From a virus, in IMG/VR virus record IMGVR_UViG_3300005096_000520, positions 1 through 49,984 of that record: a DNA stretch of 49,984 nucleotides, one strand, 5' to 3'. A program made the position numbers and the translations under genes. The notes under the pieces were generated by a model. It was not told the origin of the DNA, made no database searches, and saw nothing but the letters and a program-made list of their open reading frames with translations. Positions 1-49,984 of this stretch are shown in pieces. Each line of letters starts with the position of its first letter. Position 1 is the first letter of the stretch.

Positions 1-1077
1 TCAACCGGTTATTTCATTTTTCGTGTAGTCATTGTTGACTACACTGTTCGGTTTTAAATTCAATCCTGCATTTTCAAGTGCATTTTTTTTATTCTCTAAC
101 GCCACATGGGTATAAAATTCCGTTGTTGCAATCTGAGCATGGCCGAGGATTTCCTGTATTGTGCGCAGGTTGATATCCTTTGCCAGCAGGTGAGTTGCCA
201 GGCTATGGCGGAGCAGGTGCGGATGGATGTGTTTATTAATCCCTGCTTTTTTCTTTGCCCTCTGTATTGCCCTTCTTATGTCCCTGATCGGCCTTGCACC
301 GTTGACCGGTGAAGGGAAGACCCATTCTGAGCCGGTCGACTTGAGCAGGTCCTTCAATTCATCGTGCAGCCAATCCGACAAGGGCAGAACATTGGTTTTG
401 TCCCCCTTCCGTCTGACCATTATGGCCCTGGTCTCCCAGTCGATGTCTGTTCGTCTCAACATTCTTGCCTCGCTGAACCGAAGGCCGAGGTTGAACATGA
501 CAAGGAACATAACACGGTACACCGGGGAATCAGCGGCCGCGATGAAGCGGACAGCTTCCTCAAATGTAAGCACCTGTGGAATAGGTCTTTTATATGGCAA
601 TTTTTCAATCTTCAATACCTCGGCGGGCCTCAGGTTCATGTTTTTGTCAGCCCATTTCAGGAAGGCTGCAAAGTAATCGAGCTCTTTGTTGATTGACCTG
701 TTCCCTGCATTTTTCCCGCGGAAATCTTCTTTTCTCTGTTTCTGGTATAGCTGGAGCAACCTGTTTGTAATGTCATGGATCCGCATGGTTCCGAAGAACG
801 GCACCAGATACCTCTCAAAACATTGCTTCTTGTCCACGAGGGTTTTCTTTGCCTGGTGCAGACGGACATACTCGAGGTATGCCGGGACCATTGCCTTGAT
901 AGGATCATTCAGGGCAACAAGCGGAGATGCTCCGCTCTTTTTCCGCATCTCTGCCTCAATTTCCCTTGCCTCATTTTCGGTTGTCCCTTCCGGAAGAGTA
1001 ATACGCCGCCTCTTCCCCTTCCTGCCGTGGGGATAATAATCTATGACGTATTTGCCGTTTCGGATACGGATAGACAT
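1..1077 (-). CDS. int: Phage integrase, tyrosine recombinase family
   Basis: Would catalyse site-specific integration and excision of the phage genome. The 358-residue protein has the usual three parts: a short basic N-terminal arm (about residues 1-30), a SAM-like core-binding domain (about 55-155) and a catalytic domain (about 165-340). All catalytic residues are visible: R200 in LGLRFSE, K224, H287 and R290 in HPHLLRH, H313 in LGHAQ and the nucleophile Y322 in TTEFYTH. It reads away from the early genes together with the PH-domain gene and the repressor, which fits a lysogeny module. The stop codon occupies the first three bases of the window, so the gene is complete, but an attachment site beyond it would lie outside. 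Two further tyrosine recombinases occur in the window; this one has the most typical integrase architecture and the most typical position. Confidence 0.93.
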   Translation of the reverse strand: MSIRIRNGKYVIDYYPHGRKGKRRRITLPEGTTENEAREIEAEMRKKSGASPLVALNDPIKAMVPAYLEYVRLHQAKKTLVDKKQCFERYLVPFFGTMRIHDITNRLLQLYQKQRKEDFRGKNAGNRSINKELDYFAAFLKWADKNMNLRPAEVLKIEKLPYKRPIPQVLTFEEAVRFIAAADSPVYRVMFLVMFNLGLRFSEARMLRRTDIDWETRAIMVRRKGDKTNVLPLSDWLHDELKDLLKSTGSEWVFPSPVNGARPIRDIRRAIQRAKKKAGINKHIHPHLLRHSLATHLLAKDINLRTIQEILGHAQIATTEFYTHVALENKKNALENAGLNLKPNSVVNNDYTKNEITG

Positions 1078-1121
1078 TACTCAAACCGACACTGGAACCA
1101 GCCAGGTAGGCACCTCCATCA

Positions 1122-1730
1122 CTATAATTTAGACAGCAAATCCTTCTTTTTTTCCTGGAACTCTTGTTCTGTCAAAATGCCTTGTTCTTTCAATTCAGCC
1201 AATTTTTTTATCTGCTCCGGGATATCAATATTAGAGTTGGCCTCTATGGGTGTTGAATGTTTCTTGCCGATATTTTCTTTGACATAATTAACAAACGCAT
1301 GAACATTTCCCTCGCTTATCCATTTCATGGACACCTTGTTACCAGATGCAAATAGCGTAATTGTATGCCCCATGAATCCCTTGCTTATATCGATTGAAGA
1401 TATATTTGAATAAGGAAAAACCTCTAAATCATAACCAAGCATTTTTTTAGCGTAAAAAACGACTTTCTCGTTAGTCGCCAGGAAGATGCCGCTCCTGATA
1501 CTCTCTTTACCTAATATTTTTGTTTCATAAGTGCCGAGAACTGATGCGATGATTTTTTCGTCCTTATTCAGGTGTTCCGATGAAAGCTGAATAAGTTTTT
1601 GATGCTTGGTAAGTTTCTCTGGTTTTTTGTCCGAGTTGGGAGTTTCAGCAGTCGTTTGAGCTTCCATAGCACTTTTCAGTTTCTCAGCCTTCCATTTCTC
1701 ATATTCCTCTCTACTTTTCCACTGTGCCAT
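1122..1730 (-). CDS. PH-domain protein with C-terminal SHOCT motif
   Basis: 202 residues. The N-terminal 55 residues are charged and probably helical. The middle (about 55-155) looks like a bacterial PH domain: it contains LATNEKVVFYAKK and then FPYSNISSIDISKG, the pattern seen in bPH_1-type proteins. The C-terminal 30 residues (IKKLAELKEQGILTEQEFQE) match the short SHOCT helical hairpin. PH-SHOCT proteins are frequent in prophages and are thought to act in oligomerisation or at the membrane, but no function is established for this kind. It sits between repressor and integrase in the leftward lysogeny operon, so it may be expressed in the lysogen. It is more AT-rich than the integrase. The domain assignment is by eye; the function is unknown. 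Confidence 0.75.
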   Translation of the reverse strand: MAQWKSREEYEKWKAEKLKSAMEAQTTAETPNSDKKPEKLTKHQKLIQLSSEHLNKDEKIIASVLGTYETKILGKESIRSGIFLATNEKVVFYAKKMLGYDLEVFPYSNISSIDISKGFMGHTITLFASGNKVSMKWISEGNVHAFVNYVKENIGKKHSTPIEANSNIDIPEQIKKLAELKEQGILTEQEFQEKKKDLLSKL

Positions 1731-1760
1731 GGGGTTGTCCTCCTTGCAACAAATGCTGAA

Positions 1761-2405
1761 CTAAACCTTCAAGGGCCTCCATCCCTTGATGACCTTGCCC
1801 ATGATCTGATAGTGCCTGTTCGGCTTCAGGGTCGGATATTCAGGATTGTCGCTCACCAGGAACTTTTCCCCGTCTTTTTCCCTGTACCGCTTGATCATGG
1901 ATTCGCCCCATTCATTGTTGACGATGACAATATCACCGCTCCGGATTTCTTCGTTCGGCCTGAAGATGACATAGTCCCCATCCCGGAACGTCGGGCTCAT
2001 GCTGTCACCCTTCACAATGAGTGCATATGCTCCCTTGGGTACCTCCGGTATATTGATATAGTCAATTATGTCGCTTTCAGGGATGTGTTCAGGAAAACCG
2101 GCCGGCACCCTGCCGAGCACGGGGATGCTCTCTGTCAATGAGAAGGCCCCCGGGATTCCTGATTTCTGAAACATATCTCCTTCGCCGGTTTTTAACCAAT
2201 GTTCGTCAATTCCATATTTGAGACATATTAACCTGACAATTTCTTCCGGGATTCTTGTTTTTCCAAGTCTGTAATCCGACAGCCGGTTTTTGTGAATTCC
2301 GAGATCTTCGGCCATTTTTTTAGTATTTAAATGAAATTTATCAATAACCCTATCTATTCGCTCGCCTATAGATCCCCTTGGCGGTTTATTACGCTTTCTT
2401 GGCAT
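1761..2405 (-). CDS. CI/LexA-type phage repressor (HTH plus S24 peptidase)
   Basis: 214-residue lysogeny repressor. Residues about 10-70 form a helix-turn-helix (MAEDLGIHKNRLSDYRLGKT). The C-terminal half is an S24 self-cleaving peptidase: the likely cleavage site is Ala-Gly in RVPAGFPE, the catalytic serine is in KGDSMSPTF and the catalytic lysine in ESMIKRYRE. By analogy with lambda CI and LexA it would dimerise, bind operators in the divergent region to its right and be inactivated by RecA-stimulated self-cleavage after DNA damage, so the prophage should be SOS-inducible. An inverted repeat (2410-2430) lies within 5 bases of its start codon, as expected for autoregulation. The start ATG at 2405 leaves the HTH complete. 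Confidence 0.92.
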   Translation of the reverse strand: MPRKRNKPPRGSIGERIDRVIDKFHLNTKKMAEDLGIHKNRLSDYRLGKTRIPEEIVRLICLKYGIDEHWLKTGEGDMFQKSGIPGAFSLTESIPVLGRVPAGFPEHIPESDIIDYINIPEVPKGAYALIVKGDSMSPTFRDGDYVIFRPNEEIRSGDIVIVNNEWGESMIKRYREKDGEKFLVSDNPEYPTLKPNRHYQIMGKVIKGWRPLKV

Positions 2406-2703
2406 TGCAATAGACCGTAATATTGTCTATACTTATAACCATGATGGCCCTGAATTCAGCAAACACAAAACCCTCCCTTGGTTGTAATTTCGGCGCCACC
2501 GAAATTATACCACAGGGTAGGGATTTTTTCACCCACCACCGCCCCCTCATCGTGGTGGGCAACTCCCCGGCATGCCGGTCTCTGCCTGCCAGACAGGGCC
2601 ATCACCTTGACCGTCATGCCGGGGCCTTTTACCTGTCTATCCATACAATGATTATATGCCCTTATCTCCATAAGGGCAATTATAAGTTGGCTCGGGGGTT
2701 ATA
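2406..2703. promoter_or_regulatory. Divergent control region between repressor and early operon, with several inverted repeats
   Basis: No convincing gene lies in these 298 bases between the leftward repressor and the rightward early genes. I see four inverted repeats: ATAGAC-N9-GTCTAT at 2410-2430, touching the repressor start; TAATTTCGG-N5-CCGAAATTA at 2485-2507, with 9-bp perfect arms; CCCACCAC-N12-GTGGTGGG at 2532-2559; and TGCCCTTAT-N4-ATAAGGGCA at 2657-2678, again with 9-bp perfect arms, just upstream of the first early gene at 2704. The first and last are well placed as operators for repressor autoregulation and for early promoter control. The repeats do not share one consensus, so more than one regulator may bind. 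I could not fix -35/-10 pairs with confidence. Confidence 0.6.
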
Positions 2704-3165
2704 ATGACTTCTTATGATGCTCTGAACAAGGCCATTGGGGGAAAAACGAGGGAGCATGCCAAGGCCCTCGGTCTCAGCACAGCCCTGCTGTATAAGTGGC
2801 AGGAGCCCTCAACGGATTGGACAGACTCAGGCTCCTACAACCCCCTCGACCGCATAGAGACGATCATAGAGACAGCGCTCAAACTTGGGCAAGGCAGAAA
2901 TGATGCCTTTGCTCCTCTTCATTACCTCGCCCGCCGTTTCAACCAGATTTTGATTCCTGCCCCCTCAAGTGCTACCTGCCTTAAAGAACTGCAGCAGGCG
3001 CTTATGAAGACAATAAAGGAGTTTTCAGACCTCGCGCGGGCCTCGGCCGCCGCCCTCGAGGACGGCAGGCTCGACCCACGTGAGGCAGAGCAGATAAAAA
3101 AGGAAGGCTGGGAGCTCATCGAGCAGGCCTCGGCCTTCGTAAAGTTAATCGAGGACTATCTATGA
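2704..3165 (+). CDS. Phage CII-like regulatory protein
   Basis: First gene of the rightward early operon, 153 residues. Residues 1-35 (YDALNKAIGGKTREHAKALGLSTALLYKW, shown here only as its Ala/Gly-rich helix and LSTALLYKW turn) look like a helix-turn-helix, followed by a predicted helical region and a C-terminal coiled helix rich in Asp/Glu/Arg. This layout resembles the phage regulatory CII-type family (Phage_CP76), which replaces Cro/CII in many proteobacterial prophages. It would bind in the control region just upstream. The stop codon overlaps the start of the next gene (ATGA), indicating translational coupling. Family placement is from memory of the pattern; other HTH early regulators remain possible. 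Confidence 0.55.
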   Translation: MTSYDALNKAIGGKTREHAKALGLSTALLYKWQEPSTDWTDSGSYNPLDRIETIIETALKLGQGRNDAFAPLHYLARRFNQILIPAPSSATCLKELQQALMKTIKEFSDLARASAAALEDGRLDPREAEQIKKEGWELIEQASAFVKLIEDYL

Positions 3166-3389
3166 ATGATATCCTGGTTCGTCTTCAGATACTGGAGAAG
3201 AAAGTAGACAAAATGCTTGAAAAAATGGGCATCGACATTGATGAGGAGGAAGAGTTCCGGACGGCAATAGACTATGCCGTGAGGACCCTTGATTTTTCAC
3301 TGATCAAGGCGCATCTCCGCAAAAAAATAGAAAGGGAGGGGAGACTCAATGGAAAGAGTAAGCATAGAAGAACTGAAACTTCCAGATGA
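3162..3389 (+). CDS. Small hypothetical early protein, coiled-coil start
   Basis: 75 residues. It overlaps the previous stop by 4 bases (ATGA) and is overlapped by the next gene by 41 bases. The first 22 residues have heptad spacing of Leu/Ile/Val (ILVRLQILEKKVDKMLEKM), suggesting a short coiled coil; an acidic stretch DIDEEEEF follows. No family recognised. Its overlap with both neighbours and its position in the early operon support it being real. Confidence 0.6.
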   Translation: MNDILVRLQILEKKVDKMLEKMGIDIDEEEEFRTAIDYAVRTLDFSLIKAHLRKKIEREGRLNGKSKHRRTETSR

Positions 3390-3603
3390 AATCGCCTTAA
3401 CCAACAGCTTTCATGTCTTCTGTATCGACGAGATACAACCAATACTCAAAGAAGCTCTGATCAGGAAGCATCCAACCGCTGCATATTGGGATGTTCAGAA
3501 CAGGACATTCCTTCTGTTTGATGAGGCGCTGAACCTGTTGGATGCCTTGACCATTGATGACATCGATCAATTAAAGGAGGGGGACAGATGTTTGACAAGC
3601 TGA
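3349..3603 (+). CDS. Small hypothetical early protein
   Basis: 84 residues, mixed alpha/beta composition, no signal peptide, no membrane segment and no recognised motif. A purine-rich GGGAGGGGAG stretch precedes the ATG at 3349. The C-terminus overlaps the next gene by 16 bases. Its tight packing between two other early genes is the main support. Confidence 0.6.
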   Translation: MERVSIEELKLPDEIALTNSFHVFCIDEIQPILKEALIRKHPTAAYWDVQNRTFLLFDEALNLLDALTIDDIDQLKEGDRCLTS

Positions 3604-4091
3604 CAAAAGTGATCGTCCTGATCGCAATTGGATGGATTCTCGGGTATATGCATCATTTCATGGTGACAAGAGACATCCTTCAGGATTTCAGCAACAGGAT
3701 CTTGTGGCTTGAGCAGGATATGAGCCTTGCAAACGCAGGGATATCTCAGGTCTTCAAGGAAGTCATCACTCTCAATCAAAAATTCAATATCGGGAGTGAT
3801 TTCAAGGTCACCGGCTATTCGAATGACCCCGGATCAATCAATGTCCCGCGCTGGCGTGACGGAAGGACTGCCACCGGAGTGAAGGCTACACCCGGGATCT
3901 GCGCGGCCGACTGGGATTTGATCCCGGTTGGAACTCTTGTCTGGATAGATGATTACGGCTGGTGTGAAATCCAGGACAGGGGCGGCAAGGTAAAGGGAAG
4001 GCATATCGATCTTTTCTTTGATGATGTGCTTGATGCAAAGAATTGGGGTGTGAGAAAGACTGATATAGTCATTGCTGATCTGGAGGAGTAG
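3588..4091 (+). CDS. Membrane-anchored 3D-domain (double-psi beta-barrel) protein
   Basis: 167 residues. Residues 5-25 (KVIVLIAIGWILGYMHHFM) form one N-terminal membrane segment or uncleaved signal anchor. Residues about 75-165 resemble the 3D domain found in RlpA/MltA-like cell-wall enzymes: VTGYSNDPGS, a central GLY/VGT-type turn (LIPVGTLVWIDDYGW), DRGGKVKGRHIDLFF and an Asp-rich end, with the spaced aspartates that name the domain. Such domains act on or bind peptidoglycan. A phage copy outside the lysis cassette could alter the envelope of the lysogen or help lysis. A strong ribosome binding site (AAAGGAGGGG) precedes the ATG. The first structured RNA copy follows within 20 bases of the stop. 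Confidence 0.72.
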   Translation: MFDKLTKVIVLIAIGWILGYMHHFMVTRDILQDFSNRILWLEQDMSLANAGISQVFKEVITLNQKFNIGSDFKVTGYSNDPGSINVPRWRDGRTATGVKATPGICAADWDLIPVGTLVWIDDYGWCEIQDRGGKVKGRHIDLFFDDVLDAKNWGVRKTDIVIADLEE

Positions 4092-4107
4092 CTCCCCCGC
4101 CCTCCTG

Positions 4108-4178
4108 ATGCCGTGGGGATAGGGTTCCGGACCCGACAAGGTGAATGCCTCCACCTTCCCCACGGCATAACCAGAGGC
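4108..4178 (+). ncRNA. Structured RNA element, copy 1 (three-way junction with loop-tail pseudoknot)
   Basis: Predicted fold: P1 is an 11-bp stem, 4108-4118 (ATGCCGTGGGG) with 4158-4168. Inside it are two hairpins: P2 at 4122-4134 (GGGT/ACCC) and P3 at 4138-4157 (AAGGTG/CACCTT). The P3 loop carries GCCTC (4147-4151), complementary to the downstream tail GAGGC (4174-4178), giving a pseudoknot. A second copy at 4980-5049 has the same hairpins, loop and tail, but its P1 sequence differs with both strands changed together. That covariation argues for a real RNA structure. It lies between the 3D-domain gene and the zinc-finger gene. The class is not recognised. Confidence 0.7.
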
Positions 4179-4192
4179 GATTTGGCAAGGAG

Positions 4193-4309
4193 ATGCTTTA
4201 TATCCTGCATATCAAGGATTTTGCTGGTGTAAAGGACATAGTTGCATACACATGTGTTCTTTCAACAATCAGTGGGCTCTACAGCACATTGCCCCAGGGA
4301 GTGAATTGA
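4193..4309 (+). CDS. Possible 38-residue leader ORF
   Basis: A short open frame (MLYILHIKDF..., ending PQGVN) starts 15 bases after the tail of RNA copy 1, and its TGA overlaps the ATG of the zinc-finger gene at 4309 (TGATG). That overlap is the usual sign of translational coupling. The AAGGAG immediately before its ATG has no spacer, which is poor for initiation, so real translation is doubtful. No family recognised. Confidence 0.25.
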   Translation: MLYILHIKDFAGVKDIVAYTCVLSTISGLYSTLPQGVN

Positions 4310-4971
4310 TGAGCACAACCCTTGAATCTGTTGCAGAGAAACATACTGATCAGGATATATGTCCCCGCTACCCCGGCAACCCGACCAGGACAGACTTGAT
4401 GTGCGCCACAAGGCATAAGAAGGCCGTAAGGGATCCGGAGAAGATCCTTTATTCGAATTGTGCTGACTGCAATATCGGTAAAGAGGCAGCAATGAAGGAT
4501 ATCAAACCGATCAAATATACAGCCAAGCATACATCGACCGATACACATCCCTGTTCGCAGTGTGGCAGGCCTACCCGGGGCAAGTTATGTGCCGGATGTT
4601 TGCTCCAGGGCAAGTCAGGCTCTTCCAGGGAGACAAAGGAGACAGAAATGCAAAAACAAAAGATCTGCAAGGTTGAAGGATGCGGCAATCCTTTCAAAGC
4701 AAGAGGTTATTGTGACAAGCACTATAAAAATGCCGTTAAAACCGGTGAGATTAAGACTACACCCAGGAATAAAAAGAAGATCAATCCTCAACCGGAGAAG
4801 CAGGAAACGTGCAATGCAGAGAATATGACCGCCATGCTTGCCCAGCTTCTCTATTGCAGCCGGGTTCTCGATTCCGAAATCAACGCCGCCATGCTTCAGA
4901 ACAGGATCGAGATCAAGAATATATCCGATGTAAGGTTCCGCCTTGGAGAGATAATGAGAGGGGCTCTATAG
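4309..4971 (+). CDS. Multi-zinc-finger protein of unknown function
   Basis: 220 residues with three Cys/His clusters. These are NCADCN near residue 55; HPCSQCGRPTRGKLCAGC near 80-100, a four-Cys ribbon; and CKVEGCGNPFKARGYCDKHY near 120-145, the C-x4-C-x8-C-x3-H finger that often accompanies phage HNH or DNA-binding proteins. The C-terminal 60 residues look helical. No catalytic HNH motif is visible, so a DNA- or RNA-binding role is more likely than nuclease activity. An upstream in-frame ATG exists at 4252, but the ATG at 4309 has a good AGGGAG site 7-8 bases before it and overlaps the upstream small frame. The gene sits between the two structured RNA copies. Confidence 0.65.
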   Translation: MSTTLESVAEKHTDQDICPRYPGNPTRTDLMCATRHKKAVRDPEKILYSNCADCNIGKEAAMKDIKPIKYTAKHTSTDTHPCSQCGRPTRGKLCAGCLLQGKSGSSRETKETEMQKQKICKVEGCGNPFKARGYCDKHYKNAVKTGEIKTTPRNKKKINPQPEKQETCNAENMTAMLAQLLYCSRVLDSEINAAMLQNRIEIKNISDVRFRLGEIMRGAL

Positions 4972-4979
4972 TCCCATCG

Positions 4980-5049
4980 CCTGCAGGGATAGGGTTCCGG
5001 ACCCGACAAGGTGAATGCCTCCACCTTCCCTGCAGGACAACCAGAGGCA
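4980..5049 (+). ncRNA. Structured RNA element, copy 2, leader of the recombinase-Cas12 operon
   Basis: Same fold as the element at 4108-4178. P1 is 4980-4988 (CCTGCAGGG) with 5028-5036 (CCCTGCAGG), a different sequence that still pairs perfectly. P2 (GGGT/ACCC, 4992-5004), P3 (AAGGTG/CACCTT, 5008-5027), the loop TGCCTC and the tail GAGGCA (5044-5049) are kept. Here the loop-tail pseudoknot can form 6 bp. The GAGG of the tail is 5 bases upstream of an in-frame ATG at 5053, so the pseudoknot could hide a ribosome binding site. A second unmasked GGAGG serves the ATG at 5071. It may control the recombinase, the Cas12-like gene, or both. Confidence 0.72.
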
Positions 5050-5070
5050 TATATGGAAAGGAGGCATTCC

Positions 5071-5679
5071 ATGACAGCAGAGAGGACATCAACAAGGACA
5101 AGGGCCGGAGAGAACTATCTCACCGAGCAGGAAGAGAAAAGGCTTTTCAGACACCTGAAGGGCCTGAAATCCCGCCAGGCAGAGCGTGACTATGTGCTCC
5201 TGAAGCTCTGCCGGCTGACAGGGCTCAGGAGGGCTGAGGCACTGGCCCTCAATGTGGGGGATGTGATCAACCAGAAGAGAATAATCATCGACGAACGGAT
5301 CGCGCGCAAGGGGGCCGTGGGGGAAGTCGGCATCCCGGTGGAACTGCAAAAAATCATCAAGCGGTTCCTCTGGCTTAAGCGCACCTGGCGCGAAAGCCTT
5401 GATGACGAGGCCCCTCTGTTCGTGAGCAAGAGGGGCAACAGGCTCTCTCTGAGGGCCTTCAACGACCTGATGGACAAGTGGTGCAGATCGGCGGGGATCC
5501 CGCGCTATACTCCGCACGCCCTACGTCACACAAAGGCGCACAGGATACTTGAGAAGTCGGACAACCCTCCAAAGGCCCTGGTATATGTCAACAATCAACT
5601 GAGGCACAAGTCCTACAACTCGACACTCGTATACACCCTCCCTACAAAGGAAGAGAGGGAGAAGGTGGCAGGGCTGTAA
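5071..5679 (+). CDS. Catalytic-domain-only tyrosine recombinase next to Cas12-like gene
   Basis: 202 residues, about the size of the catalytic domain alone; the usual SAM-like core-binding domain is absent. Catalytic residues are all visible: R53 (TGLRRAEA), K80 (ARKGAVGEV), H149 and R152 (PHALRHT), H179 (LRHKSYNS) and Y188. It should be chemically competent, though DNA recognition without the N-terminal domain is unclear. The start at 5071 is chosen for the GGAGG 6 bases upstream; an in-frame ATG at 5053 would add six residues and lies next to the possibly masked GAGG of the RNA leader. The stop is one base from the Cas12-like start, so the two are almost certainly co-transcribed and coupled. 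Role unknown: mobility of the locus, integration of small DNA, or an unrelated phage function. Confidence 0.85.
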   Translation: MTAERTSTRTRAGENYLTEQEEKRLFRHLKGLKSRQAERDYVLLKLCRLTGLRRAEALALNVGDVINQKRIIIDERIARKGAVGEVGIPVELQKIIKRFLWLKRTWRESLDDEAPLFVSKRGNRLSLRAFNDLMDKWCRSAGIPRYTPHALRHTKAHRILEKSDNPPKALVYVNNQLRHKSYNSTLVYTLPTKEEREKVAGL

Positions 5680-5680
5680 C

Positions 5681-7204
5681 ATGGCGAACCATTTCAACAA
5701 GGGAGTCGTGTTCGGAAAACTGGCGGGGCTTGAACGGAAGAAATCCGAAGGGGGCAAACCCTACATCCAGATATACCTCGAATGCCCGAACGATCTCCAC
5801 GGGGATGCAAAGGTTTACGGCCGGATGTGGGGAGAAGACAGGGTCAATGCCTTCATGGCCGGGCTGAACAGAGACGGCAAGCTCCTCATGGGGACCGGGC
5901 TCAGGCTTGAAGGATTTTTCAGCCAATACGACGCAGAGGACGGTCTCTACTGGGCCAATGCGGCACATCTCAAGGACAAGTTCATGAATGCCTACTTCTC
6001 GTCTCTGAGGCATGGCAGGAAACTTCACTTCCATGCCTTTGACGGCAACCTCAGGTTTGAGCATGTCTTCACATCCGGGGGGATCCCGGCTGAGAAGATC
6101 TTCACCGACAATCCAAGGCAGAAACGTATCAGGATAACTCCTATTTCCCGGGATATCTACCAGGACAGGCAGCGGGGCATTATCTCTCAGCGGGAGATGA
6201 AACGAAAGGCGCGCACCGAGGCGTTGATAACGCTTGCAGGCCTCCAGATGAGGTTCCGGACCATATTGCACCGGCCGGTGCCGGAGGGGAGCATCCTCAA
6301 GAAAGCCGTCATCAAGCGGATCAGGACCGGGAGGTACAACTACAGGTGGACTCTCTCGCTGACCGTAGAGGTCCCGCCGGATGATTCGATGCCCGCAGGA
6401 CAGGCACCCGCCGGCAAGACGGCAGGGCTCGACGTCGGTTACAGGATGATCGACGGCCGCCTGCGTGTTGGCTATCTGGCTGGAGATGCCGGACAGATGG
6501 AGATATACCTGCCCGGCCGGATAATGGAGCGGTTCATCCATGTGCAGGAGCTGCAACAGAAGAGCGACGCCCTGCTTGAGGAGATGAAGGCACGCCTGGT
6601 CGAGATGCTCCCCGAGGGGCTCCCAGCGGAGCTGAAAGCAAACTGGCATATGGCAAGGCACGGAAGGCTCAGAAAGATTATCCGTTGGCTTGCGGATAAC
6701 AGCCCTGAACATATAGCCCTCAGGGAACTGCGGAAATGGGAGCGGCAGGATGCAGCGATACAGAATGAGAAGGAGGGACTCAGGAGGCGTGCAATCAGGC
6801 AGAGGCAATGGTTCTACTACAACCTCGCGCACAGGCTGGCCGGAGAGTATGGGACCCTTGTGATCGAATCTCTCAAGCCCGGCGACCTGCAGAGGAAGAC
6901 CCAGCTTGATGACGACCGGACACTGCCCCGGAGAGCGTCTTTCTATCGAGGTATCGCTGCCGTTGGTGCTTTGCTCGACATTATTCAGGATGTCGGACGC
7001 CGAAAGGGCATGACGGTCCACAAGGTTGATCCCGCATACACCACGTTGACCTGCCATGTCTGTGGTCATGTGGTAGAACCCGTTGACAGGGCCAGCCTGC
7101 TCTGGTGCTGCGACGGCTGCGGATCCGAGTGGGACCAGGACTATAACGCTGCGTATAACCTCTATATGAGTGGAAGGGAGAGCAAAGAGGCAAAAGTTGC
7201 ATAA
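5681..7204 (+). CDS. Compact Cas12-like (type V, Cas12m-related) effector with N-terminal OB-fold
   Basis: 507 residues, coding directly before a CRISPR array. Residues about 4-95 look like an SSB-type OB-fold (FNKGVVFGKLAGLERKK, then alternating strands). From about residue 88 the order matches Cas12m/type V-U1 proteins as I remember them: GLYWANA, then KLHFHAFDG (114-122), a WED-like strand set (207-231, KKAVIKRIRTGRYNYRWTL), RuvC-I GLDVGY with D251, a helical bridge (280-385), RuvC-II VIES with E396, a TNB-type zinc ribbon (C458, C461, C477, C480) and RuvC-III DQDYNAA with D487. The D/E/D triad is intact, whereas characterised Cas12m proteins have a degraded site and bind without cutting. 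The helical recognition lobe expected at the N-terminus is missing. TnpB is the alternative, but no IS elements flank it and the array argues for Cas12. Confidence 0.88.
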   Translation: MANHFNKGVVFGKLAGLERKKSEGGKPYIQIYLECPNDLHGDAKVYGRMWGEDRVNAFMAGLNRDGKLLMGTGLRLEGFFSQYDAEDGLYWANAAHLKDKFMNAYFSSLRHGRKLHFHAFDGNLRFEHVFTSGGIPAEKIFTDNPRQKRIRITPISRDIYQDRQRGIISQREMKRKARTEALITLAGLQMRFRTILHRPVPEGSILKKAVIKRIRTGRYNYRWTLSLTVEVPPDDSMPAGQAPAGKTAGLDVGYRMIDGRLRVGYLAGDAGQMEIYLPGRIMERFIHVQELQQKSDALLEEMKARLVEMLPEGLPAELKANWHMARHGRLRKIIRWLADNSPEHIALRELRKWERQDAAIQNEKEGLRRRAIRQRQWFYYNLAHRLAGEYGTLVIESLKPGDLQRKTQLDDDRTLPRRASFYRGIAAVGALLDIIQDVGRRKGMTVHKVDPAYTTLTCHVCGHVVEPVDRASLLWCCDGCGSEWDQDYNAAYNLYMSGRESKEAKVA

Positions 7205-7251
7205 CCCCGGCTTTAATATGCTGAAAAGAAACAGGAAAAGAGAGGGGTGCA

Positions 7252-7554
7252 GTAGGAAAACTGGGTCCAGGTCAGGAAGCCTGGAACAGGGACAATCCCT
7301 GAGGGGATAGGAAGGCGGGCCTGTAGGAAAACTGGGTCCAGGTCAGGAAGCCTGGAACTCCGGATGGTGATAAATTTTTCCATGTTTAAGTAGGAAAACT
7401 GGGTCCAGGTCAGGAAGCCTGGAACTGGGGATCAACGGGTTTCTTGCCGCCGCTTTCTTGGTAGGAAAACTGGGTCCAGGTCAGGAAGCCTGGAACTGGC
7501 GTTCAGGATAGCAAGTCCGTCCGCGATGCTGGGTAGGAAAACTGGGTCCGGAAC
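7252..7554 (+). CRISPR. CRISPR array: four 36-base repeats plus one shortened terminal repeat
   Basis: Identical repeats occupy 7252-7287, 7323-7358, 7390-7425 and 7461-7496. Spacers are 35, 31, 35 and 36 bases (7288-7322, 7359-7389, 7426-7460, 7497-7532) and unlike one another. The last unit, 7533-7554, keeps repeat bases 1-17 and the final GGAAC but lacks the 14 bases between. In the full repeat TCCAGG (15-20) can pair with CCTGGA (29-34) around an 8-base loop, placing the hairpin two bases from the spacer, as in type V crRNA handles. The array begins 47 bases after the effector stop, so no tracrRNA fits between them. No spacer match was seen by eye in this window. No cas1, cas2 or cas4 is present. 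Confidence 0.95.
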
Positions 7555-7641
7555 GACCAAGTTCACCGGTGAGCGGTAGCGAGTTCGGTGCAGCGCATTG
7601 TTGGGCCTGATGGCCTTAATCTAAATACAGGAGGTTACGCT

Positions 7642-7830
7642 ATGAAACTGAGGAACATTCTTATCATTCAGGCTATTATCGTTCTGTTCATTGGTATAGG
7701 CTGGGTGAAAAATCTTATTAAACTCGCACATTGTGATTTTGAGGCCCCATATCAGGCTGAGGTTATCTATGCCGCTGGCTTGATTCCACCTGTGGGGGCT
7801 ATAACCGGCTGGCTTGACCTTGGGAAGTGA
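7642..7830 (+). CDS. Small membrane protein paired with a pilin-like protein
   Basis: 62 residues. Residues 3-22 (LRNILIIQAIIVLFIGIGWV) form a membrane helix; the rest (LAHCDFEAPYQAEV, then a Gly/Ala/Pro-rich hydrophobic stretch) may form a second. The start at 7642 is chosen for AGGAGG 6 bases upstream; an in-frame ATG at 7588 has no site. Proteins with the CDFEAPY pattern next to a prepilin-like gene are, as I recall, a recurrent pair in phages of Gram-negative bacteria, but no function is known to me. Directly followed by the pilin-like gene, 8 bases away. Confidence 0.75.
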   Translation: MKLRNILIIQAIIVLFIGIGWVKNLIKLAHCDFEAPYQAEVIYAAGLIPPVGAITGWLDLGK

Positions 7831-7838
7831 GGTGAATC

Positions 7839-8180
7839 ATGAAAAACAAAGGCTTTACTTTCATCGAACTTCTTATCATCCTCGCAATGGCCGGGATTGT
7901 TGCGACCATGTTCTTTGGCTTGGTCGTAAATAATCGTGGGGCAACCGAGCGCAGGGCCTTCGCCGGGGCAGTGAAATTTGCAACCGGCAACAATATTACA
8001 GTCAAGCGCATTTCATGTGCCGGAGATTCAAACCGTGACGGATATGGCACTTGTGCCATTTCCACGGAAGATAATCAGCGTATAATGCTCCAGTGCCCGA
8101 CAGATTATTTTGACGTTGAATGGTTCGGAGCAAGCGGCTGTAAAGAGGTTTTCCAGGATTTCAATTTTACGATTAGATGA
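7839..8180 (+). CDS. Phage-encoded type IV pilin-like prepilin
   Basis: 113 residues. The N-terminus MKNKGFTFIELLIILAMAG is a textbook type III signal: short basic leader, Gly before the PilD cleavage point, Phe +1, Glu +5 and a hydrophobic helix of about 20 residues. The C-terminal part has three cysteines (C67, C78 and a later pair near C92/C104) that could make disulfides in a small pilin head. It would be processed by the host prepilin peptidase and inserted in the inner membrane or incorporated in host pili or a type II secretion pseudopilus. It could block pilus-dependent superinfection or change the host surface; that is inference. The start is preceded by GAGGTGAATC. Confidence 0.85.
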   Translation: MKNKGFTFIELLIILAMAGIVATMFFGLVVNNRGATERRAFAGAVKFATGNNITVKRISCAGDSNRDGYGTCAISTEDNQRIMLQCPTDYFDVEWFGASGCKEVFQDFNFTIR

Positions 8181-8208
8181 GGATAGGCTCAACCTTCAAG
8201 GAGTAGAT

Positions 8209-8550
8209 GTGGAATATAACTGGCACAGAGAAGTCATTGACAAGGCAACCAGGGCCATATCGCGGCACGCGCAGAAGCTGTACGACGAGGGCCTTGATCT
8301 CAGCGGATGGTTCTCTTTCTTTGAGAAGAATCATCCAGAGGTCTTCAGCAAGTATCTGAAGATACCCGAAAGGCTCAACAGGGCGAAGGCTAAAAACTCC
8401 ATGTCGGAGTTCAAAAAGATAGCAAAAGAATACCAGGACACCGAGATATGGGCAATCAACCAGTTCGCAGAACACCTTGAGAAGGAAAAAACCAAGGCCC
8501 TTGAGGCCATGAGGGAAAAACGGAGAGATCCGCAGGAGGTGCTTATATGA
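8209..8550 (+). CDS. Hypothetical helical phage protein
   Basis: 113 residues from a GTG at 8209, which has AAGGAG 5 bases upstream and avoids overlap with the pilin-like gene; a longer frame back to 8110 overlaps that gene and has no site. The protein is strongly helical and charged (many Lys/Glu, Trp at WFSFF and IWAINQF). No family recognised. It overlaps the next gene by 4 bases (ATGA), placing it in the same operon. Confidence 0.65.
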   Translation: MEYNWHREVIDKATRAISRHAQKLYDEGLDLSGWFSFFEKNHPEVFSKYLKIPERLNRAKAKNSMSEFKKIAKEYQDTEIWAINQFAEHLEKEKTKALEAMREKRRDPQEVLI

Positions 8551-8891
8551 CACATGAGGAGTTCAACGAGGTCCTCGAAGCACGATTCGAGAAAAGCCGC
8601 ATGGTACTTGCAAAAAAGGCCGGAGAATACGCCCGGGGCGACCGGCTCAGCAACTTCAAGAAGGCTGCCGGTGCACTCCAGTGCACTCCGCACAAGGCCC
8701 TTGTCGGCATGTGGATGAAGCACATCATCAGCATCATCGACATGGTCGACGACATGGAGAAAGGTAAGGACACATCTTACATTATATGGGATGAAAAGAT
8801 CGGCGATGCAATCAATTACCTGATACTGCTTGATGGATTGGTCTGTGAGGGCCTTGGCGTCAAACCAACTCAAGAGGTTGAGAATGTTTGA
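8547..8891 (+). CDS. MazG-like nucleotide pyrophosphohydrolase-type phage protein
   Basis: 114 residues, helical. The pattern LAKKAGEYARGDRLSNFKKAA followed by KHIISIIDMVDDMEKG and WDEKIGDAINYLILLDGL (read here in fragments) matches a widespread phage family of the all-alpha NTP pyrophosphatase type, with the final helix carrying the conserved Glu/Asp pair DEKIGD. Members are thought to clean or alter nucleotide pools during infection; substrate unknown. Start has AGGAGG-like site and 4-base overlap with the upstream gene. Placement by pattern only. Confidence 0.6.
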   Translation: MTHEEFNEVLEARFEKSRMVLAKKAGEYARGDRLSNFKKAAGALQCTPHKALVGMWMKHIISIIDMVDDMEKGKDTSYIIWDEKIGDAINYLILLDGLVCEGLGVKPTQEVENV

Positions 8892-9792
8892 TCGCATTGA
8901 AAAAGGCCTCTGGTGGGACAGGGCTTGGACTCTTGTGGAAGGATGCACCAAGGTAAGCCCTGCCTGCCGGAACTGCTGGGCCGAGAGAGATGCATGGCGG
9001 AAGTCTCATCAGAAAAATGAAAAAATCAGCAGGCGGTATGAGGATCTCCTGGATGAAAACGGACACTGGACCGGCAGGATCCGCTTGATGGAGAATTTCG
9101 ACATTCCTTGCCTGATCAAGAAGATCAGAAGACCTACGGTCTTTGCAATCTGGAATGACCTGTTTCATGAGAATGTGCCCAGACTATACATTGAACACGC
9201 TCTCATTGTAATGGCGCTTCTTAAGAAACATGTCTTTCTGGTCCTGACTAAAAGAATCGACAGAGCAAAAAAGATTTTGGATACCCCTGCGCCGAATATC
9301 TGGTTCGGAGTCACAGCGGAGAATCAGGAACAGGCAAACAGGCGGATACCAACACTCATGCAGATACGAGCAGCAAAGCGGTTCGTTTCCATTGAGCCTA
9401 TGCTGGGGCCCGTAATTTTAGAGAAATGGCTTGCGGACAGAAAACTGGATTGGGTCATCCTCGGCGGTGAGACAGGCAAAAATGCCCGGCCCATGCATCC
9501 CGGTTGGGCGCGCAAGGTCCGGGACGACTGCCAGGCGGCGGGGGTGCCGTTTTTCTTTAAGCAATGGGGGGAGTGGTTGCCTGATCGCCAACTCTTCAAT
9601 CACCCTCAAGGCCCGGGGGGGAAACTGATGCTTACCTTAGAGCATAATTCACCCAAGGCGATTGCTACACGGCAAAAGCTACAAATCACAACAATTTGCC
9701 ATCATGGATTTACTACCACCTTTGCCCATGTCGGCAAGAAGGCTGCTGGCGCGTTGCTTGATGGCAGGGAATGGCGCGAGGTGCCGGAGTGA
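8884..9792 (+). CDS. Phage Gp37/Gp68-like protein (DUF5131 family)
   Basis: 302 residues from the ATG at 8884, which has AAGAGG 6 bases upstream and overlaps the previous gene by 8 bases. The start matches the family: IEKGLWWDRAWTLVEGC, then C-TKVSPAC-RNCWAE, a three-cysteine cluster resembling the iron-sulfur binding loop of radical SAM proteins. Later conserved pieces are WNDLFHE, FLVLTKR, WFGVTAE and VILGGETGKNARPM, followed by FFFKQWGEW near the C-terminus. These proteins are common in phages and mobile elements; the chemistry is not established, though the cysteine pattern and partial barrel suggest a radical SAM-related fold. All conserved blocks are present, so it looks intact. Confidence 0.85.
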   Translation: MFDRIEKGLWWDRAWTLVEGCTKVSPACRNCWAERDAWRKSHQKNEKISRRYEDLLDENGHWTGRIRLMENFDIPCLIKKIRRPTVFAIWNDLFHENVPRLYIEHALIVMALLKKHVFLVLTKRIDRAKKILDTPAPNIWFGVTAENQEQANRRIPTLMQIRAAKRFVSIEPMLGPVILEKWLADRKLDWVILGGETGKNARPMHPGWARKVRDDCQAAGVPFFFKQWGEWLPDRQLFNHPQGPGGKLMLTLEHNSPKAIATRQKLQITTICHHGFTTTFAHVGKKAAGALLDGREWREVPE

Positions 9793-9794
9793 AA

Positions 9795-9977
9795 ATGATT
9801 GAAGAGAAACTTGCCGAGGCTGAAAGAAAAGCTTGGGATGCCCTCGGCAGATACAAGTTCTTGATGTTCGGATATTGGGCGGCTATATGGGTGCATATGA
9901 ATTCAATGTCACCTGCCAAAAGGAGCAATCCTTTCAATCGTCTGGTGCAGATGGCAAGGGAGGCAAAGAGACAATGA
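9795..9977 (+). CDS. Small hypothetical protein
   Basis: 60 residues from the ATG at 9795, 2 bases after the previous stop. Helical, with a hydrophobic middle (FLMFGYWAAIWVHM) that could be a weak membrane or interface helix. It overlaps the next gene by 4 bases (ATGA). No family recognised; packing in the operon is the main support. Confidence 0.5.
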   Translation: MIEEKLAEAERKAWDALGRYKFLMFGYWAAIWVHMNSMSPAKRSNPFNRLVQMAREAKRQ

Positions 9978-10546
9978 CTGAGCGTCCTATAATTATGACA
10001 ACTTCTATGGTGCGGGGCATTCTTTTCGGGCGAAAAACGCAGACAAGGAGACTGGCAAGGCGGAGAACATGCCCCTATGGAGCCCCTGGCGACCGGCTGT
10101 GGGTAAGAGAGACGTGGGCCCACCACAAGGCATGCAACCGTGCCGAGCATGATCACGATACAGGGTGTCTTTTGTACAAGGCAGACCATATTGAAAATGT
10201 CTGGAACGATAAAACTCGCTGGATACATATATGGTATGAGAAAAAGCCCTCTATTCATATGCCTCGGTGGGCATCGAGGATACTTCTTGAAATAGTCAGC
10301 GTCAGGGCAGAAAGAATTCAGGATATAAGTATTGAGGATATTCACGCAGAGGGTATTGATAGATGGGAAGACTTTGAAGGTGGAAAACATCTATCAGTTT
10401 ATCAGGCTCAAGGGGCCTTTAAAAATTTTTGGAATTCACTCTACGCCAAGAGTGGGTACGGATGGGATGCAAATCCAGTGGTATGGAGGATAGAGTTCAG
10501 AGTATTACACGACTTGTGCCGTGCAGGTCTGCCGCTTATGAAATGA
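9974..10546 (+). CDS. ASCH-domain-like phage protein
   Basis: 190 residues from the ATG at 9974. The opening RPIIMTTSMVRGILFGRKTQTRR is typical of a phage protein family related to ASCH/PUA-like folds, followed by GAPGDRLWVRETW and a C-terminal block FWNSLYAKSGYGWDANPVVW. ASCH proteins are proposed to bind RNA or modified bases; no function is proven for this group. It sits in a small accessory block with the Gp37/Gp68-like gene, a common neighbour in other phages. A longer frame upstream to 9833 overlaps the 9795 gene out of frame and is not needed. Confidence 0.78.
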   Translation: MTERPIIMTTSMVRGILFGRKTQTRRLARRRTCPYGAPGDRLWVRETWAHHKACNRAEHDHDTGCLLYKADHIENVWNDKTRWIHIWYEKKPSIHMPRWASRILLEIVSVRAERIQDISIEDIHAEGIDRWEDFEGGKHLSVYQAQGAFKNFWNSLYAKSGYGWDANPVVWRIEFRVLHDLCRAGLPLMK

Positions 10547-10558
10547 AAGGATGGATCT

Positions 10559-10732
10559 TTATGTGGCTGGAAACGGGCCGTGCTTATCGCACGGACTGTT
10601 ATGGACATAAGGACAGATCGTGCGCAGACGTCCATCCTCGACGCCGTAATTGCACGTCCAGGCATCGGGAACGTCGGAGACGCTCTCGTTTGGGATCAAT
10701 TCGAAATATTTGCAATCAGGATAGGTATTCAT
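10559..10732 (-). CDS. Possible minus-strand cysteine-rich small protein
   Basis: 57 residues on the opposite strand to all neighbours. The sequence is protein-like: PDCKYFELIP, WTCNYG, LRTICPYVHNSPCDKHG, with four to five Cys plus His able to bind zinc. It fills the gap between the ASCH-like gene and the methyltransferase. Against it: no good ribosome binding site, and an open plus-strand frame runs across the same bases. Reported because neither strand explains the segment well. Confidence 0.35.
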   Translation of the reverse strand: MNTYPDCKYFELIPNESVSDVPDAWTCNYGVEDGRLRTICPYVHNSPCDKHGPFPAT

Positions 10733-10759
10733 AAAAAAAGTATAGCAAAAAGGAGAAGT

Positions 10760-12304
10760 ATTATCAAGGAACTCATAGTCGACAACTTTGCAGGAGGTGG
10801 CGGGGCTTCGGTAGGCATAGAGGCTGCGCTCGGGCGACCGGTGGACATTGCGGTCAATCATGACCCGGTTGCCATTGCCATGCACAAGGCAAACCATCCG
10901 CGCACGCGGCATCTGAACGAAAATATCTGGGACGTTGATCCGGTCGATATTTGCGCCGGCCGGCCTGTCGGTCTCGCATGGTTCAGCCCGGACTGTACTC
11001 ACTTCAGCAAGGCCAAGGGCGGACGGCCGGTCAATAAGAAGATACGGGGCCTCGCCTGGGTGGTTCTCAAGTGGGCCGCTACCGTGCGGCCGCGGATAAT
11101 CATACTCGAGAATGTCGAGGAGTTCGTCACCTGGGGACCACTCGTAAAGAAAGAGGACGGCAACCACTACCCCTGCCCGAAGCGCAAGGGTCAGACCTTC
11201 AAGGTCTTCGTGAACGCCCTCAAAAAGCACGGTTATGACGTCAACTGGCGGGAGCTTCGGGCCTGTGACTACGGGGCCCCGACCATAAGAAAACGTCTCT
11301 TCCTGATAGCCCGCTGCGACGGGCAGGCCATAACCTGGCCTGAGCCCACGCACGGGGACCCGAAAAGCAAGGCGGTCAGGATAGGACGGTTGAAGCCCTG
11401 GCGGACGGCCGCAGAGTGCATTGACTGGTCTATCCCATGCCCCTCGATATTTATGACCAGGGAAGAGGCCAGGGCATACGGCGTCAAGCGGCCACTGGCC
11501 GAGGCGACCATGAGGCGCATAGCAAGGGGCATCAAGCGGTATGTCCTGGATGCGGCGGAGCCATTTATCGTGCCAATAGCTCATTATAATGGCCGAGATA
11601 CCATTCATGGCATAAATGATCCATTCAGGACCGTTACCGCCAACCCCAGGGGAGGGTCATTCAGCTTGGTGATGCCTTCTCTCATGCACCTGACCCATCA
11701 TGGAAAGCAGACCCTTGTCTCTGCTTTCCTCGCCAAGCATTATGGTGGGGTCGTTGGTACCAGTATGGACAGCCCCATAAGCACGGTAACGAGCAAAGAT
11801 CACCATTCGCTCGTCACCGCCCACATCATAAAGCTATATGGCACGAATACCGGTCATGCTTGTAATGAACCCCTTCATACGGTCACGGCTGGGGGTTTTC
11901 ATCTCGGCGAGGTATGGGCCTTCCTCATGAAGTATTACGGCACGGACCAGGACCCTCAACTCCGCAAGCCCTTGCATACGGTCACTACAAAGGACCGTTT
12001 CGGTCTCGTTACGGTCCATGGGGAGGAATACCGGATAGTGGACATAGGCATGAGGATGCTTACACCGAGGGAACTTTTCCGGGCGCAGGGGTTCCCGGAC
12101 AGCTACATCATTGACATAGGGCACGACCCAAGGGAACTCTTCCGGGACAAGCCCCTCACGAAGACCCAGCAGGTTGCCCTGTGCGGCAACTCTGTATGCC
12201 CCGACTTGGCGAAAATCCTCGTCGAGTCGAATTATGAAGCAGGCAATGGAATCCTTTCAGAAAAATGCGATACAACAGGGATGTCTACACTCCAACCCAC
12301 CTGA
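10760..12304 (+). CDS. Orphan DNA cytosine-C5 methyltransferase
   Basis: Transfers a methyl group from S-adenosylmethionine to C5 of cytosine. Motifs in order: I DNFAGGGGAS, IV SPDCTHFSKAKGG with the catalytic Cys, VI ENVEEFV, VIII APTIRKRLFLIA, IX RELFRAQGFP and X ALCGNSV. The target-recognition region (about residues 285-430) contains three diverged units of the type FL-KYYG followed by PLHTVT-KD. The conserved protein begins at ELIVDNF. AAGGAG at 10750-10755 is ideally placed for an AUU at 10760 or AUC at 10763, but no ATG, GTG or TTG is near. The frame stays open to a GTG at 10580 without a ribosome site, so the start is uncertain. No restriction enzyme is nearby; likely protects phage DNA from host restriction. 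Confidence 0.88.
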   Translation: MIKELIVDNFAGGGGASVGIEAALGRPVDIAVNHDPVAIAMHKANHPRTRHLNENIWDVDPVDICAGRPVGLAWFSPDCTHFSKAKGGRPVNKKIRGLAWVVLKWAATVRPRIIILENVEEFVTWGPLVKKEDGNHYPCPKRKGQTFKVFVNALKKHGYDVNWRELRACDYGAPTIRKRLFLIARCDGQAITWPEPTHGDPKSKAVRIGRLKPWRTAAECIDWSIPCPSIFMTREEARAYGVKRPLAEATMRRIARGIKRYVLDAAEPFIVPIAHYNGRDTIHGINDPFRTVTANPRGGSFSLVMPSLMHLTHHGKQTLVSAFLAKHYGGVVGTSMDSPISTVTSKDHHSLVTAHIIKLYGTNTGHACNEPLHTVTAGGFHLGEVWAFLMKYYGTDQDPQLRKPLHTVTTKDRFGLVTVHGEEYRIVDIGMRMLTPRELFRAQGFPDSYIIDIGHDPRELFRDKPLTKTQQVALCGNSVCPDLAKILVESNYEAGNGILSEKCDTTGMSTLQPT

Positions 12305-12385
12305 GAAATCGTCTCAGAGAGGCTCTCAGGCGGCCGGTTTTTGGGGGATAATGAGTAAATCCAACAATATTAAAAAGGAGGTATC

Positions 12386-12652
12386 ATGATTAACCTGGGA
12401 GACAAAGTCAAAGACATTGTAACTGGATTTGAAGGGGTAGTAACTTGCAGATGTGAATATCTGAACGGTTGTGTCCGTGTTGAAGTGCAACTAGATAAGC
12501 TCAAGGATGGCAAACCGATTGGTTCTCTCTGGATTGATACACAACAACTGATCGTTGTCAAAGCGGGCAAGGTCAATATTAAATCTGTTAAGAATGATGA
12601 CCCTCCTGGTGGACCCGGAAGCATTCCCACTTCATTCAGTCAGCCAGATTAA
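12386..12652 (+). CDS. Small conserved phage protein (KOW/SH3-like)
   Basis: 88 residues. MINLGDKVKDIVTGFEGVV followed by CRCEYLNGCVRVEVQ and SLWIDTQQLIVV has the beta-rich pattern of a small SH3/KOW-like barrel, and this opening is common in phage proteins of unknown role. The C-terminal 20 residues are Pro/Gly-rich and probably disordered. AAGGAGG precedes the ATG by 6 bases. A 12-codon frame (12351-12389) ends over its start and may be a chance leader. The 80 bases between it and the methyltransferase hold a small CTGAGA/TCTCAG hairpin (12301-12317) without a U-run. Confidence 0.7.
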   Translation: MINLGDKVKDIVTGFEGVVTCRCEYLNGCVRVEVQLDKLKDGKPIGSLWIDTQQLIVVKAGKVNIKSVKNDDPPGGPGSIPTSFSQPD

Positions 12653-12673
12653 TTCTCAGGAGGTTAAGTAATT

Positions 12674-12970
12674 ATGGATATGCCGATATTACGATTTGAG
12701 CTTGAAGGGCTGAAGCGCTCTTTTATGGCTGTACTCAATGACTACAACAAAGAACTTGAGCAAATGGTGCAGAAAGCGATGAATGAATATTGTACCCCAG
12801 AGAACCTGGAATCAATTATTAATGCCAAAGCTGCAAGTATCATTCGCATGATTATTGAAGAAGAGATGGAGCGTTTTTGCTTGGATAGCGAGGAAATCCG
12901 CGAGGCGATCCGAAATGCTGTTATAGCACAGCCTTCTTCATTCAATCAGAAGGAGACTAATCAGGATTGA
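12674..12970 (+). CDS. Hypothetical helical protein upstream of primase
   Basis: 98 residues, almost wholly helical and acidic (ELEQMVQKAMNEYC, IIRMIIEEEMERFC), no recognised family. CAGGAGG precedes the start. Its TGA overlaps the TTG start of the primase-helicase gene (TTGA), so the two are translationally coupled and it may be a partner or loader of that enzyme; that is inference from position. Confidence 0.65.
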   Translation: MDMPILRFELEGLKRSFMAVLNDYNKELEQMVQKAMNEYCTPENLESIINAKAASIIRMIIEEEMERFCLDSEEIREAIRNAVIAQPSSFNQKETNQD

Positions 12971-15945
12971 ACGATTTCGAACGGGTAAAAGACGCCATAG
13001 ACCTGCTGAACCTGATAGAGGCAGAGACAGGACTCAAGATGAAGGGACACCATCTTGAGGAGTGCCCCTTCTGTGGCGGCCACGACTGTTTTTCCATCAA
13101 GCCGGACGAGCAGTTCTTCAAATGCTTCCAGTGCGACCGGTCAGGAGATGTTTACACGTTTCTGACTGAATACAAGGGGATTGAAATCCCCGAAGCACTT
13201 CGTCAGGCCGCCGAATTTGCACGCATCAACCTCACCTTCAGTGAAAAAAAGAAGCGCCGTCTTACGAAAAAGGACCGCATTTTCCTCGATGCCGCTGAAT
13301 ACTACCATCAACAGTTACATGCAAACGGCGGCAGCAAATATTTCGTCGAGCAGAGAAAGCATTCCAAAGAGGCCCTCTCAAGGATGAAGGTCGGCTGGTC
13401 AAACGGTCAGCTCAGCCGCTGGCTCCTTGAGAAGGGCTACACGAGGGAGGAGATTCTTGAAAGCGGCCTTGCAAGGGAGAAGGACGGCTCACTGGTTGAT
13501 TTCTTCTCCCCGGGCCTTGCCATATTCCCTCACTTCCATGACGGCAAGGTCCTGCACATCACCATGAAGGACCCCAAAAAGGAAAAGAGATATCAACTCC
13601 CATCAAAGGTCAGGGCAAAGGACTGGGTCTTCTACAACCAGTCAGCCCTATACAGATACAAGGAACTCATAATCGTTGAGGGGGAAAATGATCTCCTGAG
13701 CGTGATGGGCGCGGGGGTGAGCCACGTTGTTGGCCTCATCGGCCAGGTCTCGAAAGACCAGATCAAAGCCCTCCAGAAACACATGAAGGGCCGGCACCTC
13801 TACCTCTGGCTTGACAAGGATGAGGGGGGCATAAAGCAGACACGCCAGATATGTGAGGCCCTCAGGGGCCATGACTATAATCTAAGGGTCGTTGTCCATC
13901 CCGGAGAAGCCAAGGACCCTGACGAATTCATCAAGAGCCTTCCGGAAAAGGACAGGCGCAAGACCATCAGGATGCTCCAGGAAGAGGCCCTCATGCCGGT
14001 AGCCTGGGAGATAGCACTCATCTCCAGGGTAGACGGCTTTGAAAACAGATTAAAGGCACTGAAAAGCCGGGGAGTTTTTCGCGCCGTGGCTGAAATGGTT
14101 GAGAGCGAAAAGCTCATCTACATCGAAAAACTGAAGGCCCTCGGACTGACTGAAAAGGCGATCCTTGAAGAAATAGATCTGAGCCGGGAACTGCTGCAGA
14201 CGATCAAGACATATTTTGCATCCCTGGACAACAAGAGAGATGCCGATCCAAACGTCATTGCCTCGATGATCTTCAAATATTTCAATGAGCATGGCCGGTT
14301 CTTTTTCGACAAGATGGATAATGTCTATCTTCTCTATCAGCATCGCATCTATACCGTTGGAAACAACCGGCCCTTCAACGCCCTCATGAAGAAGACCACT
14401 ATCCTGCTGCCGACCAAGGAACCCGGCCGGTCCGTCTGGGAGAGTCTGGCCTCGGACGCCTACAACAACGGCCGCCAGATCGACCTTGCATCTTGGATAC
14501 ACACTGACAGAAACACCGATACGATCTACGTGAACCTGAATTCACCGAACAACATGATTCTGAAGATATCCGCGAAGGGCATCGAAGAGATCCCGAACGG
14601 ACTGAACAAGGACGGGATCCTGCTGAAATCCTCGAGGAAGATTCTGCCGGTGAATTTCCTGCCTGATTCTGACATGGCCGAAGGGCTCAGGTTCCTGAAA
14701 GAACTCGTTTTCGACAATCTCACCTGTGAACCGGAACAGCGATATCTCATCATCTGCTGGCTGATGAGTGCATTCCTTCTGGACTTCACACCCTACATGG
14801 CATTGATGAAATTCTCCGGAGCCAGCAGTTCAGGAAAAACCACAGCTGCCAGGCTCCTTTCTCTCCTGATTTACGGTAGCGATCACCTCGGGGACCCTTC
14901 AGCGGCGGCAGCCTATGCCGTGGCGAGTCAAAATCCACTGCTGATCATCGACAACCTCGAGCATGACGATTTCACGAAGAGCATCCTCAAATTCCTGCTA
15001 CTCAGCGCCACGAAAGGAGGCAAGGAGAAACGCACCGCAGGCACAGAATCCGAGACCACCGAGGAACAGCCCAAGGCCCTGGTACTGATCACGGCAATTG
15101 AGCCGTTCACCAAGCCGGAGCTGATCAACAGGACCTATGACATAGATTTCAGATTCAGGTTCAAGAGCGATGATTTTGTTGAGGACGAGGTCATCAGAGA
15201 GATTATCAAGCGCCGTGACCTCATGCTCAGCGCAATCATCAAGTTCCTTCACGGCGAGGTGCTTCCAAATCTCCGTGAACGGAAGGACTATATCAATATC
15301 CTCAAGAAGGAATACCGGAATCACTCAAAAAACAGGACCGATGAGTTCCTGTCTCTCCTAATGGTCATGCTCAACAGGCTCCTAAATTACATCCCATATT
15401 ATGACGAGGATCACTCTCTTCATGGTGTTGAGACCGGCGAGAAGGAGATCCGTAAGCGGTGGATTGAATACCAGGACGCCAAGGCAAAGGACACTGAGGT
15501 GACCAGCAACAATATCCTGAAGCTCCTGGACGGTCTCGTCCGCGAGTACCTGATCAAGATGAAAGACAGCAAGCTTGAGCCGGAACCTCACTCATCTCAT
15601 GCTGATCCGGTGTTTGTATACATTCACCCTGAGTACATGCTCGAAGTGGTAAAAACCCAGCCACAGGTTGAAGAGGACGAAAACGGGGAGCCTTACACGA
15701 TCACCTATGTGGAATTCATTGCAACATCCAGTGAGATCTGCCAGGCCTTTGACCGGTTCTGCAGGAACAACGGCCTCCGTAATCCATACGAGAAGGCCAG
15801 TGTCTTCTCAGCCCGGCTGAGTAACGACAAACATCTCCTCAGAAAAGGTGGCTGGGAGATCATCTCTGCACCCGGCAAGGAGCCATATTTCAAGATTATC
15901 AAGGGACAGAGATACTGGAAATTCAGGAAGACGATAGCAAAATAG
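12967..15945 (+). CDS. Phage primase-helicase (CHC2 zinc finger, TOPRIM, C-terminal ATPase)
   Basis: 992-residue replication protein. Residues 30-60 carry a DnaG-type CHC2 zinc finger (C33, C36, H39, C53/C56 in CPFCGGHDCF and FKCFQC). TOPRIM motifs follow: IIVEGENDLL (about 236-246) with the catalytic Glu and YLWLDKDEGG (about 279-288). The C-terminal half is a P-loop ATPase: Walker A GASSSGKTT (about 618-626) and Walker B LLIIDNLE (about 658-665), followed by an arginine-rich LINRTYDIDFRF block, typical of DnaB-unrelated SF3/AAA-like phage helicases. It would prime and unwind at the phage origin. The start is a TTG overlapping the upstream stop; AAGGAG lies 11 bases before it. The iteron tract a few hundred bases downstream is a plausible origin. 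Confidence 0.9.
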   Translation: MNDFERVKDAIDLLNLIEAETGLKMKGHHLEECPFCGGHDCFSIKPDEQFFKCFQCDRSGDVYTFLTEYKGIEIPEALRQAAEFARINLTFSEKKKRRLTKKDRIFLDAAEYYHQQLHANGGSKYFVEQRKHSKEALSRMKVGWSNGQLSRWLLEKGYTREEILESGLAREKDGSLVDFFSPGLAIFPHFHDGKVLHITMKDPKKEKRYQLPSKVRAKDWVFYNQSALYRYKELIIVEGENDLLSVMGAGVSHVVGLIGQVSKDQIKALQKHMKGRHLYLWLDKDEGGIKQTRQICEALRGHDYNLRVVVHPGEAKDPDEFIKSLPEKDRRKTIRMLQEEALMPVAWEIALISRVDGFENRLKALKSRGVFRAVAEMVESEKLIYIEKLKALGLTEKAILEEIDLSRELLQTIKTYFASLDNKRDADPNVIASMIFKYFNEHGRFFFDKMDNVYLLYQHRIYTVGNNRPFNALMKKTTILLPTKEPGRSVWESLASDAYNNGRQIDLASWIHTDRNTDTIYVNLNSPNNMILKISAKGIEEIPNGLNKDGILLKSSRKILPVNFLPDSDMAEGLRFLKELVFDNLTCEPEQRYLIICWLMSAFLLDFTPYMALMKFSGASSSGKTTAARLLSLLIYGSDHLGDPSAAAAYAVASQNPLLIIDNLEHDDFTKSILKFLLLSATKGGKEKRTAGTESETTEEQPKALVLITAIEPFTKPELINRTYDIDFRFRFKSDDFVEDEVIREIIKRRDLMLSAIIKFLHGEVLPNLRERKDYINILKKEYRNHSKNRTDEFLSLLMVMLNRLLNYIPYYDEDHSLHGVETGEKEIRKRWIEYQDAKAKDTEVTSNNILKLLDGLVREYLIKMKDSKLEPEPHSSHADPVFVYIHPEYMLEVVKTQPQVEEDENGEPYTITYVEFIATSSEICQAFDRFCRNNGLRNPYEKASVFSARLSNDKHLLRKGGWEIISAPGKEPYFKIIKGQRYWKFRKTIAK

Positions 15946-15966
15946 CAAAGCGAGGGATGAACAGAT

Positions 15967-16212
15967 ATGCAATTATTGCTTGACATGCTGCCTCAATCTT
16001 ACTGGGAAGACATCGCGAAACTCTACAGGGCCCGCTATGCAACCAGATTCACCGATGAAGAGATCATCAGAAAGGCAAAAGAGGTTTATGTCTTGTTCCA
16101 GAAACGGCCTGATGGCGGGACTCACCACCGGCCCGGTGATATGCCGAGAGGCCGGTGGTTTCTTTCAAGAATATTTGATGCCCTTGATCATGGGTTAGAG
16201 GGGTGCAGTTGA
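15967..16212 (+). CDS. Small hypothetical protein
   Basis: 81 residues, helical N-terminus (LPQSYWEDIAKLYRARYATRF, read in part) and a basic Pro/Gly-rich end. The DEEIIRKAKEVYVLFQK stretch resembles a winged-helix or J-like helix pair, but I do not recognise a family. Follows the primase by 21 bases and ends two bases before the next start. Confidence 0.55.
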   Translation: MQLLLDMLPQSYWEDIAKLYRARYATRFTDEEIIRKAKEVYVLFQKRPDGGTHHRPGDMPRGRWFLSRIFDALDHGLEGCS

Positions 16213-16213
16213 C

Positions 16214-16663
16214 ATGAAAGTAGTTATTTTTGGAAGTAGAACTTTAATCAGTCAAAAATATAAAGAAAACATCAAAAAAGAAATTGAGGCTCTTGGTATT
16301 GAAAGAATTAAAGAGCTGAGGACCTCAGGTGGAATAAAAGGTATCTGTCACCTGGCTATTGAGGCGGCCAGAGATTTATACCTACCAATAAAATTGTATT
16401 GGCCAAATCCAAAATATCGTCAAGGAATGTTTCACAGGCGATCTGTCCAGATTTTAACTGGCGCAGATTTTTGTCTTTTATTCCATGATGGAAAAAGCAA
16501 AGGAACACTTAACGAATTAAATTTGGCTAAGAAAATGGGGATACCCTTTAAATACTTTTTCATGAAAATTGATTTTGATGTAAACGACTTATTAATAGAC
16601 TCTATCAATTCAATAGAATTAGAAAGTTTATTAGATGATGATTTTGATCTAAACATTATTTGA
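16214..16663 (+). CDS. SLOG-fold-like nucleotide-binding protein (DUF2493-type)
   Basis: 149 residues. MKVVIFGSRTL at the N-terminus and a later DGKSKGTLNELNLAKKMGIP block match the Rossmann-like SLOG/DprA/DUF2493 group, which binds nucleotides or nucleotide-derived ligands; many act in anti-phage or phage signalling pathways. It is clearly richer in A and T than the primase gene before it, suggesting separate acquisition. Its translation start region (GAGGGGTGCAGTTGACATG) contains the same GGTGCAGT word as the iteron tract that follows. Function not assignable from sequence alone. Confidence 0.6.
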   Translation: MKVVIFGSRTLISQKYKENIKKEIEALGIERIKELRTSGGIKGICHLAIEAARDLYLPIKLYWPNPKYRQGMFHRRSVQILTGADFCLLFHDGKSKGTLNELNLAKKMGIPFKYFFMKIDFDVNDLLIDSINSIELESLLDDDFDLNII

Positions 16664-16679
16664 AGGGGTTGCAGTTGAT

Positions 16680-17158
16680 ATGAATATGGTGCAGTTCATT
16701 TATGATTTTCATCCACCAAGTGTTACTAAAGGTAACAAATTTGACGTTTTTTCTTTTTTTTACCACTCGGGGAAAGTTTGGGGGCATGTTTCAGAATCAA
16801 CTGCACCACTGCACCACCGAGTTAGTATTTATTATTTATTTAAAGAAAATAAAAGAAAATCAAAGAAAAAGCGGTGGTGCAATCTGAGTGCAACCGTGGT
16901 GCAGTATGGTGCAATGTTGGTGCACCCGAAACCTTCTAAAAATGGATTGCACCACGATTTTTTGTTTAAAAATCAAGATGTTATCCGGGATGGTGCAGTG
17001 GTGCAGTTAAAAAAATGCCCTATAGACTGTCAAGATGAAGGTCAACTGCACCACGACATGTTTTTGAGGGCTTTGATCATGAAAACCGGCGATATTTGCT
17101 GAAAATCGGGATTTTATCTTTTTGTTGCGGAGGGTTTTGCCTGTTTAAGGGTGCAGTT
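16680..17158. repeat. Iteron-like cluster of GGTGCA/TGCACC words, possible phage origin
   Basis: Twelve copies of GGTGCA or its complement TGCACC lie at 16688, 16802, 16810, 16876, 16898, 16908, 16919, 16948, 16992, 17000, 17047 and 17150, on both strands. Many are extended to GGTGCAGT(T) or paired as GGTGCAGTGGTGCAG. About 0.2 copies of a given 6-mer would be expected in this length by chance. The tract is AT-rich (runs of A around 16845-16870) and follows the primase-helicase, all as in iteron origins. An open frame 16680-17102 spans it, preceded by a start region like that of the gene before (AGGGGTTGCAGTTGA), but its Leu-His-His repeats merely translate the repeats; I do not count it as a gene. 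Confidence 0.6.
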
Positions 17159-17676
17159 GTCCTTCTTGCGGCTTCTGGCCCTTCTTTCTGAAAAATGCCT
17201 TCTCCGCGGTTCTTTTTTCAGTTTGAAGATAGTTATAAGATTGTTGTTGGTATTAGGTTTTAGGTTGATATCTGTTTTTTCTCTGTGCCGGCAGGGAAAG
17301 GACAAGGCCGATAACGAACCGAAAAAAGCGAAATTACAGAACTGCATAAAATGATAAAAAGTGCGATAACAGAGATTAATCAGATATCTAAAGTCAATAA
17401 AATTAATAGGTTTGTGGATTACAGTTTTATTAAAAGTGCGATAAGAGGTTAAATGTGAGGGTTTTTGATTGTCTCAGGTGGTGTGTGAAGGGGACCCCCC
17501 CTATCAAAAATTGGGTATAAGGTGTAGTGCCGTGACTCCATAGGTTTCTGTAAATTGGTAGACATCGAAAAAGGTTTTCTATGGTTTGTAAGAGGTTTGA
17601 TGTATGGTGATAATCAGTTTAAAAGGTGGGGGGTCTGGGGGGAGGCCGAAACTTCAAGCGCTGCTGGAGGTGTCTG
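17103..17676. other. Intergenic AT-rich region with a direct repeat; no gene seen
   Basis: No convincing gene in 574 bases. Short frames here on both strands are low-complexity and lack ribosome sites. It contains a direct repeat AAAAGTGCGATAA at 17357-17369 and 17432-17444, 75 bases apart, separated by an AT-rich stretch that could melt easily. It also holds the last GGTGCAGTTG word at 17150 and repeated AGGTTTGATG/AGGTTAAATG words. Because it joins the iteron tract, it may belong to the origin or carry promoters for the downstream recombinase-Mor operon; I could not pick promoter boxes with confidence. Confidence 0.5.
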
Positions 17677-17865
17677 ATGTATGAATACGAGATAGTAGCG
17701 ATCTATTTCGCTCGGAAAAGGATGAGAAGGCTTATGGAGGTTATTGAACGCAAGGTATGCATTGCTATTGAAGAGATGAGATTGAAAAACAGTTTTTGGG
17801 AGGCTTATGTGCCTGGCCTTGGCTGGAGGAAGGTAAGCGATCTGTTGGAGGGGAAATACAAGTGA
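17677..17865 (+). CDS. Small hypothetical protein
   Basis: 62 residues from the ATG at 17677, which has GGAGG 6 bases upstream. The protein is basic and helical at first (YFARKRMRRLMEVIERK), then FWEAYVPGLGWRKVSDLL. The stop overlaps the GTG start of the tyrosine recombinase (GTGA), so they are coupled. No family recognised. Confidence 0.55.
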   Translation: MYEYEIVAIYFARKRMRRLMEVIERKVCIAIEEMRLKNSFWEAYVPGLGWRKVSDLLEGKYK

Positions 17866-18836
17866 GGCAGTATATCAAGCACTGGGTAGAACATGAAAAA
17901 ATCCATAAGGGCCGCCAGGCAAGTGGGGTGGAGCGGTACCGGAGGACCGTTGAGATGTTTCTCGAGTGGCTTGAGGTGAATGACATACCTCTGGAGCCCG
18001 GTAAGGTCTCAAGGTCGGATATAGATGCGTTCATGAAGTGGTTGTTCTATCAGAAAGGCAATATCAGGAATTCCTCCAGGGCAAATAAGCTGGCCGCTGT
18101 CAGATCCTTTTTCCGGTTCCTGGTATACATCGGGATAGTACATGAGGATCCTACAAGCGGGATCCCTACTCCGCGGTTTTCCCCGAAGCTCCCTGTCAAG
18201 TTCACAACCGAGGAGCTCCGGTATATCTTCTCAATGCCTGATACGAACACAGAGATGGGCATAAGGGATCTGGCAATGCTCATGACCCTCTACGGGGCCG
18301 GGCTCAGGGTATCAGAGCTCTGCAGCCTCCGAATGGGGGATGTGATAGACAATGGCGGATACATCAGGCTGAATATCATGGGCAAGGGCGGAAAGAGCAG
18401 GACGGTGACACTCAGAACAAACCCGTCAAAGGTGCTCAGGCAGTGGCTGACAATCAGGATGGCACAGGGAGCCGGGCTTGATGACATGGTATTCGTGAGA
18501 CTACATGGAGGCAACCTGGAGGGCCTGTCTCCGGTAGCGGTCAATAATGTCCTGAAAAAATATGCCCTGAAGGTGGGCATAAGGTCCTCTGATGCCTTTG
18601 TACATAAATTGAGGGCCACCTTTGCCACCGACCTTTACGATGCCGGCCGCGACAGGTGTCTGTATTGTGGCCATGCGGTGGAGAAGGTGGATATCTTTGA
18701 GATCATGCATCTGATGGGGCATAGCGATCCTAAGACAACAATGAGATACATTGCAATATCAGAGAAGGTGCTGAAGAAAACCGCCATACCGGACAGGCGT
18801 TGGAAAGAACTACTCGAAGGGAGGGCTGATGGGTAA
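17862..18836 (+). CDS. XerC/D-like tyrosine recombinase with zinc-finger insertion
   Basis: 324 residues from a GTG at 17862 (GGAGGGG 8 bases upstream). Residues 1-95 are the SAM-like core-binding domain, 110-320 the catalytic domain. Catalytic residues: R149 (AGLRVSE), K177 region (GKGGKSR), H248 and R251 (HKLRATF), H287 (LMGHSDP) and Y296. The position after R251, usually His, is Ala. A short insertion CLYCGHAVEKVDIFEIMH (about 266-283) before the last motif looks like a zinc knuckle and is unusual. Overlaps the Mor-type gene by 8 bases. As a second full-length recombinase beside the integrase it may resolve multimers or act on another site. Confidence 0.85.
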   Translation: MRQYIKHWVEHEKIHKGRQASGVERYRRTVEMFLEWLEVNDIPLEPGKVSRSDIDAFMKWLFYQKGNIRNSSRANKLAAVRSFFRFLVYIGIVHEDPTSGIPTPRFSPKLPVKFTTEELRYIFSMPDTNTEMGIRDLAMLMTLYGAGLRVSELCSLRMGDVIDNGGYIRLNIMGKGGKSRTVTLRTNPSKVLRQWLTIRMAQGAGLDDMVFVRLHGGNLEGLSPVAVNNVLKKYALKVGIRSSDAFVHKLRATFATDLYDAGRDRCLYCGHAVEKVDIFEIMHLMGHSDPKTTMRYIAISEKVLKKTAIPDRRWKELLEGRADG

Positions 18837-19284
18837 ACGATACAGCCTTGAAATTTGGGAATCAATGAGAAGGGTGCTTATACGGCATATTGGATTTGAA
18901 GACCTCGCTGAAGATATCTATCTCGAGACGATACGAATTTTCGGCGAAGGCAGCCGGCTCAAGATGCCGAAGTATGAGGAGGGCCCTGGGGGAGAGATTT
19001 ATTTCTGGAACCCGCATCGGTGCCTGCACAGCATGAGGGCCTGCAATCAGCTACTTGCATACCTGCGGAAAAAACTTGGAGAACAGACAGGAGACAGAAT
19101 TTTCAACGCCATAGTTGTTGAGTTAGGCCAGGGCAGAAGGATTACCGTTCCAACAATCCGGAGCATCCTTATACAGAGGCGGAATGAATATATCAGGAAG
19201 CAATTCCGGGGGTTCAATCATAAGGAACTGGCGATCCTGTATGGATTGTCGGAAAGGCAGGTGAGGCGAATTGTTAACAATTAA
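18829..19284 (+). CDS. Mor-type transcription activator
   Basis: 151 residues. The C-terminus HKELAILYGLSERQVRRIV is the helix-turn-helix of the Mor/C family known from phage Mu, where these dimeric proteins bind at about -50 to -36 and turn on middle or late promoters that lack a good -35. The N-terminal part would be the dimerisation domain; a Cys/His/Trp-rich stretch in the middle is an extra. It is encoded just before the late region, whose two promoters each have paired TGACA boxes about 45 bases upstream of an extended -10. It is the natural candidate to activate them, an inference from family and position. Confidence 0.78.
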   Translation: MGKRYSLEIWESMRRVLIRHIGFEDLAEDIYLETIRIFGEGSRLKMPKYEEGPGGEIYFWNPHRCLHSMRACNQLLAYLRKKLGEQTGDRIFNAIVVELGQGRRITVPTIRSILIQRRNEYIRKQFRGFNHKELAILYGLSERQVRRIVNN

Positions 19285-19307
19285 GAAAACCTTATTCAGG
19301 AGGACAA

Positions 19308-20066
19308 ATGGACAAAAAAACAGTGCAAGACATCCTCAAAGACTGGCTGAAGCAACGAGGCTTTGACGGCCTTGCTGGCACTGAATGTGGTTGCGCGCTT
19401 GATAATCTCTGCGCATGCGGCGAGTATGTTCTTGCGTGTGAGCCTGCCAGGTACCGGAACTGTTCAGATTGTGAGTTCGGTATGGTTGAGTGCTCATACC
19501 GGGAAACTTATGATGCTAAAGGATGTTTCTATCCTGTTAAGGAAACGATTAACAGTCAACCGTCAGGCAAGATCATTATCTGCAGTTTCGACGAGAGATA
19601 TCTGCCAGAGAGGAAGCACAACTCGGCAGGATGGGATTGCAAGGCATACCTTAAAGTCCCTAAGGATAATGATCCTATTCTTACTCCAATAGCTATTACT
19701 CCAAAAAGAGATTCTCTTATACTACCAGGTGCTCGACTCTTTGTCCCGTTGGGTTTCAGGATGGCCATGCCTCTGGACTGCCATGCGGATATAAGACCTC
19801 GCAGCGGCTTGGCGTTTCAACATGGTGTCACGGTCCTGAACTCTCCCGGCCTTGTGGACCCTGATTACCGGGGGATAGTTTCCACGATATTGATCAACCA
19901 TAGCGTGGATCAGTTTGTCGTTAAGGATGGGAACCGTATTTGCCAGATGGTTTTCAGCAAAGATTATCCTGTTGAATTAATTGTTGATTCGGATCATTTT
20001 AAAAACTTTGACCAGGCTTATCCCACCGAGCGGGGAGAGGGAGGGTTTGGGAGTACGGGGAGATGA
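19308..20066 (+). CDS. dut: dUTPase with N-terminal cysteine-rich extension
   Basis: 252 residues. The C-terminal 165 residues are a trimeric-type dUTPase, which hydrolyses dUTP to dUMP and keeps uracil out of phage DNA. All five motifs are present in order: AGWDCKA, RPRSGLA, GLVDPDYRGIV, RICQMVF and GEGGFGSTGR. The first 85 residues are an extension with about ten cysteines (CGCALDNLCACGEY, CEPARYRNCSDCEFGMVEC) that may bind zinc or an iron-sulfur cluster; ordinary dUTPases lack it. The start follows AGGAGG by 5-6 bases. It is probably active; the role of the extension is unknown. Confidence 0.92.
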   Translation: MDKKTVQDILKDWLKQRGFDGLAGTECGCALDNLCACGEYVLACEPARYRNCSDCEFGMVECSYRETYDAKGCFYPVKETINSQPSGKIIICSFDERYLPERKHNSAGWDCKAYLKVPKDNDPILTPIAITPKRDSLILPGARLFVPLGFRMAMPLDCHADIRPRSGLAFQHGVTVLNSPGLVDPDYRGIVSTILINHSVDQFVVKDGNRICQMVFSKDYPVELIVDSDHFKNFDQAYPTERGEGGFGSTGR

Positions 20067-20108
20067 TAGTAACAAAATAAGGAATAACTATAAACATATA
20101 AAAATATT

Positions 20109-20141
20109 TTGCTTGACAATGTAAAGCAATTGTGATAAGCT
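20109..20141 (+). promoter_or_regulatory. Promoter with overlapping operator-like inverted repeat
   Basis: A consensus -35 TTGACA is at 20113-20118 and a weak -10 of the form GATAAGCT at 20134-20141. An inverted repeat TTGCTT-N9-AAGCAA (20109-20114, 20124-20129) overlaps the -35. It lies directly upstream of the ribbon-helix-helix-like gene at 20148, so autorepression by that protein is a reasonable reading. If transcription began near 20147-20150 the message would be nearly leaderless, which makes the exact -10 uncertain. Confidence 0.5.
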
Positions 20142-20147
20142 TAAAGC

Positions 20148-20297
20148 ATGAAGGAGAACAAGACGGCACAAGTAATGATACGGCTGACACAAAAAGAGAA
20201 GCAGATATTGAAGGAAGAGGCTCAGAAGAGGGGCATATCCATTACCGCCTTGATCAGGATTATATTGTATGAAAAAATCCCAAGGCTTAGAGGGTAA
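20148..20297 (+). CDS. Ribbon-helix-helix-like small regulator, possible antitoxin
   Basis: 49 residues. The pattern TAQVMIRLTQKEKQILKEEA then GISITALIRIIL is that of Arc/CopG ribbon-helix-helix proteins: one beta strand with alternating residues (QVMIRL) and two helices, the second starting after a short turn. These bind DNA as dimers. It is the first gene after a promoter with an inverted repeat and is followed after one base by a DUF4258-like gene, which suggests an antitoxin-toxin or regulator-target pair. Not overlapping any other gene. Confidence 0.65.
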   Translation: MKENKTAQVMIRLTQKEKQILKEEAQKRGISITALIRIILYEKIPRLRG

Positions 20298-20298
20298 A

Positions 20299-20574
20299 AT
20301 GATAATCACAAAACACTTGAAGCATAGAATGAAAGAAAGAGGAATTACCCAGGATGAAGTGATGATGACACTTCAGAATGGATGGGATGCAGAGGATGTT
20401 CAGGAAGGCACGATAGGCAAAGTCTATGTTTTTGAGTATAATAGATATTGGAAGGACAAGTTTTATCCTGAAAAGGAAGTCTCGGTATATTTCAAGTATG
20501 AAGGGGATACAAAGATACTGATAACTGCCAAGGCAAGATATGGCAGTGGTTTCCCCAGAGGAGGCAAAAAGTGA
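20299..20574 (+). CDS. DUF4258-like protein, possible toxin
   Basis: 91 residues from the ATG at 20299, one base after the preceding stop; an in-frame ATG at 20269 would overlap the upstream gene. KHLKHRMKERGITQDEVMMTL followed (in fragments) by NGWDAEDV, VYVFEYNRYW and ILITAKA is typical of DUF4258 proteins, which are distant relatives of RelE/BrnT-type toxins. Gene order RHH, DUF4258, DUF2283 and the private promoter support a small addiction-like module, though toxicity is not shown. Overlaps the next gene by 4 bases (GTGA). Confidence 0.7.
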   Translation: MIITKHLKHRMKERGITQDEVMMTLQNGWDAEDVQEGTIGKVYVFEYNRYWKDKFYPEKEVSVYFKYEGDTKILITAKARYGSGFPRGGKK

Positions 20575-20783
20575 AGATAGAATACGATTATCAGGCCGAT
20601 GCATTATACATATACTTCTGCGAATCTGGCAAGAAGGTAACAGAGACGGTTACTGTAAAGCCAGGTGTGCATGTAGACTTTGACGAGGATGGCAGAATTA
20701 TGGGGCTTGAAGTCCTGTCTGCGTCAAAGGTGATTGACAAGAAGGTTATTGAGCTTGCTTTGCCGGAAGTTATATCAGCATAA
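20571..20783 (+). CDS. DUF2283 family protein
   Basis: 70 residues from a GTG at 20571 with GAGGAGG upstream. The sequence YDYQADALYIYF, then VHVDFDEDGRIMGLEVLSASK is the DUF2283 signature and the length is usual for the family. DUF2283 genes regularly follow DUF4258 genes in bacterial genomes, and the pair is often suspected to be a toxin-antitoxin unit. The region after it (20784-20872) contains several GGTC/GACC-rich short inverted repeats around 20810-20850 but no gene. Confidence 0.85.
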   Translation: MKIEYDYQADALYIYFCESGKKVTETVTVKPGVHVDFDEDGRIMGLEVLSASKVIDKKVIELALPEVISA

Positions 20784-20872
20784 CTATAGCTGTCTTTGAC
20801 AGCCTTATTACCGGTCTCCTGACCGGTCCCGGATCCCCAGACCGGGAAAGGTGCAGGAGAAAGGAGGATTCC

Positions 20873-21058
20873 ATGAAACACGCTTTAGAAATTACCGAGA
20901 GAGATTTGAGAAAAGCTATGGTAGTAGCAAATGGCGAAGAATTGAAAGTTTTGAAGGAAGCTCTCGAATATAACCGAACGAGTCCTCAATGGCAGTGGGC
21001 CTCGGATATCTATAACAGGCTCGCAGCCAAATACGACTTATATAAGTTTGACGATTGA
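20873..21058 (+). CDS. Small hypothetical protein
   Basis: 61 residues, helical, soluble (ITERDLRKAMVVANGEELK in its first half, WASDIYNRLAAKYDLYKF at the end). Excellent ribosome site AAAGGAGG 6 bases upstream, and a strong terminator directly after the stop. No family recognised. It closes the middle transcription unit. Confidence 0.6.
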   Translation: MKHALEITERDLRKAMVVANGEELKVLKEALEYNRTSPQWQWASDIYNRLAAKYDLYKFDD

Positions 21059-21064
21059 TTTACC

Positions 21065-21099
21065 AAATGGCCCTGGGGAAACCCAGGGGCCATTTTTTT
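21065..21099 (+). terminator. Rho-independent terminator
   Basis: TGGCCCTGGG pairs with CCCAGGGGCCA around a GAAA tetraloop (one bulged G), followed by seven T. It lies immediately after the stop codon at 21058 and separates the middle operon from the next small gene and the late promoter. This is the clearest intrinsic terminator in the window. Confidence 0.9.
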
Positions 21100-21113
21100 A
21101 GTGGGAGGTACAT

Positions 21114-21413
21114 ATGATCGAACTTTACTGTAGCGCCGATCCTGAAAAAATCGGTATAATAACAGATGGAAAATTGAAACCTGAGAGACTGCAAGCACAC
21201 ATACAATCATGTGATGCTTGCAGACAAATGATCAATTTCTACGCCGAGGCCCACGAAGATTTGCGCTATCAAGATATCTATCTTGCAATCATTCATGTCA
21301 AGCAATCAATCACACTCATGGAGCAGACTAAAAGTGCATTCAAATCCAAACTCATCGCACAAGCACGAGATGAGGCCGAGAAGGCGATCAATATACTTGA
21401 AGACATCATATAA
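21114..21413 (+). CDS. Small hypothetical protein with CxxC
   Basis: 99 residues. A single HIQSCDACRQMI motif near residue 40 resembles the anti-sigma-type zinc finger (H-x3-C-x2-C), preceded by LKPERLQAHIQSC, the common pattern in short anti-sigma domains. The rest is helical. GGGAGG precedes the ATG. Lying between the terminator and the first late promoter, it could modulate transcription, but this is only suggested by the finger-like motif. Confidence 0.55.
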   Translation: MIELYCSADPEKIGIITDGKLKPERLQAHIQSCDACRQMINFYAEAHEDLRYQDIYLAIIHVKQSITLMEQTKSAFKSKLIAQARDEAEKAINILEDII

Positions 21414-21425
21414 GAAAATAAAAAC

Positions 21426-21477
21426 TGACATAAACTGACACGAAACCATAGACCTCCAGGTGCCTCTATGATATGAT
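21426..21477 (+). promoter_or_regulatory. Late promoter 1, activator-dependent type
   Basis: Shares the 19-base string GACATAAACTGACACGAAA with promoter 2 at 26366. It contains TGACA at 21426-21430 and 21436-21440, ten bases apart and so on one face of the helix. An extended -10 TGATATGAT (hexamer TATGAT 21472-21477) follows; from the first TGACA to the hexamer is 46 bases, exactly as in promoter 2. No -35 hexamer is at the proper place. This fits an activator-dependent promoter driving terminase and portal genes. Confidence 0.72.
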
Positions 21478-21551
21478 TTCTCGTAGAGGCACGGAATGCC
21501 AGATGTGGTTGGAAAGACCGCACCGGGCTTTTTGTCTTCTGGAGGTCGGCA

Positions 21552-22427
21552 CTGGCGGAAAACGGTCACAATGAAACTTTATCATTAGAGAAGCTTCTCA
21601 GAAAGCTCAAGGTCAACGTAGCTCAAAAACTCGTTGGCGGAGATACCGGTCTTGCCTCTGAGCTTGAACGCATACATGACCTTGAGCGCCGGCTTGCACT
21701 TGAGAAGGCAAGGCAGTCCGAAGCTGACCAGGTCGCCTCTGAAGCCCCCGGAACAGACTCCACCCTTGAGCGGCTCAAGGTAAGGCGTCGCAAATACACC
21801 CTCTCTGAAGCAGCCCTCCAGGCAAGACAGGAAAATGCCCGTAAATCAACAGGTCCCACAACTCCCGAAGGCAAGGCCGTCAGTGCCCGCAACGCCTGGA
21901 AGCATGGCAAATATGCCCGGTCTTTCGTTATGCGTTACATGAGGCCCTGCAAGTCCACCTGTCCGCAGTATCCCTGCAGCATCGTTGAAGAGGGGAGAAC
22001 TGCTCCTGGAGGGGAGTGCCTTGAAAAGGAGCATGTGGTTGAGGCTTTCAACGCAATACTGAAGGCAGCCCTCAATCAGCAATTCGATGAGTTCAACGCC
22101 CTTGCAGCCCTCGAGGTTGCAAAGAACATAGAGATAGTGAGGAAGCTTCAGGAGGCGGTGCTTGATGATGGCGTCGTTGTCTATTCTGAGAAGGTCGATA
22201 AAGACGGAAACGTCATCGGCAAGGAACTCAAGCCCCATCCCGCCCTTCTGGCCCTTCCAAAGCTTATAGCAGACCTCGGCCTTACGCCGCAGGAGATGAT
22301 GATCACACCCCGGCAGCTTGCCCGGGCGGGCAGGGAGGACGACGGCATCAAGAGTATTGCCGACCTTATGAGCGCGATTGGAACTAACCTGAAGGGCAAG
22401 AAGGATGAAGATGACAGCAGTGGCTGA
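21552..22427 (+). CDS. Terminase small subunit, probable CTG start
   Basis: About 291 residues. The coding frame runs from 21477 to 22427 but the first ATG is only at 21930, well inside conserved sequence. The piece before it (RKSTGPTTPEGKAVSARNAWKHG, read in two parts) is the GPxTPEGKA...N..KHG signature of phage small terminases, so the start must be upstream. No ATG, GTG or TTG occurs in frame there; a CTG at 21552 has GGAGG six bases before it and is the best candidate. The N-terminal 90 residues are a coiled, charged helix; a Cys cluster CKSTCPQYPC follows the signature. It would bind the packaging site and present DNA to the large subunit, whose gene overlaps by 23 bases. Confidence 0.75.
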   Translation: MAENGHNETLSLEKLLRKLKVNVAQKLVGGDTGLASELERIHDLERRLALEKARQSEADQVASEAPGTDSTLERLKVRRRKYTLSEAALQARQENARKSTGPTTPEGKAVSARNAWKHGKYARSFVMRYMRPCKSTCPQYPCSIVEEGRTAPGGECLEKEHVVEAFNAILKAALNQQFDEFNALAALEVAKNIEIVRKLQEAVLDDGVVVYSEKVDKDGNVIGKELKPHPALLALPKLIADLGLTPQEMMITPRQLARAGREDDGIKSIADLMSAIGTNLKGKKDEDDSSG

Positions 22428-24246
22428 TATGGAACCCCTGAAAATCGATGATCTCAAAAAAGGGATCCTTGTCCCCGAGAAGGACTTCGAGAGGTTCCTT
22501 CAGCGGTTCGATTGGACATGGCACCAGATAAGCCGCGGCGAATTTCCTGCTCCCTTCAGCAGCCTTGACGAGTTCCAGCTCGCCTGTATCTGTGCGGATC
22601 CGGTATTATGGACAACTGCCTTTTTGAGGGAACCTGAAGACCCGGACCATAAAGAACCATATGCCCTATGGGACTACCAGAAGGAATCCCTCAGATATCC
22701 TGGACATACGATACATAAATGCGGCGCAGAGGTCGGTAAGACAAGGGAAATCGTCGCTTACGCTCTCTGGAAGGCATATACTACCCGGAATGGATCTGCT
22801 CTGATCGGGGCACCACAACAGACTCATCTTGATGAAATCATTGAGGCAATATATGATCAGATGCTATGGAATCTTGATCTCAAAAGCGCCCTTGTCAGAT
22901 GGAAAAAGCATCCGCACCATGCCTTCTATTTCTCAAACCGATTCAAAGTAGACTTCAGACCCTCCGGGCATGACGGGGAGGCCTACAGGGGAGTCCATGC
23001 AAGAACCTTTGCAATCAAGGACGAGGCGGTTAAGGATAAAAACAAAAAGCAATGGTCAGAGTTCTGGCGGGCAATCAAGCCGGGATGTATTGCAAAGATA
23101 TACTCTGTGCCCGACGGAGACCGTTCTTGCGAATTCCACAAGCTGGCACAGAGGGCAAAGAGCACCAAGAAAGAAGAGGAGGTGCAGATTGAATCATTCC
23201 AGGATGTTTCACGCCATGTCAAAAATATTAAGTTCAAGCTTTTCCACTGGCCGAAAACCATCATGCCGGCTCCTTACTGGTCGGAGGAGCGCCGGAAGTT
23301 CTATATCGAACAGTACGGTGGAGAGGATTCTCCGGAATACAGGCACAATGTCCTCGGAGAGGACGGCGATCCAGAGAATACTGTCTTCCCGTGGCATCAG
23401 TTCAAACTCTGCATAAAGGATATCCCCGAGTACAGGGGGGTCAAGGTACTTGTTGACTCCTCGCACGGAGAGGTCAGGGTTACCGGCTACAAATGCGAAT
23501 ATGTCCCCGGAGAGGATGGCCCGGTGCCGAGAGAAGTAATACTGCTGGATACGACATTCAGTGTCTCTGAATTCTTTGAGCTGGATGACAGCGGCGAATC
23601 AGAGTTCAAGAGATTCATCAGGAATTTCTATATCAGCATGCCGGGGCTCAAGCGTGGCGGTGGTGATTTCGGGTTCAGCTCTGATCCGACGGAGATAATC
23701 GTCAAGCTCATACTCGGCAGAAGGGAGCGCACAGTTGCGAGGCTCCAGCTCAGGCATGTCACTTACGACCAGCAGTGCCAGGCCCTTGATGCAATCGACG
23801 ATATTTACGGGCCTGATATTATCTGGGGTACCGACTTCGGCAATGCCGGCTCTGCTGTGGCTCACGACCTTCAGGGGCTGCAGATATATGAGCAGAAGGG
23901 ATATGACGAAAGACTCAGGGGATTCATGTTTGAGTCCACGACTGAGAATGTGAATGAAGACGGGGAGCCGATCATTGATTCCAAGACCGGCAAGCCCGCC
24001 AGGATCACACTGAAGGAGCTGTCAACGGATATTCTCGTCAAAAAGATGCAGCGCCAGGAGCTGGAGTATCCCCCTGATCCGGATTTTGCATTCTTCTATC
24101 CGAATCATACCTGCCGACAGGGGAGCAAACACAGGATCTACAAAAAAGAAGACGACCATCTTATTGATGCAGACAGGGTGCAGGTACTTGCTCATCTACT
24201 CTATGAACCGGTTGAGGATCTCTTTTCAGTGGGGGCAGGGTATTGA
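22405..24246 (+). CDS. Terminase large subunit
   Basis: 613 residues. It packages DNA into the prohead by ATP hydrolysis and cuts the concatemer. Walker A is GAEVGKT near residue 107; the Walker B-like acid is in FAIKDEAV near 202; VDSSHGEV, GDFGFSSDPTE and the WGTDFGN block carry acidic residues expected for the RNase H-like nuclease domain. Length is normal for a two-domain terminase. Its start overlaps the small subunit gene and its TGA overlaps the TTG of the portal gene, so packaging and portal proteins are made from one message begun at late promoter 1. Confidence 0.9.
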   Translation: MKMTAVADMEPLKIDDLKKGILVPEKDFERFLQRFDWTWHQISRGEFPAPFSSLDEFQLACICADPVLWTTAFLREPEDPDHKEPYALWDYQKESLRYPGHTIHKCGAEVGKTREIVAYALWKAYTTRNGSALIGAPQQTHLDEIIEAIYDQMLWNLDLKSALVRWKKHPHHAFYFSNRFKVDFRPSGHDGEAYRGVHARTFAIKDEAVKDKNKKQWSEFWRAIKPGCIAKIYSVPDGDRSCEFHKLAQRAKSTKKEEEVQIESFQDVSRHVKNIKFKLFHWPKTIMPAPYWSEERRKFYIEQYGGEDSPEYRHNVLGEDGDPENTVFPWHQFKLCIKDIPEYRGVKVLVDSSHGEVRVTGYKCEYVPGEDGPVPREVILLDTTFSVSEFFELDDSGESEFKRFIRNFYISMPGLKRGGGDFGFSSDPTEIIVKLILGRRERTVARLQLRHVTYDQQCQALDAIDDIYGPDIIWGTDFGNAGSAVAHDLQGLQIYEQKGYDERLRGFMFESTTENVNEDGEPIIDSKTGKPARITLKELSTDILVKKMQRQELEYPPDPDFAFFYPNHTCRQGSKHRIYKKEDDHLIDADRVQVLAHLLYEPVEDLFSVGAGY

Positions 24247-26297
24247 GAATATTCGGATTCGAGATAAAGAAAGCGACACCGACAGCGGTTTTCAGGTCCC
24301 AGCTTAGACCCTCCAACGGCCAGGGACCATATACCCGGTATTTCAGAAACTGGGTCCCCCGGAAAGTAGAGACAGATTTCTACGAGGTATTACGCGAGGC
24401 GATCCCGATTATTGATGCAGCTATATGGAGACTCGTGTCTCTTGACGGGCATATTGTTGTCAAGGGCAATAATGAAGCCATGGTTGACGAGATAAGGGAC
24501 TGGATGGAGGATGTGAAAGTCAATGATATGCAGAAGGGGCTTCAATCCTTCCACCAAAACATTACGAACGAGGCCTTTGAGCAGGGATTCGGCCTCGGGG
24601 AGTTCATCACGGATAGTAAACGCACAAACATTATCCAGCTCCGGGTGGCTGACTCAAAGACCATAAAATTCGCCCGCAAAAATTCCAGTATAGAGATATA
24701 CCAAAAAGCAGATGGAGACCTCGACTGGAGACTCTTGAAACCTGACAACCTCCTCTACTTTTCGGTCAATAATGAAAACCAGAACCCATACGGAACATCG
24801 ATCATGCGGTCGATGGAATTCGTCTCAAAGATTCTGGTGACGATGCATAATTCTTTGCTGAATGTTTGGGAGCGGTTCGGGGACCCTTCTTTTCAGATTA
24901 CCTACAAGGCGGGTAAGCGCACCCTCGGCGCTGATACGCTTGAGCAGAGGCGGCAGAAGATAGCAGAAGAGTTTGATACTTCTGTGAGGAAGAAAAGAGA
25001 AGGACAATCCATGGATTTCGTCTCCGTAATAGACAAGGACTCTGATTTTGAGATAAAGGTCATCGGGGCAGAGGGGCAGGTACTCGAGATGGAGGTTCCG
25101 GCCCGGCACGTGCTGGAACAGATCGTATCCAAGACAGGGCTGCCGCCCTGGATGCTCGGACTCCACTGGTCCACGACGGAGAGAATGGCCGACAAAGAGG
25201 TGACCATGCTCCTGCAGGATGTGACAACCCGGCAGGCGGCAAAATTGCCGTTTTTCGAGCGCTTGATCAGCACACAGCTCCTGCTGATGGGCAGGACCTG
25301 GAAACGTGGCGACTGGTGGATAGAGTTCGAAACCGCCAACCTGCATGACATCGAGAAACAGGCCCGCGCGAGGTTCCTGAACGCCCAGGCGGATATGTAT
25401 TACCTGAATGCAGGGATACCGATAGATGAAATACCCAAAAAGAGCCAGCGGGCAGAAGTAAGCAAGAAGGGGCAGAAGTCACATGGTGGATCGGAATCAT
25501 GTGGATGTCAGAAGGTACACCATGAGGGCTGCAAGGAACTTAGAAGACCTTTTGACTGGCCGGATCTGGACAAGGCAGAGCACGATTACGAAAATGAGTT
25601 GAAGTACGACTGGTCGGAGCTGAGAGACAAGGTATTCATGATTCTTGGGTTTGATACCGAGGTTGACCTCGGCAAGCAGGAGATACCGGCAGAGGAGGCA
25701 TTCAGGTATACGGAAGAGCAGAGGGCTGCAATCATGAAGGCCCTGAGAGACTGGGTCGATGAATACGATCCAGCAAAGTTTGAGGACTCTGCTGTCAAAT
25801 TCTACTACGACCTTGCCTATTCTCTCGGCCTCATACAGGCAGCAATTATGGTAGGGGCAGAGAGACCGATCCTTGACATCATCAGAAACAGCGAGATACT
25901 CAAGGAGCTGTATGCTACCGGCTTTGAGCTTGTAAAGAATAGGGCAACGCTTCACATTGTGAACAAGATTCTCCCTGAACTCGACGCCATGGTCATTGTT
26001 GGAACAAATCCGAAAATTGTGGCACAGAGGCTGAAGCAGCTTTTCGGCAATGCAAATTCTGACTGGGAACGCCTGGCCCGCTCAGAGCTTGCCATGGCTG
26101 CAGAGAAGGCAAAGCTCGATGAGTGGAAGGAGTGGAAAGTAAGGATGGTGGAGTTCACTCCTGCACCTGATGCGTGCCCGATCTGCATGGCCCTGGAAGG
26201 AGACTATGAGATCGAAAATGTGCCGGTGCCTGTTGAGGATACCCATCCCAGGTGCAGATGTTCAACGAGGCCCTCGGAAAGTGAGGTTGAGGGATGA
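24243..26297 (+). CDS. Portal protein (DUF935, Mu Gp29 type) fused to a MuF-like head morphogenesis domain
   Basis: 684 residues from a TTG overlapping the terminase stop. Residues about 20-400 match Mu-type portals: TRYFRNWVPRKVETDFYEVL (in part), GFGLGEF, NENQNPYGTSIMRSMEF and KTGLPPWMLGLHWSTTERM-like blocks. From about 560 on it changes to a minor head protein domain: RLARSELAMAAEKAKLDEW, then APDACPICMALEGD and THPRCRCSTRP, the Cys/His end typical of Mu F/SPP1 gp7. Mu encodes these as separate genes (29 and 30); here they are one polypeptide, joined by a Cys-rich linker (CGCQKVHHEGCKEL, near 420). The portal would form the head vertex; the MuF part is probably on every subunit rather than a few copies. 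Confidence 0.9.
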   Translation: MRIFGFEIKKATPTAVFRSQLRPSNGQGPYTRYFRNWVPRKVETDFYEVLREAIPIIDAAIWRLVSLDGHIVVKGNNEAMVDEIRDWMEDVKVNDMQKGLQSFHQNITNEAFEQGFGLGEFITDSKRTNIIQLRVADSKTIKFARKNSSIEIYQKADGDLDWRLLKPDNLLYFSVNNENQNPYGTSIMRSMEFVSKILVTMHNSLLNVWERFGDPSFQITYKAGKRTLGADTLEQRRQKIAEEFDTSVRKKREGQSMDFVSVIDKDSDFEIKVIGAEGQVLEMEVPARHVLEQIVSKTGLPPWMLGLHWSTTERMADKEVTMLLQDVTTRQAAKLPFFERLISTQLLLMGRTWKRGDWWIEFETANLHDIEKQARARFLNAQADMYYLNAGIPIDEIPKKSQRAEVSKKGQKSHGGSESCGCQKVHHEGCKELRRPFDWPDLDKAEHDYENELKYDWSELRDKVFMILGFDTEVDLGKQEIPAEEAFRYTEEQRAAIMKALRDWVDEYDPAKFEDSAVKFYYDLAYSLGLIQAAIMVGAERPILDIIRNSEILKELYATGFELVKNRATLHIVNKILPELDAMVIVGTNPKIVAQRLKQLFGNANSDWERLARSELAMAAEKAKLDEWKEWKVRMVEFTPAPDACPICMALEGDYEIENVPVPVEDTHPRCRCSTRPSESEVEG

Positions 26298-26368
26298 ACG
26301 TGAGATGTCCATATTGTGGAGAGATTTATGAACCGGATTTCGGGTTATGCCCAAGATGCAGAAATTGA
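26294..26368 (+). CDS. 24-residue zinc-ribbon microprotein
   Basis: Starts on the ATGA overlap with the portal stop and reads MNVRCPYCGEIYEPDFGLCP with the end RCRN. The two CxxC knuckles, CPYC and CPRC, 14 residues apart, are a minimal rubredoxin-like zinc ribbon. Its TGA overlaps the first TGACA box of late promoter 2. It is too short for usual gene calls, but perfect zinc spacing and coupling to the portal gene make it likely to be translated. Function unknown. Confidence 0.5.
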   Translation: MNVRCPYCGEIYEPDFGLCPRCRN

Positions 26369-26417
26369 CATAAACTGACACGAAAGTATCGAATTTTCAG
26401 ACTATATCTGCTATAAA
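26366..26417 (+). promoter_or_regulatory. Late promoter 2, activator-dependent type
   Basis: Same layout as 21426-21477: TGACA boxes at 26366-26370 and 26376-26380 followed by CGAAA, then an extended -10 TGCTATAAA (hexamer TATAAA 26412-26417), 46 bases from the first box. No -35 hexamer. Between the fixed parts the sequence differs from promoter 1, so conservation is confined to likely functional elements. Downstream, ACCGGGCTTTTT occurs in both leaders (26427 here, 21522 in promoter 1). It would drive scaffold, capsid and later genes. Confidence 0.75.
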
Positions 26418-26466
26418 TTAAGCAATACCGGGCTTTTTTGTTTCAGAAAAAATGATGGAGGTGAAT

Positions 26467-26769
26467 ATGAAATCAAGAGATATGAAGGCAGAAGATGCGA
26501 AGATCAAAATCCTGGAACTGACGACTCCAGATGAGATCCTCTTCTTCATCGAAGGAGACAACCGTAAGGGGGTGATCACGACGGCTGACGAGCGTCTGAA
26601 GGAGCTTGGTCATAACGGCCTCAAGCACGGCCAGACAGCAAAGTTTACGGATACGGAAAAAGATTTCAAGGGCTCCGGGGTTGAGGGAAAGAAGGAGGCA
26701 GAAGAGAAGGACCATGTCACCTGTGAGGATGTGATTGAGAGACTCAGGGCCAAGGGCGTAAAGATATGA
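26467..26769 (+). CDS. Hypothetical protein before the capsid protease
   Basis: 100 residues from the ATG at 26467, with GGAGGTG 4-5 bases upstream; an in-frame ATG at 26452 has no site. Charged, probably partly disordered in its middle (KFTDTEKDFKGSGVEGKKEAEEK). First gene after late promoter 2, overlapping the protease gene by 4 bases (ATGA). No family recognised; may be a head accessory protein. Confidence 0.6.
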   Translation: MKSRDMKAEDAKIKILELTTPDEILFFIEGDNRKGVITTADERLKELGHNGLKHGQTAKFTDTEKDFKGSGVEGKKEAEEKDHVTCEDVIERLRAKGVKI

Positions 26770-27842
26770 AAAAGATATACAGGAAGATACAGGTCCTCAA
26801 GGCTGCAGACATGGGGGCGGAAATATCCCCTGAGATGCTTGCGAAGATCAATGCGTATACATTGAAGGAACTCTCTGCTGAAGATGTATATGTCAGAAAG
26901 TTTCTTCTCGCCCATAATGCCATCGACAGGGACAACGAGCGTTTCCCTGAGGCATTGATAGATGAGTTCGCAGATACCCTGCCGGGCAAGGGTTTTCTCA
27001 TAGGCCACGAGCGGCCCGGCCCTGGGAGGGGACTGTTCTTTGACGCCGCTACAGAGGAGATGCCCCCGGAAAGGTTTGTCGAGCTTACAGGTGAGACACC
27101 GAGATTACCGGCTGGGGTAGAGACCGTCAAGGTCCTCTGGGGCTGGATGTATCTGTTGAGAGAAGCTTTCAACGAGGAGATCATGGCGAACCTGGACGCC
27201 GGCATATACCGGCATGTGTCGATAGGTTTCAGGGCTGCTGATCTTAACGCAGTCAAGGCAGATCCGAACGGAGCAGTTCTGTACTGGGAATATGTACCGC
27301 CGGGCGAGGCCACAGAGGGGTCGTTAGTCTGGCTCGGGGCTCAACCAGGCGCAACAGCCCAGAAGGCACAGAAGACAGAGTCCGGGGATATAGATACCGA
27401 GAAAAAAGGAGGTAAGGAGATGAATGAATTTCTGAAAAGATTGTCATTGAAGCTCGGCAAGACGTTCTCTGAAGATAACGCCGAAGACGAGATCATGGCG
27501 ATTTTCAATGAGAAGGATGCGAAGCTCAAAGAGCTTGAAAACAAGGTAGCCGAGCTTGAACCTCTCGCTGCAGATGGCAGGGCCTACAGGAAGGAGCTCG
27601 TCGATTCCTATGTCACTCTCAGGACCAAGCTTGAGGAGCTGCCCGCGGATGACGAGAACAGACAGAAACAGGCCCGCGAGATTGCCGCCGGCTTTCCTGT
27701 CGAGTTTCTGAAGTCAGAAGTTGAAGTGCTTCAGAAGCGAGTCGAGGAGAAATTCCCCGATGAGGGCCAGTTGAAGGGCGGGGATCCAGACAATCGGGAC
27801 AAGAATGCAAAGACAAATCCACTCGTGCCTGACGATGATTGA
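26766..27842 (+). CDS. Prohead protease-scaffold fusion protein (Mu gpI-like)
   Basis: 358 residues. Residues 1-190 are a prohead protease of the Mu I/HK97 gp4-like type: KFLLAHNAIDRDNERFPEAL opens the fold; IGHERPGPGRG and YRHVSIGFRAADL hold the likely catalytic His and Ser. The second part (about 219-358) is a scaffold: a predicted coiled coil (KLKELENKVAELEPLA) and an acidic, flexible tail ending in VPDDD. The protease cleaves scaffold and itself during maturation. An internal ATG with its own strong ribosome site starts the scaffold alone (see 27420). Overlaps its upstream neighbour by 4 bases. Confidence 0.85.
   Translation: MKKIYRKIQVLKAADMGAEISPEMLAKINAYTLKELSAEDVYVRKFLLAHNAIDRDNERFPEALIDEFADTLPGKGFLIGHERPGPGRGLFFDAATEEMPPERFVELTGETPRLPAGVETVKVLWGWMYLLREAFNEEIMANLDAGIYRHVSIGFRAADLNAVKADPNGAVLYWEYVPPGEATEGSLVWLGAQPGATAQKAQKTESGDIDTEKKGGKEMNEFLKRLSLKLGKTFSEDNAEDEIMAIFNEKDAKLKELENKVAELEPLAADGRAYRKELVDSYVTLRTKLEELPADDENRQKQAREIAAGFPVEFLKSEVEVLQKRVEEKFPDEGQLKGGDPDNRDKNAKTNPLVPDDD
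27420..27842 (+). CDS. Nested scaffold protein (Mu gpZ-like internal start)
   Basis: In-frame internal gene of the protease-scaffold frame: ATG at codon 219 (MNEFLKRLSLKLGK), with GGAGG at 27408-27412 seven bases upstream, plus a nearer AAGGAG. The product would be 140 residues: helix, coiled coil and acidic tail, with the protease removed. Mu (I/Z) and lambda (C/Nu3) make their scaffold exactly this way, so production of extra scaffold from the nested start is expected. It is not a separate reading frame. Confidence 0.78.
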   Translation: MNEFLKRLSLKLGKTFSEDNAEDEIMAIFNEKDAKLKELENKVAELEPLAADGRAYRKELVDSYVTLRTKLEELPADDENRQKQAREIAAGFPVEFLKSEVEVLQKRVEEKFPDEGQLKGGDPDNRDKNAKTNPLVPDDD

Positions 27843-27890
27843 TGATCGCTGAGACGGATCAGAAAATCAAATAAAGAAGGAGGTTAAAGG

Positions 27891-28460
27891 ATGGCTACAG
27901 CAACCATCATAGATACAATACAGAATGTGAGAACGTTGGCATATACGCACGACTCTGCCGTAGCAAAGGGAGATGTCATCGTCGTAAACGGCCAGGTCCT
28001 CATTGCAGTCAATGACGCAGACGCGAATGCCGAAAACGTATATGCATACCAGGGCAAGGCGGAGTTTCCGAAAGAGGCGAACCTTGCTGTTTCCCCCGGG
28101 GAGATTTGCTACTGGGATGAATCCGCAGGAGTTATGACGAAAACCCAGGGAGGCAATACCAGGGCCGGGACGTGCATAGAGGCATCCGCTGCATCTGATA
28201 CCACTTTGCTGGTGCTCCTTGAGCCGAACAGGACGAAGATCCGCAAGGTAAGTGTCACTGTAGCTGCAGGGACGACAGCAGGATCAAGCGCTGCTGATAC
28301 GGCACTTGTTGGAGCTGAGGTGATCGGAATATATCCGACCGGCAACCAGGACCAGCTTGTTGACAACGTGGCTGTGAATGCCGACGGAAGCATCACGGTC
28401 ACTCTTGCTGCAGCGGCTACGGCAGACAATACGTTCAGCGTTGCCTGCCTGAGCGTGTAA
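27891..28460 (+). CDS. Capsid decoration protein (DUF2190-like)
   Basis: 189 residues, Ala/Val/Thr-rich and beta-rich. Positions 1-120 match the DUF2190 pattern: RTLAYTHDSAVAKGDVIVVNG, VAVN-type strands, YAYQGKAEFPK, PGEICYWDESAGVMTKT and TRAGTCIEAS. DUF2190 proteins form trimers that clamp mature capsids. An additional C-terminal 65 residues (VTVAAGTTAGSSAADTALVG and VTLAAAATADNTF) form a second beta domain that may project outward. Located between scaffold and major capsid protein, the standard place. AAGGAGG upstream. Confidence 0.82.
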   Translation: MATATIIDTIQNVRTLAYTHDSAVAKGDVIVVNGQVLIAVNDADANAENVYAYQGKAEFPKEANLAVSPGEICYWDESAGVMTKTQGGNTRAGTCIEASAASDTTLLVLLEPNRTKIRKVSVTVAAGTTAGSSAADTALVGAEVIGIYPTGNQDQLVDNVAVNADGSITVTLAAAATADNTFSVACLSV

Positions 28461-28493
28461 CGATTCCAGAAACGACAAGGAGGTAGAAAGAAG

Positions 28494-29585
28494 ATGAATA
28501 GAGGATTACAGACATTCGGGATATGGGGGTTGATGGTCCTCGCCTCAATACTCGCCCTTGCAGTGCTCGGCACTCCTTCACAGGGGGCCGGGATGGCATC
28601 AGTGGCTTTCGCCTGGATGCCACTTGCAGGAGTAATCTACGGCAGGAAGATATTTGATTGGTCGAAGATCAACGACATCGAACATATCGACGACAAGAAG
28701 GAGATGATCGTAGATGCGGCAAATACGTTCATGCAGAAGATCAATCAGCAGAAAGTTGCAGGGGCAAAGATATCAGGGGCTGACCCGAACCTGCAGGGGG
28801 CTATACCTGTCGTTCTTGTTATGTCCGATACGGTGAAAAACCCGGACCGGGGGTATGAACTCCTGTTCGATGAAGTGGACATGAGGGAAAGCACGAGTGA
28901 CACCTTCGAGGTGCTGGATGTCTCCGGTGGTGTGACCTTCTACCAGCAGAACCCGGGCGAAGAGGCAAAGATGTCCAAAATACCGTCGAGCGATAAGACA
29001 AACGTCGGGTTCCTGAGGTTCACCGGCGGCCTGAACATTCTCGACGACTGGCTCCGCTTCAACAAATACTACCTGATTGACGAGCTCTTCGAGGATACGA
29101 TCAGGCGTTGGTGGGGCAAGAAGGCAACGCTGTTCTACGGATTGCTCTCTAACCTTACCGGCATTGACGAGCCTTTCGATACCGACGATGTTCTCACGAT
29201 CAACAACGCCTGTGCCAGCATCCTCACAGATCTTGAAAAGATAGGATTTGACGTGGATGAAAACGAACAGTTCGTTATCACCTGCAATCCGAGACTCAGG
29301 GGCAGGATCTTCAAGGCTATTGCTTCGAGCTTCGTGAACCCGAATCAGAACAACAACCAGATCATCTACAACATCAGCGCTGTTGTCAGCTCGACGAAGG
29401 TTGCAAACACGAGCTACTATGTCTCTCTCCCCGGCAGAAAGAACAAGCGCGGGGAATGGGAGGACTTCAATGCGCGTCCTGCACAGAGAGACGAGCGTAT
29501 CCTCGGGGCCGCCCATGTCTGGACGGGGGCCTACAACGGCATAATCGCACAAAAGAAACAGCACAGGAGATGCGCACTGAGCTAA
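28494..29585 (+). CDS. Major capsid protein with hydrophobic N-terminus
   Basis: 363 residues, correct size and position (after protease, scaffold and decoration protein) for the shell protein, HK97/Mu-like fold. Recognisable blocks: KTNVGFLRFTGGLNILDDWLRFNKYYL (in parts), EQFVITCNPRLRGRIFKAI and SYYVSLPGRKNKRGEWEDF, the last typical of Mu-type capsid proteins. Unusual: residues 8-28 (FGIWGLMVLASILALAVLG) and 33-48 are hydrophobic and signal-like, which capsid proteins do not normally have. This stretch may be part of a delta domain removed by the protease or could mean the true start is a later in-frame codon. AAGGAGG lies 11 bases upstream. Confidence 0.85.
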   Translation: MNRGLQTFGIWGLMVLASILALAVLGTPSQGAGMASVAFAWMPLAGVIYGRKIFDWSKINDIEHIDDKKEMIVDAANTFMQKINQQKVAGAKISGADPNLQGAIPVVLVMSDTVKNPDRGYELLFDEVDMRESTSDTFEVLDVSGGVTFYQQNPGEEAKMSKIPSSDKTNVGFLRFTGGLNILDDWLRFNKYYLIDELFEDTIRRWWGKKATLFYGLLSNLTGIDEPFDTDDVLTINNACASILTDLEKIGFDVDENEQFVITCNPRLRGRIFKAIASSFVNPNQNNNQIIYNISAVVSSTKVANTSYYVSLPGRKNKRGEWEDFNARPAQRDERILGAAHVWTGAYNGIIAQKKQHRRCALS

Positions 29586-29588
29586 GAG

Positions 29589-30026
29589 ATGGCACGGGTG
29601 ACAGTTGAAAATATCAAGGACCTCGGTTTCACTTTTCAGATGTTCGGGCTGGACAACGAGTCCAGCCTCGAACTCTACATTCAAGACATCATTGACGATG
29701 CCGGTGCCATCCTCGAGGGTGTCATAGGTTCGACAACTTACAATTCAGCCTCGAGTCCTACTGCCGGCTACGTCAAGCGGGCTGAAAAATGCCTTGTTGC
29801 CTCTGAGCTCCTACAGCGACGCATCAACAGGGTCCTGAACAACGTAACAGCCTCGGATGACAAGATCAGCACAAGGAACGAAGAGCAGCAGATGCAGCGG
29901 TACCAAGACGAGGCGGAAAAGCTGATCAGTCTACTCACAGGGGATACAGACTACAGCTTCGGCATTGTCAAGACATCGCATTTCGAGGAAACATCAGGGC
30001 CTGGAGGGCTTGAAGTCTCAGGTTAA
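29589..30026 (+). CDS. Head-tail connector protein (Mu gp36-like)
   Basis: 145 residues, mainly helical (YIQDIIDDAGAILEGVIG, YVKRAEKCLVASELLQRRI in fragments). Composition, length and position between the capsid gene and the gp10-like gene fit the DUF1320/gp36-type connector group that docks onto the portal after packaging. Only 3 bases separate it from the capsid stop. Family placement leans on synteny. Confidence 0.6.
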   Translation: MARVTVENIKDLGFTFQMFGLDNESSLELYIQDIIDDAGAILEGVIGSTTYNSASSPTAGYVKRAEKCLVASELLQRRINRVLNNVTASDDKISTRNEEQQMQRYQDEAEKLISLLTGDTDYSFGIVKTSHFEETSGPGGLEVSG

Positions 30027-30032
30027 GGGGAT

Positions 30033-30512
30033 ATGCTCAATCTCAATGTAACCATAGAGGGAGACAAGGTGATCATAGAAGGTCTCGATAAAATCGCGGA
30101 CCATATGCCCGATGCAGTCCAGCGCGGCCTTTTGAGGGTTGTCAAAGGAATCCACCGCATGGCATACGAGTTCCTTTCCGGTCCCGGATTGGAAGCAAAG
30201 GGAGCGGCGTTAGCCGGCGGATACCCTGTCCCTGTCCGTACCGGGCATCTCAGGCGGATGCTCGACTGGCTGGGGCCCGGCGAGACAAAGACAGCAGGCG
30301 ATCATACCTTCACGGCCGGTCCGATGGAGGCAATGGTATACAACTCGGCAGAATATGCGATGGTCATCCATGAAGGACGTGGCTCCTCCGAGAAGTATGG
30401 GAGGAGGCCGTATCTCGAGGATGCCCTTGATGCATTCAACCAGGGCGACAGGATACGGAATACCATTGCGGAGGAGATAGACGAGGAGGTCAGGAGAAGT
30501 GGGCTTTCTTGA
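30033..30512 (+). CDS. HK97 gp10-like tail-joining protein
   Basis: 159 residues. The pattern of HK97 gp10-type and virion morphogenesis proteins is clear: VPVRTGHLRRMLDWLGP, then FTAGPMEAMVYNSAEYAMVIHEGRG (in parts) and RRPYLEDALDAFN with the final helix. These proteins join tail to head or terminate the tail. The gene overlaps the next by 14 bases. Good confidence in family, less in exact role. Confidence 0.75.
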   Translation: MLNLNVTIEGDKVIIEGLDKIADHMPDAVQRGLLRVVKGIHRMAYEFLSGPGLEAKGAALAGGYPVPVRTGHLRRMLDWLGPGETKTAGDHTFTAGPMEAMVYNSAEYAMVIHEGRGSSEKYGRRPYLEDALDAFNQGDRIRNTIAEEIDEEVRRSGLS

Positions 30513-30933
30513 CAGGTTCAATGCAATTGCCGTGAGGATTGAGAACAATCGATCCCTTCAGCAGTTTTGCATGGATAATTTCGGGCAGGCATTGAAGGTT
30601 GAGAAGGTTTTCAGGTGGCGCAAGGAGATCCCGATTACTGATCTGCCGATCGCCCTGGTCACCCGGCCATATGTGAGGCGGTCGTTTGAGGGAATGGTAC
30701 CGAAGAAGGAACAGGGCATCTCTGTGTATGCCGGGTTCCGGATGGAAGATCAAGATAAGGCCGTGGCATTGTCGATCGAGTTTGAGGAGCTGCTTGAGGA
30801 TGCGATATGCCGCAAGACATCACATCCGGATGACCGGCCGATGGGTATTATGCCGGCTGATTCGACAAACGATGAGGGCAAATTCCATCCGGTATATTTT
30901 CTTGTGATGGAAGTGCTCGTGAGAGACAGATAG
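30499..30933 (+). CDS. Tail terminator-type protein (DUF1834-like)
   Basis: 144 residues from a GTG at 30499 that overlaps the gp10-like gene; GAGGAGGT lies 8 bases upstream. An alpha/beta pattern (helix, then IPITDLPIALVTRP, then strands ending FHPVYFLVMEVLVRD) and position just after the gp10-like gene fit tail terminator or Mu gp37-like proteins. It could cap the tail tube before joining. Assignment largely from gene order. Confidence 0.55.
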   Translation: MGFLDRFNAIAVRIENNRSLQQFCMDNFGQALKVEKVFRWRKEIPITDLPIALVTRPYVRRSFEGMVPKKEQGISVYAGFRMEDQDKAVALSIEFEELLEDAICRKTSHPDDRPMGIMPADSTNDEGKFHPVYFLVMEVLVRDR

Positions 30934-30941
30934 GAGGATGA

Positions 30942-31217
30942 ATGGACGAACCGCGCATGATAACAGCTATCGCCGGTTTTTTTGGCGCCATTGTCGGAGC
31001 CATAGGCAGTTTCTTCGGCCTGAAGTATAGGGTGGACCGTATGGAGAAGGATTTCGATTCTCACAAGAAAATCGCAATTACAGCTCCATCATGTGACAAG
31101 TGCCTTGCAGGCACAACATCGAGATTGTCGACCCTGGAAAGATTCATGGCCGACATCCATAAAAAGCAGGACCAGACGATAGCGAAACTGAACCAGATAA
31201 TCGGAAAACTGCAATAA
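30942..31217 (+). CDS. Small membrane-anchored coiled-coil protein, holin- or spanin-like
   Basis: 91 residues. Residues 6-26 (MITAIAGFFGAIVGAIGSFF) form one membrane helix followed by a coiled region (VDRMEKDFDSHKK, LERFMADIHKKQDQTIAKLNQ). A CDKC motif is in the middle. Directly upstream of the muramidase gene, as spanin or holin-partner genes often are. No Rz1-type lipoprotein nested in it was found. AGGAGG upstream. Confidence 0.6.
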   Translation: MDEPRMITAIAGFFGAIVGAIGSFFGLKYRVDRMEKDFDSHKKIAITAPSCDKCLAGTTSRLSTLERFMADIHKKQDQTIAKLNQIIGKLQ

Positions 31218-31231
31218 TCCCCGGGGGTGAA

Positions 31232-31717
31232 ATGGCACGTTTCGAAGAAGCCGTTACAAAGACACTGCAGTTTGAAGGTGGATACTCAAATAACCCTCTC
31301 GACCGCGGGGGGGAAACAAGGTTCGGCATATCGAAGAGGTGGCATCCGGATGTCGACATCAAGAACCTGACAATAGAGAGGGCAAAAGAGATCTACCGGC
31401 GTGAGTACTGGGATAAACTCAACCTTGACTTAGTTGAAAACCAACGCATTGCAGAGGAGATTTTCGATACAGCAGTCAACACAAGCCCGAGAAAGGCAGG
31501 CAGGTTCCTTCAAGAGGCATTGAATCTGCTTGAAGACTCCGGCCTGGTCGAGGACGGAATAATCGGCGAGAAGACGCTCGCTGCAGTAAACAATTATCCG
31601 TATCCGGATGCGCTCTTGAAAGCATTGAACGGGTTTCAGTTCATGCATTACTTGCAGACAATTGAAAAAGATGAAAGTCAAAGGATATTCATCCGGGGAT
31701 GGCTGAAGAGGGTATAG
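31232..31717 (+). CDS. Endolysin, GH108 N-acetylmuramidase
   Basis: 161 residues, the usual length for the family. FEGGYSNNPLDRGGETRFGIS at the N-terminus has the catalytic Glu in EGGY and the substrate loop of glycoside hydrolase 108; EIYRREYWDKL and FDTAVNTSPRKAGRFLQEAL follow, then the peptidoglycan-binding end DGIIGEKTLAAVN. It would cleave the glycan strands at lysis. No signal peptide, so export needs the holin encoded downstream. GGGGGTGA upstream. Confidence 0.93.
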   Translation: MARFEEAVTKTLQFEGGYSNNPLDRGGETRFGISKRWHPDVDIKNLTIERAKEIYRREYWDKLNLDLVENQRIAEEIFDTAVNTSPRKAGRFLQEALNLLEDSGLVEDGIIGEKTLAAVNNYPYPDALLKALNGFQFMHYLQTIEKDESQRIFIRGWLKRV

Positions 31718-31962
31718 CAGTTATCTGGCCGTTGCTTCGTTACATGTTTGCTGATGCCTTTGTTGAGGGCAGGCGTGGAAGAAATCAAGTTGTCCTCAAG
31801 GCAGGGGTCAGCGCTCGTATCCCGAACTCATGGTGTGCTGTTTCTGGATGTCTTGTACGCAAGAACTTATTCAGTGACAAAGAATATCAGCTTGAAGCAC
31901 GTGCGGAAGTATGCCAGACCATGTGCCACTGGAGACAGTGGCAGAAGGAGCAATGCAGATGA
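31699..31962 (+). CDS. Doubtful small ORF in the lysis cassette
   Basis: 87 residues (VIWPLLRYMFADAFVEGRRG, then a Cys-containing end). It overlaps the muramidase stop by 19 bases. An equally open frame (31748 on, containing VEEIKLSSRQGSALVSRTHG) covers the same bases, and neither has a good ribosome site or a known family. One of them may be a lysis accessory gene, or the 240-base gap may be a decayed gene. Confidence 0.3.
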   Translation: MAEEGIAVIWPLLRYMFADAFVEGRRGRNQVVLKAGVSARIPNSWCAVSGCLVRKNLFSDKEYQLEARAEVCQTMCHWRQWQKEQCR

Positions 31963-32615
31963 CCTGGAAAAAGATAGGCAATTTCCTGCTCGAGAACGGA
32001 GTCAAGAGGCTTGGCGGGTTCCTCCTGAATCCTGCCGGGGAAACTGTCGACCTGATTGCGGACCTGATCGGCGGCAAGCTCGGGGAGGACGATCCAGAGA
32101 AGGTATATGAGATACTCAGGAAGGATAAGGATGCCTTGGTCAAGCTCAAGGAACTCGAGATGTCTCACGAGACCGAACTCGAACGCCTCGCCATACAGGA
32201 CAGGGCAAACAGGCTTGCAGCCGATACAGCAAGACTGCAATCCGTCAACCAGACAATGCAGGCCGAGACACAAGCTAAGTGGAAATGGTCTGCATTCTGG
32301 AGGCCCCTGTGGGGAGTTCTGTCGGCGATTGCCTTCTTTGTGCAGATGGTGGGGATCATGATAATTCTCAGCATTCTGGTCTATAAGGTGCTTGCAGGGG
32401 AAGTAGATAACATTTCTCAGATTCTGACCGCTGTCTCAACAGTATTGTCCGCCATATTTCCGATGTGGGGCATTGCCGGGGCGGTACTTGGGGTCACGGC
32501 CTGGCATCGCGGGAAAATGCAGAGGGCCATGGTCGAAGCCCCCGGCCGCGGTCTGACTGGCCCGGCCGGGAAGCTTGAGTCCATCATAAGAAAGACGATC
32601 GATAAGGGAAAGTAA
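31959..32615 (+). CDS. Holin of the 3TM (GTA-type) family
   Basis: 218 residues from the ATG at 31959 (AAGGAG 9 bases upstream; the ATG at 31953 is the alternative). N-terminal amphipathic part with LLNPAGETVDLIADLIGGK, a long charged helix, then the hallmark KWKWSAFWRPLWGVLSAIAFF and two further hydrophobic segments (MVGIMIILSILVYKVL and the FPMWGIAGAVLGVTAW stretch). These are 3TM-type holins that let the endolysin cross the inner membrane. Follows the muramidase as usual and overlaps the next gene by one base. Confidence 0.85.
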   Translation: MTWKKIGNFLLENGVKRLGGFLLNPAGETVDLIADLIGGKLGEDDPEKVYEILRKDKDALVKLKELEMSHETELERLAIQDRANRLAADTARLQSVNQTMQAETQAKWKWSAFWRPLWGVLSAIAFFVQMVGIMIILSILVYKVLAGEVDNISQILTAVSTVLSAIFPMWGIAGAVLGVTAWHRGKMQRAMVEAPGRGLTGPAGKLESIIRKTIDKGK

Positions 32616-32989
32616 TGCCAGAGAAGATAAGCTGGAGACAAAAGATCAATCCGATCTGGTGGTTCGGCAACATCGACGACCCGGAGCCACCGGACTGGTT
32701 TGAACCGACGCAGCTCAACTATGAAAGACGGCGGGGTTGGCGATTCCGTAATCCATTCCATAATTTTTTCTGGTATGTACTGGGGATTGCGGATAAGGAA
32801 TTCACCGCCCATGGAAAAGCCACGGAGAATGTATTTGTAGACGGATTGAACTATACCTTTCTGAAGACAAAGCACTTGCCGGTGTGCTTTCCGTTCATCT
32901 CATATCGCGGGCTGGGAATCAAGTTTTACGTAGGCTGGAGGCCTGACAGCGGGGCTTTCGGCCTGAAATTGACGATCGACAGGAGGTAA
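32615..32989 (+). CDS. Conserved phage protein next to lysis genes
   Basis: 124 residues with many aromatic residues: NPIWWFGNIDDPEPPDWF, RNPFHNFFWYVLGIADKEF, then ISYRGLGIKFYVGWRP. The RNPFHNF-x-YVLG-ADK pattern occurs, as I recall, in many phage proteins of unknown role located near lysis genes. No membrane helix long enough to be certain. One-base overlap with the holin gene; one base separates it from the lipoprotein gene. Confidence 0.6.
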   Translation: MPEKISWRQKINPIWWFGNIDDPEPPDWFEPTQLNYERRRGWRFRNPFHNFFWYVLGIADKEFTAHGKATENVFVDGLNYTFLKTKHLPVCFPFISYRGLGIKFYVGWRPDSGAFGLKLTIDRR

Positions 32990-32990
32990 C

Positions 32991-33515
32991 ATGAGAAAGT
33001 TTATTCTTGTATGCATGATTGTGTTGTCATTCCTTTTGGTGAGCTGCGGCATGATAGGTTCATATTCAGTGGAGGTGGCCACAGAGTTGACCGCTGAGAC
33101 AGATCTCGTGGGGATTCCGGGGGCAGAGACTTCAACGGAGTTTGTAGACGTTGTGGTCACCGAGAACACGATCCAGGACCTGACCGTGAAGAGCATAGCT
33201 TATGAAATCACGAGAAATGATGGCGGAAGTGGGGAGATAAACCTATCCATCACTGACGTTGGTGAGGAATGCGACATGGATATCCCGCTCGCTACGATTC
33301 GGATTGTTTCAGGAGAAACAACAGACGGTCCGGTCCCCCTGCCGGCAGGCTTCCTGATAGACAAGCTGAACGAACGGATCGATACTGGATACAGACTGTG
33401 CTTTGAGATTGTGCAGGACATTGCTTCCGACAATGTAACGGCTGGGGATATAAACCCTATCGACATACATATCAAATTGCCCGTGTATGTCAGTGCGAGT
33501 CTTGAGGCAGCATAG
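32991..33515 (+). CDS. Phage-encoded lipoprotein
   Basis: 174 residues. The signal peptide MRKFILVCMIVLSFLLVSC ends in a lipobox (LVSC), so Cys19 would be lipidated and the protein anchored on the periplasmic side or outer membrane. The mature part is beta-rich with conserved-looking SIAYEITRNDGGSGEI and a C-terminal IDIHIKLPVYVSASL strand. It contains two more Cys that could form a disulfide. Phage lipoproteins often block superinfection or belong to the lysis set; neither is shown. AGGAGG upstream. Confidence 0.8.
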   Translation: MRKFILVCMIVLSFLLVSCGMIGSYSVEVATELTAETDLVGIPGAETSTEFVDVVVTENTIQDLTVKSIAYEITRNDGGSGEINLSITDVGEECDMDIPLATIRIVSGETTDGPVPLPAGFLIDKLNERIDTGYRLCFEIVQDIASDNVTAGDINPIDIHIKLPVYVSASLEAA

Positions 33516-33528
33516 AAAGGTCAAAACG

Positions 33529-33966
33529 ATGGCAATCACAGGCACTGAGAGGACAAGACGGCCGGAGAGAGGCGGAGTGGATATAGTCGTCGAGTTTTCA
33601 GGAGACGTGAAGACCACGAAGACATTCCACTTCGCGGCCCCAAACCCCTCCAAGGCGGAAATAGACGCCCGCATCCAGAAGGCCGCGGCAAGGATGCAGT
33701 ACAGGCTCAATCCCCTCAATGAGCTTGAGGTCGAGGGAGCTGATGTGAGACTGCTCTTGCAGGGCATAGTGAAATATATCAGGAGCAAGCCGGATGTGAC
33801 GTTTCAGCAGCTCATCGTGACGATTAACGCGAAGCATCCTGAGCTGAACTGGAAGCCTGAAAAACTCCTGCAGCACATCATCCGCCGTGCCGGGAAGAAT
33901 ATGACCTTCCAGGAGTTCAAGACGATCTGCATCGGCAGGAAATTCTACGGGGTGGACGATGGCTGA
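33529..33966 (+). CDS. Hypothetical phage protein upstream of tail spike
   Basis: 145 residues from the ATG at 33529 (an in-frame upstream ATG at 33487 overlaps the lipoprotein gene). N-terminal part is beta-type and contains ERGGVDIVVEFSGDVKTTKTF (in part); the C-terminal 70 residues are helical (IVKYIRSKPDVTFQQLIV). It overlaps the tail spike gene by 8 bases. Possibly a spike or tail assembly partner; no family recognised. Confidence 0.55.
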   Translation: MAITGTERTRRPERGGVDIVVEFSGDVKTTKTFHFAAPNPSKAEIDARIQKAAARMQYRLNPLNELEVEGADVRLLLQGIVKYIRSKPDVTFQQLIVTINAKHPELNWKPEKLLQHIIRRAGKNMTFQEFKTICIGRKFYGVDDG

Positions 33967-35944
33967 CTATTTTGTCGACAGCACAAGAGGCGACGATACG
34001 AACGGCACGGGAGCCTGGAAAGCGGCTTTGACGGGTACCATCACCATGACGAACGGCTCCACCGCGGTCTCCGCGGTAGGCGGGGCCTTCACCTCCGAGC
34101 TCTGGGCCGGGGCGTGGATATGCCTCGATGCGGACGAGACTTCGGACGTCTGGGCGCAGGTGAGCAGCATCACAGACGATAACAATCTCGTGCTTGTCAG
34201 CAATTACACTGGCGCAGGCGGCTCGGGTCCGGCGAGCAAGCTTGCGAACTGGAAGACTGTTGAGCATGCAGATGAGGCCGGCGGCTTGGCCGCAGGCGAT
34301 ATTGTGTGGCTGCGCAGAGGGGGTAGCGAATACCCCGTAAGTGACATTGCTCCTACAGGAGATGGCACAGGAGCATCTCCAATTCAGAGAATCGGGTGGC
34401 CGAGGGCTGCTAAAACCCTCACGGGGAACTGGGTCAACGGGTATCCCTGCGTGTGGGGCCTGTCGATAGTTGCGAACAGGAGCGAGCACCAGACGCGCCG
34501 AATCAGGCTCGACGCGGACGGGAAGTGGTACATGATCACCCACATCGGGCAGGAGCTGGCCTATGACGGCCAGTCGGCGGATTTCGTCGTCGGTGAGACC
34601 GTCACCGGAAGCGCAAGCGGTGCCACCGGTGTGATCGTGTATGACGACGATCAGGGGACCTCCGGGACCCTGATTCTCCAGAACGTCCAAGGGACGTTCG
34701 TGGACAACGAAACAATCACCAGCACGAGCGGCTCCGCAACAGCAAACATCCCCTCCGGCACGGTGGGATGCTTTATTATTGATCGGAAGTTTTCCGGCAC
34801 GAGTACTTCTGCCGGGGCTTCGACCATGCAGGAAGATGATGATTATTCCACGCGCCCCGATATAGGCTCATTGCGCACCATCTGGGACGCAGATGGGGAT
34901 GCTCCGTATGTGATTGACTTTGCAGGCGGTGCGTACAACATATATTTCAATGCTGACAATTACAATATCTTGAAGAATCTTGAGTTCAAGGATACTGCAG
35001 ACGGTGCTGGGCACGTAATGTTTGCATATTCGGCAGCAGGTGCAATCATAGGGTGTCTGTTCAAGACCACCTATTCTGCACGCTGCATAGGACAAACTAC
35101 TGACTATCTGTATCTTGAAAGGGTCACAGCAGAGAACGATGGGGTTACGGCATATTACACTCGCGATGGGATAGGCGTGGGTGCCAAAGGGGTACTATAT
35201 GCGAAGGATGTGGCTGTGTACAATTGCGGCGGATATGGACTTGATGTCAACGGGGGCACAGCTATCCTCGAAAACGTGAACATTGGCGTTGAAGGCGCCA
35301 ACCAGGATGCAGACATAGCAATATATTACTCCGGGCAGGTCTTCGGAAGAGATGTGCAACTGGGAGGAACGAATGGGTATGTTGAAGATGCTTCTTACGT
35401 TTCGCCCAGAAAGCTTGTATCGATAGAAAACTTCCAAAAGGAGCTCGGCAGGCAGAAACAATGGTTCCGCGGCGGAGAGATCCACAATGTCGATGTGGGC
35501 GACACCAATGCCCCCTCCGTCGCCGATCCTACCGGCAAGACCACCGATTTGATGGAAATCCTCCCCAACGTCAGCGGATTCGATTTCATCGAGGAGTGGG
35601 CCGTCGATATCTTCACGGGGGAAGAAGACGGGGTCAACGGGGCGAGGACGTACACCTTATACATCCAGAACAACACCGGGAATACCCTCAACGCCTCAAC
35701 GGCGAAAGACGATCTATGGCTGGTGGCGGAGTACGTGTCGCAATACTCTGCGAATGACGCATACACAGTCGAGCGCGTCTTTTCTGCGGAGACTCTCATC
35801 GCACAGCGTGCGGACGCAACCGATTGGGATTCGTTGTCAGTGACTATCAATGCGGCTGTTGCATCGAAGGTCCGCCTCAAACTCTACATCTCGACATATT
35901 CCGCTACCGGCGGAATATACGTAGGTGGATTGGCGGTGTCCTGA
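33959..35944 (+). CDS. Tail spike/fibre protein with predicted beta-helix
   Basis: 661 residues. The opening ADYFVDSTRGDDTNGTGAWK is typical of right-handed beta-helix proteins of the spike and pectate-lyase type. A module VGETVTGSASGATGVIVYDD followed by LILQNVQGTFVDNETITS is the repeated beta unit common in phage structural proteins. The middle (about 310-460) has the short strands and NY/YN turns of a beta-helix (YNIYFNADNYNILKNLEF). The last 110 residues form a separate beta domain (YTLYIQNNTGN). It likely binds or cleaves a surface glycan of the host. Its start overlaps the upstream gene and its stop the next (TGATG). Confidence 0.75.
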   Translation: MADYFVDSTRGDDTNGTGAWKAALTGTITMTNGSTAVSAVGGAFTSELWAGAWICLDADETSDVWAQVSSITDDNNLVLVSNYTGAGGSGPASKLANWKTVEHADEAGGLAAGDIVWLRRGGSEYPVSDIAPTGDGTGASPIQRIGWPRAAKTLTGNWVNGYPCVWGLSIVANRSEHQTRRIRLDADGKWYMITHIGQELAYDGQSADFVVGETVTGSASGATGVIVYDDDQGTSGTLILQNVQGTFVDNETITSTSGSATANIPSGTVGCFIIDRKFSGTSTSAGASTMQEDDDYSTRPDIGSLRTIWDADGDAPYVIDFAGGAYNIYFNADNYNILKNLEFKDTADGAGHVMFAYSAAGAIIGCLFKTTYSARCIGQTTDYLYLERVTAENDGVTAYYTRDGIGVGAKGVLYAKDVAVYNCGGYGLDVNGGTAILENVNIGVEGANQDADIAIYYSGQVFGRDVQLGGTNGYVEDASYVSPRKLVSIENFQKELGRQKQWFRGGEIHNVDVGDTNAPSVADPTGKTTDLMEILPNVSGFDFIEEWAVDIFTGEEDGVNGARTYTLYIQNNTGNTLNASTAKDDLWLVAEYVSQYSANDAYTVERVFSAETLIAQRADATDWDSLSVTINAAVASKVRLKLYISTYSATGGIYVGGLAVS

Positions 35945-36099
35945 TGGCGATTCAGACTGGCTGGAGTTACGGTGAGTACAAGGTGAAAATAATCAGTGCA
36001 GCTCCGGAAGAGTCGTGGTCGTATGGAGAATATGGGTTTTTCTGGGAAGAAGCGGCCACAACAGGACCGACAATAACACAGTCAATAGTGGGGAGATGA
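35944..36099 (+). CDS. Small structural-type protein with GPTIT C-terminal motif
   Basis: 51 residues from an ATG overlapping the spike stop. It has an internal repeat WSYGEYKVKIIS and WSYGEYGFFWEE and ends GPTITQSIVGR. The protein at 36571-37461 ends GPTITHSVVGR, so the two share an 11-residue C-terminal tag in separate genes. Likely a tail or fibre accessory protein. Confidence 0.6.
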   Translation: MAIQTGWSYGEYKVKIISAAPEESWSYGEYGFFWEEAATTGPTITQSIVGR

Positions 36100-36309
36100 A
36101 TGGGCAGACTGGTGATGAAATGTAAATGTGGTGAGCTTGTAGACCTGGGATACAATGTGCAGGCAATCCCAAGACTGGCAGTTTGCGCCAAGTGCGCGAA
36201 GCTCAAGAATGCAAAGATCAGGAGGGATGTGATCCGACGTGGAGGGGTGAAAGGCAACCTTTCCTTGAGAAACGGGATCAATATCATATTTGGAGGTCAC
36301 AATGGATAG
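36100..36309 (+). CDS. Small zinc-ribbon protein
   Basis: 69 residues. MKCKCGELVDLGYNVQAIP then VCAKCAKLKNAK gives two CxC/CxxC knuckles about 22 residues apart, a zinc ribbon, followed by a basic tail. The start may be the ATG at 36100 (directly after the previous stop) or 36115. Overlaps the next gene by 8 bases. Unknown role. Confidence 0.5.
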   Translation: MGRLVMKCKCGELVDLGYNVQAIPRLAVCAKCAKLKNAKIRRDVIRRGGVKGNLSLRNGINIIFGGHNG

Positions 36310-36571
36310 ATGGAAAACTCTCAATGAAGTTCCGAAAGTTTTCAGAATTCTTGACGGTGGAAGGCTTTCGGTCGAGCAGTGCAACCTGATATACAAGGAT
36401 CTCGCATCGAAATATATCAGAACCAGGGCGGATGGAAGGAGGGATTTCGACTATTCAAAGGCGAGGGAAGAGTTCAAGAGGAGATACGAGAAAAAGAAGC
36501 TGGGAAACACATTCGTGTGGATCACAAAGGGTGGGAACGGCAGTACGTCATCTGTTGAGGGAGGTGAATAA
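36302..36571 (+). CDS. Hypothetical protein
   Basis: 89 residues from the ATG at 36302, with GGAGGT 5 bases upstream. Helical and basic in its middle (DFDYSKAREEFKRRYEKKKLG). Its stop overlaps the next start by one base (TAATG). No family recognised. Confidence 0.5.
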   Translation: MDRWKTLNEVPKVFRILDGGRLSVEQCNLIYKDLASKYIRTRADGRRDFDYSKAREEFKRRYEKKKLGNTFVWITKGGNGSTSSVEGGE

Positions 36572-37461
36572 TGGGACTCTTGCTGCTTAATGGTGCTGGT
36601 ACGGATTCAACCGATCCGATCCTGAAAGGACTCGGGTTTGATTTCATCATATCCCCGGAAAGCATGGATGTAGCCGACGTCAATGATGTCGGTATCGATA
36701 ATGCTACCGGATTCCCGATCACAAACTCGGTTTTGACATCGCTGCACCCGGCTGAAACGGTCATTGAAAAGGGGACCGCAGGATCCTATGATGATACGTT
36801 GAAGCAACTGGCAATAGGAAGCACAACCGGGTTGGCTGCAGGAGATTTCATATATCTCTCACATGCAGCCATTACAGACGGGATATACGAGATTGCCTCG
36901 GTTGTTGATGCCACGAATGTCACGCTTGTCTCCGACCCTTTTTCAGGCGGTGGAAACCAGACTGCGATCTCATACCAGGTTGCATGGGCATATGCCGGGG
37001 TAGCCGGAACGGCACCGTCTGTTCTTGACGGCGTGTCGTATTACAAATCCGATCTTGACGATGGCCTCACGTCTACGCAGACAGAGGACACGAACTATAT
37101 CGCAAGTCCACCTGCAGGGGCGAGTTATATCGCTATCGACGGAAAGAGCTATACGGGACAGACTACGAACGACCCGAGTCCGACCCTGGTAATTCTGAGT
37201 GGCTGGACAAACAAGGGTGGCGTTACACACGTTGAGCTGTCCGGAACCGATGCTTTCTGGGATGCCGGTCTGACCGACCAGGCAGAGAAGGACATTGCGA
37301 CCGCAGAGGCCGGAGGCCTATACCTGAGTTCCGGAGATGGACTCAAATCGTTCAATATCATTTTAAAATCAGCATCCGGAGGGGTTCAGGTAAGTGTTGC
37401 ATGTGATATAACACTTGATACATCAGGACCCACCATTACGCATTCGGTGGTCGGAAGGTAA
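36571..37461 (+). CDS. Beta-rich tail structural protein with GPTIT C-terminal motif
   Basis: 296 residues with little charge, rich in Gly/Ser/Thr/Asp, as in virion beta proteins. SPESMDVADVNDVGIDNATG near 30-50 and the strand pairs around KQLAIGSTTGLAAGDFIYLS resemble decoration or fibre domains. It ends GPTITHSVVGR, the same tag as the 51-residue protein at 35944. Possibly a tail fibre or head fibre; exact role not assignable. TAATG junctions with both neighbours show tight coupling. Confidence 0.6.
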   Translation: MGLLLLNGAGTDSTDPILKGLGFDFIISPESMDVADVNDVGIDNATGFPITNSVLTSLHPAETVIEKGTAGSYDDTLKQLAIGSTTGLAAGDFIYLSHAAITDGIYEIASVVDATNVTLVSDPFSGGGNQTAISYQVAWAYAGVAGTAPSVLDGVSYYKSDLDDGLTSTQTEDTNYIASPPAGASYIAIDGKSYTGQTTNDPSPTLVILSGWTNKGGVTHVELSGTDAFWDAGLTDQAEKDIATAEAGGLYLSSGDGLKSFNIILKSASGGVQVSVACDITLDTSGPTITHSVVGR

Positions 37462-37958
37462 TGGCTACAGAGGCGATAAAAAAGACATACCTTGACCTTG
37501 TGATAGACTCTGACGAGGAGTTGGGAATACTCGACTCCTCGTACATAGAGGATTATTATGGCATCGACGGCCAATTGACATTGCACCATCAGGATACAGC
37601 GCAGGAATTCGATATAGTGATGGCTCCGGTCGATGGGGGAGGCCCCTATCCGAATGATCACTTCGAAGGCACAAGGGATGCAACGGTGATGCCCCTTGGT
37701 ATATATGAGGTCAGAGGCAGGGTCAGGGATACTGTCGGGAACTATACAATCCTGACCGCATTCCAGAACCCGAACGGAAACGAGCGGGTCCTTGAGTTGT
37801 TATTTTCGCTGGTAGAGAGCCTCGGAGTGGTCTACGCGAAAATCAGTGGGTTGAAATCCTATGTAGACGTGCTGATAAAAGCAAAACAATACTTGAGAAA
37901 CCCCGAGGTAAGCATGAGTTCATATTTTGACATTACAGCAATTTCAAGAGGGCTGTAG
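37461..37958 (+). CDS. Hypothetical tail-region protein
   Basis: 165 residues, one-base overlap with the upstream stop. The middle is beta-rich, with GIYEVRGRVRDTVGNYTILT, and the C-terminal third is helical (VYAKISGLKSYVDVLIKAKQ). No family recognised. Position before the tail tube gene suggests a tail completion or fibre-linked role. Confidence 0.55.
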   Translation: MATEAIKKTYLDLVIDSDEELGILDSSYIEDYYGIDGQLTLHHQDTAQEFDIVMAPVDGGGPYPNDHFEGTRDATVMPLGIYEVRGRVRDTVGNYTILTAFQNPNGNERVLELLFSLVESLGVVYAKISGLKSYVDVLIKAKQYLRNPEVSMSSYFDITAISRGL

Positions 37959-38255
37959 ATGGCTACTTACGACAGAGGCACTCCTGTACTGATAGAGGCT
38001 GAGTTCAAAAGAAATGAACCCTTCGGAGGCCCTGCGTATTTCGATCCGACATCACCCAAGGTGACCGTTACTGCTCCGGATGGCACTGTTATGGTCGACG
38101 GAGCCGCCATGACGAAGCAGGAGACAGGGAAATGGTATCACATATTCCAGACGGACATTTCATGGGAAAAAGGTCCGTACAATGTCAAGATTACCTGCAG
38201 TGACGGGACTTACAATGATGTGACTGTCGCGAGAGGGATATTCAGGTTGCTGTAA
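37959..38255 (+). CDS. Small Ig-like beta protein
   Basis: 98 residues that begin on the base after the previous stop. TPVLIEAEFKRNEPFGGPAYF, VTVTAPDGTVMVDGAAM and WYHIFQTDISWEKGPYNVKI show the strand spacing of a single Ig-like domain, often found on phage surfaces. The 79 bases after it, up to the tail tube gene, hold no gene. Confidence 0.55.
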   Translation: MATYDRGTPVLIEAEFKRNEPFGGPAYFDPTSPKVTVTAPDGTVMVDGAAMTKQETGKWYHIFQTDISWEKGPYNVKITCSDGTYNDVTVARGIFRLL

Positions 38256-38334
38256 TACGAGGCACACGATGCCAGAGCCTATAGTGGCTGGGCCAGGCAT
38301 TTTATTTTCAACCAAAAATCTACGGAGGTGAAAG

Positions 38335-39069
38335 ATGGGAAAGTCATACACAATAGGTAAAGGAAAACTCCTTTTCAGGCCTGAAGGTGAGCAGGGGTAC
38401 AAGGACCTGGGCAACTGCCCGGACTTCAAGGTCACCGTTGCAACCGAAAAGAAGGAGCATTACTCGGACAGGTCAGGGATATCCGTCAAGGATGCCGAGA
38501 TCGTGACGAAGCAGACTGCATCTGGAGGGTTCACGCTCGATGAGCCGAACATCGACAACCTGAACATGTTTGTGATGGGAGCCGGGACTGTTACGACCCA
38601 GCAGGCTGCCGGATCCGCAACCGATCAGGCTGTCACTGCATTGCTCGACCGTTGGGTCGCCCTCGGCAAGGTCAATGTCTCAAGCGTTGTCGTGACAGAC
38701 AACAGTGGCACTACCACGTATGTTAAGGGCACCGATTATGAGCTTGACGCAAGTGCAGGGCTCATAATGGCCCTGTCGAGTGGATCAATTACTGACGGGG
38801 AATCCCTGCTCGTTGATTTCACTTACCCGGACGCCACAATCAAGCAGGTCAATGCTGCAACGGCTACAACGGTCAAGGGGCACATATACTTTGTGGGAGA
38901 CCCTCCTGTCGGAAAGATCCTCGACGTCAAGGGCTATATCAGCCTTGCCCCGAATGGAGAGCTCTCTCTGATAGGCGAGGACTGGATGCAGTATGAATTC
39001 GAGATGGAGTTCCTCTCTCATGCTGACTATGATGGTCTCTTTGAGATCGTCGAAAGAGGTGAGGTCTGA
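38335..39069 (+). CDS. Major tail tube protein
   Basis: 244 residues. YTIGKGKLLFRPEGEQGYKDLGNCPDFKV (in parts) and HYSDRSGISVKDAEIVTKQTA match the opening of long-tail tube proteins; an inserted Ig-like middle (VVVTDNSGTTTYVKGTDYEL) precedes the closing GKILDVKGYISLAPNGELSL and WMQYEFEMEFL strands. It polymerises into the tube around the tape measure. No sheath protein is encoded nearby, so the tail is flexible and non-contractile. It directly precedes the G/GT chaperones, the standard order. GGAGGTGA upstream. Confidence 0.82.
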   Translation: MGKSYTIGKGKLLFRPEGEQGYKDLGNCPDFKVTVATEKKEHYSDRSGISVKDAEIVTKQTASGGFTLDEPNIDNLNMFVMGAGTVTTQQAAGSATDQAVTALLDRWVALGKVNVSSVVVTDNSGTTTYVKGTDYELDASAGLIMALSSGSITDGESLLVDFTYPDATIKQVNAATATTVKGHIYFVGDPPVGKILDVKGYISLAPNGELSLIGEDWMQYEFEMEFLSHADYDGLFEIVERGEV

Positions 39070-39506
39070 TGAGCGACGAGTTGAAGGTCCTTCTGCCTGA
39101 TGAGATGTACATACTCGAGACTGGGGAACAGGTCACTGTCAGGCCTGTTCCCTTCGGCAAACTGAATATCTTCTCCGAGGCAGTGGCATCACTGATGCTG
39201 AAAATTTCTGATCTTGGCCTTGAGCTCAGAGATATCAAGAATTGGAAGACCCTCTTTGACGTCGCCTTCGAGGAGATGCTCAATATCATGGGCCTGGTGC
39301 TCGAAAAGCCCCGGGAATGGTTTGACACGATATCCATCAATGATGGCATAGGCCTCTTGGCCATCATTGTCGAGCAGAACTTCAGGGAGGAGACTAAAAA
39401 AAACATCCTCAAGGTCGTAGAGAAATTGAGCTCAACATGGCAGACGTCATCCAGATACTCATCTCGGCAGGACACAGCTGGGAAGAGATCAAGAACTACA
39501 CGGTAG
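39069..39506 (+). CDS. Tail assembly chaperone G
   Basis: 145 residues, helical after a short beta start (VLLPDEMYILETGEQVTVRPV). It overlaps the tail tube stop by one base. Its frame contains a perfect slippery site at 39398-39404 and the downstream frame (-1) stays open from there to 39703, so part of the ribosomes would make a G-T fusion. This is the lambda G/GT arrangement, in which both proteins bind the tape measure during tail assembly. Residues after 112 in the unshifted product are low-complexity basic sequence, which agrees with the shifted product being the conserved one. Confidence 0.85.
   Translation: MSDELKVLLPDEMYILETGEQVTVRPVPFGKLNIFSEAVASLMLKISDLGLELRDIKNWKTLFDVAFEEMLNIMGLVLEKPREWFDTISINDGIGLLAIIVEQNFREETKKNILKVVEKLSSTWQTSSRYSSRQDTAGKRSRTTR
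39398..39404 (+). other. Programmed -1 frameshift site A AAA AAC
   Basis: Heptamer A-AAA-AAC read in the zero frame as AAA AAA AAC (codons at 39396, 39399, 39402). It is the canonical -1 slippery sequence. After slippage the frame CAT CCT CAA continues without stop to 39703. Lies within the tail chaperone gene, just before the tape measure gene, where nearly all long-tailed phages have such a site. Confidence 0.85.
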
Positions 39507-39703
39507 GGCAGATCGAGCTGTTTGCCGAAAGCGTCATGCGGGTTGAGAACATGAAATTGTCCAGCCTGACGTGGGCTGTTCATGTTGCCGCCCAGGGTGG
39601 CCATAAGGACGTGAAGAACTATACGGACAACCTGAAACCCGGCAAGGAGCTTGGAAGAGATGACTTGCTGCGAGATTTCAAGAGGACAGGAAATACAAAA
39701 TGA
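39404..39703 (+). CDS. Tail assembly chaperone T part (made as GT fusion)
   Basis: About 99 residues joined to residues 1-112 of the G protein by a -1 frameshift, giving a fusion of about 211 residues. An ATG at 39437 (MADVIQILISAG) lies inside, but it has no good ribosome site. The sequence YTVGQIELFAESVMRVENM is the helical pattern of T domains, which contact the tail tube. The end KDVKNYTDNLKPGKELGRDD is polar. It is followed by the tape measure gene after 138 bases that contain only two tiny frames. Confidence 0.8.
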   Translation, partial: HPQGRREIELNMADVIQILISAGHSWEEIKNYTVGQIELFAESVMRVENMKLSSLTWAVHVAAQGGHKDVKNYTDNLKPGKELGRDDLLRDFKRTGNTK

Positions 39704-39841
39704 TGATGACAGGCCATATGAGTAAGGCAAGCAGGTGGCCTGCAGGACGGAAGATGACGGTTACAGGCAGGGCAATTAGCCTGGCAAACAATTGACAAAG
39801 GTAGATGATGAATAAAAATATCAACACCGACTGGAGCATGA

Positions 39842-42800
39842 ATGACCTCCATTGTTAATTTAATTATATCCGCACAGGACAAAGCGAGTCAAATTGTCCG
39901 GAAGACAGAGAACGGCATCAAGAAACTCTCTGGTGCTTCGAAGGCATATCACGACACACTTCAGGGCCTGAACGGGACTGCAGACAAGTTCATGCAGAAC
40001 ATGCAGCGTATAGCTGCTGTTGTGGGTATAGCCGGAGTTGCACGGTCTTTTGTCGAGATCAATTCAAGCGCTGAGAAGACAAAACTGATGCTCCAGGGGC
40101 TCCTGGGATCTACTGAAGCGGCAGCAGAGGCGTTTGAATGGATACTCGATATCTCAACTAAACTGCCTTTTTCAATTGATGCGCTCAAGGATTCCTACAT
40201 CAAGCTGCAGGTGGCAGGACTGGATCCCATGAGCGGATCACTCAAGACCCTGTCTGATGCGATCGCTTCATTTGGAGGGACCGATGAGGACCTGAAACTT
40301 GCGTCCATTGCGATACAGCAGATGGCAGGCAAGGGTGTCGTCTCAATGGAAGAACTGAGGCAACAGCTCGGGGAAAGGATACCTACCGCGATCAAGGCCA
40401 TGGCAGAGGGAATGGGAATGTCCATGGGCCAGCTCACAAAGGAGATTGAGAAGGGAAATATCAGTGCCACCAGGGGCATCAATGCCATGATGAGCAAGCT
40501 GGAAGAATGGTATGGCGGCCGGGGCAAGGAAATGATGAATTCATGGGCTGGGCTCATGTCAAATTTGAGGGTGGCATGGGAGAGGTTTGCCTTGTTCATC
40601 GGTGAGACAGGGGTTTTTGAAAAACTCAAAAGCATCATCGATGGCGTACTTGGAAAGCTTGATGAGATGAAACAAAGTGGGAACCTGAAGGCCTGGGGAG
40701 AAAGAATTGCTGGCACAATCGGAAGATTGGTTGACATGTTTGTGCGGCTTGGAGCGGTCATAGTAAGAGTAATCGATATTTTTGGACCCTTTCTCCCGGT
40801 ACTAATCGAGATGTTTGTGTATTTCAAGATGACGAAGGTCATTCTCGGGGGAATTATCGGGCTGCCGTTGAGTATAGGCAGGGAATTGATGGCATTAAAA
40901 AAAGCTGCAACTGTTTTGATGGGTACCGGGATTGCTCAATATTTCAAGAATCTGGGCATGGTTATGACTACATTACCCGCAAAGATCATTGCAATAGATA
41001 ATAGTTTGGGCGGGCTGGCAAAGAAAGCCGGGCTGATAACTGCTGCCTTCACTTTTGGTTGGCAGTTCGGAAAATGGCTCGGTGGATTCGAGGTTGTGCG
41101 CAAGTGGACTGAGGTGGCAATGACCTATCTGGATGAATTTTTCATCTGGTACCGCATCAAACAGCTTGAACTGTGGAAACTGACAAAAAAGGTCTTCACC
41201 CTCGGCGCCGCGGACACTACTGCTACAGACAGGCAGATAGCGGCTTTGAACAGGCACAGGGAAATCCTTGCCCTGGTGCGGAAAGATATTCTCAAGGGCA
41301 AGGATGCACAGGAAAAGCTCGGAAAAGAGACGGAGAAGTCGACAAGGGCGATAGAAAATCAGAGCAGGCAGGTTGAGAAGCAGAAAAAAACATACGAAGA
41401 ACTGATGGATTCAATTGAGGAGGGCTCCTCACAATACATTGCGATCAAAAGCAGGGAACTTTCCACCTTCAAGGCCAATATCGACTATGAGATCGCATTG
41501 GAAAAACAGAAATATGAACAGGGGAAGATATCCCTTGAGGAGTTCCTGAAGTTCAGGCAGAGCAGGCAGCAGGCATATACTGAGGAGATGATCAGGCTCA
41601 AGGAGATGGAGATCGAGGCCCTCAAGGAGGCCCCGGATGTTGACCCCGTCAAAGTAAAGGCTATTGAGGAGGAGATCAAGCAGATCAAGATACAATCCGC
41701 CCAGGACCAGTTGAAGATCCAGCAAGAGCTTGCCCAGGGCATCAAAAAAGAGCATGAGGATGCCTTCACAAACTGGAAGTCACTCCAGGAACTCAGGCTT
41801 GATACCCTGAAAAACCAGTTTGACCTTGAGAATACACTCGATGATGAGGCGGCCAAGCAGGGCCTCTTGAGACAGTCGGAAGTGCTTGAGCGTAAACTTC
41901 AGAGAACAAAAGAGTTCTATGAGGCCCGGATCAAACTTGCCACTGAAGCACTTCAGAAGATAGCAGAGATTGAAGGAACTGACAGCGAAGGATACAAGAA
42001 GGCCTATGCCGAACGTCTGAGACTACAGCAGGAACTCGAGATCCAGGTTATCAGGTCGGAGGCCCAGATCAATGAAGCAAGGGTTAATGAGGAGATAGAG
42101 GCACAGAAACTCGTAGCTGATCTGACTGATGACCGCATCAGGCTTGCTGAGATAGAGAAGGCTGAAAAACTGCAAAAGTTGAAGGAATATCACGAGCAGG
42201 GACTTATAAGTGCAATCGAATATTCTCATGCTGTTATAGCTCTTGAGAAAAAGATTACGGACAGTTTTAGCTCTGAGCTCAGAGAGAGGTCGGAGCAGTT
42301 GACGGTATGGGCCGGCATCATATCAGAGAGGACGCGCAGGATGTATGATGCCATCGGCGGACTCGTGATGAATTCCTTCGAAGATGTCAAGCAGTATTTC
42401 GGTTCTGCCAGCGATGCCCTTGCAATTACTGTTTCAGAGGTTCGTGCGCAGATAGAGGGGTTCCTGAATGCAATCAACAGGGGCACAGCTGAGACATTCT
42501 GGAAGGCAGAGCTCTTCGGCCGCAAAATGGTCGACATGGTCGGGACAAACATCTATGACTGGGCCAGCCGGGTCGCGGAGTATATCCAGTACGTCAAGGG
42601 CTTGATGGATGACCTCAGGGACACCATAGAGGACTATCGGAAACAACTGCTCCGGCTCAGGGGAGACCGTGTCGGCCTCGTTGAAATATGGTACCAGGAA
42701 CAGCTTGAAAAGCTGAAGAGTAAGTTCAAGGACCTTGCAGATTCGCCTGAATACAGGCAGGCGATTGACCTGCTGCGGAAACTGTACGAGGAGAAGCTTA

Positions 42801-43102
42801 AAAAGGCAGAGGAGTCAATGAGTAAAGAGGAAAACCGGTGGGAGAAGTATGCCGGCGTTATTACAACAACAGCAGAGAATATGGCCGGCAAGGTCAAGAG
42901 CTCAGTGGCCGGCATTGCATCTATCAACCTGTCAGCTATTTCCGGATCCTTGTCTCCGGAAGTGCGCGTTCAACGAGACATAAAGCTTGATTCCGTGTTC
43001 AAGATACAGACTTTCGACTCTGAAACAACAAGGCGTTGGCTCAGGGATATCGTATTCCCGGAATGGGAAAAACAACTCAGGCTGAAAGGGATCAGGTTAT
43101 GA
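39842..43102 (+). CDS. Tail tape measure protein
   Basis: 1086 residues. The protein sets tail length and helps DNA entry. The N-terminal 260 residues carry the tape measure signature: ASGYAKL-like helices, GLLGSTEAAAEAFEWILDIS, DALKDSYIKLQVAGLDPMSG and ASIAIQQMAGKGVVSMEELR-type repeats. Hydrophobic segments occur near 315-370 (VIVRVIDIFGPFLPVLIEMF, VILGGIIGLPLSIG). The rest is long coiled coil, mostly charged (residues about 480-800). At about 1.5 angstrom per residue a tail of roughly 160 nm is expected. GGAG five bases before the ATG. Its last bases overlap the next start (ATGA). Confidence 0.92.
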   Translation: MTSIVNLIISAQDKASQIVRKTENGIKKLSGASKAYHDTLQGLNGTADKFMQNMQRIAAVVGIAGVARSFVEINSSAEKTKLMLQGLLGSTEAAAEAFEWILDISTKLPFSIDALKDSYIKLQVAGLDPMSGSLKTLSDAIASFGGTDEDLKLASIAIQQMAGKGVVSMEELRQQLGERIPTAIKAMAEGMGMSMGQLTKEIEKGNISATRGINAMMSKLEEWYGGRGKEMMNSWAGLMSNLRVAWERFALFIGETGVFEKLKSIIDGVLGKLDEMKQSGNLKAWGERIAGTIGRLVDMFVRLGAVIVRVIDIFGPFLPVLIEMFVYFKMTKVILGGIIGLPLSIGRELMALKKAATVLMGTGIAQYFKNLGMVMTTLPAKIIAIDNSLGGLAKKAGLITAAFTFGWQFGKWLGGFEVVRKWTEVAMTYLDEFFIWYRIKQLELWKLTKKVFTLGAADTTATDRQIAALNRHREILALVRKDILKGKDAQEKLGKETEKSTRAIENQSRQVEKQKKTYEELMDSIEEGSSQYIAIKSRELSTFKANIDYEIALEKQKYEQGKISLEEFLKFRQSRQQAYTEEMIRLKEMEIEALKEAPDVDPVKVKAIEEEIKQIKIQSAQDQLKIQQELAQGIKKEHEDAFTNWKSLQELRLDTLKNQFDLENTLDDEAAKQGLLRQSEVLERKLQRTKEFYEARIKLATEALQKIAEIEGTDSEGYKKAYAERLRLQQELEIQVIRSEAQINEARVNEEIEAQKLVADLTDDRIRLAEIEKAEKLQKLKEYHEQGLISAIEYSHAVIALEKKITDSFSSELRERSEQLTVWAGIISERTRRMYDAIGGLVMNSFEDVKQYFGSASDALAITVSEVRAQIEGFLNAINRGTAETFWKAELFGRKMVDMVGTNIYDWASRVAEYIQYVKGLMDDLRDTIEDYRKQLLRLRGDRVGLVEIWYQEQLEKLKSKFKDLADSPEYRQAIDLLRKLYEEKLKKAEESMSKEENRWEKYAGVITTTAENMAGKVKSSVAGIASINLSAISGSLSPEVRVQRDIKLDSVFKIQTFDSETTRRWLRDIVFPEWEKQLRLKGIRL

Positions 43103-46100
43103 GCGGTCAGCAGGCATATATCTACCAGGAGTATAACAAGGTTGTTGACGCAGCTATTACGAGTAATGTTTCCCCCAGTTCCCGTGCACCGCTTGTGTAT
43201 CCTCTCAGAAAACAGGGCAACGGTAACATACGGCTCTACGGAAACTATAGCGGGGACAAGGATGCCCGTTATGAGGTTAAGATCCTCGATTCAATATTGC
43301 AGGATCCTGTCGTGTCAGCTCCGGTCTTCCGCGGTGCCGGCACAGGCAAGATCTCTGATATTGCTGTCTCAAACCTTGAGGCTCAAAAGATCCGTATCCT
43401 GTGCCTCTCTACCGGCACTGAGAGCAGGAAGGCGGAAATAGAGCTTGAGGGTTACAGGTTCAGGGCGAAAGAGGCCGGGGCATCCGGGAACGCAATATAC
43501 CTTCTAATCGATGATTCATCACTCGTCTTTACAGCGAGTGATTATTCCGTCATCAAGCCCCTGAAGGTTGGAGATACTGCTCTGGAAGGACAGGAGTGGG
43601 ATTTCGACACAAAGGTCCTGCAAGGCGAGTTTGTCCCAGAGGATGCTCACAGGCTGGCCTTCGGTCAGGACAGGCTCCATATATACACGCAGTACAAGAA
43701 GTTTGAGGAGGGAGTCTGGAAATATTACTTCATCCTGCCTATTCAGTATGAAGTGAAGGCGGGGGAGAGAGTATACTTCGTCTCCGGTGGCAGGACCATC
43801 ACCGTCACTGACGGCGCTACAACCGAAGAGTATACGGACATTGTGACCATAGCCGATTTCTGGCAGAAGGTTAAGGCATCATCCGGATTGATAGAACCGG
43901 TCGACTCATCCATTGATACATCACGCAGTATTACGAGTCCGGCGGTAAGAGAGTTTTCAACGAAAACCGAGGCATACTTCATGCCTCCATACCGGGATGA
44001 GAAATCATCTGAATATGCCGGGGACCTTCAGGACATAGAGGTCAGCAACGATAAAGCAAAGACAGAGTTGATCCGGATCACCTGTATTTCCAATGCCTAC
44101 GTTGGAGATGAGGTTTGGGAGGTCAAGGGCTCATCGAGCGGGGACCTTGGGCAAGTGAGAACAGGAGAGTATGCATACCTGGGGCCTGTCGGCTTCAGAA
44201 TTCCGCAAAAATTGCCTAAGAACTGGGGGGAGGTGAACGAAAACTGGAGCTACAAGATTGATTATGCCCCCAGGGATGCAGGGGTCGATCCTCCGGCAAT
44301 ATGTTTTTCGCTGCGCATGGGGATAAACTCAGTTCCGCAAACACTCGAGCTGACATACAAGAAAAAACCGCCGGAATGTTATTGTCCCCCCGTTGGGTTT
44401 TCGGATAAATGCCTCGGATTTGAAGAGAAAGGAGGTGAGACAGGAATGGCATACATTGTTCAGGACCTGAGCTTCTGGACAGACGTGGTCATCAACCGCA
44501 TGGCAGAGAAGTGGCAGGAGCAGGAGCCGTATCTTGCAGGGTCTTCCAGTGAAGCATACGAAAAACAGTTCTTGAAACTGATCGACAGAAATGTAGAGAT
44601 CTTCAAGGGCCTCGCTCAAAGAATAATGAATCTGCCTGAGGAGGATGCATCAGCCCTTCAAGCAATGGTGGATCAGTATAAGACGCTTGTAAACTCCCAG
44701 ACCGTGCTGGTAATGCTAAATTCATCTTTCACCCAGTATGCCTGGGCATCATGGGATGGATCAAAGTGGATATACGACACACAGCCATCAAGCAAATACA
44801 GCTATCTCAAGGATGCGACATTCGATACCGATCTGTACCAGACACTTGCAGATGCGATCCTCAACTATGAGCAGACCTATGGCGTAAAAAAAAATAATGT
44901 CATTGGTATCGGTACTTGCTACCAGGATACCGATGATGATTATTACTGGGAGATCAGTGGTAGTAAGGCATATCTGCCTGCATACACGGATGTGCCTTAC
45001 TATTCAACTGTCCAGTCAGGTAATGATTACATCAACACAAAGGAGTTTGCCCTTCTTGTCTCAATTCCTTGCGGGGGCACGCTTGTCGAGGGTGACAAGA
45101 TAACAGTGGAAATCGGAGGGGTGGTATATGAGAAGACATATCAGGTAGGAGATATAACATATCTGCCGACAGTAGCAAGGCAGAACCTTAACCTTACCGG
45201 TGGGCGGGACGGGGATGATACATACACCTGGGAAGTTTCAGGAGAGATAGACAAATTCCCTGACTATCTTCTCGACAGAAAAACACCAGCGCGGTACATC
45301 ACCCCGCAACTATCCTTTCAGATCGAAGACGGTATAGTGCCCTTTGATGTCGGTGACGTTTTTGAGTTCACCATTGAGGGGGGACGCTGGATCTGGCGTA
45401 AGGATGGGGGAGCGTGGTCATCTCCACTCGACATCAAGAAAGAGGCTCAGACATTTGATAGCGGCCTGCAGATAGCCTTTGATTTCGGGGTGAGTCCGTC
45501 GTTCATTCAGAATGATACCTGGGAAGTGCTCTGTATCCAGGAAAACAAGGCGAGCAACCTGGCTACCCCGGGCCGCACAAGGCGGAAAGGACCCGGTGAT
45601 GTTACGTTCGCCTTCAGCTCTCAGGTTACGATCGATACCCTGGTGATTGACATGCACGATATCGGCACTGATATTGTCTTCAAGGCCTCAAATGTGTCTG
45701 ATTTCAGCGTTATTGAATACTCTGAAACGATCTCGCCGACCTCTCTTATCTGCAGACTTTTTGGGACGCCCATCACAGCACAATATTTCAGGCTGGAAAT
45801 CTCTGGGGAAACATCAATCGGGTATGTCTTTCTCGGCACAAGGATGCAACTCAGCCTCGATGCGGACAGCATCAGGCCGATGCGTCAATACAATATGTCC
45901 AGACAGGAGGCAAAAGAGCCCTTCAGTCTCCTGAAGTATGCCAGAAAGGGGTACATGATAGACTACAGTTCTTTCATATACAATGCCGATTTTGAGGCCC
46001 TTGAACAGATGATCGACTATCTGAAGACCAACAATGACATGCCTTTCTATTTCGTGGCGAACATCAGTTACCCGGAGGATTGCATCCGGGCATATATCGA

Positions 46101-46197
46101 TACTGACAACATTGAGGTCGAGAGCCCTGTAGATATCAATGCTCCCAAGGCGAACAGATTGTTCAGCCTCAAGCTTCCAGTCATAGGTGTTCAGTAA
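43099..46197 (+). CDS. Large tail protein, apparent in-frame fusion of two tail genes
   Basis: 1032 residues from the ATG overlapping the tape measure stop (a frame further upstream to 43036 is inside that gene). Part one (1-430) is beta-rich with Ser/Tyr-rich strands; it ends with a Cys-rich linker PPECYCPPVGFSDKCLGFEE. Part two begins with MAYIVQDLSFWTDVVINRMA at codon 450, where an ATG has its own strong ribosome site. Part two has helices first and then beta sandwiches (EQTYGVKKNNVIGIG, TFAFSSQVTIDTLVIDMH-like blocks), similar in feel to distal tail proteins. Position after the tape measure fits a tail-tip role. Name-level assignment is not possible. Confidence 0.75.
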   Translation: MSGQQAYIYQEYNKVVDAAITSNVSPSSRAPLVYPLRKQGNGNIRLYGNYSGDKDARYEVKILDSILQDPVVSAPVFRGAGTGKISDIAVSNLEAQKIRILCLSTGTESRKAEIELEGYRFRAKEAGASGNAIYLLIDDSSLVFTASDYSVIKPLKVGDTALEGQEWDFDTKVLQGEFVPEDAHRLAFGQDRLHIYTQYKKFEEGVWKYYFILPIQYEVKAGERVYFVSGGRTITVTDGATTEEYTDIVTIADFWQKVKASSGLIEPVDSSIDTSRSITSPAVREFSTKTEAYFMPPYRDEKSSEYAGDLQDIEVSNDKAKTELIRITCISNAYVGDEVWEVKGSSSGDLGQVRTGEYAYLGPVGFRIPQKLPKNWGEVNENWSYKIDYAPRDAGVDPPAICFSLRMGINSVPQTLELTYKKKPPECYCPPVGFSDKCLGFEEKGGETGMAYIVQDLSFWTDVVINRMAEKWQEQEPYLAGSSSEAYEKQFLKLIDRNVEIFKGLAQRIMNLPEEDASALQAMVDQYKTLVNSQTVLVMLNSSFTQYAWASWDGSKWIYDTQPSSKYSYLKDATFDTDLYQTLADAILNYEQTYGVKKNNVIGIGTCYQDTDDDYYWEISGSKAYLPAYTDVPYYSTVQSGNDYINTKEFALLVSIPCGGTLVEGDKITVEIGGVVYEKTYQVGDITYLPTVARQNLNLTGGRDGDDTYTWEVSGEIDKFPDYLLDRKTPARYITPQLSFQIEDGIVPFDVGDVFEFTIEGGRWIWRKDGGAWSSPLDIKKEAQTFDSGLQIAFDFGVSPSFIQNDTWEVLCIQENKASNLATPGRTRRKGPGDVTFAFSSQVTIDTLVIDMHDIGTDIVFKASNVSDFSVIEYSETISPTSLICRLFGTPITAQYFRLEISGETSIGYVFLGTRMQLSLDADSIRPMRQYNMSRQEAKEPFSLLKYARKGYMIDYSSFIYNADFEALEQMIDYLKTNNDMPFYFVANISYPEDCIRAYIDTDNIEVESPVDINAPKANRLFSLKLPVIGVQ
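44446..46197 (+). CDS. Nested in-frame product of the large tail protein
   Basis: An ATG at codon 450 is preceded by AAAGGAGGTGA (44427-44437), the best ribosome site in the tail region. It would yield 583 residues lacking the first part. It sits exactly at the change from the Cys-rich linker to the helical start of part two, so it looks like the original start of a gene that lost the stop of its neighbour. Both full and short products are likely. Confidence 0.5.
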   Translation: MAYIVQDLSFWTDVVINRMAEKWQEQEPYLAGSSSEAYEKQFLKLIDRNVEIFKGLAQRIMNLPEEDASALQAMVDQYKTLVNSQTVLVMLNSSFTQYAWASWDGSKWIYDTQPSSKYSYLKDATFDTDLYQTLADAILNYEQTYGVKKNNVIGIGTCYQDTDDDYYWEISGSKAYLPAYTDVPYYSTVQSGNDYINTKEFALLVSIPCGGTLVEGDKITVEIGGVVYEKTYQVGDITYLPTVARQNLNLTGGRDGDDTYTWEVSGEIDKFPDYLLDRKTPARYITPQLSFQIEDGIVPFDVGDVFEFTIEGGRWIWRKDGGAWSSPLDIKKEAQTFDSGLQIAFDFGVSPSFIQNDTWEVLCIQENKASNLATPGRTRRKGPGDVTFAFSSQVTIDTLVIDMHDIGTDIVFKASNVSDFSVIEYSETISPTSLICRLFGTPITAQYFRLEISGETSIGYVFLGTRMQLSLDADSIRPMRQYNMSRQEAKEPFSLLKYARKGYMIDYSSFIYNADFEALEQMIDYLKTNNDMPFYFVANISYPEDCIRAYIDTDNIEVESPVDINAPKANRLFSLKLPVIGVQ

Positions 46198-46553
46198 TGT
46201 TGAACGTCAGCATTGACAGCTTAAACGCGATTGAAGAGGGCATCAACCCAGCATACAAGGTCGTCGTATATTTTCAGGAGCCGGAAACATACACAGAGGA
46301 TGATTATCTTCTCAATGCAGGCGACTTGAGCACAAGCATGTCAGAGGACGGCGGTTACGAGGTTGCAAACACATCCGTAACACTGAGGAATCAAGAGTAT
46401 TACTTCTCGAGGCGTCTGGCAAAAGAGTTGCCTGACAACAAACTTGTTGAGATATTCATGAATACGGGATTCGAGGATATCCTCCTGTTCAGGGGGGTTG
46501 TATACGACTGGCAATTGACCGAGACTGAATTAACTCTAAACATTAACGCGTAG
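46197..46553 (+). CDS. Hypothetical tail-tip protein
   Basis: 118 residues, one-base overlap with the large tail protein. Beta-rich with AYKVVVYFQEPETYTEDDYL, EVANTSVTLRNQEYYFSRRL and DILLFRGVVYDWQLTETELT; the ending resembles the OB-like domain found in hub proteins. No family recognised; gene order suggests a baseplate or tail-tip component. Confidence 0.55.
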   Translation: MLNVSIDSLNAIEEGINPAYKVVVYFQEPETYTEDDYLLNAGDLSTSMSEDGGYEVANTSVTLRNQEYYFSRRLAKELPDNKLVEIFMNTGFEDILLFRGVVYDWQLTETELTLNINA

Positions 46554-46563
46554 GAGGTTTGAA

Positions 46564-47187
46564 ATGGCTGAAATTTTTGGAGTCAAAGGATATGACGGGG
46601 TGGGTTGGAACATCGATATCACAAGCACGGATCGTGTCGGGTTCAATGCTGCGAACTTCGGCGAATCCATCTCAGTGGGGACGTTTCAGGACAGCACACA
46701 CAAGACTGACAGCACCATGTCTACAGACCTTTGCAGTCCTGACCATATCCGCAATTGCAAGTACATCTCTCCAACAGAGGTATCTCTGATGGGGGGAGCC
46801 GCGGTTACCCTTGATACAACAAACGTGGGGCAGAATGATTGCACGCTTCAGTGGTCATACCAGGACGACACGGTCAATACCGCCCTGTCAAACGTGAGGT
46901 TCTTTTTCTATGATGCTGTGGATCCCGCCAATGCTCCTGCCGGAGTCATAGCCGTCGCCTTTGAGCACGACGGGGCCGCAATCAACAAGGACAGGGTGTC
47001 AGACACACCTGGAGACGGAGGAGCCTGGGACAGTTCGAAAGGAATCGGAGGTAACGCAAATGCCCTGATCTGTTCCGATCAGGCATCTGCTTCCATACAC
47101 AATTTCTATATCGGCATCTCCCTCTCACCCACATCAAAGGGGCTGAAGACGGCGGTCAGGGCAAGACTTGAATTCGATGCTCAATAA
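46564..47187 (+). CDS. Virion beta-protein, tail region
   Basis: 207 residues from the ATG at 46564, six bases after GGAGG. Low charge, many Asp/Ser/Thr; strands such as NDCTLQWSYQDDTVNTALSN and VRFFFYDAVDPANAPAGVIA. Four cysteines. The pattern fits a structural protein on the tail tip. No family recognised. Confidence 0.6.
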   Translation: MAEIFGVKGYDGVGWNIDITSTDRVGFNAANFGESISVGTFQDSTHKTDSTMSTDLCSPDHIRNCKYISPTEVSLMGGAAVTLDTTNVGQNDCTLQWSYQDDTVNTALSNVRFFFYDAVDPANAPAGVIAVAFEHDGAAINKDRVSDTPGDGGAWDSSKGIGGNANALICSDQASASIHNFYIGISLSPTSKGLKTAVRARLEFDAQ

Positions 47188-47201
47188 CAGGAGGAGGATA
47201 C

Positions 47202-47519
47202 ATGACGACTCATGACTGGTTTGCCCGTCTGAAGAACGGGCAGGTGATCTGTGGCAAGACTGTAGGCTCGTTCGCAAACATCAAATCCCTCGAAATGGAT
47301 GACCTGTGGGTGAACTTTCGTGGTAACAGATATGCTGCACCAAGGAAGGGGAGTGAAAAGCCCCTGAGATTCGATTTTTTCGTCTCCATGGCCATGGAGC
47401 CTGAAGGAATACAGGCCAAGGCATACAAACTCATCTCATTATATCCGGATTGCAGGCTGACACGACTTGTGTTCCCTGATGGACGGACAGAAATAAGGCG
47501 GGAAGCTAAAAGAGGTTGA
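47202..47519 (+). CDS. Hypothetical small tail-region protein
   Basis: 105 residues, beta-rich (WFARLKNGQVICGKTVGSF, RLTRLVFPDGRTEIRREA). GGAGGAGG upstream. The end DGRTEIRREAKRG is basic. Probably a tail-tip accessory; no family recognised. Confidence 0.55.
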   Translation: MTTHDWFARLKNGQVICGKTVGSFANIKSLEMDDLWVNFRGNRYAAPRKGSEKPLRFDFFVSMAMEPEGIQAKAYKLISLYPDCRLTRLVFPDGRTEIRREAKRG

Positions 47520-47523
47520 GTAG

Positions 47524-48546
47524 ATGGCACTTGTGATAATGGAGCGGGATGCAATCCTGCACGGGTATACGAGCCTGCAATCGGACAGGGATGCGATACT
47601 GCATGGGTACACGACCCTGCAATCGGACAGGGATATCATACTTGCAGGTCACGAAACTCTGAGCACAGACAGGGATTTCATCCTCGACGCCCACCCGGGG
47701 CGTGAAGTAGATACTGTCCTTTCCGGAAAGACACCCCTTGAGCGCGCTCCCATCCTCGCAGGCAAGACCCACCTTTCACAAAACAGGTATACCGTGCTCA
47801 GAGGACTTGACCATGCCATGGCAGAACTGGATTGCATCCTTCAAGGCCTCGAACATTACATTGACAGAGACTTTATCGTTGCCGTTAAGCCGCAGGAGGA
47901 GCGTTCATTCATCCTGCAGGCCCATGAAGATATCCCTGCCGGCAAGACGAGGCGCCTTACCCTGTTTGATACCCTCAACCTCAGAAGTACGAGTATCTAC
48001 AGGAATCCCCGGGATATCTCAACTCTTCAGATCGTAATCGGGGACCTCTCAAGCAGCAGGGTTCCCTGCACTCCCCTTGATGAATCGGGGACGATATATC
48101 ACGTCTCTGACAGACCTATTCAGAGCATATCAAAGGTCTATGTCGAGGGAGAACCCAAAACCTTTGGGTATCGGGCATATACATCCTACCAGGACGAGAC
48201 CGGTCAATCGATCGCCTGCGTGGTCTTTGACAATCCACAGTACGATAAAAGCGTCTCTGTTGCATGTAAGGGCGTTATCGATGTCAAAACTGGAGGTCTG
48301 CTTGAAAACCCTGCTGATATCATCAATTATGTGTTTTTGGAGATTCAGGGGTATGATGAAAACTCTATAGATTCAGGGGAGATTTCGAGGTTTTACTCCG
48401 ACTGTCTCAAGGAAGACCTCAAAATAGGATATGTTTTAGATGAATCTGTTACCGTGAAGCAGTTCCTTGATGACCTTGCCATGAATATTCACGCAAGGTG
48501 GATGATCAGCGATGGCAAATCCGTGATGAGGTTGATGTGGCTGTAA
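47524..48546 (+). CDS. Tail-tip protein with Asp-Arg-Asp repeats, part A
   Basis: 340 residues. Residues 5-140 consist of about nine imperfect units of 13-16 residues, such as ERDAILHGYTSLQS, DRDAILHGYTTLQS, DRDIILAGHETLST and DRDFILDAHPGREV; they suggest a repeated beta structure (solenoid or spiral). Residues 145-340 are a different domain (STLQIVIGDLSSSRVP, IQSISKVYVEGEPKTFGY, YSDCLKEDLKIGYVLDE), resembling the front half of a J-like hub protein. It ends ISDGKSVMRLMWL and is overlapped by the next gene, which begins with the same kind of repeats. The two look like pieces of one hub protein. Confidence 0.6.
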   Translation: MALVIMERDAILHGYTSLQSDRDAILHGYTTLQSDRDIILAGHETLSTDRDFILDAHPGREVDTVLSGKTPLERAPILAGKTHLSQNRYTVLRGLDHAMAELDCILQGLEHYIDRDFIVAVKPQEERSFILQAHEDIPAGKTRRLTLFDTLNLRSTSIYRNPRDISTLQIVIGDLSSSRVPCTPLDESGTIYHVSDRPIQSISKVYVEGEPKTFGYRAYTSYQDETGQSIACVVFDNPQYDKSVSVACKGVIDVKTGGLLENPADIINYVFLEIQGYDENSIDSGEISRFYSDCLKEDLKIGYVLDESVTVKQFLDDLAMNIHARWMISDGKSVMRLMWL

Positions 48547-49541
48547 GAGATATTGACAGGGATATCATACTTGATGCTCATCCAGGGAGAGAGACAGACT
48601 TCATCCTGGGTGCAAAGACATATCTCGATCGTGGAATTGTTTTGCAAGGCACTACTTCGCGACAATTTTCACGGTATGCTGTCCTTGCCGGGTCGCAACT
48701 GAAAAATTCAGATGCCGATATTATTATAGCGGGCAAGAACTTCTTTGAGCGTGATTATATTCTTTACACGAAATCACAGAACGAGATAGATATCGTTCTG
48801 AACGCGGACGATCCTCCTGAAATCTACGTGCGCTATTCCTTTAGGGAAGATGAAATGGAGGATTTTCTCCTCTCTCCTGCCGGACGTCCGACCAATGAGA
48901 TCACGATTAATTATGCTTACGATTTCGTCTCCGGCAAGGCGAGGCAATCTATCACAAAGCATAATCCTGTATCAAAGATATTGTATGGCCAGAACAGAAA
49001 GACCCTCAATCTCAGGATGATTCACGGTACCAGGCAGGCTGAGAAAATCGCAGATGCAATATTGAAGACATCTTCCATTCCCCCTGTGAAGGTATCTTTC
49101 ATTCATGATCTGAGGAGTTTCCATCTTGAGGTGGGAGATCTCGTCACAATTACCCATCGCGCTGGCATGGGTGACGATGGATACAAGTCCGTGATCGCGA
49201 TGATAACTAAAAAGCGGTTCAGCGGGACAGGTATCAGTTATGAGGCAATCATTAAGCCACAGGGACTTTTCTACAAGTCCGAACTCATGACATTATCTCA
49301 CGTCTCAGAGGCTGGCAGGGAGGGAGTCACGGTCACATATGAGCACGGTGTTGCCACGATCACAATCTATGCGGATGTTCAGGGCTACCCTCCTGTTGAG
49401 GGTGCCGAAATCACGATATCAGGGGTTACGAAGATTTCGGACAAAAACGGTCAGGTCCGCTTCAAACTTGAGCCCGGAACTTATACCGCGTCAATCAAGG
49501 CCTCAGGCTATGATGACAGCGAGGTAACATTTACGGTATGA
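48537..49541 (+). CDS. Tail-tip protein with Asp-Arg-Asp repeats, part B
   Basis: 334 residues from a GTG at 48537 (an ATG at 48498 is alternative). Residues 5-85 carry the same repeats as the upstream protein: DRDIILDAHPGRETDFILGA, DADIIIAGKNFFERDYILYT. The middle (about 105-240) looks like the second half of a J-like tail hub: VSGKARQSITKHNPVSKILY, then RMIHGTRQAEKIADAILKT and FHLEVGDLVTITHRAG. The C-terminal 70 residues are an Ig-like/CarboxypepD_reg-like domain (YPPVEGAEITISGV, YTASIKASGYDDSEVTF), usual on receptor-binding tail tips. Its 10-base overlap with the gene before and the shared repeats suggest splitting or duplication of one ancestral gene. Confidence 0.65.
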   Translation: MAVRDIDRDIILDAHPGRETDFILGAKTYLDRGIVLQGTTSRQFSRYAVLAGSQLKNSDADIIIAGKNFFERDYILYTKSQNEIDIVLNADDPPEIYVRYSFREDEMEDFLLSPAGRPTNEITINYAYDFVSGKARQSITKHNPVSKILYGQNRKTLNLRMIHGTRQAEKIADAILKTSSIPPVKVSFIHDLRSFHLEVGDLVTITHRAGMGDDGYKSVIAMITKKRFSGTGISYEAIIKPQGLFYKSELMTLSHVSEAGREGVTVTYEHGVATITIYADVQGYPPVEGAEITISGVTKISDKNGQVRFKLEPGTYTASIKASGYDDSEVTFTV

Positions 49542-49984
49542 AATCTTTGAGATTCGGACTGAAGGCCCTTGAAGAAAAGGCAAAGATAGAGGTTAGACTT
49601 AAAAGCAGGTTTGCCCTTGTCCCATCTGAAAAAGAGATCGATACGACCGAAAGAGTAAAAAAATCTTATGAATACATCTATATGGGTACAAATTCTGCGC
49701 CAGCATATATCATTAAATTCAGTATTGCTGATTTCAAGGAAACAGGCACAATAACCACGTCATATAATTATCTCGACACGGTTCTCTATGACAGTAAAAA
49801 TGGATATCTCTACTTTGCCACATGGCAAAGTCCCCCGGCAATTTTAAAAGTCAAGATTGCCGATTTTACTATAGTTGATGCAATAATTTTAGACGGATAT
49901 CAATATATTACAGATGGTGTGATTGATGTTGATGCGGGTTTGGCGTATTTCGCTTCAGGATTCGATATTATCAAGTTTGATCTG
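49538..49984 (+). CDS. Probable beta-propeller receptor-binding protein, incomplete at right edge
   Basis: Starts on the ATGA overlap with part B and stays open for 149 codons to the end of the window. After a basic start (LRFGLKALEEKAKIEVRLK) it has blade-like units: AYIIKFSIADFKETGTITTS followed by LDTVLYDSKNGYLYFATW and AILKVKIADFTIVDAIIL followed by VDAGLAYFASGFDIIKF. The period of about 45 residues with VKI-DF-x-xV patterns is typical of NHL/YVTN-like beta-propellers. It would sit at the tip and bind a receptor. Base composition becomes richer in AT here, common for host-range genes. Confidence 0.65.
   Translation, partial: MKSLRFGLKALEEKAKIEVRLKSRFALVPSEKEIDTTERVKKSYEYIYMGTNSAPAYIIKFSIADFKETGTITTSYNYLDTVLYDSKNGYLYFATWQSPPAILKVKIADFTIVDAIILDGYQYITDGVIDVDAGLAYFASGFDIIKFDL

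Follow-up and report, generated by a model that had tools for sequence, protein, structure and literature searches.

The window analyzed here is the whole of a 49,984-nucleotide stretch of viral DNA (IMG/VR record IMGVR_UViG_3300005096_000520, positions 1 to 49,984). On its plus strand it carries a 71-nt structured RNA in two copies, at about 4108-4180 and about 4980-5050. Copy 2 heads an operon encoding a tyrosine recombinase and then a Cas12-type effector, as originally proposed. Copy 1 had been placed at the head of a zinc-finger gene; that gene does lie in the copy 1 operon, but a 38-aa open reading frame (ORF) comes before it. On the minus strand, another tyrosine integrase together with a CI/LexA-like repressor (1-1077 and 1761-2402) marks the left end of a prophage. 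The features of the locus are listed below, with the basis of the call in brackets.

4110-4118, plus strand: 5' strand of stem P1 of copy 1, GCCGTGGGG; the AT at 4108-4109 can supply two more pairs (sequence, alignment).
4122-4134, plus strand: hairpin P2 of copy 1, GGGTTCCGGACCC, with the palindrome TCCGGA in its loop at 4126-4131 (folding, loop analysis).
4138-4157, plus strand: hairpin P3 of copy 1, with its loop L3, AATGCCTC, at 4144-4151 (folding, alignment).
4158-4166, plus strand: 3' strand of P1 of copy 1 (alignment).
4174-4178, plus strand: tail element T of copy 1, GAGGC, partner of L3 (sequence, L3 complementarity test).
4187-4192, plus strand: SD-like AAGGAG of copy 1, abutting the ATG at 4193; its match to L3 and one closing base is limited to GGAG (sequence).
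4193-4309, plus strand: 38-aa ORF 3' of copy 1, its stop overlapping the next ATG at 4309 (sequence reading).
4309-4971, plus strand: gene for a zinc-finger-like protein in the copy 1 operon (sequence; no Pfam match).
4944-4972, plus strand: sigma-70-like promoter, TGGAGA-17-TATAGT, whose end lies 7 nt upstream of the copy 2 P1 (one found, 1.0 expected in shuffles).
4980-4988, plus strand: 5' strand of P1 of copy 2, CCTGCAGGG (sequence, alignment).
4992-5004, plus strand: hairpin P2 of copy 2, with the palindromic loop TCCGGA at 4996-5001, as in copy 1 (folding, loop analysis).
5008-5027, plus strand: hairpin P3 of copy 2, with L3, AATGCCTC, at 5014-5021 (folding, alignment).
5028-5036, plus strand: 3' strand of P1 of copy 2, CCCTGCAGG (alignment).
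5044-5050, plus strand: tail element T of copy 2, GAGGCAT, 7 bp with L3 (sequence, L3 complementarity test).
5053-5072, plus strand: hairpin P4 of copy 2, ATGGAA-AGGAGGCA-TTCCAT, with the SD in its loop (P4 test).
5071-5679, plus strand: tyrosine recombinase gene, 202 aa, led by copy 2 (protein annotation).
5681-7204, plus strand: Cas12u1/Cas12f-type effector gene of the recombinase operon (protein annotation).
7252-7549, plus strand: CRISPR-like array of four full repeats (GTAGGAAAACTGGGTCCAGGTCAGGAAGCCTGGAAC) and one truncated repeat, spaced 67-72 nt, in a prophage-like region.

The original prediction placed two pseudoknotted RNAs at 4108-4178 and 4980-5049, sharing about 40 inner bases within different, perfectly paired closing stems, and both are present as described. 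The copies are identical in 60 of 71 aligned columns, with an uninterrupted identical core of 45 nt. P1 forms 9 bp in register in both, plus two outer A-T pairs in copy 1. Four of the nine pairs, all within the outer six, differ between the copies by two-sided changes that keep the pairing. Enclosed by P1, both copies have the same P2 (GGGUUCCGGACCC) and the same P3 (AAGGUG-AAUGCCUC-CACCUU), and they fold better than shuffled sequences (z of -4.0 and -2.9). The proposed pseudoknot was also confirmed: GCCUC of L3 pairs with GAGGC of the tail in both copies, with one extra pair, U-G for copy 1 but U-A for copy 2, where the helix extends to 7 bp. Neither the window nor the host assembly holds a further copy of the core (chance expectation, 0.00).

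Relatives of this RNA appeared only when stems and loops were left unconstrained. A strict pattern with 22 fixed bases, part of L3 included, returned nothing convincing from viral, phage, and plasmid collections or from 60 relatives, and neither did blastn with 63 nt. With GGGATA, GACAAGG, and CCTTCCC as the fixed bases, 36 viral loci were retrieved. Broader patterns yielded 105 bacterial contigs and 55 additional viral loci, an int-alpA-type junction pattern 44 loci, and a CGAAAAG pattern 10. The pattern matches include some non-members; P1 pairing continued for at least 3 pairs beyond the fixed bases in 64 to 100% of matches per scan, versus 5% expected. The resulting collection holds 185 related structures (87 non-redundant) carried by phages, satellites, and prophages, and, from contig titles, it spans at least Pseudomonadota, Desulfobacterota, Nitrospirota, and Planctomycetota. 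Phage-database searches found no cultured phage carrying the RNA. A protein search led to a genome of the same class in which the RNA lies directly 5' of a gene for a recombinase 66% identical to that of the window, and a viral contig (L039) likewise has it directly 5' of a recombinase gene.

In an alignment of the 81 members from outside the window, 95.3% of cells were paired, versus 67.8% after shuffling, and two-sided changes were seen in 16 of 19 pairs, including all nine of P1. The covariation score was 0.55, versus 0.117 for shuffled and 0.03 to 0.055 for slid alignments; because the alignment was fitted to the structure, these values are somewhat flattered, and the helix-extension tests are independent of it. 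A covariance model of the same 81 members (R2), from which the window was excluded, scored the window copies at 75.6 and 75.0 bits (E values of 7e-20 and 1e-19). Across 230 genomes of the host's class, R2 matched in 25, and the Rfam model of int-alpA exceeded its cut-off in 8. The junction (UAG, CGANAA, AAG-CUU) is near-invariant, members found by the covariance model included, although its strict conservation is partly imposed by the search patterns. P1 and P3 lengths showed no positive correlation. The original prediction had anticipated a regulatory RNA with conservation, covariation, and a pseudoknot, and had called for a homologue search and a statistical test of covariation, with a lack of further compensatory homologues as the outcome that would speak against it; the search found many. 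Two members on contigs titled Nitrospirae MAGs (L060 and L128) match two model-found relatives from the host's class (L278 and L270) at the RNA, so the window host is probably a Nitrospirota bacterium.

The RNA had been called unassigned, which is true of the window copies themselves: an Rfam scan of both gave no family match. Sub-threshold matches up to E 10 (HIV_FS2, mir-1976, and RAGATH-31) mainly aligned P1 and were rejected as chance, stem-only similarity. It is not true of the family as a whole, since 10 loci elsewhere pass the gathering cut-off of int-alpA (RF02996, 35.8 bits), with scores up to 48.4 bits. The int-alpA model gave no match to the window copies even at E 10, and none in the window's own genome. 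The copies do contain the UAG/CGAnAAG three-way junction of int-alpA, and an E. coli-type int-alpA locus (L214) scored 38 bits (E value of 8e-9) with R2, of whose 81 building sequences it is one. The likeness extends to the arrangement UAG-P2-CGAnAAG-P3, in which L3 can pair with the tail, and most of the 44 viral matches to int-alpA's own pattern have T, a P4 with the SD, and a start codon downstream. The junction sequences differ (GAUAG/CGACAAG/CUUC in the window versus CUAG/CGAAAAG/CCUG), as do the positions: int-alpA lies between integrase and alpA, an interval that is only one context among many for the family, whereas the window copies precede the 38-aa ORF with the zinc-finger gene and the recombinase/Cas12 operon. 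Rfam types int-alpA as Gene; sRNA, in contrast to the 5'-leader behavior, SD switch, and self-pairing loop proposed here. The window RNA has int-alpA as its only known (Rfam) relative; because the window copies fall below its cut-off, we class them as a variant of its kind, not as members of RF02996 in its current definition. int-alpA was reportedly described in a 2017 comparative-genomics survey, and our literature searches found no functional study of it.

Members of the family stand in front of genes. An SD and ATG follow P1 at about 32 to 34 nt (family quartiles, 30 to 36 nt), and a start codon with a preceding SD lies downstream of 173 of the 185 structures. Under strict criteria (ATG, at least 4 nt of SD, an ORF of at least 60 aa, and a distance of 12 to 70 nt), 78% of non-redundant members qualified, versus 8% of random positions. 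Family-wide, -10-like hexamers were enriched 2 to 12 nt 5' of P1 (odds ratio, 6.8; p, 1e-6). Each copy is best explained as the 5' leader of its own transcript. The positional data also bear on a reading in which the element is an attC-like hairpin DNA site for the neighboring recombinase, marking gene cassettes. The zinc-finger gene is indeed flanked by two copies, and recombinases follow at several loci; however, the genes after most members are not recombinases, and elements that pair with L3 sit at the SD, at fixed spacing to the ATG. We regard this reading as extremely improbable.

The pairing partners of L3 were analyzed as the longest Watson-Crick run in the 87 non-redundant members, with L3s swapped between members as the null (20,000 permutations). 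Runs between L3 and T averaged 5.01, versus 3.16 when permuted (z, 20; 0 of 20,000), and runs between L3 and the SD averaged 4.89, versus 3.50 (z, 15.5; 0 of 20,000). Runs of at least 4 with each of the two partners occur in 69 of the 87 members. Every one of these 69 draws on shared L3 bases for both runs, which makes the L3-T and L3-SD pairings mutually exclusive. The helices are of closely similar predicted strength (means of -10.2 kcal/mol for L3-T and -9.9 kcal/mol for L3-SD), with a within-member difference below that of permuted members (0 of 5,000). Within a given member T and SD repeat each other directly (z, 13.7), and this resemblance makes the two L3 matches partly dependent on each other. 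The SD in turn sits in the loop of the P4 hairpin family-wide (z, 12). A CsrA-type regulation through GGA in T and SD was dropped because many T sites without GGA (such as TGATA, TACAGG, and AGGGT) still match L3.

In copy 2, AAUGCCUCC is a 9-nt perfect complement of the recombinase ribosome-binding site GGAGGCAUU (5060-5068); expressed from the SD side, GGAGGCATT at 5060-5068 is the full 9-nt complement of AATGCCTCC, that is, L3 plus one closing base. The pairings of this copy comprise 7 bp for L3-T, 8 bp for L3-SD, and 6 bp for P4. Copy 1 is weaker: its T complementarity is intact, but its SD match is poor (4 nt) and its SD spacing unusual. Given that short match and an SD abutting the ATG, copy 1 may work less well or differently. 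In a held-out set from one class, L3-T was moderately member-specific (z, 3.1) and L3-SD was not (z, 1.0), because these members have nearly the same L3 and SD. The L3-SD signal was weak among 10 members of int-alpA proper (z, 2.9; 55 of 20,000). The original prediction contained neither the copy 2 complement nor, more generally, the exclusive second partner of L3, the SD in the P4 loop; nor did it contain the self-complementary P2 loop described below.

These L3 results weigh on two further readings. The first follows Rfam's listing of int-alpA (type Gene; sRNA) and takes the RNA for a trans-acting small RNA whose L3 pairs with the SDs of other messages. L3 is anti-SD-like and could pair elsewhere, but it fits its own SD better than those of other members, and the RNA continues into an SD and start codon at a fixed distance. 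Only 16% of members carry at least five T's after P1, so there is no general terminator, and a transcription terminator was dropped as a feature. We judge this reading very unlikely. The second is a 5' exonuclease-resistant or mRNA-stabilizing element. Viral xrRNAs combine a three-way junction with a loop-tail pseudoknot, a topology also seen here, and P1 lies close to the inferred transcription start; such a role would leave the member-specific L3-SD pairing, P4, and the palindromic P2 unexplained, and we consider it highly improbable.

The P2 loop is self-complementary. In both window copies it contains the palindrome TCCGGA. Among distinct 7-nt P2 loops of the family, the central 4-mer is a palindrome in 22 of 24, with 11 different palindromes represented (p, 8e-25); 20 of 30 distinct 6-nt loops also have one, and in shifted registers the same test gave 0 to 2. 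Control 3-bp hairpins of the same loci were palindromic in 7.6% of cases, and L3 loops showed no excess. In genomes found by the model and not by pattern, 18 of 22 distinct P2s were palindromic, versus 8.3 when shuffled. About 30% of distinct P2 loops are palindrome-free, mostly with GACG tetraloops and some without GACG as well. GACG tetraloops contribute to RNA-RNA kissing in retroviruses (PMC516450). The palindrome recurred downstream in cis in 1 of 27 cases, versus 1.9 expected, and hence gives no sign of P2 pairing in cis. In two genomes of the host's class, copies with different P2 palindromes occur. A loop that is palindromic but free in sequence is the trace expected of homotypic kissing, which suggests a dimer as a prediction; with a self-complementary P2, the RNA may have another copy of itself as its partner.

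The genes behind the RNA are diverse. Among 86 downstream proteins compared with Pfam and PHROGs, we found integrases, HNH, GIY-YIG, and endonuclease VII proteins, glycosyltransferases, methyltransferases, and tail assembly chaperones; most of the others were unrecognised. Satellites of E. coli carry the same RNA, with the same P2, ahead of several different proteins. At five loci (L022, L023, L034, L032, and L040) the RNA precedes tail-assembly-chaperone-like genes, so its use is not restricted to mobile nucleases. In the host's class, many copies lie ahead of genes with lysine-rich N-termini such as MGKKKEK, MEKKKRK, and MKKKNGK (L269, L272-L277, and L293-L296). We infer from this variety that the RNA looks like a portable leader for accessory (cargo) genes. 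In the window, the N-terminal ~92 aa of the Cas12u1/Cas12f-type protein share 37% identity with the first part of a phage protein that stands alone in L013 (5076-5687), where it follows the same recombinase; the window effector appears to be a phage protein domain fused to a Cas12. Its RuvC motifs are apparently intact by eye.

The same diversity counts against the chief rival reading, a riboswitch or protein-binding leader. In this reading the junction would bind a small molecule, or else a protein of the host or phage, that stabilizes L3-T or L3-SD, and the P2 palindrome would only aid folding of the ligand site. The very constant junction, also in members found by the covariance model, is in keeping with such a reading, as are the aptamer-like domain, the leader position with an SD expression platform, and T4 gene 32 as a phage precedent for a protein-bound leader pseudoknot (PMC3014915). 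However, no common pathway links the downstream genes, from integrases and nucleases to glycosyltransferases, tail chaperones, and unrecognised proteins, and a ligand leaves 11 different palindromes in one loop unexplained. We consider this reading unlikely, if far from negligible. The original description of the RNA as riboswitch-like fits insofar as two pairings of this 5' leader exclude each other and one of them involves the SD; of a metabolite the downstream genes give no sign.

We instead favor, as probable though well short of assured, a cis-acting translational switch coupled to leader dimerization, ahead of cargo genes. P1, P2, and P3 would form a three-way junction with the fixed core UAG-P2-CGANAAG-P3. 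Pairing of L3 with the tail element T after P1 would create a pseudoknot that leaves the SD free (gene ON), and pairing of L3 with the SD in the P4 loop would cover it (gene OFF). The P2 palindrome would be expected to form a kissing homodimer with another copy. The balance of ON and OFF would probably be set by the amount of transcript, placing a dose limit on recombinases, nucleases, and, here, Cas12; our guess at the direction is that the dimer is OFF, giving negative feedback. Comparative evidence supports the covarying structure, the leader position, both L3 complementarities and their predicted exclusion, P4, and the palindromic P2. We infer that these pairings form in the cell, that P2 dimerizes, and that dimerization moves the switch, and likewise the direction of ON and OFF and the switching signal.

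A wider proposal, which we offer tentatively and hold more doubtful than the switch itself, is a phage-wide portable leader cassette by which an mRNA might gauge its own abundance, the P2 dimer shifting L3 between tail and SD so that mobile cargo (nucleases, recombinases, and the Cas12-CRISPR operon) would be limited in dosage. Differing palindromes would then prevent cross-talk among leaders in one cell. We know of no phage precedent for translation control by pairing of a leader with its own copies. If P2 loops do dimerize, this would be a natural bacterial mRNA leader with translation dependent on pairing with its own copies. The switch would supply a testable mechanism for an Rfam entry for which we found none described, and the entry grows into a larger family; the RNA may also serve as a handle for phage accessory (cargo) genes, to be searched for on its 3' side.

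Several known systems resemble parts of this arrangement. The leaders of T4 gene 32 and rpsO (S15) are also 5' leader pseudoknots near the ribosome-binding site that control translation (PMC3014915). They bind their own protein product, whereas the present core is common to unrelated genes and its L3 has a choice of two partners. The T4-type homing endonuclease genes I-TevI and mobE have hairpins over the ribosome-binding site that conceal the start of a mobile phage nuclease (PMC3014915), and several genes downstream of the present RNA encode homing-type nucleases; those hairpins, however, are gene-specific and lack its junction, pseudoknot, and palindromic loop. Retroviral dimer initiation loops, finally, use palindromic loops and GACG tetraloops for RNA-RNA kissing (PMC516450). 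Their sequences and hosts are unrelated to those described here, and the present loop, for which the dimer is a prediction only, adjoins a translational expression platform.
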